A stretch of DNA of 48,309 bases from assembly GCA_013694995.1 (NCBI GenBank), contig JACDBH010000003.1:1-48309 (forward strand), in the 5' to 3' direction. Position 1 is the stretch's first letter. Each line of letters starts with the position of its first letter. The notes under the pieces are model-generated. The model worked only from the letters and a program-made list of their open reading frames with translations. It had not been told where the DNA came from and searched no databases. Source of the DNA: Candidatus Saccharimonadota bacterium. Lineage in GTDB: Bacteria > Patescibacteriota > Saccharimonadia > Saccharimonadales > JACDBH01. A program made the translations under genes and the position numbers. Below are positions 1-48,309 of the stretch, piece after piece.

Positions 1-2
1 GC

Positions 3-3000
3 TACACTCTAAGTGAGATTGACTTTGCTGGTTACTCTGAAGGCACCTGGTCTTGCTCTGATAACACTCAAGGCACTGGCCGCACAGTTTCAGTCACCTT
101 AGACGAGGGTGAGAATGTTACTTGTACAGTTAGTAATGATGACCAAGCGGCCACTCTTATAGTGACTAAAGTCGTCATTAATGACGATGGCGGCACAAAG
201 GAAGCAGATGATTTTAGCTACAAGATTAATGATGGAATCCTGACATATTTTGAGGTAGATGGCAGCAACAGTCACACGGTCAACGCAGGCACTTATAGTG
301 TTGTTGAGACTGCGGACGGCGACTACCAGACTAGTTATAGCTCGGATTGTACGAGCGTAGCCCTGGCGGTTGGTGATACAAAGACCTGTACTATTACGAA
401 TGACGATATTGCACCGACACTAAAACTTAAGAAAATCGTCGTAAATGACAATGGTGGTGATGATCTAGCCAATGAATGGACGTTGACCGCAAATGGTGAC
501 GGTGGCAACCTGATTAATACCACTGGCACAACAATCGCTGATACTAACGGTTTGGAGGCTCAGACCGCAGCTGCTGAAGCCGAAGCAGGAATTGCCTACA
601 CCTTAAGTGAATCCGGTCCGAGTGGCTACACCTCAAGCGCATGGAGCTGTGACGGTGGCAGTTTAGACGGCAGTGTCCTTACCCTAGGACTTAACCAAGA
701 CGTCATATGTACTATCACGAACAATGATCAGGCGGCCGAACTTATCTTGGTTAAAAACGTAATTAACGATAATGGCGGTAACGAAACGCAGTCTGCATTT
801 ACCCCAACGATTAACAGTACAAACTCGACTTGGGGCACGCATGCCGTTGACGCTGGCATATATACAGTTTCGGAACTATTACCCCTACCTACTGGTTATA
901 CCCTAAACGGCGTCAGCTGTTATGTAACTGGGAGCCCGGCAAGTGGTGTAAGCCAAGCAACTCTCTTAGACAGTGGCACTAGCCGCACATGCGTTGTCAC
1001 CAACGACGATATAGCACCAAAACTAACACTCATCAAATACGTAACCAATGATAATGGTGGTGACGAAGCGCCTGGCGACTGGACTCTAACTGCAACACCA
1101 TCTACGGGTTCTGTCATAACTGGCAACGGTACTGGCGTAACGGCGGACGGTGGTGTCCAAGATGTCACCGCAACTGCTAATATTGGCTACACCTTGAGCG
1201 AAAGCGGACCTTCGGGGTACTCAGTTAGCGTAGACTGGACCTGCAATGGCGGTAGCTTTAATAGCGACACCAATATCGTTACCTTGAACGAAGGTGACGA
1301 TATTACCTGTACTATAACCAACGATGACGTTGCGCCTGTCCTGACGCTTTACAAACTCGTGGTTGACGACTTTGGAGATGATGCCGTGGCAGAGGACTGG
1401 ACTCTTACTGCTACGCCGACAACAGGTACCGTACTTAGCGGTGACGGCGAAGATGGTTTTGTAGCCAAGGCTGCATCTGCGCACATGACATATGCTTTGA
1501 GTGAAAGTGGCCCAGCCGGATACACCTCCAGCAACTGGGCCTGCACAAGCAGCGCCGGTGTGTTCTCTGAGCCTGAAGGCAACGGCACGATTCGCATGTC
1601 TGAAGGTGCCAATGTAACCTGCTACATTACAAATACTGCCGAAGCACCTATGCTAGTAGTAATTAAGAACCTGATAAAAGACAACGGTGGCACCGAGCAG
1701 GTGTCTGACTTCACAATAAACGTCACCGGCACGGATGTCAGCGACAACAGCTTCCCCGCCGAAGCTAGCCCTGGAAAATCCGTAACGCTAGACGCTGGAA
1801 GTTATAGCGTCGCCGAGGACGCGATGTTTGGCTATACCACGTCTTATTCAGCTGATTGTACGGGTACGATTGACGTTGGTGAGCTCAAGACTTGTACAGT
1901 CACTAATAACGACATTGCGCCAGTTGTAAACTTAGAAAAAATCACAGACCCAAGTATTGATGAGCAAGACTTCACTTTTGAAATCAAAAATAATGGCACC
2001 ACGTACAGCTCCCCGGTACTCGACACTGACCCGCTGAGTCTTACAACACTAGACACATACCAGACAGGCAGCGATTTCCAGGCTGGCAGTGTTGTAGTCA
2101 CGGAACTCGAGACGGACGGTTGGTTTAACGAACATGTCTATTGTGAAGCCGAGGATTACCGTAACGGCATCTATGGGGTCGCGAACTTCAGCGCCGAGAT
2201 TGGAGAAACCTATTACTGTTACGCCGAAAATACCAAGCTCGCGGATATAACTGTTACAAAGTTCAATGATCTTAATGAAGATGGCAAATGGGATGAAGAC
2301 GAGCCTACTCTTGAAGATTGGGAAATAAACCTAGAAAAGTGCGCTGACATTCAAATTCTAGAACGAGTAGTCAGCGCCCTAGACTCTCCTTACTGCGGCG
2401 ATATATACGTTCTTACTGTACTAAGCACTACGACTTCTCAGCTGACAGGTGAAGATGGTAGCACGACGTTCGAAGATCTCTATCCTACTCGCTACAAACT
2501 ATCCGAAACACTGCAGGATGGCTGGGATCAGTCCGGGATTTACTGTGAATACGAGAATGGCCTGGGCTATCCAGTAAACGACAACTCATACTTCATTTCC
2601 CTTGAAGCAGGTGAGCAAATTGACTGTTTCGTTGGCAATCACCGCGAACCTTACTTCTTGCTTGAGAAGTCTAACAACCAGCCGAACCCTGTAACTACTG
2701 GCACAACAGTTACGTACACTCTTAAAGTCACCGTACCAGAAGATAGCGGTAGGATTTATGGGCAGCACTGTGAACCTGAAGAAGAAATAATCCTGTTCCT
2801 ATATGTAGATGAGTATGACGAGTGTGTCGAACAGCCTGTCACGGTAACTGATGTGTTGCCTGATAACTTCACTTATGTAAATGGTTCATGGACGTCAAGC
2901 AGGTCTGGTGTTACAACAAACATTAACACCAATAACCCGGCCATGTGGTGGCTTACCAACGCCGAGATGCCATTCTTGTCTCCTGGTGAGGTCATTACTC

Positions 3001-4256
3001 TAACCTATCAAACAGTTATTGACACTATTGTGACACCTGGAGAGTACCCTAACATTGCCCACGCCCTAGGTTTTAGCCGTTCGGGTGAAGAAATTTTGGC
3101 TAACCAAATTGACGGAGAAGGAAATCCATTTGTAACTTCATTAGTGACTGTCTATAAGCCAGTTGTTGCCTCAGGTGTAGTATTAGGAGCTTCAATACTG
3201 GTAAACAGCGGCGTGGATAGCCGAATAGCCATTGCTCTGGCAATCACAGTCTTAGCTACAGCCTTGGGTATGATGGTAGTGAGCCGACGCTCTAAGCAGA
3301 GTAATGTTCTAGTAGGCCTGATTATGGCTGGCACAACCCTGCTTACGTTAATGGTTAGCGGCGCAACAGTTGAAGCAGCGCAGTATTGGGAGGTTACTAT
3401 GTCAAAACCGGCGGCAGTGTTAAATGACGAGTCACTGATTGTCAGTTACCAAGTAGCAACGGCGTTACCGGATGCCTCTGAGTCATTTACTGTTAACTTG
3501 CTGGTCAACGGCGTTACATATGGGGCTTCACAGACATTAAATAACCCGGATGGTGGAGCTGGCAGTTTTGCAGTAATACTTCCTGCTGAAGGCAGCTATA
3601 CATTCCAGGTTACCGTAAATGATGGTAGTGAGTCTAAGACATCTGTTCTGGCCACAACAACATACGACGAGACGCCGCCAGCATCGCCAGTGCTAGTTAG
3701 CAAAACACGCAGCGGTGATACTTATACGGTCGTAGTAAAGATCCCAGAAGGTACTGAGTGTGGCACTCTGCAGTTATATGCTTCTCAAAGTACGTCCTTT
3801 AGTGCTAGTAGTTTAACACTGGTTGGCAGCCAACCATGTGCAGCTGGTCAGACTCTCACCTTTACTTTCAACAGGCCGGGCAGCGATTATTTTGTAGCCA
3901 GTCGATCAGTTGATGGAAGCGGTAATGGTTCGGGTTTTGCTGCTGAGAATGTCGTTACTGTGATTAATTCAGGCTCTAATACTACTCGTGCCTCTACCGC
4001 ATCTTCTAACAGTAGCTCTACCTCCACATCGGGCACCACTGGCTCTGGTGTTGTAGGTAGTACTGCTGCATCAACATCAGATGACAGCGAAGTAGCTGGC
4101 ACTAATGATGGCGAGGTACAGCCGGCTTCAGAAAATGAAGAACCAAAGAATGAAAACGAAGACTCAAATAGCCGTACACCTTGGCTAGTCCTGATAGGCC
4201 TAGCAGCAGTTGGTGCGATTTACTACTTTGTCAAACGGCAGCGTGTAGAAGAATAG
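3..4256 (+). CDS. Large surface adhesin, 5'-truncated by the window edge: tandem prealbumin-like/SpaA-CnaB repeats, an SdrD-like B domain, a DUF11-like domain, an internal TM pair and a C-terminal TM anchor
   Basis: The frame of ORF 162..4256 stays open to base 3 (YTLSEIDFAGYSEGTWSCSD...TVSNDDQAATLIVTKVVINDDGG). Repeats follow the pattern '(T)xTNDDxAPxLxLxKxVxNDNGG...YTLSESGPSGY...C...CTITND'. Later segments are TVTKFNDLNEDGKWDEDEP and a DUF11-like LLEKSNNQPNPVTTGTTVTYTLKV...VTDVLPDNFTYV. C-terminus is WLVLIGLAAVGAIYYFVKRQRVEE. Confidence 0.88.
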   Translation, partial: YTLSEIDFAGYSEGTWSCSDNTQGTGRTVSVTLDEGENVTCTVSNDDQAATLIVTKVVINDDGGTKEADDFSYKINDGILTYFEVDGSNSHTVNAGTYSVVETADGDYQTSYSSDCTSVALAVGDTKTCTITNDDIAPTLKLKKIVVNDNGGDDLANEWTLTANGDGGNLINTTGTTIADTNGLEAQTAAAEAEAGIAYTLSESGPSGYTSSAWSCDGGSLDGSVLTLGLNQDVICTITNNDQAAELILVKNVINDNGGNETQSAFTPTINSTNSTWGTHAVDAGIYTVSELLPLPTGYTLNGVSCYVTGSPASGVSQATLLDSGTSRTCVVTNDDIAPKLTLIKYVTNDNGGDEAPGDWTLTATPSTGSVITGNGTGVTADGGVQDVTATANIGYTLSESGPSGYSVSVDWTCNGGSFNSDTNIVTLNEGDDITCTITNDDVAPVLTLYKLVVDDFGDDAVAEDWTLTATPTTGTVLSGDGEDGFVAKAASAHMTYALSESGPAGYTSSNWACTSSAGVFSEPEGNGTIRMSEGANVTCYITNTAEAPMLVVIKNLIKDNGGTEQVSDFTINVTGTDVSDNSFPAEASPGKSVTLDAGSYSVAEDAMFGYTTSYSADCTGTIDVGELKTCTVTNNDIAPVVNLEKITDPSIDEQDFTFEIKNNGTTYSSPVLDTDPLSLTTLDTYQTGSDFQAGSVVVTELETDGWFNEHVYCEAEDYRNGIYGVANFSAEIGETYYCYAENTKLADITVTKFNDLNEDGKWDEDEPTLEDWEINLEKCADIQILERVVSALDSPYCGDIYVLTVLSTTTSQLTGEDGSTTFEDLYPTRYKLSETLQDGWDQSGIYCEYENGLGYPVNDNSYFISLEAGEQIDCFVGNHREPYFLLEKSNNQPNPVTTGTTVTYTLKVTVPEDSGRIYGQHCEPEEEIILFLYVDEYDECVEQPVTVTDVLPDNFTYVNGSWTSSRSGVTTNINTNNPAMWWLTNAEMPFLSPGEVITLTYQTVIDTIVTPGEYPNIAHALGFSRSGEEILANQIDGEGNPFVTSLVTVYKPVVASGVVLGASILVNSGVDSRIAIALAITVLATALGMMVVSRRSKQSNVLVGLIMAGTTLLTLMVSGATVEAAQYWEVTMSKPAAVLNDESLIVSYQVATALPDASESFTVNLLVNGVTYGASQTLNNPDGGAGSFAVILPAEGSYTFQVTVNDGSESKTSVLATTTYDETPPASPVLVSKTRSGDTYTVVVKIPEGTECGTLQLYASQSTSFSASSLTLVGSQPCAAGQTLTFTFNRPGSDYFVASRSVDGSGNGSGFAAENVVTVINSGSNTTRASTASSNSSSTSTSGTTGSGVVGSTAASTSDDSEVAGTNDGEVQPASENEEPKNENEDSNSRTPWLVLIGLAAVGAIYYFVKRQRVEE

Positions 4257-4276
4257 TAAATTAAGACAAAAAATAG

Positions 4277-4312
4277 TAATACGGCTTATACTGTCACGTA
4301 TGAGCCGTATTA
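4277..4312. promoter_or_regulatory. Inverted repeat overlapping the sortase -10 box and start codon
   Basis: TAATACGGCTTATAC-TGTCAC-GTATGAGCCGTATTA, 15-bp arms with one G-T position; TATACT (4287-4292) lies 7 nt before ATG 4300. Confidence 0.7.
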
Positions 4313-4881
4313 ATTTGCGAGGCGTTAACGATGTACTTACGGTTGTAGTGGCAATAATGTGTTTGTACGTGCTTATTCTGCCTTTTTGGCCGTTAGTTCA
4401 GTTCAGGTTTAAGGATAAATCGGTTCCCTTCCAGATCACTTCCCAAGCAACTAACAAAGCAGCTGCGGAGCCCCGGCCAACCGATAACCGTCTACTCATA
4501 CCCAAACTTGGAATGAGTGAACAAATACACTTGGGGGGAGCCGAAAGCCTCAGTAAGGGTGTCTGGCTACGCCCAAATGGCTCTGTACCGTCCAGTGATA
4601 GCAACACCGTGGTTGTTGGTCATCGTTTTACCTACTCAATAAGTGAAGCGGTCTTTTATCACCTTGATAAAGTAGCTGTTAATGACCTGATAGCATTATA
4701 TTGGAACAATCAAGAGTTCAATTATAAAGTACGAGAGGTCAAGGTAGTACCTGCGACGGCTATAGAAATAGAAGAACCAACCGTAGAACCAATCCTTACA
4801 CTATATACATGCACTCCAATCTGGTCTGCAAAAGACCGCCTAGTTGTAGTGGCCGATCTAATCTATAAGGAAACACTATGA
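4300..4881 (+). CDS. Sortase (class D/E-like)
   Basis: N-terminal TM; catalytic His in NTVVVGHRF; Cys in LTLYTCTPIWSAKDRLVVVA with the downstream Arg. Confidence 0.9.
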   Translation: MSRINLRGVNDVLTVVVAIMCLYVLILPFWPLVQFRFKDKSVPFQITSQATNKAAAEPRPTDNRLLIPKLGMSEQIHLGGAESLSKGVWLRPNGSVPSSDSNTVVVGHRFTYSISEAVFYHLDKVAVNDLIALYWNNQEFNYKVREVKVVPATAIEIEEPTVEPILTLYTCTPIWSAKDRLVVVADLIYKETL

Positions 4882-4991
4882 ACGAGAAAATACGTTTTGT
4901 TTTGCTAATGCTGCTATTACTTTTAAGCGTAGCTTTAATTTGGTATGTAAGAAGCGGGATAGACAACAACTTTGTAGATACTCTACGCTGA
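4878..4991 (+). CDS. Small single-TM protein (37 aa), translationally coupled to the sortase
   Basis: ATGA overlap with the sortase stop; MNEKIRFVLLMLLLLLSVALIWYVRSGIDNNFVDTLR. Not in the ORF track because it is short. Confidence 0.5.
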   Translation: MNEKIRFVLLMLLLLLSVALIWYVRSGIDNNFVDTLR

Positions 4992-5134
4992 GCCAATTAA
5001 ACTGGCTATCATCTAGCTATAACAGAGATAATCTGTTACAATCTGCATTCGTAACTTCTTATTATGAACTTTCATAATTCTAAAGATAGTTTTATGGTTT
5101 GAGTCTTCAGAGCACATTACAATCTTAATTATAT

Positions 5135-5209
5135 TGGGGAGTCGCCAAGTGGTAAGGCACCAGTTTTTGGTACTGGCATTCGGGGGTTCAAATCCCTCCT
5201 CCCCAGCCA
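5135..5209 (+). tRNA. tRNA-Gln (TTG anticodon), CCA encoded
   Basis: Acceptor TGGGGAG/CTCCCCA; anticodon arm CCAGT-TTTTGGT-ACTGG; T arm GGGGGTTCAAATCCC; 3' GCCA. Confidence 0.95.
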
Positions 5210-5265
5210 AGCACAAGCGACATAATAAAAGATTTCTTTGAATATCCTTTTGTTATAATAAAACT

Positions 5266-5499
5266 ATGAATGATGACCAACTCAACGATCTTAAGCAGTT
5301 CATTGCGGTAACCGTCTCACAAGCCACTGCAGACATGGCTACTAAAAGTGACATTCAACTACTGAAAAGTGACATTAAGAAACTCGATGTAAAGATAGAT
5401 GATCTTGACCTTAAAGTTGATACCATATCCGAAACCCTCAACGACCAGCACAATCAACATGAGATTAGACTTACTAAATTAGAACAGCAAACGACTTAG
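5266..5499 (+). CDS. Small coiled-coil protein (77 aa)
   Basis: Heptad-like KSDIQLLKSDIKKLDVKIDDLDLKVDTISETL; TATAAT ends 6 nt before the ATG. Confidence 0.7.
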   Translation: MNDDQLNDLKQFIAVTVSQATADMATKSDIQLLKSDIKKLDVKIDDLDLKVDTISETLNDQHNQHEIRLTKLEQQTT

Positions 5500-5735
5500 C
5501 CAATACTTCGCTTGCAAGGTTGTGCAAAAATTCGAAGTACATCCACTAGCCCCAGCCAAGCATTGTACCCAAGGAGACCGTTAATTAAGCTGGCCCGCAC
5601 TTTTTACTATTCAGCTTTAGGTCAGGGATACTTATTAAAGAGCAACCGATAGCTGCTGTTTTTTGGCTAATTAGTTGGATAAATCCTTGTGCAGTTTATT
5701 CCTATAGAGGACAATGTGTGGGAAGAGGAGGTTAT

Positions 5736-6575
5736 ATGGACACAACTAACGATCAGATCACAGAACAACAGCGCCAAACCTGGAATAAATTTTCTAGTGG
5801 CTGGGAAAAATGGGACCAATGGGTCATAAATTGGCTAGCACCGATTGGCGAAAAACTACTGGCAGATGCGAATCTACAGGACAGTGACAAGGTTTTAGAC
5901 GTTTCAACTGGCACCGGTGAACCCGGACTCACGGCTGCCACTAAAGTTTCTCAAGTAATAGCCACCGACGTGGCCGAAGACATGGTCCAGATCGCCCGTA
6001 GAAATGCCACGGCCAGAGGGCTAAATAATTTTGAAACCAGAGTGGCCGATGCCGAGAGTCTGCCGTTCACGGGCGGCGAATTTGATGCTGTTATCTGCCG
6101 CTTAGGCGTAATGTATTTTGCCGATCCAGCCGTCGGTGTACAGCAGATGGCCCGTGTACTCAAGCCGGGACGCAAATTGTCACTCGCGGCCTGGTCGGAT
6201 CCGGCCAAAAACCCTTGGGCTACAACGGCTGCCGGCATCATTAATAAAATGCTTAATCTGCCGCCTCCACAGCCGGATACTCCCGGCGTCTTTCGCTGTA
6301 GCCAGCCAAATAAGCTCACGGAGTTACTGCAGCAAGCTGGTTTAAATGATACTCAGCAAACGGAAATTAGTGGCCAGGCGGTTTTTGACTCCCCAGAACA
6401 CTACTGGGAATTTGTCATGGATGTCGTCGCGCCCGTCGCCACACCCTTGAGTAACGCCGACGCGCCGACGCGCGAACAAGCAAAACAAGCGGTAATGGAA
6501 GCCTCACGGCCCTATTTGCAAGACGGCAAAGTCACTTTTCCCTGGACTTGCTGGGTGGCCAGCGGTCGGAAATAA
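5736..6575 (+). CDS. Class I SAM-dependent methyltransferase (UbiE/Methyltransf_11-like)
   Basis: KVLDVSTGTGEPGLTAA (motif I), VCRLGVMYFADP, MARVLKPGRKLSLAAW. A canonical AGGAGG at 5726-5731 supports a start at 5736 rather than 5718. Confidence 0.88.
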   Translation: MDTTNDQITEQQRQTWNKFSSGWEKWDQWVINWLAPIGEKLLADANLQDSDKVLDVSTGTGEPGLTAATKVSQVIATDVAEDMVQIARRNATARGLNNFETRVADAESLPFTGGEFDAVICRLGVMYFADPAVGVQQMARVLKPGRKLSLAAWSDPAKNPWATTAAGIINKMLNLPPPQPDTPGVFRCSQPNKLTELLQQAGLNDTQQTEISGQAVFDSPEHYWEFVMDVVAPVATPLSNADAPTREQAKQAVMEASRPYLQDGKVTFPWTCWVASGRK

Positions 6576-6847
6576 TCGTTTTTTACTTTACTCCTGAATG
6601 GATGTTCCAGACCACCCTACCCCGCAACCCAAACCTACTGTATCAAAGGGGTAGCTTATAGCGATTTTAATTTTAAATCGCGAAGCCAGGCTCATCCCTC
6701 CTCCCCAGCCACAATAAATAGCTCTCCCGTGAAAGCGGGTCAGGATTTTTTATTTTGGTCTATATGGTATTGTGGGCTTTGCCGGTTGATAAAATAATTA
6801 ATTCGGATATAATTTACGCATGTATATAAACATTGTATAATATATGT

Positions 6848-9421
6848 ATGAGAGATGGCATAGTCGATACCGGGTTCGAACAAGTTAAACAGACTCGTAG
6901 AATGGATGCATTAGGTACATTGTCTTTCAACGCAGCTTTTAGGCTACAAGAACTAGAAGATATCACCTCGCCAGGCACTTCGCGCCTTTTGCATGACATA
7001 TTATCTGATCATCCCGACATGGAAGTGCGACCAGAGCAAGCGGAGTGCTTAGATGTGCTCGCTCAAGCTCGCGCTGATGGTGAAAAACGTGCGCTAGTGC
7101 ATATGGCAACAGGACTAGGCAAGACTACAGTCGCCGCAGCAGATGCAAAGCGCTTCATAAAAGAGAACCCTGGAGCCCGTGTACTTTTTTTGTGTCATCA
7201 AAACAGGATACTTGATCAAGCTCGAGAACGTTTCGCAAGTATTATCGGACCAGTTTATACGTATGGTACTTTCACGGGTGAAGAGCAAGAGTTTGAGAAT
7301 GTTGACTGCTGGTTTGCCTCCTTGCAAATGATGCGCGTTTGGTATCCGGCCATGAAAGCGGATGAATTCGACTATATTGCCGTAGACGAAAGCCACCATG
7401 CTAAGGCAGACACTTATGAACCAATATTACGTCACTTTAAGCCCAAATTTCTACTTGGTATAACAGGTACTCCTGATCGTCATGACCTTAAAGACATTAG
7501 GGAAATATTTGGCACCGAAAAATACAGTAAACCACTAGCAGAAGCTATTGCTGAAGGATTGCTTTCAGAGGTTGACTATAGCATCATCCTTGATGATATT
7601 GAACGAGAGCGCCTACTTCGTGACGTAGGCGGCAATAAACATAATATCCGGCAGCTCAATAGAACCATATTTGTACCGCTGAGGGATAGAGAAATAGTGA
7701 GAGTCTGCATCGAAAAAGCAACCGAATTTGATGTACCACCTCGCCGTCTCGTATTCTGTGCTTCTATTGAGCAGGCAGAGGAATATGCCCAGTACTTCGA
7801 TGACTCCGCCCCGATCCACACTAAATTATCAAAATGGGAAATCAAACAATCGTTAGATAGATTCAGAAGTGGCGAATTGCAGACACTTCTTACGGTCGAT
7901 ATGTTCAACGAAGGCATTGACGTTCCTGAAGTAAACCAACTAGTGTTTCTGCGATTAACGCAGTCAAAAAACATTTTCTTACAGCAACTTGGACGTGGTT
8001 TACGTAAGTTTCCGGGCAAAGAAAAGGTACAGGCGCTTGATTTTGTGGCCAATGGCGATAGACTAGCTATCATTAATGAGTTTTGGCAGGAAGTTCGAGC
8101 ATCCGTCGCATCAGAAACCGATGCCCGACTCATTAAACGTATTGAGATTCCTCATGTAAGATTCAGTGAAACAACCTTGGATATCTTAGACGTTCTTGAT
8201 GATATTGAGTCCAGCACTTCTTACTACCGTAATTGGTCGGCCGACGATTCTAAGTTCTTCTATACCGCACTTAGTAATGAGCTTGGACGCCCTGCTGGTA
8301 TCGCAGATATTATTGAGAAAAGAAGTTCCGGCGAGGCGCCTCCATACAAGATAGTCATACGTGATTATGATATGAGTCTTAGGAAGTTACGAGAAGCTTG
8401 CGGTTACGCGGACAATGCTCCAGAGGGTTGGTACAGTATAAATAGTGCAGCAGATGAGTTAGGAGTAACTAACTATACAATTGCTCGATATGTAAAATCA
8501 CTAGAATGGGAACTGCCTGTGTATCGTTTCGGCCCTATCCGCACAGGCGCAATAAGCCCAGCTCAGTTTGAGGAGCTCAAACAGCTGCCCGCCGTTTTGG
8601 TGGAACCCGCGCCAGAGACCGTAACGAGCCTATATAATGCCACCAGGATCCTGCGTACAGGCGAGGCAATCCTACGTTATGCAACCGCATCGCTTAATAT
8701 CGAACTGCAAGTCTTTCGGTTTGGCCCAAGAGCCGCTTACGGTTTTACCCAGGACCAGCTTGCCCGCGTTCAGGAACATCCCCTTATTAAAGTCCCATAT
8801 ATTGAAAAGGGATGGCATACGCTAAAGTCTGGTGCTAAAGCTCTAGGCATAGATTATTACAAGCTAAAGCAATTAATAAAGGAAGAAGGGATCGAGCTAG
8901 ACGAACGTAAAACAAAAGGTGGTCAAATAGTTGGAGCACTGAATCCTGAGCAGCTTGACCTAGTTCGTCAAAATCCAAAGCTGCAAGTCAAGAATGCACC
9001 CGATGAAGTCTTTAGTATTCCAAGGGCGGCAGAACTGATTGGCGTAAGCTCGTTAACGTTTAGTAACCTTGCGAAAGGATTAGGGATTGTACTAAAAGAT
9101 TACAAATTTAGATCGAGACATAGTCCCGGTGTCGCATTGATCGAAATTGAAAAGATAAACGACTTTTATATCAATAAGCTGGAACTATTACCACCAGGAT
9201 ATCTTCCATTAAATGAGGCGGCCGTGAAGCTCAACATGTACCGGCAAGCTCTGGATAATTTAATGAAAGATTTAGAAATGGAACCTACCATTTATAGGAA
9301 TAAAAACCGTGCCACTCGCTCTCTAAGCCCTGAGCAATTTAAACTACTCAAAATTCATCCTAGAGTCAAAGAACTTGTAACTAAGAGAAAGGGCGCGCCG
9401 CCAAAAAAATCGAGAAGATAG
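6848..9421 (+). CDS. Superfamily II DNA/RNA helicase (ResIII/Helicase_C) with a C-terminal array of HTH-like repeats
   Basis: Walker A MATGLGKTTVAA, DESH box AVDESHHA, GITGTPDR, motif VI QQLGRGLRKF. The C-terminus has about five repeats of the form 'xxxAAxxLGVxxxxIxxxxKxL'. Start set to the ATG 6 nt after TATAAT. Confidence 0.9.
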   Translation: MRDGIVDTGFEQVKQTRRMDALGTLSFNAAFRLQELEDITSPGTSRLLHDILSDHPDMEVRPEQAECLDVLAQARADGEKRALVHMATGLGKTTVAAADAKRFIKENPGARVLFLCHQNRILDQARERFASIIGPVYTYGTFTGEEQEFENVDCWFASLQMMRVWYPAMKADEFDYIAVDESHHAKADTYEPILRHFKPKFLLGITGTPDRHDLKDIREIFGTEKYSKPLAEAIAEGLLSEVDYSIILDDIERERLLRDVGGNKHNIRQLNRTIFVPLRDREIVRVCIEKATEFDVPPRRLVFCASIEQAEEYAQYFDDSAPIHTKLSKWEIKQSLDRFRSGELQTLLTVDMFNEGIDVPEVNQLVFLRLTQSKNIFLQQLGRGLRKFPGKEKVQALDFVANGDRLAIINEFWQEVRASVASETDARLIKRIEIPHVRFSETTLDILDVLDDIESSTSYYRNWSADDSKFFYTALSNELGRPAGIADIIEKRSSGEAPPYKIVIRDYDMSLRKLREACGYADNAPEGWYSINSAADELGVTNYTIARYVKSLEWELPVYRFGPIRTGAISPAQFEELKQLPAVLVEPAPETVTSLYNATRILRTGEAILRYATASLNIELQVFRFGPRAAYGFTQDQLARVQEHPLIKVPYIEKGWHTLKSGAKALGIDYYKLKQLIKEEGIELDERKTKGGQIVGALNPEQLDLVRQNPKLQVKNAPDEVFSIPRAAELIGVSSLTFSNLAKGLGIVLKDYKFRSRHSPGVALIEIEKINDFYINKLELLPPGYLPLNEAAVKLNMYRQALDNLMKDLEMEPTIYRNKNRATRSLSPEQFKLLKIHPRVKELVTKRKGAPPKKSRR

Positions 9422-9567
9422 ATTTTAAAAAATTTAATGAATCCGTCTTGCCCTTTAAGCGAAACCTACTTTTTTATGTAGCTGGCAAAGTAAGCTATCA
9501 AAATTTAAAAAGCACAAACAACATGGTAAAATTAGTGTATCTCATTAATAGCGTAAAAAATTTTGTT

Positions 9568-10338
9568 ATGAAAACCATGAAAAATGATCAATCTGGCTTT
9601 GGTCACGTAGAAATACTAATAGTGATTGTTGTGCTTACTGCTGTAAGTTTTGCTGCATGGCGTCTTATTAGCGCTAAGAATGGCGCTTCCAATAATCAGG
9701 CATCTATTAGTAGTCAAGAAGATCAAACTACAATCGACGAGCTACCTACCGATCTGAGTGCATTAAAGTCACTTGAAGAAATCCAAGTATTAGCAGATGC
9801 AGATGTTGCTGATAGTAGTGTGTTGGGAATTGAGCTTGAATCAGAGGACGGTAAAACTGTATATGTTTTTCATTTAAGCAACGGTAGTATTCTGTTTTAT
9901 GACGCATTTACTGGAGAAAAATTGCAATTAACAGATGATAATGACGATGATATAGAAGATATTGAAGCTTTGCCAGCTAACTTCGTTGCCAGTATTACAA
10001 TCCAAGAAGCAATAATTATTGCACAAGAAAAACGACCAGATTCCAAATTAAATAAAGTAGAACTTGAAGTTGAGGATGGCGTAATAGTTTACAGTGTGCG
10101 ATTTACTGACGATAGCAGGGTTGATGTTAGCGCAGCCGATGGCAGCATTCAACGTCTGAAAGATGAATCAGGAGAGGACATCATAGGAGTTGACAATGAC
10201 TTTGACGATGACGGAGTGAATAATACTGAAGATGACGATGATGACGACGATGGAGTAAGCGATAGCGATGATTCAGATGACGACAACGACGGAACCGACG
10301 ATGACGATGACAATTCAGACAACAGCGGTAGCAATTAA
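9568..10338 (+). CDS. Type IV pilin/pseudopilin-like protein with a PepSY-like middle and an Asp-rich C-terminus
   Basis: Prepilin-like MKTMKNDQSGF/GHVEILIVIVVLTAVSFAAW; repeated 'EAIIIAQEKRPDSKLNKVELEVEDGVIVYSVRF'; acidic tail DDDGVNNTEDDDDDDDGVSDSDDSDDDNDGTDDDDD. Confidence 0.7.
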   Translation: MKTMKNDQSGFGHVEILIVIVVLTAVSFAAWRLISAKNGASNNQASISSQEDQTTIDELPTDLSALKSLEEIQVLADADVADSSVLGIELESEDGKTVYVFHLSNGSILFYDAFTGEKLQLTDDNDDDIEDIEALPANFVASITIQEAIIIAQEKRPDSKLNKVELEVEDGVIVYSVRFTDDSRVDVSAADGSIQRLKDESGEDIIGVDNDFDDDGVNNTEDDDDDDDGVSDSDDSDDDNDGTDDDDDNSDNSGSN

Positions 10339-10547
10339 GGGCTAGTCAATTAATTATTGGCATCTATATTAGGGCAGTTATTCCACAGTGCACTTGTCAG
10401 TGTGACATTATGTAGTGTTCCTTTTTATAGGGTTATTTGTCTCATTAACACGTTAGAATGTTCCAGACTTATTTTCCCAGTTAAATAATATAAATAAAAA
10501 ACTTCTTCACAAACTTTTTTATTAATCAAAATCATGCGAACTTGAAA

Positions 10548-11105
10548 CTAATAGCTCTGCTGATCTGGAGGTGTTTGATGTGTGTCTGGTTCAGTGTCGT
10601 GCCGAGTGCCGCTCATAGGATCGTTTACAAGAGGTGGTGACTGCTGCGCGTCACTCTTCTCGATTGCTTCTACTTCTGTACCTTTGTTACTTCCAAGCAC
10701 CACATCCTCAACCTGGTTGGCAGGCTTCAAAATAGCATCTACTAGTTGGTCTAATTGGTCATCTCGCAAATTAGCCTTAACCGCATAAGCTTCGATGCCT
10801 AAGTTTCGTAATCCGGCTGGAGCATCTGCTTCGTTTAAGTTAGAAATAATCATTACTTTTATATTCTTGCCCCAGGTAGATTCACGCATTCTCTCTAAAA
10901 TTTGATCTCCTGCAACCTTCGGTACCATTAAGTCAAGTAACACCAAATCTGGTAGTTCCTTTTCTATAACCGCTAAGGCTTGTAGCCCATCATAAGCAAC
11001 GAAACAGCTATAGCCTTGCATTTCCAATCTTGTCTTATATACATCAGATAAGGCAAAATTATCCTCAACTATTACAATACTTTTAATTTCGTTTTGAATT
11101 GACAT
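10548..11105 (-). CDS. Response regulator receiver-domain protein (CheY-like) with a C-terminal extension
   Basis: IVIVEDNFALSDVYKTRLEMQGY, DLVLLDLMVPKVAGDQIL, KVMIISNL. Confidence 0.9.
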   Translation of the reverse strand: MSIQNEIKSIVIVEDNFALSDVYKTRLEMQGYSCFVAYDGLQALAVIEKELPDLVLLDLMVPKVAGDQILERMRESTWGKNIKVMIISNLNEADAPAGLRNLGIEAYAVKANLRDDQLDQLVDAILKPANQVEDVVLGSNKGTEVEAIEKSDAQQSPPLVNDPMSGTRHDTEPDTHQTPPDQQSY

Positions 11106-11276
11106 TGCTACTTAAATTTTAACGCACTAAACAGTAATACGCTATTAAAAGTTACTAAATACCCGTCTCTAAGTTTCTTATTAAACAATAGCTTTAATAC
11201 TTCAATTAAATTTCACTTCAAACGTGACACTAATTAAGCCATTTTAAAGTAGTATTTTCTCTAAATCGAGGAGAAC

Positions 11277-11552
11277 TTACCGAGTGCCGTCGTCGACACC
11301 ATCAGGGCCGGTATCAATACCTTGTTCTACAGCATCAGTTGCGTCCTGAGCAGCATTCCCGGCATCATCTGTCGCTTCATCTACGTTTTCTGCGGCGCTG
11401 TTTACGGTATCACGGGCTGAATCTTCTAAATCTTTACCGGCACGGTTATATGCTAGCCAGCCGATTATAAGGGCTAAAATTGATAATAGAAGTGCTAACC
11501 AGGCTACTGCACTTGGTCGGTTGCTTGTTCGATAATCTACTACGTCTGCCAT
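11277..11552 (-). CDS. Small TM protein with an Asp/Ala-rich tail
   Basis: AVAWLALLLSILALIIGWLAYNRAGKDLEDSARDTVNSAAENVDEATDDAG. Confidence 0.65.
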   Translation of the reverse strand: MADVVDYRTSNRPSAVAWLALLLSILALIIGWLAYNRAGKDLEDSARDTVNSAAENVDEATDDAGNAAQDATDAVEQGIDTGPDGVDDGTR

Positions 11553-11705
11553 AAGTACTCCTTATTTTTTACTCTTGTAGAATAGTTTAACCAAAGCACT
11601 AATACTGTAATAAATTACACATGACAAAAGTATCTATTTTTACTTTTGTATTAAGTGACAAAATACAGTCATAAGGTTAAGTTATAATACTTATGATTAC
11701 CCATA

Positions 11706-12668
11706 ATGAAAGCTACAAATAAAGAATCAACTAGAGCTTTATACTCTAAAAAAGTAAAACAGGCTTACCTAGCTTTAACTATAGTTATAATTCTTTCTTT
11801 GTTGATATTTTGGCCGCAGGCCCAATCTTTTACGCAAATGCTACATACTCTTAGGAATGTGAATGACGGGGTTCTATTATTATCGGCCGTTTGCACAGTC
11901 TTAACTTATTTTGCTTCGGCTTATACGATAAAAAAACTAGCTTTATATAAGATTCGGTACTCCAGGACTATTCTTATACAAAGTGCCGGCGGTTTCGCTA
12001 CCAAATTGGTACCTGCAGGATTAGGAGGATTAGCTTTAAACACACGGTACCTAATAAAAAATAACCATACTGTTGGAGAAGCAGCGTCGGTTGCAGCCAT
12101 AAATAACATTATTGGCTTTTTAGCCCATAATATTTTAATTGTTGCCGCGCTTTTATCCTTAAATTTGTCGGCCGGAAAGTTATGGAATTTTTCCATACCT
12201 GCAATATTCTGGACGGTTATGTGTTTAGTAGGAGCAGCACTCCTTGCCTCCTTATATTTTAAAATCGTACGCAAGAAAATACGTAATTTGGTTAAAGACC
12301 TAAGCTCTGTGCTAAGAATCTATAATCATGACAAAGTCCGCTTGTTAAGTGCCCTACTTGGTGCATTATGTGTCACTGTCTTATATACACTTAGCTTATA
12401 TTTGATTGCCAGAGCGCTTGATGCACCCTTATCCATTCAACAGACTTTCTTTGTATTTACTATTGGTATAGCCTCGGCGGCTGTAACCCCTACACCGGGG
12501 GGTGTAGGTGGCGCAGAAGCCGGTATAACCGCCGCACTAGTAAGTGTGGGATTGGTGGCTCCACTGGCACTGTCCGTTGCACTAGCTTACCGTTTTATCA
12601 CCTATTGGCTGCCAATAATACCCGGATTCCTCTTATTCCAGTACGCTCTACGCAAGTCTTATATTTGA
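11706..12668 (+). CDS. Lysylphosphatidylglycerol synthase TM-region/UPF0104-like integral membrane protein
   Basis: Multiple TMs; 'TPTPGGVGGAEAGITAAL' and 'AYRFITYWLPIIPGF' are typical of the LPG_synthase_TM family. Confidence 0.85.
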   Translation: MKATNKESTRALYSKKVKQAYLALTIVIILSLLIFWPQAQSFTQMLHTLRNVNDGVLLLSAVCTVLTYFASAYTIKKLALYKIRYSRTILIQSAGGFATKLVPAGLGGLALNTRYLIKNNHTVGEAASVAAINNIIGFLAHNILIVAALLSLNLSAGKLWNFSIPAIFWTVMCLVGAALLASLYFKIVRKKIRNLVKDLSSVLRIYNHDKVRLLSALLGALCVTVLYTLSLYLIARALDAPLSIQQTFFVFTIGIASAAVTPTPGGVGGAEAGITAALVSVGLVAPLALSVALAYRFITYWLPIIPGFLLFQYALRKSYI

Positions 12669-12733
12669 CATCCAGACATAAGCAGTACTACTATGAATTT
12701 ATCATTAAAATTGTAAATTAGGTACAGTTGCTC

Positions 12734-13381
12734 ATGAATAAAAGATTACTAACGATAACCCTAGCGTCTGGTCTGCTATTTTTGCAACCCATAGCTGTAT
12801 TTGCCCAGAGCGGCACTCCAGCTGAAAAGCGTGAACAAGCCGAGGTCAAGGCTTTAGAAGCCAGAGAATCAAAGGAAGAACGCATAGCCGAAATAAAACA
12901 GCAAGTAGAATCGCGTAAGCTAGCCATCAAACAAAATGTTTGTGAAAAGCGGGCTGCAAAGTTGCAGGCTGCAATTCCAAAGCTTTCAAAAGGTGCCACA
13001 TCGGTAAAAATAGCAATTGATAAGATGTATGAAAGGGTTCAAGGTTTTTATGAGTCAGGACAGCTGACGGTAGATAATTATCAGGAATTGGTAGACGCGA
13101 TAGAATTATCTAAAGCAAATGCCGAAACTGCCCTTGAAACTGTTGAAAACTATGAATTTGTAGTTGACTGTGAGAGTGAAACGGTTGGACAGAGCCTAGA
13201 CGCATTTCGGGCTGCAGTCAATGAAGCCAAAACTGCCCTAAAGCAGTACCGCAAAGATCTTGTTGAGCTAATTAGTTCGCTAAAGTCTGAATCGGCTTCT
13301 CAAAATCAGGAATCAGAAGATGAGGCAACTAACGAAGAAACTAATACCGAAGCTGAAGCAGAAGGAGCAGGAAATGAATAA
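12734..13381 (+). CDS. Secreted helical/coiled-coil protein
   Basis: Signal peptide MNKRLLTITLASGLLFLQPIAVFAQSG; Lys/Glu-rich helices; acidic tail. Confidence 0.65.
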   Translation: MNKRLLTITLASGLLFLQPIAVFAQSGTPAEKREQAEVKALEARESKEERIAEIKQQVESRKLAIKQNVCEKRAAKLQAAIPKLSKGATSVKIAIDKMYERVQGFYESGQLTVDNYQELVDAIELSKANAETALETVENYEFVVDCESETVGQSLDAFRAAVNEAKTALKQYRKDLVELISSLKSESASQNQESEDEATNEETNTEAEAEGAGNE

Positions 13382-13631
13382 TAAACAATCTGGTTTTGCA
13401 GCTATTGAAGCGTTGGTGATTGTGTTGGTAGTCGGGGTACTGGCCTTCGCTGGTTGGAAGGTCTATGACTCGCGCAATAACTCAGCCCCAGCTACTACGG
13501 CTAGCAATTCAGACTCTACACCTGCCGTCCAAAAGGCTGACGATCTTGACGCCGCTAATGATTATTTAAACGACCAAGATATTGATTCCAAACTTGATAC
13601 AAGTGAAATAGACGCTGCTCTGAGCGAGTAG
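13374..13631 (+). CDS. Pseudopilin-like small protein
   Basis: MNNKQSGF/AAIEALVIVLVVGVLAFAGWKVYDSRNN; start overlaps the end of the upstream CDS. Confidence 0.65.
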   Translation: MNNKQSGFAAIEALVIVLVVGVLAFAGWKVYDSRNNSAPATTASNSDSTPAVQKADDLDAANDYLNDQDIDSKLDTSEIDAALSE

Positions 13632-13638
13632 TACTTAA

Positions 13639-14838
13639 CTAAGATTGTACGAACGTGTAGGCAAATCCGGTACGTCCGGCTCGACCTGCCCTGCCAATAC
13701 GGTGGATATAATCGTCGTAAGTTTGTGGCTGGCTGTAATTAATTACGTGAGTAATGTCTATAATATCTATACCTCGGGCAGCAACATCAGTCGCTACAAG
13801 TATACGGATATTATTATCCCTGAAGCTTCTTAGGGCACGCTGGCGCTGACCTTGGGATTTTCCGCCGTGAATATCATCGGCTTTGAAGCCTCGTGCCTGT
13901 AATTCACGGCTTAATCTCTCAACACTTCGTTGGGTCTCGTCGAACACCAAGACCTTTGCTACCTCTGCTTTATTAAGTAGTTCGTGGAGCTGTTCTATTT
14001 TATCGCTGCTTGTATTATAAGCTACGATGTCCTGCTCTACGGCGTCGCTGGTATCACCTGTTTTAACCGAAATTGTAATTGGATCGCTGGTAAAATTGCG
14101 CATTATTACATTAACCTTTGGATCCATAGTCGCCGAAAAGAAGAAAGATTGTCTTTTAGGTGCGGCTGCGTTTAAGATAAATGTTATATCGGTTACAAAA
14201 CCCATATCGAGCATACGGTCAACTTCGTCTAAGACAACTATATCGAATTTACTAATTTCCAAAGTACCGCGGGTGATATGGTCCTTGATTCGACCTGGCG
14301 TGCCAATAACAATTCGCGGCTTATTACGAAGACCGTTAAGTTGCGGTCCCATAGATGTACCGCCTATAAGCAGAGTTCCACTCAGGCCACTTCCTTTTGC
14401 AATCATCCGGCACTCGGCTTCAATTTGTTGGGCAAGTTCACGGGTAGGAGCCATGATAAGAGCGTTCGAAGATCGATTATTCATAAGCTGGTGTAGTACT
14501 GGTATTGCAAAAGCAATTGTCTTGCCTGTACCAGTGTTGGCGATACCGACTACATCTCTTCCCTCTAGTCCATGCGGAATTGCCTGATCTTGAATAGGTG
14601 TTGGTGAGACAAAGCCCTTTTGAACCAAATTGCCATGTAAAATTGGGTGCATCGAAAAATCCGCAAATACGTTTATTGGCGTATATACTTCGATGTCAGC
14701 TTTTAATTGAGCTGGTTTAACGAATTTGGACGGATGAATATACTGTTTAGTACTTCTACGGTTGCCTGTGGGCCGGCTAGAACGGGAGGTGCCATAGCGT
14801 GGCTTAGCATTACGTGGCCTGTATGTTTGATAGGACAT
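13639..14838 (-). CDS. DEAD-box RNA helicase
   Basis: GIANTGTGKTIAFAIP, APTRELAQQ, VLDEVDRMLDMGF, FFSATMD, HRIGRAGRAG. Confidence 0.96.
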   Translation of the reverse strand: MSYQTYRPRNAKPRYGTSRSSRPTGNRRSTKQYIHPSKFVKPAQLKADIEVYTPINVFADFSMHPILHGNLVQKGFVSPTPIQDQAIPHGLEGRDVVGIANTGTGKTIAFAIPVLHQLMNNRSSNALIMAPTRELAQQIEAECRMIAKGSGLSGTLLIGGTSMGPQLNGLRNKPRIVIGTPGRIKDHITRGTLEISKFDIVVLDEVDRMLDMGFVTDITFILNAAAPKRQSFFFSATMDPKVNVIMRNFTSDPITISVKTGDTSDAVEQDIVAYNTSSDKIEQLHELLNKAEVAKVLVFDETQRSVERLSRELQARGFKADDIHGGKSQGQRQRALRSFRDNNIRILVATDVAARGIDIIDITHVINYSQPQTYDDYIHRIGRAGRAGRTGFAYTFVQS

Positions 14839-15043
14839 AAAAAAAGAATCCTTTTTAGTGCTTTAGATTATTACTCGATTGTTGGCAATGAACATCGAGT
14901 AATGGTTTCTATAGGACACCCGGATTCATCAGTAACAATAGATTAATTTTAGCATAAACGCTCACAGGAGTCAACAATATCCAAGCTAATATTGTGTTAC
15001 TGTGCCCATAACTGTTATCGTTAGTAAGTTGATATAAAAATAA

Positions 15044-15793
15044 ATGACCCATAAAAAGAAAAACACTCGAAGAAAAACCGCACCCTATTACACGCTATCC
15101 TATGGCAAGCGTACTTATAGGTTTATTACCGACAAAGTTCTTATATTCAGGCTTATGCGCAGCTTGCATGGCCGTTTCTGGGGGATTGCAGGCGTACTTA
15201 TCATGAGCTTTGGACTGAGCGTTTGTTTCTTGGTTAAACCAGAAACCTTGTCTTGGTCGACGGCATTTAGTGATTTTGGACGTGATGTTAGGACCGCACC
15301 TTACTTAGCAGCCTCACTATTCTTTGGTGCATATGGACTCTGGAGGTGGCGTAATTACCTGCGCCGTACATTAAAACATGCTCGACCCCTAACATCACTG
15401 GTCGGACTGACCGTTTTTGGCTTATATATTGCTGCTTTGATGCCGATAGCTTGGGAGCCATGGCCTTACCGACTGCATATATTTGGCGTAGCGGTATCAG
15501 GAGCCGCTATGGCCGCGACGGTAGTTGTAGATACTTTGCTTACTAAAACTCGTTCCAGACACTCTCTACAGTTGTGGCGGTTTATGCGACTAGTTTCTTT
15601 TCTTCTTATTGTTGTTGGCGGTTTTATAACACTTGGTTCCGCTAACTTGGTGGGTTGGTTCCGTCTTGCGCTGGCTGGTGAACTTCTCATGCTGGTTGGC
15701 TATACGCTATGGATAATTGACAAAACTTACCATGGTGAGGGCGGGCGCTCACGGTTATCTATTGCACTTCGCAAGATAGTACTGATCGACTAA
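15044..15793 (+). CDS. Integral membrane protein (DUF998-like topology)
   Basis: About six TM segments; no catalytic signature recognised. Confidence 0.5.
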   Translation: MTHKKKNTRRKTAPYYTLSYGKRTYRFITDKVLIFRLMRSLHGRFWGIAGVLIMSFGLSVCFLVKPETLSWSTAFSDFGRDVRTAPYLAASLFFGAYGLWRWRNYLRRTLKHARPLTSLVGLTVFGLYIAALMPIAWEPWPYRLHIFGVAVSGAAMAATVVVDTLLTKTRSRHSLQLWRFMRLVSFLLIVVGGFITLGSANLVGWFRLALAGELLMLVGYTLWIIDKTYHGEGGRSRLSIALRKIVLID

Positions 15794-15838
15794 GTGATAT
15801 ACTTATAATAATTAGAAACACGCAGCTATAGGAGTAAT

Positions 15839-16369
15839 ATGAACGTCCAAATAACTTCAGATGCATTAAAGCAAACCCTAAAAGCTCAAGCTATAATGAA
15901 AGGCCCGGGTGTCGGCGGCCTGGCAGTAATAACTGAGTATGAGATAGAGGGTGCACTGTACGTACATATACGCCTTGAGGTTGATGGAGATCCTAAAACA
16001 TTAATAGCTGGGGTTCATGCTGTACATATACATGAAAAGGCTGCTTGTGACTGTGAAGGTTTCAAGTGCGCCGGTGGGCATTTTGACCCAGGTCCTAGTG
16101 GCAATACTGATCCCGACGCCAATCATGGTTATCATGCCGGTGATCTCCCGAGCATCAGGATTGATGAGCATGGCAAAGGCGTATTAGAAGCAGTTACTAC
16201 TCGTATTACATTGTCTGAAGGCCCAGTCTCGTTGCTGTCAAAAGGCTCCGCACCAGAGGGTACGTCATTAATGATTCATGGTAATCCCGACCCGCACACC
16301 CCGGGCGATAGCGGCTCGGGTCATAGTGGTGGGCCAAGGTTGGCCTGCGGGACAATCGAAGCAATTTAG
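15839..16369 (+). CDS. sodC: Cu/Zn superoxide dismutase-family protein without a signal peptide
   Basis: HAVHIHEKAAC, GGHFDP, NHGYHAGDLPSI, MIHGNPDPHTPG...SGGPRLACGTIE match the SodC metal-ligand blocks; SD TAGGAG before the ATG. Confidence 0.88.
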   Translation: MNVQITSDALKQTLKAQAIMKGPGVGGLAVITEYEIEGALYVHIRLEVDGDPKTLIAGVHAVHIHEKAACDCEGFKCAGGHFDPGPSGNTDPDANHGYHAGDLPSIRIDEHGKGVLEAVTTRITLSEGPVSLLSKGSAPEGTSLMIHGNPDPHTPGDSGSGHSGGPRLACGTIEAI

Positions 16370-16374
16370 CGAAT

Positions 16375-17229
16375 ATGCCCCTAATCACACCAAAGCTAAT
16401 CAAACAACCTCCTTCTTTAAAAAAACGACCTGTCGGCTTATGGCTGTTTATTGTTGCATGCATTGTAGTCGTAGGCCTTTTTATCGTTAAATTAACTGAT
16501 AATAAACATAATACAGCTGTAGTCAGCACAGCTACCGATGTAGTCGAAACTGTAATTCCAAGCGAGCAAGCGATTGCCACGCGGCAATTAAAAAATTTTA
16601 CAGCCACAGAATTTGTCAGCTTATACAATAAATATGCATACCCAAACGTCAAAGAGTTTGACATATCTCCACCTATAACAGGCGATCAAGCGGCAGATGA
16701 AAAAATCCGCACTCTTGCAGTTGCACGTGGCTATATTGGCCGATCAATTGCCATTCCTCCATTAACCGACACAGATAATTACCAGCTACAAGAGCGCGCC
16801 GCATTAGCTTGGCATGAGTTAAGCTCAGCTGCTAAAACTGATAAGCACAGTATAAGTTTGACAGCAGCTTTTAGGACGATTGAAGACCAACGTGAGCTTT
16901 TTAATAATGCACTTTATGCTACAGGTGCGACCAAGGCAGCTATTGCCGCTAGCAAAGCCGACACGGCGGTTAACGGCGTTTTAAATCGTATTGCAGTACC
17001 TGGCTACACTCGGCACCACAGCGGATACACAGTTGATATTAGTTGTGACAGTGATCCTTCGGTGGTATTTGGGGCTAGCAGTTGTTTTACTTGGCTAAGT
17101 AAAAATAATTATGAAAATTGTAAAAAGTACGGCTGGATCCCTAGTTACCCTAAAGGCGCTTCTCAGCAAGGACCGGAGCCCGAGGAGTGGGAATATTCTT
17201 GGGTTGGTTTTGAGGCAGTTTCAGAATAA
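16375..17229 (+). CDS. D-alanyl-D-alanine carboxypeptidase, VanY/M15B family, N-terminal TM
   Basis: SLTAAFRTIEDQ..., PGYTRHHSGYTVDISC, EPEEWEYSWVG. Confidence 0.85.
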   Translation: MPLITPKLIKQPPSLKKRPVGLWLFIVACIVVVGLFIVKLTDNKHNTAVVSTATDVVETVIPSEQAIATRQLKNFTATEFVSLYNKYAYPNVKEFDISPPITGDQAADEKIRTLAVARGYIGRSIAIPPLTDTDNYQLQERAALAWHELSSAAKTDKHSISLTAAFRTIEDQRELFNNALYATGATKAAIAASKADTAVNGVLNRIAVPGYTRHHSGYTVDISCDSDPSVVFGASSCFTWLSKNNYENCKKYGWIPSYPKGASQQGPEPEEWEYSWVGFEAVSE

Positions 17230-17309
17230 ATAAAAAATTTGTTGACAAATAGTCCACACTATTTTTAAAAACTTGTTTTTGCAGCAAAAACCGAGTAAAG
17301 TTTAAGGTA

Positions 17310-18245
17310 ATGCGTAAAGAGTTTCCCCGTATACCGGAAGATTATGTAATGCCTCTAAATATGAACGGCTTAAAAGGCCGGATGCTGCGCATGCCGCCAC
17401 CAAAAAACAAAAAACGCGAGGTGTTATTGGTGTATGGCCACCATTCTTCATTGGAGCGTATGTATAGCTTTGCGCAGGTAATCAATGACTATGCCGGTGT
17501 GACTATGCCAGATTTACCCGGCTTCGGAGGTATGGACAGTTTTTACAAGATAAACGAAAAGCCAGACTTAAATACAATGGCTGATTACGTTGCATCAATT
17601 GTACGATTACGATTCAAAAATAAGAAGTTTACTATCGCCGGCATATCATATGGATTTATAGTTGTCACACGAATGCTGCAACGTTATCCCGATATAGCAA
17701 AACAAGTTGATGATCTTGTTAGTGTAGTCGGTTTTGCACATCATGAGGATTTTATATTTAGTAGCACCCGAAAAACACTTTACCGTGCTGGCACCAAATT
17801 TTTCTCTCATAAGGTACCAGCGGTATTATTTAGAAATATTTTCTTACAACCGATCATACTTCGTGCTTTATATTCTAAGACCCATAATGCAAAACATAAA
17901 TTTGAAGGCCTGGAAGGTCAGGAACGACAAATCCTGACTGACTTTGAAGTATATTTATGGCGCATCAATGATTTGAGGACGCATATGGCTACAAACCACA
18001 GTTTTTTAGTATTTGATAATTGCAGACAAAAAATTGATGTGCACGTCTGGCATATATCTGTAAAAGCCGATAATTATTTTGATAGCCATGTTGTCGAGCA
18101 ACACATGCGGGTAATTTTTAGTGGGTTTACTGATTGTCCTAGTACTGTAAAAAAACACATGCCAAATGTCATAGCTGGAAAGAAAGAAGCCGCAAGAATC
18201 ATGCCCCGTCCTATTCGCCAGCTGTTAAATAAACAGCCATCTTAA
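17310..18245 (+). CDS. Alpha/beta hydrolase
   Basis: LLVYGHHSS, MPDLPGFGGM, nucleophile elbow IAGISYGFIV. Confidence 0.8.
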   Translation: MRKEFPRIPEDYVMPLNMNGLKGRMLRMPPPKNKKREVLLVYGHHSSLERMYSFAQVINDYAGVTMPDLPGFGGMDSFYKINEKPDLNTMADYVASIVRLRFKNKKFTIAGISYGFIVVTRMLQRYPDIAKQVDDLVSVVGFAHHEDFIFSSTRKTLYRAGTKFFSHKVPAVLFRNIFLQPIILRALYSKTHNAKHKFEGLEGQERQILTDFEVYLWRINDLRTHMATNHSFLVFDNCRQKIDVHVWHISVKADNYFDSHVVEQHMRVIFSGFTDCPSTVKKHMPNVIAGKKEAARIMPRPIRQLLNKQPS

Positions 18246-18282
18246 AAGCTGATTTGTGACTAATTCGTGGTAGGATAGATGT

Positions 18283-19413
18283 ATGAAAATTGGCCTAGTC
18301 TGCCCCTATGACTTCTTCCGTCATGGTGCAGTTCAGAAATTAATAACATTACTGGACGAAGAGCTTACACTTAGGGGACACGACATACGTATTATTACAC
18401 CACGGCCACGTAATTATAAAGGCCCGCTTCCTGAGAGGACAATATTCGTTGGTCAATCTGCAAAATGGAACACACCACTCAAGACAACGCTCGAAGTTGG
18501 GATGAGTTTAGAGACTACCGAAATGGAGGAAATGCTCGAGTTAGAGGACTTTGATATAATTCACGTGCATGAACCTGAAATTCCCCTTCTCGGTGCTCAG
18601 ATTGCCTCGCGTTCTATCTGTCCTGTTATAGCAACATTCCACGCAACGATGCCCGAAACATTAATGGCCAAGACGGTTGAGCTATTAAGAATCCCTTATG
18701 CCCGTTCTATATTCCGTAATTTAGCCGCGATGACTGCCGTTTCGGAAAGTGCAGCCAGGTTTGTAAGGGAATGGTCTGAGTTACCGGTAACTATCGTACC
18801 TAATTATATAGATCTTGAACTATACAACTCTCTAGAAAGTATAAAACGTAGCAACAACACTATTCTTTACATTGGTCGGTTAGAGAAACGCAAAGGCGTA
18901 AAGTATCTGCTCAAGGCATTCGCCGAACTAAGTGAGCACGATTCGCAAGTAGAGTTAATAATTGCCGGCGACGGATCGGAGCGTGAGCGCCTTGAAAACT
19001 GGGTAGAAGCCCATCAAGTTCCACGGATTAAGTTCTTAGGTGCCATTACTGAAGCCGAAAAGATGAAGTTACTTCATGAGGCGGCTGTTTTTTGCTCACC
19101 GGCGATTTACGGCGAGAGCTTCGGAGTAGTTCTTCTCGAGGCTATGGCAGCAGGTGCGCCTATAGTTGCAGGCGATAATCCCGGCTATGCCTGTGTGATG
19201 CTAGACCGAGGACTGTTATCGCTAGTTAATCCTAAAGACACCGGAGATTTTGCTCGCCGCTTAGAGCTTTTTCTGCACGACGAGGGTGTTCGTAAAACTT
19301 GGCTTGCTTGGGCCAAAAAATACATCAAACAATTCGATAGTAAACCCGTCATAGATCAGTATGAAAACGTGTATAAATTTGTAGTTACTGAAAAACAAGG
19401 CCAAAAAGCATGA
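18283..19413 (+). CDS. Glycosyltransferase family 4 (PimA-like)
   Basis: MKIGLVCPYDFFRHGAVQ, ILYIGRLEKRKGVKYLLKAF, ESFGVVLLEAMAAGAPIVAGDNPGY. Confidence 0.9.
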   Translation: MKIGLVCPYDFFRHGAVQKLITLLDEELTLRGHDIRIITPRPRNYKGPLPERTIFVGQSAKWNTPLKTTLEVGMSLETTEMEEMLELEDFDIIHVHEPEIPLLGAQIASRSICPVIATFHATMPETLMAKTVELLRIPYARSIFRNLAAMTAVSESAARFVREWSELPVTIVPNYIDLELYNSLESIKRSNNTILYIGRLEKRKGVKYLLKAFAELSEHDSQVELIIAGDGSERERLENWVEAHQVPRIKFLGAITEAEKMKLLHEAAVFCSPAIYGESFGVVLLEAMAAGAPIVAGDNPGYACVMLDRGLLSLVNPKDTGDFARRLELFLHDEGVRKTWLAWAKKYIKQFDSKPVIDQYENVYKFVVTEKQGQKA

Positions 19414-20525
19414 AAATTGGCCTTGTGCTTGATGATACGCTCGACAAGCCCGATGGCGTCCAACAACACGTTTTAACTTTAGGCCAGTGGCTTAGAGGCG
19501 AAGGCCACGTGGTACACTATTTAGTCGCTAACACGGAGCGTACAGACATTCCTAACATTCATTCATTAGGAAAGTTTGCAACCGTCAAATACAACCAAAA
19601 TATAGTTAGGACCCCACTGCCTGCTAATCGTGGTGATATAAAACGGCTACTGGCGGCTGAACAATTTGACGTATTACACGTTCAACTTCCCTATAGCCCA
19701 TTTCTCGCCAAGCAGATTATAAAGAACGCGAGTCAAAAAACTGCTGTGATTGGTACATTTCACATTCTGCCAGCCTCTAAACTTCATGGCTTTAGCAACA
19801 GGCTTCTGAGGCTTGCACTTGGCAAAAGTCTTGAGCGTTTTGATCATATTTTTGCCGTAAGTGAACCAGCAGTTCATTTTGCCCGTAAAACTTATGGTAT
19901 CAATACATCATACCTTCCGAATCCTATCGATGTTCAGTCGTTTCGGAAAGGTAGGCGGTTGGCGCAATATAATGTTAGGAAATTAAATATCGTTTTCTTG
20001 GGTAGGCTTGTCCAAAGGAAAGGGGTACTAGAGTTAATTGGTGCATATAATGCCCTTCCCAATGAACTGGCAGCTCAAACAAGGCTTATTATTTGCGGTA
20101 AAGGACCCCTGAAAGCCAAAGCTAAAAATATGGCCCGAGCAGAAAGAAATATTATTTTTGCCGGATATGTTTCTGAGTCATCAAAGCCAGATTACTTGGC
20201 TTCCGCCGATATTGCTGTTTTCCCATCTTTGGGTGGTGAAAGTTTCGGCATCGTATTAGTAGAAGCAATGGCCGCAGGTGCACGAGTGGTAATTGGAGGT
20301 AATAACGCGGGCTATAAGAGTGTTTTGGGAGCACAGCCGTATTTATTATTTAATCCTAAAGACCAGATTGCTTTCACTAACCACCTATCGTTATTCATAA
20401 CCGATAACTCCTTACGTGATAAGATGTTTTCTTGGCAGCAGGAAACAGTAGGCCAGTATGATATATCAGTTGTCGGGCCTCATCTAATTACTGCATACAA
20501 TAATGCATTGCAGCAGCGAAAATAA
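19410..20525 (+). CDS. Glycosyltransferase family 4 (second, overlapping copy)
   Basis: MKIGLVLDDTLDKPDGVQQHVLTLG, IVFLGRLVQRKGVLELI, ESFGIVLVEAMAAGARVVIGGNNAGY; ATGA overlap with the upstream GT4. Confidence 0.9.
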   Translation: MKIGLVLDDTLDKPDGVQQHVLTLGQWLRGEGHVVHYLVANTERTDIPNIHSLGKFATVKYNQNIVRTPLPANRGDIKRLLAAEQFDVLHVQLPYSPFLAKQIIKNASQKTAVIGTFHILPASKLHGFSNRLLRLALGKSLERFDHIFAVSEPAVHFARKTYGINTSYLPNPIDVQSFRKGRRLAQYNVRKLNIVFLGRLVQRKGVLELIGAYNALPNELAAQTRLIICGKGPLKAKAKNMARAERNIIFAGYVSESSKPDYLASADIAVFPSLGGESFGIVLVEAMAAGARVVIGGNNAGYKSVLGAQPYLLFNPKDQIAFTNHLSLFITDNSLRDKMFSWQQETVGQYDISVVGPHLITAYNNALQQRK

Positions 20526-20541
20526 ATGAGATAATAAAGCT

Positions 20542-21660
20542 ATGCATCTTTTTTCACGAAATAAACAACACGAAGTAGAAATTACTATTTCGAACCGGAC
20601 AGTTGTTAGAGTGCTGTTACTTATTATAATTTCATTTTTACTGCTTTCTGCAGCCCGTCAAGCATCCCATGCCCTATCACTTATATTTATTGCTTTTTTT
20701 CTGTCCCTAGCTCTAAATGCGCCGGTGCATTGGATCGCCCAACGTCTTCCGGGCCGCAAACGGGGTAGTCGTTCCCTGGCGACGACAGTTTCTTTTTTGC
20801 TAGTAATAGCTTTCTTGGGAGTATTTTTGTTTAGTATTGTGCCACCGCTGGTACGTCAAACGGCAACATTTATTGAGGAGGCACCCGGCCTTGTAGACGA
20901 TATCAGGGATGAGAACTCATCTTTGGGTTCGTTTGTCCGACGTAACGGATTGGAGGATCAAGTAGATAAGCTATCCGGCCAGGTGTCGAGTTGGGTTGAG
21001 GGCCTTAGCACAAGTGCAGTTAGTACGGTTACAAAAGTTACCAGCAGTATAGTGGCAATGCTTACCGTGCTGGTCTTGACGTTTATGATGCTGACCGAAG
21101 GGCCACGTTGGAGCCGTTTTGCACGTCGCTTGTTACCGGATGACAAAGAAGCACATGCCGAAAAACTGGTTCATGACATGAATAAAGTTATTCGTGGGTA
21201 TGTCAACGGACAGGTGTTACTAGCTGCTATTGCGGCCGTCCTGATTGCCCCGCCATTATTTATTCTTGGTATCAGTTACCCCTTAGCTCTGATGGTGGTT
21301 GTATTTATCTGCGGTTTAATACCGATGGTCGGGCATACGATTGGAGCGGTTATAGTCAGTCTAGTGGCTCTGTTTACGTCCCCATGGGCGGCGCTGATTA
21401 TTCTTATTTACTACATTACTTACCAGCAGATTGAAAATTATGCTATACAGCCGCGGATTCAGGCAAATAGCACAGATATGTCCCCGCTGCTAGTTTTCTC
21501 ATCGGTTATTATTGGCGTCAGTCTGAATGGGCTAGTTGGCGGTTTGGTAGCGATCCCAATCGCAGGGTGCTTACGTATTCTTGTCCTTGACTACTTAATG
21601 CGCAAGAATTATCTTGAACCAGCAACAGTAAAAGCCATAACTACCCCGAAAAAAGTTTAG
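20542..21660 (+). CDS. AI-2E family transporter (PerM/YtvI-like)
   Basis: Multi-TM; 'VNGQVLLAAIAAVLIAPPLFILGISYPLALMVVVFICGLIPMVGHTIGAV' and 'YYITYQQIENYAIQPRIQ'. Confidence 0.92.
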   Translation: MHLFSRNKQHEVEITISNRTVVRVLLLIIISFLLLSAARQASHALSLIFIAFFLSLALNAPVHWIAQRLPGRKRGSRSLATTVSFLLVIAFLGVFLFSIVPPLVRQTATFIEEAPGLVDDIRDENSSLGSFVRRNGLEDQVDKLSGQVSSWVEGLSTSAVSTVTKVTSSIVAMLTVLVLTFMMLTEGPRWSRFARRLLPDDKEAHAEKLVHDMNKVIRGYVNGQVLLAAIAAVLIAPPLFILGISYPLALMVVVFICGLIPMVGHTIGAVIVSLVALFTSPWAALIILIYYITYQQIENYAIQPRIQANSTDMSPLLVFSSVIIGVSLNGLVGGLVAIPIAGCLRILVLDYLMRKNYLEPATVKAITTPKKV

Positions 21661-23063
21661 TTTCGTTCCCAGATCTGGCCATACGGCGTGTCGCGTACGT
21701 GTATTCCTTGGCTCTTAAGCTCTTCCCGAAGTTGATTAGATCTGTCCCATTCCTGGTTGTCACGGGTTTGCTGACGTGCATCAAGCAATTGTTTTTGTTC
21801 ATTAGTAATATCATCACCGCTTAACAGATCGATACCCAGCAGATCCCTAACGATGTTAAGTAAATTAATAAAGGAATTTTTTGAAATCTCTAGTATACCG
21901 TTAGTAACTTGATTAAATGTCTGATCTATTGCCATAATTGCAGCAGGTGTTAATAAATCATTTTTTAGGCTGTCTATAATTTCTCTTGCAGCACTATCTA
22001 AAATTTCAGGACTGCAGCTATCTTTGGGGCCAGAATCAAGTGTTTGGAATCTTAAAAGTGCTGTATTTTGCCATCTCTGGAGTCTGTTTTGAGCTGCTTC
22101 AAGAATTTCCCAGGTAAAGTTGCCTTCGGTACGGTAGTGTTTTGATAAAATCATGAGTTTGAAAGCATTTAATGACAAACCACGCTGTTTTATATCGTCG
22201 AGCGTAAAAATGTTGCCCAAGGATTTACTCATTTTAGTTCCATTAACCTTTATGTGGTTTGCATGCACCCAAATATTGGCAAATGGCTTACCAGTCAAAG
22301 ACTCAGTTTGGGCAATTTCGTTCGTATGGTGCACGGGAATATGGTCAATGCCGCCGGTATGAATATCAATAGTATCTCCAAGTAGTTGCCGTGCCATTAC
22401 TGAGCATTCTAAATGCCAGCCTGGAAAGCCTTTGCCCCAGGGGCTATCCCATTCCATATCACGCTTTTGATCTTTTAGTGATAATTTCCATAAAGCAAAA
22501 TCTGTCGGATTCTTTTTCCCGGTATCAGCGACTCGAGAACCAAACTGAAGTCCGGCGATATCAAGCCTGGCTAGTTTGCCATAGTCGGATAACTTTGAAG
22601 TATCAAAATAAACCCCGTCTTCTATAACGTAGGTATAACCCTTTTCTTCGAGTCCGCGTATAAATTCGATTTGTTGTTGGATGTAATCAGTTGCTCTTGG
22701 CATATGGTCCGGTCGTATGAGTCCGAGTTTCGTAAATGCCTCCTCGTCTGCTAGAACCATATATTTTTCGGCGACATCCCATGCGGTCGTACCTTCTTTG
22801 AGGGCGCTGGCAAGCATTTTGTCTTCCCCCCCGTCTTCGTTACTTGTTAAATGTCCGACATCAGTGATATTTTGCACCCTATTTACATCATAGCCATCTG
22901 CCTTTAGTACCCGTACTAAAATATCCCAATAAATGTAAGCCACCCAGTTACCAATATGTGGCTGACTGTAGACGGTAAGCCCACAGGTGTACATTTTTAC
23001 CGTATTGTCTGTAGCTGGCCTAAAATCCTCGACCGCTCTCGTCATAGTATTATAAAGTTTCAT
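21657..23063 (-). CDS. cysS: Cysteine--tRNA ligase
   Basis: MYTCGLTVYSQPHIGN, PGWHLECS, HHTNEIAQ, GTKMSKSLGN. Confidence 0.97.
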   Translation of the reverse strand: MKLYNTMTRAVEDFRPATDNTVKMYTCGLTVYSQPHIGNWVAYIYWDILVRVLKADGYDVNRVQNITDVGHLTSNEDGGEDKMLASALKEGTTAWDVAEKYMVLADEEAFTKLGLIRPDHMPRATDYIQQQIEFIRGLEEKGYTYVIEDGVYFDTSKLSDYGKLARLDIAGLQFGSRVADTGKKNPTDFALWKLSLKDQKRDMEWDSPWGKGFPGWHLECSVMARQLLGDTIDIHTGGIDHIPVHHTNEIAQTESLTGKPFANIWVHANHIKVNGTKMSKSLGNIFTLDDIKQRGLSLNAFKLMILSKHYRTEGNFTWEILEAAQNRLQRWQNTALLRFQTLDSGPKDSCSPEILDSAAREIIDSLKNDLLTPAAIMAIDQTFNQVTNGILEISKNSFINLLNIVRDLLGIDLLSGDDITNEQKQLLDARQQTRDNQEWDRSNQLREELKSQGIHVRDTPYGQIWERN

Positions 23064-23065
23064 GA

Positions 23066-24055
23066 CTATTTACTCTCCAGCAATGTCTTAACGCGTTCAA
23101 TGCACTTTTGCTTGATTTCGCTCGCGTCACCCTTATCTACTTTAAAGCCAGCTGCATAAGCATGGCCACCACCGTTCAGCTCCTCTGCTAGCTTAGCAGC
23201 TATTGGTGCACCTTGGTTGCAACGAATTGCCCCTGTTACCCGTCCACTGTCATACTGCTTAATTACAATACTGACAAGAACGCCCGCTGTTAGTAAATGA
23301 TCATTTTGAATCAGGGGGGCTGGATTATAGAGTGGGCTGTATTCATTAATCTCTGCTTGTGGCACAGTAACTATAGCTAATTGATCATGCAACTCGGTAC
23401 GTTCAATCAGTTCTGCTTTATATTTAAAAATGCTCGGTGGCATTTTGTTAAACGATCGGCGTTGTTCTTCCAATTGTGGACGATTGACTCCACTATCGAC
23501 TAGCTCAGCCATAACTCGATAAGTGGCCGCTGATGTATTTTCGGTCGCAAGACCCATGCTGTCCGCCAGGATAGAAGTCATGATATAGCTAGCAGCCTGG
23601 AGGTTTATGGGCCACTCGTGCTGTTTAGCGATAGCGTACAATAATTCACCCGTCGAGACTTTGGTTGGTTCATTAACAACGACAGTGGCAAACGGAATAT
23701 CATTTTGTACTTCGGCATGATGATCGAGTACGATGACCGGCTTAGCCGCTACCCAGCCTTGCGAGCCAGAGCTTGTAAGTTTCTCAAGCAAGGTCATGGT
23801 TGAGGTGTCGACAATAATGCTGGCGTCGAATTGCGAAGGAACATCCTTCTCGACCCGATCCCAGCCGAACAGATACTTGAGGTATTCTGGCATATCGATA
23901 CCGCAGTACAATATCGGTTCTTTGCCCATGTCATGGAAGATTTGTTCTAGAGCCAAAGAGCTCGCTAAAGAATCAGCATCCGGGTTATCAGCCTGAATCA
24001 CTAAAATACGTTGTGACGAACTAATAATATCTTTAATTTCTGGGTAGTCTGCCAT
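23066..24055 (-). CDS. DHH-family phosphoesterase (NrnA/RecJ-like oligoribonuclease)
   Basis: QADNPDADSLASSLAL, VIVLDHHAE, SILADSMGL, GGGHAYAAGF. Confidence 0.92.
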   Translation of the reverse strand: MADYPEIKDIISSSQRILVIQADNPDADSLASSLALEQIFHDMGKEPILYCGIDMPEYLKYLFGWDRVEKDVPSQFDASIIVDTSTMTLLEKLTSSGSQGWVAAKPVIVLDHHAEVQNDIPFATVVVNEPTKVSTGELLYAIAKQHEWPINLQAASYIMTSILADSMGLATENTSAATYRVMAELVDSGVNRPQLEEQRRSFNKMPPSIFKYKAELIERTELHDQLAIVTVPQAEINEYSPLYNPAPLIQNDHLLTAGVLVSIVIKQYDSGRVTGAIRCNQGAPIAAKLAEELNGGGHAYAAGFKVDKGDASEIKQKCIERVKTLLESK

Positions 24056-24096
24056 TACTTTGGTAATTATAGCTGAAAAACAGGGGACGGCCTAGA

Positions 24097-24702
24097 TTAG
24101 AACGTTTGACGGCCCTCAAGGGCACGGCCAAGTGTTATCTGATCGGCATATTCTAAATCAACGCCTATTGGAAGGCCTCTGGCCAAACGTGTAACCTTGA
24201 CTTTTCTTTTACCGATCAGCTGCTGGATATACAAAGCTGTGCTTTCACCTTCCACGCTGGCGTTGGTGGCTAAAATAACTTCCTCTACTTTATCTTCGTC
24301 AATCCTGTCAACTAGTTCACGGATACGCACTTGTTCCGGGCCAATTCCATCTATCGGCGAAACCAAACCACCTAGTACATGGTAGGTGCCTTTGAACTTG
24401 CCGATTTTTTCGAGAGCCATAATATCAAACGGTTCGGCAACGACAGCGACGAGTTGTTTATCTCGTCCCGGATCAGTATAAAGTGGTGAAATTTCCTGGC
24501 CTGCCTCGATGAGTGCAAAAGTCTTTTTGCACAAACCTATACCTGTATGTAAATGCTTCAAAGTTTCGGATAATTGTCGGGCTTTAGAGGGGTCTGTTCT
24601 AAGTAAATAGTAAGCATAGCGTTCGGCCGTGCGGCTGCCGACACCCGGTAGAACACCAAGTGCTTCAATAAGCTTTTGAAGAGTCGATGGTAAGATTGAC
24701 AA
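24097..24702 (-). CDS. recR: Recombination mediator RecR (zinc-finger cysteines mostly lost)
   Basis: LIEALGVLPGVGSRTAERYAYYLL, VVAEPFDIMALEKIGKFKGTYHVLGGLVSPIDGIGPE, ATNASVEGESTALYI, ARGLPIGVDLEYAD. Confidence 0.95.
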   Translation of the reverse strand: MSILPSTLQKLIEALGVLPGVGSRTAERYAYYLLRTDPSKARQLSETLKHLHTGIGLCKKTFALIEAGQEISPLYTDPGRDKQLVAVVAEPFDIMALEKIGKFKGTYHVLGGLVSPIDGIGPEQVRIRELVDRIDEDKVEEVILATNASVEGESTALYIQQLIGKRKVKVTRLARGLPIGVDLEYADQITLGRALEGRQTF

Positions 24703-24714
24703 ATTAATATCGTC

Positions 24715-25008
24715 CTATAACCCCAGGTTGCCTAAAGCACCCATCATTGGCTGCATTTTATCTGCCGCCATTTTCTGGCTTTGCTTGATAGCTGTTTTTA
24801 TAGCATCTTCTATCCAGCGCTCCAGCTGGCCGATATCATCTAAATCAACATACTCTGGATCGATACGAACTTTTTTTATCGCTTGCTCTCCGTTGATTTC
24901 AACCCTAACGGCACCGTCCCCTGCTTCGACGGTTATAATTTCGTTTTGTAATTCTTTCTGAATTTTTTTTACTTTCATAAGCATTTTGGCTTGATCGAAA
25001 CGGCTCAT
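24715..25008 (-). CDS. YbaB/EbfC family nucleoid-associated protein
   Basis: Gene order next to recR; MSRFDQAKMLMKVKKIQKELQNEIITVEAGDGAVRVEINGEQAIKKVRIDPE. Confidence 0.92.
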   Translation of the reverse strand: MSRFDQAKMLMKVKKIQKELQNEIITVEAGDGAVRVEINGEQAIKKVRIDPEYVDLDDIGQLERWIEDAIKTAIKQSQKMAADKMQPMMGALGNLGL

Positions 25009-25068
25009 AGGTCACTCCTTTATTCTTGGTTATATTGTATCAAAAAAAGCTGATTAGGTATTAACAGC

Positions 25069-26250
25069 TCAGAGTTTGCTAGTAAAGGCTGATTTGGTTG
25101 CTTGATTGTTTGGCCAGGCTATAAAATAACGCTGTAAGTTAAAATTTACTGCCGAGCCAATTACAGAAATCAGCAAAATAATTCCCAGCCAACGGGCTAT
25201 TGGATTTCGAGGAAACACATCAAACCATTGGTCAATCAATAATTCTATTCCATATCCAACAACAAAATAAATAAATGGCAGTAATACGATGATTGTATGG
25301 TGGTTAGCGCTCAACCCAATCCATATAATTGCCACCAAAAACACACCAGCCAATACCCAGATACGGTCTAGCTTATAATAACGGGTGACTGCAAAAAGAC
25401 CGTACAGGAACATCACGCTTGTAAAAATATCTAACATGGGCTGTTTGCCAAGCCAGTAAACTGGATCGTTTGGTGAAATCACAAAAATACTCAAAATAAC
25501 CTGTCCTATCTCTTTAAATATTTCAGGCACTGACTCAAACATCGATTGCAGCCCCAAAAAGGCCCGCCAGGTATTTGGGTCACGGATTAGACTTACTACA
25601 AATGGCATGCTTAGAATACTAAATATTAGAGCACAGGCTGCTATAGCTAAAGGAGAAAGTTGGTTAAAAGATTGACGTACCCGTCGGAGTTGCCAGATAG
25701 CGCCCAAAATAATAAATATAACTAATCCCGGAACATATAATGAGGCGCCAATAACAAAACAAGCTAACAGCCACACCGGTAGTACGTGCTTGTCAAAGCG
25801 TAATAGATAACCGACACCAACCAGTACGAGTAGTGATAGCAACATGATATCCGTTGTCGCCAGTCTGGCATAGTGGAGCAGTAAGCTTGAGGTCCCAAAC
25901 ATTAACGAAGCAGCCAATGCTATATTTGTACGCATAAACTTTCGTGATATAAGGAAGAATAATACTATCGCTATGGCCCCTACCAATGCGCTTATCATTC
26001 GTATCGCTATTGTCTTAGTGGTGACCCTTGTGACAACATACATTACAATTTTATAAGGGCCGTTAACTGGATTTTCAAATATTTCGGCTATACTGTCACT
26101 GGCTTGTACGGTCGCGACTTCTGGCTCGCTTAGGGCGGGGGTTAAGCTACCTAGTTTATAACCCATCAAAGCAATGATCGAAACCAATGCAAAAACTGTT
26201 AACAGGAAAGGCCGCCCCATAGCTAACGCTAGATTCCACAATTTTCTCAT
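25069..26250 (-). CDS. GT39/ArnT-like membrane glycosyltransferase
   Basis: Polytopic; N-terminal SEPEVATVQASDSIAEIFENPVNGP...; RMISALVGAIAIVLFFLISRKF. Confidence 0.7.
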   Translation of the reverse strand: MRKLWNLALAMGRPFLLTVFALVSIIALMGYKLGSLTPALSEPEVATVQASDSIAEIFENPVNGPYKIVMYVVTRVTTKTIAIRMISALVGAIAIVLFFLISRKFMRTNIALAASLMFGTSSLLLHYARLATTDIMLLSLLVLVGVGYLLRFDKHVLPVWLLACFVIGASLYVPGLVIFIILGAIWQLRRVRQSFNQLSPLAIAACALIFSILSMPFVVSLIRDPNTWRAFLGLQSMFESVPEIFKEIGQVILSIFVISPNDPVYWLGKQPMLDIFTSVMFLYGLFAVTRYYKLDRIWVLAGVFLVAIIWIGLSANHHTIIVLLPFIYFVVGYGIELLIDQWFDVFPRNPIARWLGIILLISVIGSAVNFNLQRYFIAWPNNQATKSAFTSKL

Positions 26251-26359
26251 AATGCTTAAGTGGAATTATAGCATTTTGGGAGTAATAAAATAGAAATTAG
26301 TACTTATGAATTAATAAAAAGCACTTTAGGACAGTATTTATATTTTATTAAAGTCGCTC

Positions 26360-27715
26360 TTAGTTTTGGAATGGTTGTTCGCGCTTTGTATCCAAACTTC
26401 GAAATCGCTGTTTTTGGCGGTCAAAGTATAATTCGATATCGTCCGTTGGTCCGTTACGATGTTTCTTGATAAGGATCTTGGCAATATTTTTATTTTCGGT
26501 TTCGGGATTGTAGTATTCTTCACGGTATATAAAGGCCACTACATCTGCATCCTGTTCAATCGAGCCCGATTCACGCAAGTCAGCCAGCTGAGGAATCTGA
26601 GGGTTGCGATTTTCAACCGAGCGGCTCAACTGACTTAAGGCTATTACCGGCACATTAAGCTCACGGGCAATGCCTTTAAGGCCACGGGATATCTCGGATA
26701 TTTCCTGAACCCTGTTGCTATCTCCGGTAAAGCGTGACCCGCCACTCATCAACTGCAAATAGTCGACTATAACTAACCCTAATGGTCTTTGGTGGGCTTC
26801 ACGTCGAGCCTTAGTACGCATATCGCTTACTGAAACGCCAGGGCTATCATCAATAAAAATCTGAGCCTCGGATAAGGTACCCATGGCTTGGCCAATTTTT
26901 TCAAAATCGGTATCTGTAAGGTTACCGGTGCGCAAGTTCCAGGCATCGACCCCGGCTTCAGCAGCGAGTAACCTATCTACAAGCTGTTCCTTACTCATTT
27001 CCAGGGAAAAAATAAGTACCGGACGTTCAGCCTTGACGGCTACGTTATGGGCTAGATTAAGGGCTAGTGCGGTTTTGCCCATCGAAGGCCGGGCAGCAAT
27101 AATAATTAAATCAGATGGCTGTAAACCAGCTAGGACATTATCTAAATCACGATAACCGGTCGGAACGCCCCGCAACTTTCCCTTGTCCTTATGCAGCTCG
27201 TCAAGTCGGTCAAAGCTCGAATTTAATATATTTTCGATGCTATAAATATCCTGCTTAATATGTCTTTCGCTTACTTCGAACAGCCTGGTTTCAGCAGTTT
27301 CAACCAGCTCTTGTAGGCTTTTTGTTTCATCATAACCTAGTTCTGTAATTGTCCGGCTGGCTTTTATTAGCCGACGTCGCATGGCTTTTTGGGCAATTAT
27401 TTCAGCATAACGGTCAGCATGTGCAGCTGTTGGAACAAAATTTGTCAGTTCTGTGAGATAAGACGCTCCTCCCACCATGTCCAGCATACCTGTGCCCTTT
27501 AACTGATCAGATAGTGTTAGGACGTCAACCGGGCTGTGCTTTTCGTATAACTGCAATATGCCTTCGTAAATCCGGGCATGCTTTTCATCATAAAAATCTT
27601 CTGCCCTCACTATATCGGCAACTTTAACGATAGCATCGCTGTCTATAAGAATTGCGCCAAGTAACGAAGCCTCGGCTTCAGTATTCTGTGGCGGTATTAC
27701 AACTTGTTCGTCCAT
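26360..27715 (-). CDS. dnaB: Replicative DNA helicase
   Basis: PPQNTEAEASLLGAIL, IIAARPSMGKTALALN, VIVDYLQLM, ALSQLSRSVENR. Confidence 0.97.
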   Translation of the reverse strand: MDEQVVIPPQNTEAEASLLGAILIDSDAIVKVADIVRAEDFYDEKHARIYEGILQLYEKHSPVDVLTLSDQLKGTGMLDMVGGASYLTELTNFVPTAAHADRYAEIIAQKAMRRRLIKASRTITELGYDETKSLQELVETAETRLFEVSERHIKQDIYSIENILNSSFDRLDELHKDKGKLRGVPTGYRDLDNVLAGLQPSDLIIIAARPSMGKTALALNLAHNVAVKAERPVLIFSLEMSKEQLVDRLLAAEAGVDAWNLRTGNLTDTDFEKIGQAMGTLSEAQIFIDDSPGVSVSDMRTKARREAHQRPLGLVIVDYLQLMSGGSRFTGDSNRVQEISEISRGLKGIARELNVPVIALSQLSRSVENRNPQIPQLADLRESGSIEQDADVVAFIYREEYYNPETENKNIAKILIKKHRNGPTDDIELYFDRQKQRFRSLDTKREQPFQN

Positions 27716-29164
27716 TCAAGAATCTAGCACCTCTCCCCCACCAAAAATATTTGTTATCGATGACAGCTCCTCATTCATAATAATTGGAATGGTAAAAGAT
27801 ACAGGTTCGGTAGTTCGAGCCATTGGTTTTAATTTCGTGCTCTCATGAACCGCTTCAATTGTCAGGTCAAGGCCTGTAACGGCTATGACGGCTGCACGAA
27901 TTTTAGCTTTAGTTGGAGCGTCGGCCACCTTTTTCTGATGAAATCCAAACCCAAACGATAGTTTTAGTCTATCACCATCTATGTGTGGCTTTGCCATCCT
28001 TAGTATTCCATATAAGGTATTATTTGTTGATTTAATGTCTGCTAATACTTCATTCCACCAGTTATCTTGTAGTCCTTGACGGGTAGGCTTACTGTTTATA
28101 TGAACATTTTCAGTTTTGAGCGGTTTGCTAATCTCCACAGAAGCCACTGTTTTTTGTGGTTTTTCGGCTATATTCGGCTGTTTTAGGGCTGCTGGTGAAG
28201 AATTTATTGCATCACAGTCTAAATTAGCTTTGAATAGGGAAATTTCAAGCTGGGCGCCCGGCTCAGTACTGGCATTAACCTTTAAAAGATCTGCTAACAG
28301 GCTATTCATTACTTTAGTATTTTCGCCGCTTATTATCCGGGTTCGGATAGCTGCTGCCAGTTGTTTGGCGGCCTGAGCTGGACTAATGCCACTATTCACT
28401 AACCGATCTAGGGCATCTATAATCTCGGCCGGCGAACCAGACAATGTAGCGGACTCAAGGCCTACAATATGTTCAGATGCTGCTAATCCAATTAATTTTT
28501 CGGCATCGTTTTTGGTTATTTTATTCTTGCTATTACCAACCTGCTCCAACAAGCTGATACTATCTCTGAAGCTACCTCTGCCATGACGTGCCAATAACAA
28601 CAAGGCATCCTCATCAATATTCATGCCTTCTTGCTTAGCAATAACACCCAAATGCTTAATAGCGTCAACTTCATCTATAGGTTTAAAAGTATGGCGCTGT
28701 GTGCGACTGATTATCGTTTCCGGCAACTTATGAACCTCAGTAGTGGCTAATATAAATACCACATGCTTAGGCGGTTCCTCAAGAGTTTTTAGTAATGCAT
28801 TAAAAGCTTCCTTGGTTAGCATATGCACCTCGTCGATAATATAGACTTTGTAATCCGCCGATGTAGGCGCTATATGTACTTTGTCGCGCAGCTCACGGAT
28901 TTCGTCAATCCGGCGATTGCTGGCGGCGTCTATTTCAATAATGTCTAGGTGCGCGCTTTCATCGGTATAAGGTAACCGATTAATCTCATGCGCTAGGATT
29001 CGTGCTATAGAAGTTTTACCTGTTCCTCGTGGGCCGGTAAATAAATAAGCGTGATTTATCTTGCCCTGTTTGATGGCACGCTGGAGTGTAAGGGTAATAT
29101 GTTTTTGCCCGACAATTTCCGATAGTTTTTTTGACCGATATTTTCGGTACAGCGCTTGCCCCAA
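27716..29164 (-). CDS. dnaX: DNA polymerase III subunit gamma/tau (TTG start)
   Basis: ALYRKYRSKKLSEIVGQKHI, FTGPRGTGKTSIARILA, IDEVHMLTKEAFNALLKTLEEPP. Start codon TTG after AGGAAAGAGAGGG. Confidence 0.96.
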   Translation of the reverse strand: MGQALYRKYRSKKLSEIVGQKHITLTLQRAIKQGKINHAYLFTGPRGTGKTSIARILAHEINRLPYTDESAHLDIIEIDAASNRRIDEIRELRDKVHIAPTSADYKVYIIDEVHMLTKEAFNALLKTLEEPPKHVVFILATTEVHKLPETIISRTQRHTFKPIDEVDAIKHLGVIAKQEGMNIDEDALLLLARHGRGSFRDSISLLEQVGNSKNKITKNDAEKLIGLAASEHIVGLESATLSGSPAEIIDALDRLVNSGISPAQAAKQLAAAIRTRIISGENTKVMNSLLADLLKVNASTEPGAQLEISLFKANLDCDAINSSPAALKQPNIAEKPQKTVASVEISKPLKTENVHINSKPTRQGLQDNWWNEVLADIKSTNNTLYGILRMAKPHIDGDRLKLSFGFGFHQKKVADAPTKAKIRAAVIAVTGLDLTIEAVHESTKLKPMARTTEPVSFTIPIIMNEELSSITNIFGGGEVLDS

Positions 29165-29202
29165 ACCTTTGACCCTCTCTTTCCTAATTAGTATAGCCTA
29201 AA

Positions 29203-29886
29203 CTATAGCTCTCGTCGTGCAGGCCTGTGCAAAGGATGAGGAAAAGATGTGGACGGCTCAGGGTTCCTATAGTGTAGAGTTTCCGATTGTGTCCCATGAG
29301 TTAGCAACCCTGCTTTTTCTGAATAATCTAAAGTTACAAATGCTGCCGCTCCTATACCAGCAAGCGCCAGGGTGCCTGCACCTATCCTCGCAATATTTTT
29401 TAATACCAGATTATTAATATTTTCAGCAGCAAACATAAAACCAATACCCAAGTTAGTCGCAAACTCAGAATATTTACCAGCTTTAGTAACCTGCAGTTCA
29501 ATGCCCTTTCTTTCGGCAGCTAAAGTTATAGTACTTTTTGTAGCTTTTTGAGCGAGAGATAAAAAACCTATACTTTTTGGTATAACCCTACTTTTTAACC
29601 CGGCCACCAGCATGCTGCTGGTAAAAAGCACATCTACTGATGGGTCGAGTTTGCGTCCAAGTTCCGAACGTTTAAAACCAAATTTAGCAAGCCCTGGTCT
29701 TTTGTCTTCTTGTCGCGCAAGTATTCCATCCAAATTGTCACTCATTGCAAACAAACCTGCTTTCCACCAGTTTTCGCGAGGATTGTCGTGCATCATATTA
29801 TAGAGTTTTGGGATTGCCAAAGCTCGACATGCAGTTAAAAAGTTAGGCACCGTTGCAATATCATGGGTATCTATTTTAGGCATCAT
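29203..29886 (-). CDS. CDP-alcohol phosphatidyltransferase-like protein with an expanded motif
   Basis: DNLDGILARQEDKRPGLAKFGFKRSELGRKLDPSVD resembles DxxDGxxAR...GxxxDxxxD. Confidence 0.72.
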   Translation of the reverse strand: MMPKIDTHDIATVPNFLTACRALAIPKLYNMMHDNPRENWWKAGLFAMSDNLDGILARQEDKRPGLAKFGFKRSELGRKLDPSVDVLFTSSMLVAGLKSRVIPKSIGFLSLAQKATKSTITLAAERKGIELQVTKAGKYSEFATNLGIGFMFAAENINNLVLKNIARIGAGTLALAGIGAAAFVTLDYSEKAGLLTHGTQSETLHYRNPEPSTSFPHPLHRPARREL

Positions 29887-29970
29887 ACTTCAACACTAAC
29901 ACAAGAAGCGGACATAACCAGGAGCAATAAGTAGTAGTTATAAAATGCATATAGCAGTTAGCACAGAGCG

Positions 29971-30064
29971 ATTCGTAATCAACTTTATTTTCACCATCAA
30001 TAATTTGATATAGAAAGTAGTAAGTAGGCACCGGCAGTATTGCTGGAAACATGAAATTACGAAT
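29971..30064. ncRNA. Candidate structured intergenic RNA, multi-branch fold
   Basis: 9-bp closing helix ATTCGTAAT/ATTACGAAT with internal hairpins ATCAA-TAAT-TTGAT and CCGGCA-GTAT-TGCTGG; followed by a T run on the + strand. Confidence 0.25.
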
Positions 30065-30092
30065 TTTTATGACTTATAAATAGATGAATGTA

Positions 30093-30599
30093 TTAAAGCG
30101 CAGCTTCAAGTGCGGCCCATTCGGCTATGCCGTCCTCGGGTATATTCACGCTGACTTGGTCGCCTGGTTTAGCTTTAAAATAGGTGACGCTTGCAAGCAG
30201 GACTCTATAATCCTTGCCGTCGAAGTTTACGATGTAATGGCCATCTTTTTGTACCAAAGTGCCGACTACTTGCTTGCGTGGGATTGGACCAATTTGCTTG
30301 TATAAAAATGCACCATCTTCAGCTATGGTGAGCTTTAGGATATCGCCCTGTACAAGTTTTGACTTGCTGGCATAGTTTGCTGGTACCGGGTATGTTTTAG
30401 CATCACTACCAACCATGTTTTGGCCATCAAAAACACCCTCAATAATTTTGCCAACTTGTTCGTCTTTAACACTTGAAGTAACTTCAGAATCATCGCCAAC
30501 TAAACTAACTAGCAGTTCTTTTGCAGCTGCTAGGTTTGTTTCGGCCTCCTGGATAAGCGCTCTCAACCGCTTAACCTGTTTTTCTGGTAAATCTGCCAT
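30093..30599 (-). CDS. Conserved-looking hypothetical protein (coiled-coil N-terminus, beta-rich C-terminus)
   Basis: Intact 168-aa ORF with SD GAGGAC, downstream of rplL in the same orientation. Confidence 0.7.
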   Translation of the reverse strand: MADLPEKQVKRLRALIQEAETNLAAAKELLVSLVGDDSEVTSSVKDEQVGKIIEGVFDGQNMVGSDAKTYPVPANYASKSKLVQGDILKLTIAEDGAFLYKQIGPIPRKQVVGTLVQKDGHYIVNFDGKDYRVLLASVTYFKAKPGDQVSVNIPEDGIAEWAALEAAL

Positions 30600-30697
30600 C
30601 TTTGTAAGTCCTCGAAGTGTTTATCTTAGGTACACTTGAAATTAACGTATCACGATTACCAAAGCAAGTCAAAGATAAGCAGTTTATTCTGTGGATA

Positions 30698-30736
30698 AAT
30701 TAAAAGAAACTGTTTTTATAGCAGTTTCTTTTAATT
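30698..30736 (-). terminator. Rho-independent terminator downstream of rplJL
   Basis: 15-bp perfect stem AATTAAAAGAAACTG/CAGTTTCTTTTAATT, U-rich 3' arm on the minus strand. Confidence 0.8.
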
Positions 30737-30753
30737 CTTGTCTTTTTAGTTGT

Positions 30754-31140
30754 TTAAGCTAATTCTACGGTTGCGCCGGCTTCTTCCAAGGTTTTCTTGG
30801 CAGCTTCGGCATCGTCTTTTTTAGCTTTTTCTAGAACTGTCTTAGGGGCCCCATCTACAATAGCTTTAGCTTCTCCTAGGCCAAGACCGGTTATGTCTTT
30901 GACTGCCTTGATGACAGCGACTTTTTGTGCTCCGGCGTCCTTAAGTACAACGTCGTATTCGTTCTTAGCTTCTTCGGCAGGAGCTGTGTCAGTAGCACTT
31001 GGTCCAGCGACCGCAACAGCCGCAGCAGGTTCTATACCGTACTCTTCTTTTAAGATTGTTCCCAGTTCATTAACTTCCAAAACGCTCAAATTAACGAGTT
31101 GTTCTGCAAATTTCTTTAGATCAGTTTTTGCATCTGCCAT
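30754..31140 (-). CDS. rplL: 50S ribosomal protein L7/L12
   Basis: [42 protein letters not shown]. Confidence 0.98.
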
Positions 31141-31167
31141 AATATTGTTCCTTTGCTTTAAATTAAT

Positions 31168-31689
31168 TTATGCCTTTGAGGCCTCGATAGATTGAAGTAA
31201 GCCATGGAGATTGCCTTTTAGGCCACTTATAACACCATTTACAGGTGACTTAAGTGTATTGATGATTCCTGCAATAAGCTGCGGTTTGCTAGGCAAACTA
31301 GCAAGGACGGTGACGCTTTGTGCGCTCATAAACTCACCTTCAGACGTAATAGCACCAACAAACTCAATAGTCGGGTTGGTTTTAGCAAAATTAGCCAGGC
31401 TTTGGGCTGGCGCAACTTCGTCTTCTGAGTTGAAGGCATAAAGTAGTTGCCCTGTTAAGGCGCTTTTGTCGATGTCCTTCAGTTTGTCATTACTTTCCAG
31501 AGCCTTAATTAGGAGGCGGTTTTTGACAACACTGACTTTGGTTCCGCTTGCCTTTGCTTCGCGCCGGAGTGCTTGGATAGCTTTGACGGTCGTGCCCTGA
31601 TATTTCGCAACTACTGTCAGCTTAGAGTTTCCGAGTAGTTCACTAACCTCAGTGACAACCTCATGTTTCTTTGATTTGGTTAAAGCCAT
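31168..31689 (-). CDS. rplJ: 50S ribosomal protein L10
   Basis: MALTKSKKHEVVTEVSELLGNSKLTVVAKYQGTTVKAIQALRREAKASGTKVSVVKNRL; SD GAGG before the ATG. The 31761 start in the ORF track lies in the leader. Confidence 0.95.
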   Translation of the reverse strand: MALTKSKKHEVVTEVSELLGNSKLTVVAKYQGTTVKAIQALRREAKASGTKVSVVKNRLLIKALESNDKLKDIDKSALTGQLLYAFNSEDEVAPAQSLANFAKTNPTIEFVGAITSEGEFMSAQSVTVLASLPSKPQLIAGIINTLKSPVNGVISGLKGNLHGLLQSIEASKA

Positions 31690-31870
31690 TAATATTTCCT
31701 CTTTAGACCTTAGTTTGTTCGCCGTGCTTCGACCGTAGCAGCAGGCTTGATTACCAGGCAAATAAAAAATGCCTCTGAATTACTTCAAAGACACCTGAAT
31801 AACAAAATATTTGTCGTTCACCTAGGTAGCATTCTTAAATCTTTTCGATCGCTACTGTCTTTGGTAATCA
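31690..31870 (-). promoter_or_regulatory. rplJL attenuator leader
   Basis: Minus strand: terminator GTCTTTGAA/TTCAGAGGC followed by ATTTTTTA (31763-31792); antiterminator CAAAGACA (31863-31856) pairing with TGTCTTTG (31793-31786); 12-bp enclosing IR 31745-31756/31862-31873. Confidence 0.72.
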
Positions 31871-31875
31871 AGCAA

Positions 31876-31904
31876 ACTATACACTACTTGTCTGTTGGTG
31901 TAAA
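31876..31904 (-). promoter_or_regulatory. Promoter of the rplJL operon (TTTACA-N17-TATAGT)
   Basis: Reverse complement of 31899-31904 is TTTACA and of 31876-31881 is TATAGT; 17-nt spacer. Confidence 0.7.
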
Positions 31905-32075
31905 GGCATTTGTAGCTGGTTCTACTTGCTGGGGCGCTGGCATATACTCATGGCGTCTTGCTTCCCATTCTTTTGCTGTCTGTGGTCTTCTGTAGGACAA
32001 AAATGCCCGTTTGGAAATTTCTGCAGCAGTTTCATTATCCATGTCTGTGTTTTCTTGTGCGTGTAATGCTTCCAT
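31884..32075 (-). CDS. Small hypothetical protein (63 aa)
   Basis: MEALHAQENTDMDNETAAEISKRAFLSYRRPQTAKEWEARRHEYMPAPQQ; preceded by GGAGAATAAGA. Confidence 0.5.
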   Translation of the reverse strand: MEALHAQENTDMDNETAAEISKRAFLSYRRPQTAKEWEARRHEYMPAPQQVEPATNAFTPTDK

Positions 32076-32260
32076 TCTTATTCTCCGTAAGGCTTTTGCG
32101 CATCAGGATTGATGAATACTACAATCTGTTCCGCTGGTGCGGCCACTGAGCCTGCAACGGCCCACAGGCACGGATGCTGTAGTTCTGGAATGCGGTGTTC
32201 AAAATGTGCTGGATGCGGATATCTTGATCATAATGTTTCGTTTGGCATATGACTCTCCTA

Positions 32261-32290
32261 AAAATTAAAAAACTTCACCTACGAGTGAAG
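32261..32290 (-). terminator. Rho-independent terminator-like hairpin
   Basis: Minus strand CTTCAC-TCGTAG-GTGAAG followed by TTTTTTAATTTTT. Confidence 0.6.
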
Positions 32291-32608
32291 CCTTCTTGGT
32301 TATTGGTTGTATTGCGGATTCTTTACGGCTTCACTCCATTTTAGCAATACAACCTTTCGCAATAATCACGATATTTAGTAAATTCTTATGCTTAGTATTT
32401 TGGCTCATGGAACTGATAGTACTTCTTATCAAGTGCTGAGTCAACTATTAAGGCATTGACAATGATTTTTCATGCGCGTACATTTAATAATCGTAATGAA
32501 GGGAAACACATATATTTGCACAAAACTAATGAATCGAGCAATCGATTTCATTAAGATTTCGCATTAATCACTGTCTCAGATTAAACTTACACAACTAGCA
32601 ACCAAGTG

Positions 32609-32640
32609 ACCGACTGAGACAAAAAAACAGTCGGTTTTTT
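32609..32640 (+). terminator. Rho-independent terminator-like hairpin
   Basis: ACCGACTG-AGACAAAAAAA-CAGTCGGTTTTTT. Confidence 0.7.
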
Positions 32641-32702
32641 ACTGCTAAACAAAAAAATTAAATTTAGCGCTCGTGTAATCACACGCATATGAAAGAAAAA
32701 AA

Positions 32703-33077
32703 ATGAGCGACATATTAGTACAAGAAAGAATCAATTATCTTCAAAAACATTATTCTGTGGATATCTTAGCGTCAATGCACCTAGGTTCTGCCTCAGAAAA
32801 AGCAAAAGGTCATGCGCAAAGAGTAAGAGAATTAGCTTTAAAAGCCGGTGGTCTGGTTAGTTTTTTTGTAGTAGGCGAATCATTTCATGAAGATCAGCAC
32901 AAAGCGTTTTGTGATGAAATGGAAATAGATAATAATCTTTTTGAAAGGCACTACCCAATATTGATTAGTACCGATCGGGTGACAGTCCTACACCGTATGC
33001 CTCAGCTTCATGATGAGTCAGAAACTATATACGGCGTGCATTATTATGTGGAGCATATTTTATTTGACAGGGATTAA
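32703..33077 (+). CDS. Hypothetical protein (124 aa)
   Basis: Intact ORF convergent with the tmk-thyX fusion; no recognised motif. Confidence 0.55.
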   Translation: MSDILVQERINYLQKHYSVDILASMHLGSASEKAKGHAQRVRELALKAGGLVSFFVVGESFHEDQHKAFCDEMEIDNNLFERHYPILISTDRVTVLHRMPQLHDESETIYGVHYYVEHILFDRD

Positions 33078-35389
33078 GACAGTTGACTAAGTTTGAACTG
33101 CGTGTAACGTTCGGCCGCTAGGCGGGTTAGCTCCTCGTCTTCGCCTTTGTTTACAAATTTCATGGCTGTAGCAAGCATAGGATGGGCTTCAGCCAGCCTA
33201 TCATGCATCTCTTGTACCAATTTACGATAACCTGGATGCCCTTGAGGACTGGTGCGTAGCTCGTGTAAATGGAAAGCTTCGCGGGCATTATATATAACCT
33301 TCCAGCGCATACGGTGCCCTAAAAGAGTGGCATATTGGGCTTCAAGTTCACAACCTTCAGACTGCATAAAGCTGTATAGCTCGGCGCTTTTATCAAAGCA
33401 TTTCTCGAATAGCTCACTTAAACCCGCCTGTTCTACAAGTTCTGGAATATCAAACCCATAACGGGGTGTCAAGAGCTGCCATTCCATAGCATCCACCATT
33501 CTATGCCTTTGTAAATCCCGAAAAATACCGTAATCACACATCAAATCCCACGAATAATGAGCGGCTTCTAAAGCCCTACCCGGCTTATGTCGTCGGTTCA
33601 ATCGCTCACCAATATAGGTATTGAAAGCATCAAGTTTTTGTTCGTAGTTCCAGCTATTTATTTCTTTTTTTAAGTAATCTAAACTTACGGCGGAGTGTTC
33701 ATATAACATATGTGGTAACAGGTCGAGCTCATTGCGCGGCCAGTAGTCCACTAACTGCACATCGTTATCCATTATTCCTGACGACTGAGGTAATGTTTTT
33801 TCAACCATTTCTTGGACGGCCTTAAATGTGTTAGCGCGATAAGCAATTGTCGCCCCGCCTCTATCTGGCTTATCAGCCCGTTCTAAGAATGTCGGGATAA
33901 TCTTACGGGCTTCTTGCAGCATAGACTCTCCGGTTGTTCTTGCTTCCGGCAGCTCGTCGCTCATAAGATGCATAATTAGATTCTCGAGTGCCTGCCCTGA
34001 AGCGTAAATGCCGACCGTGGATCGAGTTGAAACAGGCAATACTGCTCTAATTGCGTCGCAGGCCTGGGCGCGGGTCGCACCATTAAAAGCAGCATCGCGC
34101 TCCTTTTCTGGCACGTTACTACGATCACGTACATAATCGCTCAATTTGTGCACCATATCAGAATAAATATCAAAAATTTCATCCATCGTTTTTAAGTAAG
34201 TAATCTTTACTTTTTTTGATAAATTCACGGGCACGTGATAACGGTAATGTCCTTCAATGTCCTTCTGGTCAAAATATATATAACGCGTAGACTGTTCAAG
34301 ATATGATGCTAGCCTTCCCCATTCAAGTTTTTTAGTTAGGAGATTGCTAGCGTTCTCAACTACAACATGTAATCCGACTAATTGTTGGACAGAATCATCA
34401 CCGTAGGCTGTTATGACCCGGCTTAAAAGCTTCTCATCCTTACCTAGGCTGGCAGCAAATTCATCTAGAAGTGTTATGCGCATATCGTCGCCGCGGCGTG
34501 AAAGGCGGGCCATTGCGGCAGCAATTGTGGTAGTACTTAACTTATCTGTAAAAGCATATACATCTCCGTCAGTTGATGTAACGGCGTCTGCCAAAAAAGC
34601 CTTACCATCCTCGGTAACGGAATAATTATTATTCTTATCTTTAGTTACATAACTAATTTCTTCCCCGTTTTCCAGCCGTTGCTTTTTATCTTCAATAACT
34701 TCCTTTATAGAAGTAGCTGGGGCTGTCAGGCTGACTTTTGATGCCGCTGCTGCCACTGGCCCACCTGGCGATATTTGTCCATGTAGAGTCTTCCAAATTG
34801 CCTCTGAAACCTTATCGGCTGCGTTACTAGCAAATATAACTGGGTAACCACGTTGTTTGGCTTCCCATAAGTAGCCAGCACGTACTCGCTCCAAAAAACT
34901 TATGTCTAGGTTATCAAATCGTTCACCGGCACTGCGGCCTATGGCTCTTTGGTGCAATACTGATGCCGGTGCATCTAATACTATTGTCATATCTGGCTGC
35001 ATATCGGAGACCGCAAACGCAATTATGCTATTAATGGTTTCATAATCAGGCACATCACCGCGGCCATAGTATTGGATGGCAAGAGTGGTAAGGAAATTGC
35101 GATCACAAAGACATATAACACCTTGATCACGAGCCTTTCTAATAACTTCAAGCGATTGACTGCGTGCGGCGTTATAAAGTAAAACTTCGGTCCGGGTGTT
35201 CATAGGATAGCGCGGATCCTGAGTCAGCATGCGTATAGCACGGGCAGTTAAATCACTTTGTGAATCAGGTTCGCGGAATAAACGGACTGGGTAACCGGCG
35301 ACTTCTAGGCGGTGTGCAAGAATTTCTAATTGCGTGGTTTTGCCAACACCCTCCGGCCCCTCTAGTACTATGTAGCGTCCCCTATTCAT
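33074..35389 (-). CDS. Thymidylate kinase fused to two ThyX-like (flavin-dependent thymidylate synthase) domains
   Basis: N-terminus VLEGPEGVGKTTQLEILAHRL...LCDRNFLTTLAIQYYGRG...TIVLDAP (Tmk). Then YGDDSVQQLVGLHVVVENASNLLTKKLEWGRLASYLEQSTRY and a second domain FRDLQRHRMVDAMEWQLLTPRYGF...LLGHRMRWKVIYNAREAFHLHELRTSPQGH (ThyX-like). Confidence 0.9.
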   Translation of the reverse strand: MNRGRYIVLEGPEGVGKTTQLEILAHRLEVAGYPVRLFREPDSQSDLTARAIRMLTQDPRYPMNTRTEVLLYNAARSQSLEVIRKARDQGVICLCDRNFLTTLAIQYYGRGDVPDYETINSIIAFAVSDMQPDMTIVLDAPASVLHQRAIGRSAGERFDNLDISFLERVRAGYLWEAKQRGYPVIFASNAADKVSEAIWKTLHGQISPGGPVAAAASKVSLTAPATSIKEVIEDKKQRLENGEEISYVTKDKNNNYSVTEDGKAFLADAVTSTDGDVYAFTDKLSTTTIAAAMARLSRRGDDMRITLLDEFAASLGKDEKLLSRVITAYGDDSVQQLVGLHVVVENASNLLTKKLEWGRLASYLEQSTRYIYFDQKDIEGHYRYHVPVNLSKKVKITYLKTMDEIFDIYSDMVHKLSDYVRDRSNVPEKERDAAFNGATRAQACDAIRAVLPVSTRSTVGIYASGQALENLIMHLMSDELPEARTTGESMLQEARKIIPTFLERADKPDRGGATIAYRANTFKAVQEMVEKTLPQSSGIMDNDVQLVDYWPRNELDLLPHMLYEHSAVSLDYLKKEINSWNYEQKLDAFNTYIGERLNRRHKPGRALEAAHYSWDLMCDYGIFRDLQRHRMVDAMEWQLLTPRYGFDIPELVEQAGLSELFEKCFDKSAELYSFMQSEGCELEAQYATLLGHRMRWKVIYNAREAFHLHELRTSPQGHPGYRKLVQEMHDRLAEAHPMLATAMKFVNKGEDEELTRLAAERYTQFKLSQLS

Positions 35390-36095
35390 AGCTTAGGCCT
35401 TTAATTTTAGTCGGTAGGCTTCGTTGATCGCGGTAAGCTTTAGGTAGCATTTGCGCAGGTGACCATGTAGCAATAATAGTTTTAAGATCTGTTCCTGATT
35501 GGTACTTGCCGCTAAAACCATCATTACGACCTTTGCCATAGTTGCCATCTACTTCACCTGTCGTATGGAATACAGCTTGGGCAATACGTTCCCCGACAGG
35601 CAGCACAATTGTCTCGCGCTGATTAAGATTGAATATCTCAAGAGTTAAACGATTGATGTAACCCGGGTCTACCCAACCCGCATCAAAACAGACAGCTACG
35701 CCATTTCGTCCCCAACTCGAGCGGCTTTTAAGTTCATAAGCGCCTGGTGGTTTAATGCCAAAAAACTCATGAGTGTGAGCTAGGATTCGCTCGCCGGGTT
35801 TGAGGGCAATGACTGGATGATCGTCCGGTATATTTTTAAGTGGTTTAATGCCGTTCAAATCACACCAAGATTTATGAGGCATGGCTTCGTATGGGCCGTC
35901 AAAGTAGCGTTCGACATCTTCACGGTCAAAAGGATTGTATAAATTACGTTCATTGGTGCGCTCTACCCGGTAAAAATAGTATCCCAACGTCACATCCAAG
36001 GAGGCGTGGCTAATATGTCTTTCATCAAACGGCGTGCATACAATATGCCCGTCTTTTATAGCCTGGCGTATCTGAATATTACTATATACTCCCAC
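35382..36095 (-). CDS. dcd: dCTP deaminase
   Basis: HASLDVTLG, ALKPGERILAHTHEFFG, LKSRSSWGRNGVAV, AGWVDPGYINRLTLEIFN; SD GAGGTG before a GTG start. Confidence 0.93.
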   Translation of the reverse strand: MGVYSNIQIRQAIKDGHIVCTPFDERHISHASLDVTLGYYFYRVERTNERNLYNPFDREDVERYFDGPYEAMPHKSWCDLNGIKPLKNIPDDHPVIALKPGERILAHTHEFFGIKPPGAYELKSRSSWGRNGVAVCFDAGWVDPGYINRLTLEIFNLNQRETIVLPVGERIAQAVFHTTGEVDGNYGKGRNDGFSGKYQSGTDLKTIIATWSPAQMLPKAYRDQRSLPTKIKGLSYE

Positions 36096-36256
36096 GCAAC
36101 ACCTCACTTATTTCCTACATAGTGTACGGGTTGTCAAATAGCTTACGCAAGTAAACATTCAAGTAGTTTTTACAGCACATCGTGTACTTCGACAAACTGT
36201 CTTACGGCGAGCCTGGGCACCTCGGCCTGCAGGTCATTAGCATAAGCATAAGGGTG

Positions 36257-36285
36257 TTGACTTATAAGCATAAGTATGCTATAAT
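36257..36285 (+). promoter_or_regulatory. Near-consensus promoter TTGACT-N17-TATAAT
   Basis: TTGACT at 36257-36262, 17-nt spacer, TATAAT at 36280-36285; GCATA-AG-TATGC dyad in the spacer. Confidence 0.8.
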
Positions 36286-36288
36286 GAA

Positions 36289-36510
36289 ATGATGAACTTA
36301 GATTATGAACTATTGATGCCGGAAAATATGGCACAGCTACCTGAGGCCACAATACTAACCGATACAGTAGCCATCACTGACGAGCCGACTAAGAACGAGC
36401 CTACTAAGCCAGAAGAAGAGAGCGCTTATATGGTACAAGGATTTATAGTTATAGGTGGTATTGCCGCCATGCATTGGTTAAAAAATAGGCCCGGCAAAAC
36501 TAAGGAATAA
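36289..36510 (+). CDS. Small hypothetical protein with a hydrophobic segment
   Basis: Promoter directly upstream; ...EESAYMVQGFIVIGGIAAMHWLKNRPGKTKE. Confidence 0.6.
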   Translation: MMNLDYELLMPENMAQLPEATILTDTVAITDEPTKNEPTKPEEESAYMVQGFIVIGGIAAMHWLKNRPGKTKE

Positions 36511-36520
36511 ACCCTAAATC

Positions 36521-36568
36521 GCTCCAAATAAATAACCCCTACGATATACGGGGTTATTTATTTGGAGC
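36521..36568. terminator. Bidirectional terminator between convergent genes
   Basis: 19-bp perfect inverted repeat GCTCCAAATAAATAACCCC-TACGATATAC-GGGGTTATTTATTTGGAGC. Confidence 0.8.
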
Positions 36569-36575
36569 TTATTAA

Positions 36576-37562
36576 TTAAAGTTCGCTGATTAGTACCCTA
36601 ATTCCAGGGCCCATAGTCGTTGTGACGGTAATTGTTTTTACGTAGTTACCCTTGATACTGGACGGCTTGTTGGACTTAATCGATGCGAACACGGCCTGAG
36701 TATTTTCATTTAATTTATCGGCACCAAAGCTGACTTTGCCAACACCTAAATGGACAATGCCGGTGGAATCAACGCGATATTCAACCCTGCCCGCCTTAGA
36801 TTGTTGAACTGCTTTAACTACATCTGGGGTTACGGTCCCACTTTTCGGATTAGGCATAAGGCCTTTGGGACCTAAGATACGAGCAAACTTACCGAGCTTA
36901 GCCATCAAGGCCGGGGTAGCTATAAGGATATCGAAGTCAATTTTGCCTTTTTCTATTTCTTTCAAAAGTTCTTCGTGTCCAGCTATATCAGCACCGGCTT
37001 TTTTAGCCGCTGCAGCGTCATCGGCTTCAGCCAATACGGCCACCCGGACGGTTTTGCCTGTGCCGTTAGGTAAGACTAAATTATCGCGGACATTCTGGTC
37101 GGCCTGCCTTGGGTCAACACCCAGGTTGATATGTAGTTCTACTGTAGAATCAAATTTTGTAGTTGCAGTTTTAATCGCAAGTTCAAGTGCTTCCTTAATG
37201 CCATACTGCTTATCTTTTTCAATTAGTTTAGCTGCCGCACGGAATTTTTTACCAGCCCGCTCCTCATGCGTACGGGTCGGAGCTTTAACCGGCTTTTTGG
37301 CCTCAACAGTCTGAGCTTCGGTTTTAGTTGCTTTGCGGGCTTCTTTAGCTTGTAATTCCTCAGCTTCTTTTATTGCTTTGGGGCTATGCTTGCCTGCCTT
37401 GGTTGTTGTCTTTTTTGGTGCTTCTGTTACTTCTTGTCCTTGCTGATTTGCTTCAGTCGGAGTCGCAATACTTTCTTGAATAATCCCATCTTTTTTCTCC
37501 TCAACTTTTTTTACTTTAGATTTTTTACTTGCTGTTTTCACAGGCTTCTTAACTTCTGCCAT
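36576..37562 (-). CDS. rplA: 50S ribosomal protein L1 with a ~115-aa charged N-terminal extension
   Basis: L1 core FDSTVELHINLGVDPRQADQNVR...ILGPKGLMPNPKSGTVT; extension rich in Lys/Glu/Ala; start set by AAAGGA. Confidence 0.95.
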   Translation of the reverse strand: MAEVKKPVKTASKKSKVKKVEEKKDGIIQESIATPTEANQQGQEVTEAPKKTTTKAGKHSPKAIKEAEELQAKEARKATKTEAQTVEAKKPVKAPTRTHEERAGKKFRAAAKLIEKDKQYGIKEALELAIKTATTKFDSTVELHINLGVDPRQADQNVRDNLVLPNGTGKTVRVAVLAEADDAAAAKKAGADIAGHEELLKEIEKGKIDFDILIATPALMAKLGKFARILGPKGLMPNPKSGTVTPDVVKAVQQSKAGRVEYRVDSTGIVHLGVGKVSFGADKLNENTQAVFASIKSNKPSSIKGNYVKTITVTTTMGPGIRVLISEL

Positions 37563-37661
37563 TTTCTTCATCCTTTCGTGGTGCAAGCGTCTTAAATTCA
37601 GCGGACTCCCACAAATTATACTAATAAGTAAATTATATAAAAATACAGAGGTAAAAGCAAC

Positions 37662-37959
37662 TTATTTGCCGTCGCCTAGCCGATCTATATGAAGCGCGTT
37701 AACGATTAATTGGCCAAAAGCATTTTGATGCAGTTCGTCACTTGCTAGACTTTTTTCCATTTCATAATGCAAATCATCGTAGCCTATTACTAGTGTTCCA
37801 TGTCTTTGTAGTTCAATTTCCCAGCCCTCTAAGGACTTTTGAATTAAAAACTTTGCTTCTGTACTGTTAGGATTATCCTCAGCCTTTTTTAAAAGTAGTC
37901 CTGCAGCCCGCCCATTCGATATAATGTTTTTCTTCCGGCCTAGGATTTTTAATTACCAT
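37662..37959 (-). pseudogene. Small hypothetical gene with an apparent single-nucleotide frameshift
   Basis: MVIKNPRPEEKHYIEW in one frame continues in the next as GRAAGLLLKKAEDNPNSTEAKFLIQKSLEGWEIELQRHGTLVIGYDDLHYEMEKSLASDELHQNAFGQLIVNALHIDRLGDGK*; the switch falls in GAATGGGCGGGC. Confidence 0.55.
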
Positions 37960-37985
37960 GTGCTTTTCCTGACCGCTGTAGCCGC

Positions 37986-38261
37986 TCACTGTTCAACCTC
38001 TGACATTTGTGTATCAGTTTTCAAGATCCGTTCGTAGTGATCTGCAGTTATAAACCCCCAAGGGATTACCGGTTGATCGCTAATATAATTTTCACTAATC
38101 TCAGCGGGCGGTTCCCAACCTGTAATTTCTAGAAGGTCTTTTAACGCCTTAACTCGTCTGTCGTTAATAGTCTCTCTTACTTTTGCCGAGTGAGGCAGAT
38201 CACCGCTTATCGGTTGTTTAGAAAACATTTTCCATAGTTCCGGGTGTGAGTGAGTTGCCAT
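37986..38261 (-). CDS. Hypothetical protein (91 aa) between rplK and rplA
   Basis: MATHSHPELWKMFSKQPISGDLPHSAKVRETINDRRVKALKDLLEITGWEPP... Confidence 0.6.
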   Translation of the reverse strand: MATHSHPELWKMFSKQPISGDLPHSAKVRETINDRRVKALKDLLEITGWEPPAEISENYISDQPVIPWGFITADHYERILKTDTQMSEVEQ

Positions 38262-38265
38262 TGGC

Positions 38266-38697
38266 CTACTCAATTTCCACGCCCATCGAACGGGCGGTAC
38301 CGGCAACCATTTTCTTAACTGATTCGAGACTTTCGGCATTCATGTCAATCATTTTAGCTTCGGCAATTTCCGTTAGCTGGGTATGGCTGAGTTTTTTACC
38401 AATTTTTTCCTTATTTGGCACACCAGAACCCTTGTCAATCTTTAGTGAGGCACGTATAAGGTCGTCTGTTGGCGTGCCTACAAATCGCCATTTCATAGTT
38501 TTATCTTCAAATATAGTAATATGAACAGTCAGGTTTTGACCCATCTTATCCTTGGTTGCGTCGTTGAATGGTCCAATAAAGTCCATCATGTTGACGCCGT
38601 ATTGTCCAAGAGTGCTACCAACTGGCGGTGCCGCTGAAGCTTGTCCACCCCTTATCTTCATTTTCAAATTTGCTCTGATCTTTTTGGCTTCCGCCAT
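38266..38697 (-). CDS. rplK: 50S ribosomal protein L11
   Basis: GGQASAAPPVGSTLGQYGVNMMDFIGPFNDAT; VAGTARSMGVEIE. Confidence 0.97.
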   Translation of the reverse strand: MAEAKKIRANLKMKIRGGQASAAPPVGSTLGQYGVNMMDFIGPFNDATKDKMGQNLTVHITIFEDKTMKWRFVGTPTDDLIRASLKIDKGSGVPNKEKIGKKLSHTQLTEIAEAKMIDMNAESLESVKKMVAGTARSMGVEIE

Positions 38698-38819
38698 AGT
38701 ATTTCCTTTTATTAAATGGGAGGTTTAGAAGCTTCTCCCGGCCGTAACATTGCGTAACTAAGGTCAGATTATACTATAGTTTACCCCTGTTGTCTATAGT
38801 AAGTTAGTATAGACTAAAA

Positions 38820-39863
38820 CTATCGAAACTCAGCCAATAAAGTCGCAGACTCGGGATTATCTTTAAGTCTCTTGAGGGCGCTATTAATACGCCGACGAGC
38901 TGCCTCACCGGTAGCATTTATGTCTTTGCCAATTTCCTTTAAGGTTTTAGGCTTATTGCCATTTAAACCAAACCGGCTCTCTATGAGAGCTCGATCTTGA
39001 CTGCTCAGTGTTGAAAGTAGTTTATCAAATAGCTCTAAATTTTCTACCGCTATTAAAGTATCTTCGGGACTCATGTCTTTAGAAGCAATTACGTCCTCCA
39101 ACGAGGCCTCAGGAAAATCAGCATTAATGGGTTTGTTAAGGGAAACTGGGTTGGCTAATCTGTACAACTGCGCCTGTGCTGGGTTAAGGGCGTTACTATC
39201 GTTACCAGCTTCTCTGAGAGCCGCTCGTATATTCGAACTTACTTCGCTTGGAAGATGTATAGTGGGAGAGTTGTCAATTGCTCTACCGATACTTTGGCGG
39301 ATCCAAAATGTAGCATAAGTCGAGAATTTAAAACCTCGTTTCCAATCGAATTTTTCCACAGCACGTTTCAGACCAATATTACCCGCACTTATATAATCCA
39401 TAACATCCGTTGTGGGTTTTTCAGGATAGTTTTTGGCAATACTTACTACCAGGCGCAAGTTTGCCAATATAAATTCTTGTTTTGCCTGGACAGCCTCTTT
39501 AAGTACAGACTCATACTTTAATGGATCTTCGCCCTCAGCGATCCTGGAACTGGCTTCTTGTCCGGCATGCACTTTCTTAGATAGTTCAGTTTCTTTCTCA
39601 GTATTTATTAAGGGAATTTTTCCGATATCATTTAGGTACAAACCAATTGATTCCTGTAATTTTGAGCTGCTGCGCCTGGTCCTTTTAATATTTTCAGCCC
39701 TTTGCAATGATATATCTCTTACTGGTAGGACAACTGGTTGCTCTGCAGGCTCCATAAAAGTGTCATTTACTATTTCCACCTCGATTCCGACTAGACTGAG
39801 CAGAGACTGCTTAGTTTGCTCGATTATTTCCGGTTCGCTTATGACCTCTTGATTGGCAGACAC
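38820..39863 (-). CDS. Sigma-70 family RNA polymerase sigma factor
   Basis: ANLRLVVSIAKNYP, DYISAGNIGLKRAVEKFDWKRGFKFSTYATFWIRQSIGRAI, SRFGLNG...TLKEIGKDINATGEAARRRINSALKRLK; SD GGAG before a GTG start. Confidence 0.94.
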   Translation of the reverse strand: MSANQEVISEPEIIEQTKQSLLSLVGIEVEIVNDTFMEPAEQPVVLPVRDISLQRAENIKRTRRSSSKLQESIGLYLNDIGKIPLINTEKETELSKKVHAGQEASSRIAEGEDPLKYESVLKEAVQAKQEFILANLRLVVSIAKNYPEKPTTDVMDYISAGNIGLKRAVEKFDWKRGFKFSTYATFWIRQSIGRAIDNSPTIHLPSEVSSNIRAALREAGNDSNALNPAQAQLYRLANPVSLNKPINADFPEASLEDVIASKDMSPEDTLIAVENLELFDKLLSTLSSQDRALIESRFGLNGNKPKTLKEIGKDINATGEAARRRINSALKRLKDNPESATLLAEFR

Positions 39864-39935
39864 TATTAAACTCCTTCTACATTCTCAGATTACATAGTCA
39901 GTAGAGCAATGACAAGCCTGTAGCTTTTATAAAAA

Positions 39936-40478
39936 TTAGGTCTTTTTGACCTGCAGGCTGTCGAGTTCTACTGGGGTTTCACGGCCAAACATATTAACCA
40001 ACACCTTGAGCTTACCTTTTTGAACGTCAATTTCGTTTATCGCCCCGTCAAAGCCCTTGAATGGACCATCGGTGATATTAACAACATCGCCAAGAGAGTA
40101 ATCAATCTTGTGCTTTGGCTCATCCCTGCCCATCCGCTTCATAATCTTTTCAATCTCATCCCCTTCTACAGGAGTGGGTTCGGTGCCGGTACCGACAAAA
40201 CCGGTAACACTTGGTGTATTGCGGACAATGTACCATGCATCTTCGCTTAGTTTCATCTGTACCAACACATAACCTTGGAATATACGCTTTTCGACTACTT
40301 TGCGTTTGCCATTCTTGATTTCAATCATTTTTTCTTTTGGAACTAGAACCTGGAAAATCTTATCTTTCATATCCAAGCTTTCGGCACGCTGACGAATACT
40401 TACAGCGACCTTTTCTTCATAACCGCTATAGGTATGAATGGCATACCACTGTTTTGAGGTGTCGTAACGTTTGTTCAT
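39936..40478 (-). CDS. nusG: Transcription termination/antitermination protein NusG
   Basis: KQWYAIHTYSGYEEKVA, RKVVEKRIFQGYVLVQM, VRNTPSVTGFVG, GDVVNITDGPFKGFDGAI. Confidence 0.97.
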   Translation of the reverse strand: MNKRYDTSKQWYAIHTYSGYEEKVAVSIRQRAESLDMKDKIFQVLVPKEKMIEIKNGKRKVVEKRIFQGYVLVQMKLSEDAWYIVRNTPSVTGFVGTGTEPTPVEGDEIEKIMKRMGRDEPKHKIDYSLGDVVNITDGPFKGFDGAINEIDVQKGKLKVLVNMFGRETPVELDSLQVKKT

Positions 40479-40879
40479 GATCGGAATACTATCCTTCGTA
40501 TTACTTTATCTAACACATAGTCGGTACCAGCTGCCAGGGTGCCAAACATAACTGCAAAAATCAACACAGCTAGCGTTAGCTTCCAGGTGTCCCGTCGGCT
40601 TGGCCAGGCAACTTGCCGGACTTCTTTATAGGCATTGCGGAAATATTTAGGCCATAGGATAAGACCTAAGATCCGTGTTATAAAACGTACCGGACGCAAT
40701 CTGAATGGCCACGAAATTATCCGTGCTGGCCTGCGTAGTGGCTTTATAGCGGCACTGGCTACTCGTCGGATATGCCGGCGCGGCGTTTTGACCGACTTGG
40801 CCTCAGCCTTGGCAGTCGCTTTCTCACTACGCTGTCTTACTGTCTCTGTCTTGCGAACCCTTGGTTTATGTACTGCCAC
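40475..40879 (-). CDS. secE: Preprotein translocase subunit SecE with a basic N-terminal extension
   Basis: YFRNAYKEVRQVAWPSRRDTWKLTLAVLIFAVMFGTLAAGTDYVLDKVI. Confidence 0.93.
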   Translation of the reverse strand: MAVHKPRVRKTETVRQRSEKATAKAEAKSVKTPRRHIRRVASAAIKPLRRPARIISWPFRLRPVRFITRILGLILWPKYFRNAYKEVRQVAWPSRRDTWKLTLAVLIFAVMFGTLAAGTDYVLDKVIRRIVFRS

Positions 40880-41019
40880 CTAATATTGTCCCCTTTGTAA
40901 TCAAAAAGCCTACCATTACAGTAGGCCGTCACCTGTCAATATAGCGCCGAGTTCTTTACTTGTCAATATTTGACGATTACATTCCTAACCATAAGCACGA
41001 AGGTGCTATAGTAATACCC

Positions 41020-42525
41020 ATGATGGATGTGCCTATTAGGGCAGCCTTAATTATCGGTCTTTTAGGCATGGTGCTAGAGTTTGCAGCTATATTTATAACG
41101 GCGTATAGCGTGCGCAGAGCTTTACATAGCGGTGTGTTAATCTTGACTGCCTTTGCATTTACTACTCTGTTGTCGTTGTCACCTTCTGTTCCTACTGCCT
41201 TGATAGCATTCGTGGCTTTTTACCGGCTTCTAAACAGCATGCGCGTACTGGCCGGGCGAATGCATGAACGGCACAGTATTTTAGTTGTGCGCCGGTCGTC
41301 GAGGTATTTACTTACTTATCAAGCCGTAACGGTAGTTTTGTTAATAATTAGCTTACTATTTACTATTTCTATTCATACCTGGCTATACCTAATCCTTACT
41401 TTAGCTGTGATTGTAGCTCTAATATTGGCCCTATCAACCCGAAGAACATTAGCCAAGTCGAAAATTAAGCCACACGAAGATTTTATACCTGATGAGGATT
41501 TGCCGACGTTAAGTGTATGTATTCCAGCCCGCAATGAAACAGAGGATTTATCTCACTGCCTAGTCTCAGTAATCGCCAGTGATTATCCAAAGTTGGAAAT
41601 CATTGTTTTGGACGATTGTTCGCATGATAAAACTTCCGAAATTATTAAGGGGTTTGCCCAGGATGGTGTCCGATTTATTGCTGGAAATCCGCCCGCTAGA
41701 AACTGGGTGGCTAAAAACCAAGCCTATCAAGCATTAGCGGATGCAGCCAGCGGTGAGCTTTTGTTATTCTGTGGCGTCGATACCCGTTTCCGACCGGAAA
41801 CGTTGCGCAGTATGGTGGCAACCATGCAAAAGCGCAAGAAAAGGATGTTATCCATTCTGCCTTTGATGAAGCTGCGTAACCGGCAAGCGGCTTTAGTACA
41901 ACCAATGAGATATTGGTGGGAACTGGCATTACCTAGACGCCTCTTTAATCGGCCGCCGGTACTAAGTACTTGTTGGATAATCCAGGCCACTTCATTAAAG
42001 AAACTAGGAGGCTTTTCGGCAGTCAGCAACAGCATTGTGCCCGAATCATACCTAGCTCATGAACTAACTAAAATTGACAGATATAGTTTTATGAGAAGCA
42101 GCGGCAAATTAGTCGTAATTACTGGTAAAAAGCTTGAAGAGCAGGTGCAAACGGCAATCCGTACTCGTTACCCCCAGCTTCGCAAGCGGCCGGAAGCGGT
42201 TGCAGTCTTAGCATTTATGGAAATAAGTTGCCTTGTTGCTCCGGCGGCAATTTTCATCGCTGGATTTTTCACACCTTTAGGGGGAATCTGGCTACTGTCC
42301 GGTGTCTGTATTGTATTACTTGCATATATACAACTACGGATTCTTAAAGCTTGCGGCCAGGAAGATCTTAGCTTTGGGGTGGCAGTATTACCTATAGTTA
42401 TTTGCTTGGAGCTTGGGCTAATCCATGTGTCTATGTGGCGCTATGAATTTGGGATGGTCGAGTGGAAAGAGCGGAATATTTGTATACCGGTAATGCACTA
42501 TATTGCTAGGCTACCTAAAGCTTAG
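41020..42525 (+). CDS. Membrane glycosyltransferase family 2
   Basis: N-terminal TMs; LSVCIPARNETEDLSHCLVSVIASDYPKLEIIVLDDCSHDKT; FCGVDTRF. ATG at 41020 sits 7 nt after TATAGT; the ORF track starts at TTG 40960. Confidence 0.87.
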   Translation: MMDVPIRAALIIGLLGMVLEFAAIFITAYSVRRALHSGVLILTAFAFTTLLSLSPSVPTALIAFVAFYRLLNSMRVLAGRMHERHSILVVRRSSRYLLTYQAVTVVLLIISLLFTISIHTWLYLILTLAVIVALILALSTRRTLAKSKIKPHEDFIPDEDLPTLSVCIPARNETEDLSHCLVSVIASDYPKLEIIVLDDCSHDKTSEIIKGFAQDGVRFIAGNPPARNWVAKNQAYQALADAASGELLLFCGVDTRFRPETLRSMVATMQKRKKRMLSILPLMKLRNRQAALVQPMRYWWELALPRRLFNRPPVLSTCWIIQATSLKKLGGFSAVSNSIVPESYLAHELTKIDRYSFMRSSGKLVVITGKKLEEQVQTAIRTRYPQLRKRPEAVAVLAFMEISCLVAPAAIFIAGFFTPLGGIWLLSGVCIVLLAYIQLRILKACGQEDLSFGVAVLPIVICLELGLIHVSMWRYEFGMVEWKERNICIPVMHYIARLPKA

Positions 42526-43652
42526 TTTTTTTCCGCGGGTGCAGCGTTGTTATTCTGGTTCGGTATAAAGATAGTAAAAGTCGAACCTCTATCCAGTACA
42601 CTGTCTAGCTTGATCTCAGCATTTATAAGTTTGGCAAGTTTACGGGTTACATATAGGCCCAGCCCTGTACCGCTGTTTTTCCGTGTACGGAAATCTTCGG
42701 AGCGGAAGAACTTGTTGAATATCTGCTCCTGATCGTTTTTGCTGATACCTATTCCTGTATCCGTAATCGTGAAGTTTACGCCGTTTCCTGCCGGCTTGGC
42801 TCCGATAGTAATAGTTCCGCTCTCGGTATATTTAATTGCGTTAGTTATAAAGTTCTGCAGGATTTCGCGGACATAGAGAGAGCTGGAGTGCAACAGCTCA
42901 AGTGACGGATCTATATTTACCTGCAAGGACAGGTTTTTCTTTTCGACACTTGGGCGATAATTGTCCGATAAGTTGGTGAGGAGCTGGTGGACATTAATAG
43001 ATACGATATTAACATCCAGCGTGCCGTTTTCGGCCCTAGAAAGCGTCGACAAGTCATTTATTAGGCTACTAAGAAACAAAATCTGGTCATGTGCCTGATG
43101 AACGGCACTGGTAATCGCCGATGCGTCACCGCCTTTATCTATAACTAGTGTGGCATTACTAAGGTTACCCTCAGCAATCGTGACCGGTGTGCGAAGCTCA
43201 TGGCTTACTACACTAATAAACTCATCCCGCTCTTCTTCCAGGCTTTTCTCATGGGTAATATCACGTACTAGTAGCACAAAGCCGCCTTGACTATCGCTGC
43301 CATAGCTGGGGTGGACAGGTGCTATGCTAAGGTAAATATTGACGATGCTGTTATCGCTGTAATGCAGCCGGTAATCACGTGATATAGTCTGAGTCTTAGT
43401 TTCTAAAACTAGCCTGGTTCCATCAATTGGTTGATCTGTTTCATCAAACAATTTAAGGGTGTTACCGATATAACCGCCTTCTAAAGCCGAATTGCTGTCA
43501 AGCACATTAAGCGCGGCACCATTGTAGGACATGATTCTGCCTTGTTCGTCGGTGGCAATTACTCCATCGGCCATACTGTTTATGAGGGCGCGGAGCTGAG
43601 CATGTTCCAGGTTTATTAAGTTTTGACGGTCCTGGTCCGTTTCAGGAATCAT
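42522..43652 (-). CDS. PAS-domain sensor histidine kinase
   Basis: ISVVSHELRTPVTIAEGNL (H box), LQNFITNAIKYT (N), ITDTGIGISKND (G1), GTGLGLYVTRKL (G2). Confidence 0.96.
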   Translation of the reverse strand: MIPETDQDRQNLINLEHAQLRALINSMADGVIATDEQGRIMSYNGAALNVLDSNSALEGGYIGNTLKLFDETDQPIDGTRLVLETKTQTISRDYRLHYSDNSIVNIYLSIAPVHPSYGSDSQGGFVLLVRDITHEKSLEEERDEFISVVSHELRTPVTIAEGNLSNATLVIDKGGDASAITSAVHQAHDQILFLSSLINDLSTLSRAENGTLDVNIVSINVHQLLTNLSDNYRPSVEKKNLSLQVNIDPSLELLHSSSLYVREILQNFITNAIKYTESGTITIGAKPAGNGVNFTITDTGIGISKNDQEQIFNKFFRSEDFRTRKNSGTGLGLYVTRKLAKLINAEIKLDSVLDRGSTFTIFIPNQNNNAAPAEKN

Positions 43653-43697
43653 AAGCGTATTATGTCAGAAAATATCAAAACAACCGCTATTAAATTG

Positions 43698-44408
43698 CTA
43701 AATCGTTGCTTTAACGGCGGTCTGGTAATTTTTTAATTCTTTGCGCAGCTTTTTAGGGTTAGGGATTATACTTGCGAAACGCTGCCAGAATTCAGGGCTG
43801 TGGTTTAAATGTTCGGTGTGGACTAGCTCGTGGACTAGGACATAATCTATCAAGTTCCAAGGTATCTGCATTAAAAACAAATTAAGAGTTATTTCGTTAT
43901 GTTGGCTACAACTGCCCCAGCGTGATGATAACTTCTTAACAGTAACCGATTTATAGTTGAAATCATGGTTAGCAGCCAAGACTTTCAATCTTTGAGGCAG
44001 TAATTGTTCAGATTCTTTTTTGAGGGCACGAATTGCTCCACGGACAGCCGACACTTGGGCTTTGGTATGATTTTCAGACATACCCAGGGGAAGTTGAACG
44101 GTTATTAAATTATTAGTAATCCTAACAGATGGTTTGATAGCCGTATTGCTGCTAACAAACTGCAACCTATGAGCTTTGCCGATTCTATCACCGTGGGTTA
44201 GGCCGAATGGCTTTGATGGCCGGTGCTTAATGATCCACTCCTGCCGCTGCAATGCAAATTGAAGTCCGGTTTGGTACGGCACCCAGAATGGTAGGCTGAC
44301 TCGGATGTCGCCGTTACGTGCAAAGCTTAAACGAATATTACGGCTTCCTTTTCGCTTATGAAGCTGAACGGTACCAATTTGATCAAGCTCTACTACTTTT
44401 GCTGCCAT
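43698..44408 (-). CDS. YgjP-like/DUF45 metallopeptidase
   Basis: SSRWGSCSQHNEITLNLFLMQIPWNLIDYVLVHELVHTEHLNHSPEFW. Confidence 0.92.
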   Translation of the reverse strand: MAAKVVELDQIGTVQLHKRKGSRNIRLSFARNGDIRVSLPFWVPYQTGLQFALQRQEWIIKHRPSKPFGLTHGDRIGKAHRLQFVSSNTAIKPSVRITNNLITVQLPLGMSENHTKAQVSAVRGAIRALKKESEQLLPQRLKVLAANHDFNYKSVTVKKLSSRWGSCSQHNEITLNLFLMQIPWNLIDYVLVHELVHTEHLNHSPEFWQRFASIIPNPKKLRKELKNYQTAVKATI

Positions 44409-44415
44409 TAATAAA

Positions 44416-45081
44416 TCAACGTAAGACTATATTACGCCGGGCTGGCCGGTTAGGATCCTCTACCTGAGGGGAAGGTACAATATTAACAAGTTCGGGTTTG
44501 ACAAGTCGGTGGACGGCCGCAGAATGGCTGACAACTTTCATTTCGTCTAGCTTTTTAAGTACCGAATTCATTTGTCCTGTAAAACTATGCTTGCCACTGA
44601 CAACCACAAAATCCTCTGTCGGTTCAGGGTGCTGCATGTAGGCTGCCAGCTGCTTGAATTGTTCGACGTCATAGCCGACAGCAAACCTGTCATCCTGTTT
44701 GCGACGATCGCGTTTGGCGTTCCTAATGTAAGCCGTATCAGCATCTACCTGGAACCATACAACAACCGTAGAGGCTTTGTTTTTGCGGGCAACTTCGCGC
44801 AGAATCCTTCGCTGAGATATACGCATGGCGTTCATATCGAATATCACACTAATACCCGCTGTTAAAAATTCTCCGCTCATGTATTCCATAATCCGGTTTA
44901 AGGCAAAGTTTTCTTGTTTGGTAAAACGGGGCTGTTCGAATAACTCGTAACGGATACGGTCTTGCTCAAGGTGGGCTAGTTGAACTGACTCACCAAACTG
45001 ACGAGCAAAATAAGTCTTGCCTGATCCAGGGAAACCATAAAGTAGGAGCAGAAACGGTGTTTGGGGTTGTATCTTCTCCAT
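44416..45081 (-). CDS. P-loop NTPase, AAA_33/zeta-like kinase
   Basis: LLLYGFPGSGKTYFARQFG; VIFDMNAMRISQRRILREVA. Confidence 0.82.
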   Translation of the reverse strand: MEKIQPQTPFLLLLYGFPGSGKTYFARQFGESVQLAHLEQDRIRYELFEQPRFTKQENFALNRIMEYMSGEFLTAGISVIFDMNAMRISQRRILREVARKNKASTVVVWFQVDADTAYIRNAKRDRRKQDDRFAVGYDVEQFKQLAAYMQHPEPTEDFVVVSGKHSFTGQMNSVLKKLDEMKVVSHSAAVHRLVKPELVNIVPSPQVEDPNRPARRNIVLR

Positions 45082-45192
45082 ATCCAGCTATTTTATAACA
45101 GGCTACTGAAAAGATAAAATTTCTCTAAGTGTCTGGTGACAAATTAACAGATATAAGCTATGATATGCTGTGTTTTACTATTGCAAATATAT

Positions 45193-45267
45193 AGGGGCAT
45201 AGTACAACGGTTAGTATAAAGGTCTCCAAAACCTTAGATCGTGGTTCGATTCCACGTGCCCCTGCCA
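45193..45267 (+). tRNA. tRNA-Trp (CCA anticodon), CCA encoded; integration site
   Basis: Acceptor AGGGGCA/TGCCCCT; anticodon arm AAGGT-CTCCAAA-ACCTT; T arm CGTGGTTCGATTCCACG; 3' GCCA. Confidence 0.95.
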
Positions 45268-46803
45268 AGCAGGATAAGACGGCTCATTAGCAGCCACATC
45301 ACTCTGGTCGGACTTCGGTTCGACCTTTTTGTTTCCGTTTGCAATTGATTCACCCAGAGATATAACTAATTGTGCAAGCTCGCTTAGTTCTGTGTGCAGG
45401 CTGTGACCATTCCATGTAATGCTACCGAAGTAAAAGTCTATGATTTCCCGCTTAAGTTCGTTGGTAGACTTCTTGCTTGTGTAGCATTCTTCAGCTTGCG
45501 TACACAGTGAGACTATGCGAACTGCCTTGTCCGACACGTATTCGCTACTCTTATTTAACTTCGATAGTTCTTCTTCGAGTTCGGCAATGGTCAGCTTTAT
45601 GCGCTTGCTGCGCTGTTGGTAATCACTGAGGGTAATTATCTCCTCAAGCCTATCTTCGTACAGGACTTCTAGCTTGCCCTGCTGCACAGCTATTTGTTTT
45701 TCAAGCAGAGACCTATCTGCAATGGTTATGCTGCGTTTTTCCTTGATGTAGTCGGTAAGGCTATCACGTAACCATGCGTATATTTCAGGGTTTTTTGTGG
45801 TAGTGTGTCTAATCACGTCTAGCAGATATGCCTCGGTGTCCTCCTCGCGCGCGTACTTAGCTGGTCTGCAACCTCCATAGCTGTTGCAACGTCCATAGTA
45901 TCGACCTTTCTGAAGCTGCCAGACTATCATTCTGTTGCAGCTGACGCAGTGTACGAACCCCCTCAGCAAGGCTGCATGCTTTTTATATTTAGCTTTTGGC
46001 TCAAGCCCATGCTTCTTCTGCTGCACTGCTTCCCACAATGCTTCATCTATGATGGGCGTTTGCTTGCCCGCAGCTTCCGTGCCATTCCACACGTTAATCC
46101 CAACGTAGAACTTATTATCAAGCATACGGTCAATGGCGTTCTTGTTGACTGGTTTGCCGCGCAAGGACTTTAATCCTAGTTTTGCCACACGTTGCGCCAC
46201 AGCCTCTATCGTTCCATCGGGTGAAGCATACATCTCGAATGCCTTAACGATAAGCGGTGCCTTTTCGTCATCGATTTCATGCAGGTGTTTACCTTCCGTG
46301 ATGACTGTCTTGTATCCCATCGGGGGTTCCTTTGGAAGCCATCCTTGTGTTAGTTTTTCCAGTTGCCCCTTGCGAACTTCCTCGCTTAAGTTGGCTGCTG
46401 CGTTCTTAGCTAGCGTAACTTTCAAGTCCCACATCAAAATGTCCTGCGAACGTGACGAGGTGTTTAGTACCTGACTGTCCTTTACGGAATGCACTTCATT
46501 GGTAGCGCGTAGCTTTAGCCATTCGTCAATCAGGTTATGGTCGTAATAGTTTCTCGTCAGTCGGTCAACTTTCTCGATTACCAAGCATGATATTTTATGC
46601 CTCTTGACGTATTCTAAGCACTCCGTGAACTTTTTCCGCTCCGAGTTGCGTGATGCTGTTTCACTAATTTGGAATACCCGTTTTATACCTATTTCTTTCC
46701 GCTCACAATATTCAGTTAATAGCTTTACTTGCGCGTCCAGGGAGAAACCTTCAAGTTCCTGTGTGCGCGATGACACTCTTGCGAATATAACCCCGTCTTT
46801 CAT
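45211..46803 (-). CDS. Large serine recombinase/integrase (Resolvase + Recombinase + zinc-ribbon + coiled coil)
   Basis: VIFARVSSRTQELEGFSLDAQ, VIEKVDRLTRNYYD, Recombinase domain PPMGYKT...AIDRMLDNKFYVG, HCVSCNRM...GRCNSYGGC. C-terminal tail PAWQGHVESNHDLRFWRPLY is antisense tRNA-Trp. Confidence 0.95.
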   Translation of the reverse strand: MKDGVIFARVSSRTQELEGFSLDAQVKLLTEYCERKEIGIKRVFQISETASRNSERKKFTECLEYVKRHKISCLVIEKVDRLTRNYYDHNLIDEWLKLRATNEVHSVKDSQVLNTSSRSQDILMWDLKVTLAKNAAANLSEEVRKGQLEKLTQGWLPKEPPMGYKTVITEGKHLHEIDDEKAPLIVKAFEMYASPDGTIEAVAQRVAKLGLKSLRGKPVNKNAIDRMLDNKFYVGINVWNGTEAAGKQTPIIDEALWEAVQQKKHGLEPKAKYKKHAALLRGFVHCVSCNRMIVWQLQKGRYYGRCNSYGGCRPAKYAREEDTEAYLLDVIRHTTTKNPEIYAWLRDSLTDYIKEKRSITIADRSLLEKQIAVQQGKLEVLYEDRLEEIITLSDYQQRSKRIKLTIAELEEELSKLNKSSEYVSDKAVRIVSLCTQAEECYTSKKSTNELKREIIDFYFGSITWNGHSLHTELSELAQLVISLGESIANGNKKVEPKSDQSDVAANEPSYPAWQGHVESNHDLRFWRPLY

Positions 46804-46923
46804 GATATGTTTTCCTTTCATTTACTTAATCAAAAACGGACTGCCCCCTTGCACACAACCTACAAAAGCAGATTGATGGGGACAGCCCGTTAAGGCTACC
46901 TGCTTTGGTATTAGGTTGTGTGC
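46803..46923 (-). promoter_or_regulatory. Structured 5' leader of the serine recombinase with a terminator-like helix
   Basis: Stem 1: GCACACAACCTA..CAAAGCAG / CTGCTTTTG..TAGGTTGTGTGC. Stem 2: ACGGGCTGTCCCC / GGGGGCAGTCCGT followed by TTTT. The 5' arm of stem 2 lies in the loop of stem 1. Confidence 0.65.
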
Positions 46924-47069
46924 TCCTCCATTCTATAGTTTTTAAGTTCGCATGAGTAGAGCATGAGCAAAAACTTAGCTATGCGCCTTGCTTTGCTGGC
47001 ATCAATTTCAATGTTTGGGTTCGACTGCTGCAATATTTGCATAAGTCTTTCTTCTTGCTTAAGGTTCAT
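46911..47069 (-). CDS. 52-aa basic helical protein, candidate recombination directionality or regulatory factor
   Basis: MNLKQEERLMQILQQSNPNIEIDASKARRIAKFLLMLYSCELKNYRMEEHTT*; immediately upstream of the recombinase; not in the ORF track. Confidence 0.55.
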   Translation of the reverse strand: MNLKQEERLMQILQQSNPNIEIDASKARRIAKFLLMLYSCELKNYRMEEHTT

Positions 47070-47087
47070 GTACTTATCCTTAGTGGC

Positions 47088-47146
47088 TAACCTACTTCTA
47101 ATAGATAACCTATATAGGTATAAGTCAGTAAGTAGATATTAGGTTA
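47088..47146. repeat. Cluster of TAACCTA/TAGGTTA elements including the palindrome ACCTATATAGGT
   Basis: TAACCTA at 47088-47094 and 47106-47112, TATAGGTA near 47114-47120, TAGGTTA at 47140-47146. Confidence 0.7.
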
Positions 47147-47151
47147 TGTGG

Positions 47152-47598
47152 CTAAAAGTCTAAGTTTTCTAATTCTTTAGCCATGTCGAAGTTGTCAGGG
47201 ACTTCGACCACGGCATCCCCCTTCGGCTTAATTGGTGTGAAGTCTGCTATATCATTCCAGCTAACTGTGTATCCTTCAGCGTATTCATGCATGGTACGGC
47301 TACTCTCGTATGCTTTGTATGCTGCACGTGCTGCTTTGTATACGGCTCTGCGCAGTGGGTTCTGGGTATCGTTAGGGAACTCAACTTGGGGCTTAAACTC
47401 GTTGTCCTTACGGCTTCGGTATGAAGGCATATATACGTCCAACTTATCGGGGTTAGCCCTAGAGGTTGTAACTCGCACGGAGTTGATGTGCATTAAGCTA
47501 TTCCCGATACAGACATTTACTAGACATTGTATGGATGTATTATCTTTGACGTGGTAAACCTTAGCCTTAACTTCTAAAGCATTATCAGCGATTGTCAT
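47152..47598 (-). CDS. SpoVG-like DNA/RNA-binding family protein
   Basis: 'CIGNSLMHINSVRVTTSRANPDKLDVYMPSYRSRKDNEFKPQVEFPND...LRRAVYKAARAAY' matches the SpoVG pattern IxxIRV...GLFVAMPSxRxxxGEFxDIxxP...I..AV...Y. Confidence 0.62.
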   Translation of the reverse strand: MTIADNALEVKAKVYHVKDNTSIQCLVNVCIGNSLMHINSVRVTTSRANPDKLDVYMPSYRSRKDNEFKPQVEFPNDTQNPLRRAVYKAARAAYKAYESSRTMHEYAEGYTVSWNDIADFTPIKPKGDAVVEVPDNFDMAKELENLDF

Positions 47599-47860
47599 GG
47601 CTAACCTCGACAATCTCATTTTTTAATTCAGTTATGTGCTTGAGCAGTTTCATTTCCTGCGCCTCGAAACCCTTAACTGCGTTGAAGTTGAGTATGAACT
47701 GACGCGTATCCACACGTACCCTCAGCTCAAATAAATTATTCAAAGCCTCCTCAAGAGTTTGATAGTACGCCATGATTTTCCACTGTTTACCTTTACTGCG
47801 GGAAAGCTTATATCCTCCCACATACGAAGTAATCTTGTAGTTTGCAATTAGTAGTGTCAT
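47585..47860 (-). CDS. Phage/ICE-like hypothetical protein (91 aa)
   Basis: MTLLIANYKITSYVGGYKLSRSKGKQWKIMAYYQTLEEALNNLFELRVR; overlaps the SpoVG-like start. Confidence 0.55.
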   Translation of the reverse strand: MTLLIANYKITSYVGGYKLSRSKGKQWKIMAYYQTLEEALNNLFELRVRVDTRQFILNFNAVKGFEAQEMKLLKHITELKNEIVEVSHDNR

Positions 47861-48006
47861 TTACGACCTTTCCACTTAAATTAATAGGTGGGTCATAAGC
47901 TAAAGGAGGTGACCCAGCACCCTCTAGCTCTCAGTTGCATCCATGACTGCAACTAGTATTACTGTATGGCTATTAGCAAATTAATTTCTGACGAATAAAA
48001 ACATTA

Positions 48007-48309
48007 TTATTTGTCCGCCCTTTCGAGGAGCATACGGTCTCCCTCATCACCTTCAATGTATTTCATAAACTCATAAGCAAAATCAGTAAGTGTCCATGTC
48101 ATGCCGCCGCTGCCGCCCCAGCCACCAGCATCTTGAAAATATGTACTCGCCAAACCAAGATAAACTAATTCGCCAACTGGAGCATTATATTGGTTCCGTA
48201 TTTGCTGTTCTACCTCCATTAATTTGAACTGTTCTTTATCGGGAATATCTTTCGCATCACTTACTCCGTAAAGTTTCTTCATTTTTGCACCACTCGGGCT
48301 GTACATATC
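48007..48309 (-). CDS. Hypothetical protein, possibly 5'-truncated by the window edge
   Basis: Frame open to the window end; GGWGGSGGMTWTLTDFAYEFMKYIEGDEGDRMLLERADK. Confidence 0.45.
   Translation of the reverse strand, partial: DMYSPSGAKMKKLYGVSDAKDIPDKEQFKLMEVEQQIRNQYNAPVGELVYLGLASTYFQDAGGWGGSGGMTWTLTDFAYEFMKYIEGDEGDRMLLERADK

Follow-up and report, generated by a model that had tools for sequence, protein, structure and literature searches.

The genome analysed here belongs to a member of the Saccharimonadales and is 766 kb in size and 98.75% complete. The window, a stretch of 48,309 nucleotides from contig JACDBH010000003.1, carries on its minus strand a single open reading frame (ORF) of 771 amino acids (33074..35389), free of internal stop codons. 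Pfam and NCBIfam matches divide it into a thymidylate kinase (Tmk) followed by two regions of FAD-dependent thymidylate synthase (ThyX), referred to below as the N half and the C half. The first-pass annotation had read the same order, a kinase and then two ThyX-like regions in one frame, and Pfam returns Thymidylate_kin and two Thy1 stretches. Upstream on the same strand lies dcd (35382..36107, minus strand), encoding a 241-aa protein of the dCTP deaminase family (PF22769, 118.4 bits; TIGR02274, 93.1 bits, only just above the cut-off of 92.8). The last 8 nucleotides of dcd, with its stop codon, are also the first 8 of the fusion, with its ATG (shared sequence ATGAATAG), as expected from the overlap proposed earlier. 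The interval originally given, 33074-36095, holds the fusion but also takes in nearly all of dcd, and left the strand of the two genes unstated. At the other end, a 124-aa ORF without a Pfam match (32703-33077, plus strand) converges on the 3′ end of the fusion and overlaps it by 4 nucleotides.

The kinase domain occupies residues 9-198 (34796..35365, minus strand). It was recognized by PF02223 over exactly these residues (88.8 bits, cut-off 27) and by the equivalog model TIGR00041 over residues 1-198 (101.5 bits, cut-off 83.25). Alignment with the Tmk structure 4e5u shows intact motifs, comprising the P-loop EGPEGVGKTT, REPDSQ, DRNFLTTLAIQYYGRG, the DR(X) motif and the LID region with its arginines. 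Sequence inspection and comparison of relatives place a linker of about 40 aa (34652..34771, minus strand) after the kinase, which is of low complexity and differs between relatives. The ThyX N half follows at residues 247-510 (33860..34651, minus strand) and the C half at residues 511-771 (33077..33859, minus strand). Together they score 119.3 bits against Thy1 (PF02511, cut-off 24.8) over two stretches, 33890-34531 (65.1 bits) and 33179-33637 (55.2 bits). In hhalign comparisons with canonical ThyX, the N half reached an E-value of 3.6e-13 and the C half 7.3e-11. A direct profile-profile comparison of the two halves (16 rows each) gave no useful alignment, and the halves are therefore linked to one another through canonical ThyX and deeper alignments.

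To locate catalytic residues, both halves were aligned to solved and phage single-domain ThyX proteins, as the first-pass annotation had suggested, and both map onto the ThyX of Mycobacterium tuberculosis (MtThyX) and of PBCV-1. In the N half, EWGRLASYLEQSTRY (residues 356-370; 34280..34324, minus strand) contains E365, S367, R369 and Y370, equivalent to E86, S88, R90 and Y91 of Thermotoga maritima ThyX (TmThyX). R448 (34046..34048, minus strand) corresponds to TmThyX R147 and MtThyX R172 in the MtThyX alignment, and a tryptophan stands at position 357, where the canonical R78 is expected. The C half carries DLQRHRMVDAMEWQLLTPRY (residues 625-644), which opens with DLQRHR (residues 625-630; 33500..33517, minus strand), the left half of the ThyX motif, its R628, H629 and R630 matching TmThyX R78, H79 and R80. 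Further on, NAREAFHLHELR (residues 701-712; 33254..33289, minus strand) holds the flavin-side motif N-x-R-xxx-H, in which N701, R703 and H707 align with TmThyX N163, R165 and position 169, and also R712, which aligns with TmThyX R174 and PBCV-1 ThyX R182. The right half of the signature thus lies in the first ThyX region and the left half in the second, as had been noted from the motifs alone.

This partition is conserved across 70 tandem ThyX proteins with a mean pairwise identity of 47% (minimum 28%), a set picked by profile score and so biased towards intact copies. In their N halves S367, R369, Y370 and R448 are present in 70/70 and E365 in 69/70, and the R78 position is held by W, D, E or K and by arginine in none. 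The other C-half equivalents are lost less uniformly from the N half: N163 and R165 only in part, distant relatives retaining the N and R, and the R174 equivalent is variable, with arginine in 17 of the 70. In the C halves R628, N701, R703 and R712 occur in 70/70, H629 in 68 and R630 in 69. Their S88 position is T in 52 proteins and S in 13, S, R and Y occur together in only 3, and the R147 position is Q in 68. As a control, eight ThyX sequences of the single-domain kind were compared, and these hold both RHR and S-x-RY in the same chain. All catalytic residues of ThyX are accordingly found somewhere in the fusion, with R628, R712, S367, R369, Y370 and R448 invariant, and the signature RHR...S-x-R-Y is complete in no single domain. 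The complementarity of what is kept and what is lost indicates that neither half owns a whole site and that both together own one. This lends support to the asymmetric, complementary sites proposed at first reading, as the losses in one half are residues kept in the other across divergent proteins. The fusion scores 51.6 bits against the ThyX equivalog TIGR02170, under its cut-off of 87.9 (NCBIfam). Because it lacks the one-domain signature and falls below TIGR02170 but retains the fold and exceeds the Pfam threshold, we class it as a split-site ThyX variant.

In PBCV-1 ThyX, monomer A contributes Gln75 and Arg182 to a site and monomer B contributes Ser88 and Gln89 (PMC3498832). R174 activates dUMP, and methylene transfer becomes slower on substitution of S88, R90 or Y91 by alanine (PMC8316439); catalytic roles of ThyX residues are also treated in PMC11940539. 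The alignments support the view that the residue sets kept by the N and C halves would match two different subunits building one ThyX site. For this comparison, R78, R147 and E86 were placed on the subunit sides that we take them to occupy in known ThyX structures. An AlphaFold model of the tandem (pLDDT 78, pTM 0.75) has ThyX structures as its top Foldseek matches in the PDB, and a model of the N half alone (pLDDT 80.6) finds MtThyX 3gwc as best match (E 9.7e-6), with modest TM-scores of 0.57-0.59 at best. In both models confidence is low across the N half's catalytic loop (model residues 112-123), which would fit a loop reaching into the site of another domain.

The fusion is the only ThyX match and the only Tmk match in the host genome, and a search for a second Tmk, a second ThyX or a ThyA elsewhere in that genome detected none. 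The genome likewise gave no match for dUTPase except Dcd itself, below the cut-off, a result that would fit a Dcd able to hydrolyse dUTP as well as deaminate dCTP. SHMT, a source of the folate cofactor, was found. Of the 295 genomes sampled across Saccharimonadia, 85 match the tandem strongly (E < 1e-100). Intact tandem ThyX and ThyA are nearly mutually exclusive: a ThyA match is absent from 79 of these 85, strong in 3 and weak in 3. In the other 210 genomes ThyA is found in 163 and gives no match in 47 (Fisher p ~1e-30, uncorrected for phylogeny in a sample much of which is the ThyA-bearing family f35). In each of the three genomes with a strong ThyA match (G148, G194 and G285), only a few kb separate it from the tandem. 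ThyA lies a few kb from an intact or decayed ThyX fusion on contigs G148:C50, G194:C5, G285:C1, G207:C15 and G240:C1, as if ThyA had arrived locally and then replaced ThyX.

The survey of the Candidate Phyla Radiation (CPR) recommended by the first-pass annotation showed that the fusion is order-wide rather than peculiar to the host genome. Matches were found in 56 of 61 genomes, the host included, and most of the ORFs span 740-820 aa with the kinase and both ThyX halves. In the class sample, about 66 of the 85 genomes with a strong tandem match have an ORF of at least 737 aa, and a fused copy is present in the complete chromosome CP023991.1. Outside Saccharimonadales, neither the eight strong matches from the rest of the class nor the matches seen elsewhere in the phylum have a frame longer than 641 aa. 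The kinase fusion, seen in this order only, therefore seems restricted to it, and tandem ThyX is widespread. Loci L076-L081 extend tandem ThyX to large plasmids (Euzebya, Parabacteroides, Miltoncostaea, Bacillus, Paenibacillus) and to the Tunturiibacter phage Tunturi_5, the viral distribution being known from phage records only. The Bacillus, Paenibacillus and Tunturi_5 tandems are distant and their motifs differ in places. A restriction of tandem ThyX to the CPR is ruled out by these plasmid and phage copies. Public records name the tandem proteins plainly 'FAD-dependent thymidylate synthase', and our searches of the openly accessible literature turned up no account of a fusion between Tmk and ThyX or of tandem ThyX.

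The gene neighbourhood is conserved as well. In most Saccharimonadia loci read, dcd adjoins the tandem or sits one gene away, and in several unfused relatives (L089, L107, L105, L113 and L115) tmk lies directly upstream of the tandem, often overlapping it. One cluster (L082 3837-7447, genome G038) holds two kinases, with dcd, a free-standing gene resembling tmk and a Tmk-ThyX-ThyX fusion lined up one after another. The fused N-terminal position itself holds two kinds of Tmk: type 1, found in the window, and type 2 (FPRY.../DRY), which has 25-30% identity to type 1 and is still recognized by PF02223. A long, fully supported branch separates the two on the kinase tree. On the ThyX tree they are intermixed; L010, of type 1, groups there with L033, of type 2, at 96%. 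Fusion or swapping of the kinase therefore happened more than once, and the quick tree would fit either repeated fusion or domain swapping. The two Tmk types in one slot, the wide spread of the tandem and the relatives with a dead ThyX described next all go beyond the first-pass annotation.

In a further group of genomes the kinase is joined to a ThyX region that has decayed. Such fusions were found in G240, G165, G058, G298, G316, G054, G207 and G039 (the kinase of G054 is cut at a contig end), as a second copy in G159, G172 and G283, and, in G263, as a similar fragment lying at the end of a contig. The remnant fusions lie at L118 4009-5841, L129 941-3007, L130 1803-3836, L131 1247-3343, L132 1767-3734, L133 1289-3202, L137 1411-3063, L138 1561-3231, L104 7131-9077 and L103 4354-6741, mostly beside dcd. 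EQSTRY, RHR and the ELR arginine are all gone from them, and Pfam no longer detects Thy1 in the remnants tested. The residues of both halves have been lost together, as a shared site predicts. The best-preserved part of the remnant is a C-half stretch near TPRYGYDVP...GHRxRW. ThyA is present in seven of these genomes and a second intact tandem in three (10 of 12 together); in G298 and G263 neither was detected.

We consider it highly probable that the fusion is a bifunctional dTMP synthase/dTMP kinase whose two ThyX halves have split between them the work that a single symmetric subunit did in the ancestor. Canonical ThyX builds each of its sites where subunits meet: the Gln75/R174 side belongs to one monomer and the S88/Q89 loop to another. 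The C half of the fusion would provide the R78/flavin side only, with dUMP activation via R712, and the N half only S367, R369 and Y370 for methylene transfer. With one role per half, the halves are proposed to pair as a pseudo-heterodimer, which could form within one chain or between two. A pair of chains would then have two working sites, not four, plus two degenerate interfaces; the pairing geometry, the number of sites and catalysis are what we infer from the residue partition. The N-terminal kinase would phosphorylate the dTMP product to dTDP, and dUTP or dUMP might be supplied through the product of the overlapping dcd. Channelling from dCTP through dUMP and dTMP to dTDP, raised at first reading, is only plausible and would fit the dcd overlap and the lack of a stand-alone dUTPase match. 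The accompanying label of a 'dTTP module' is too strong, since a further enzyme is required to turn dTDP into dTTP. A broader scenario, which might equally well hold or fail, is that a symmetric four-site ThyX homotetramer became an obligately asymmetric two-site enzyme, with flavin/dUMP binding the speciality of one half and the methylene-transfer loop that of the other, that kinases of different kinds were welded to it more than once, and that dead ThyX was retained as a structural partner for the kinase in lineages acquiring ThyA.

Several other explanations were weighed against this reading. That assembly or annotation merged separate genes can practically be dismissed: most source genomes are metagenome-assembled, and one relative has in-frame stops within its fusion gene, but the full-length ORF recurs in dozens of independent assemblies, including the roughly 66 intact-tandem Saccharimonadia genomes noted above and the complete chromosome CP023991.1, which rules out the artefact named at the outset as a potential objection. 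Relatives at 50-80% identity have the same full-length architecture, and this, together with the invariance of both residue sets in 70/70 proteins, shows that the architecture is not due to chance. The relative with stops (L031 736-3075, genome G035) has two of them in the first part of its N half, representing either a gene split in two, decay or an assembly error. It is improbable that one half alone is catalytic as a homo-oligomer, the other being a structural remnant. Solved ThyX enzymes need only one subunit type and each half aligns with canonical ThyX, but the signature is incomplete in both (no R78 in any of 70 N halves; S-R-Y in 3 of 70 C halves), and invariant catalytic residues in both would be unexpected for a remnant. 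Still less credible is a ThyX part serving solely as a non-catalytic scaffold of the kinase, as it apparently does in some relatives (L118, L129-L133 and L137 encode a kinase with a degenerate ThyX, mostly adjoining dcd). The catalytic residues of the host fusion are intact, its genome has no detected ThyA or second ThyX, and ThyA is found in seven genomes with degenerate ThyX.

A different kind of alternative opposes the channelling idea only and is compatible with a split site shared by the two halves: the site works, and fusion and operon overlap serve only to equalise dosage and to keep a small genome compact, with kinase and synthase as independent beads. We lean towards this view, without great confidence. 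It is favoured by the variable, low-complexity linker, by unfused relatives in which tmk and the tandem thyX are distinct genes that overlap, and by two distant Tmk types in one N-terminal position; interchangeable kinases and a variable linker disfavour a specific kinase-synthase tunnel. On the other side, about 66 of the 85 intact-tandem genomes of the class keep the fused form, and a dead ThyX remnant still attached to the kinase hints that attachment matters for the kinase.

ThyX is a drug target that has been studied as a symmetric tetramer. If the two halves share one site as proposed, its sides would lie on separate, independently mutable domains, making it testable which subunit gives what and whether all four sites are needed, questions that the homotetramer makes difficult to address. 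As the sole detected copy of both enzymes in a streamlined genome, the fusion is also a good natural case for the study of channelling. The Saccharimonadales offer a series from separate genes, to fused genes, to fusions with a dead ThyX and ThyA instead.

The fusion shares with the ThyX enzymes of T. maritima (TM0449, 1o26), M. tuberculosis (3gwc) and PBCV-1 (4fzb/2cfa) the ThyX fold and R78, S88, R90, Y91, R147 and R174. Canonical ThyX holds all of these in one chain of about 220 aa that forms a homotetramer with four equal sites, whereas in the fusion they are spread over two diverged halves. The tandem proteins of about 520-580 aa in other Patescibacteria and on Euzebya, Miltoncostaea and Parabacteroides plasmids have two ThyX halves like the fusion, and those closest to the fusion family show the same partition of residues between N and C halves, but they lack the kinase. 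Plasmids of Bacillus and Paenibacillus, and the Tunturiibacter phage Tunturi_5, have a more distant tandem form, likewise with no kinase. Across all these tandem proteins identity to the fusion falls to 21-39%. Bacterial dTMP kinase (TIGR00041; 4e5u) has the P-loop, DR motif and LID region in common with the fusion, which scores over the equivalog cut-off; in the fusion, however, Tmk is covalently joined to ThyX, and a distant Tmk type takes its place in sister lineages. Protist DHFR-TS is another nucleotide-pathway fusion. So is the baculovirus Tmk-dUTPase (PMC4895240). Both combine consecutive or nearby enzymes of the dTTP pathway in one chain, as the fusion does, but with other partners and without a split-active-site tandem.
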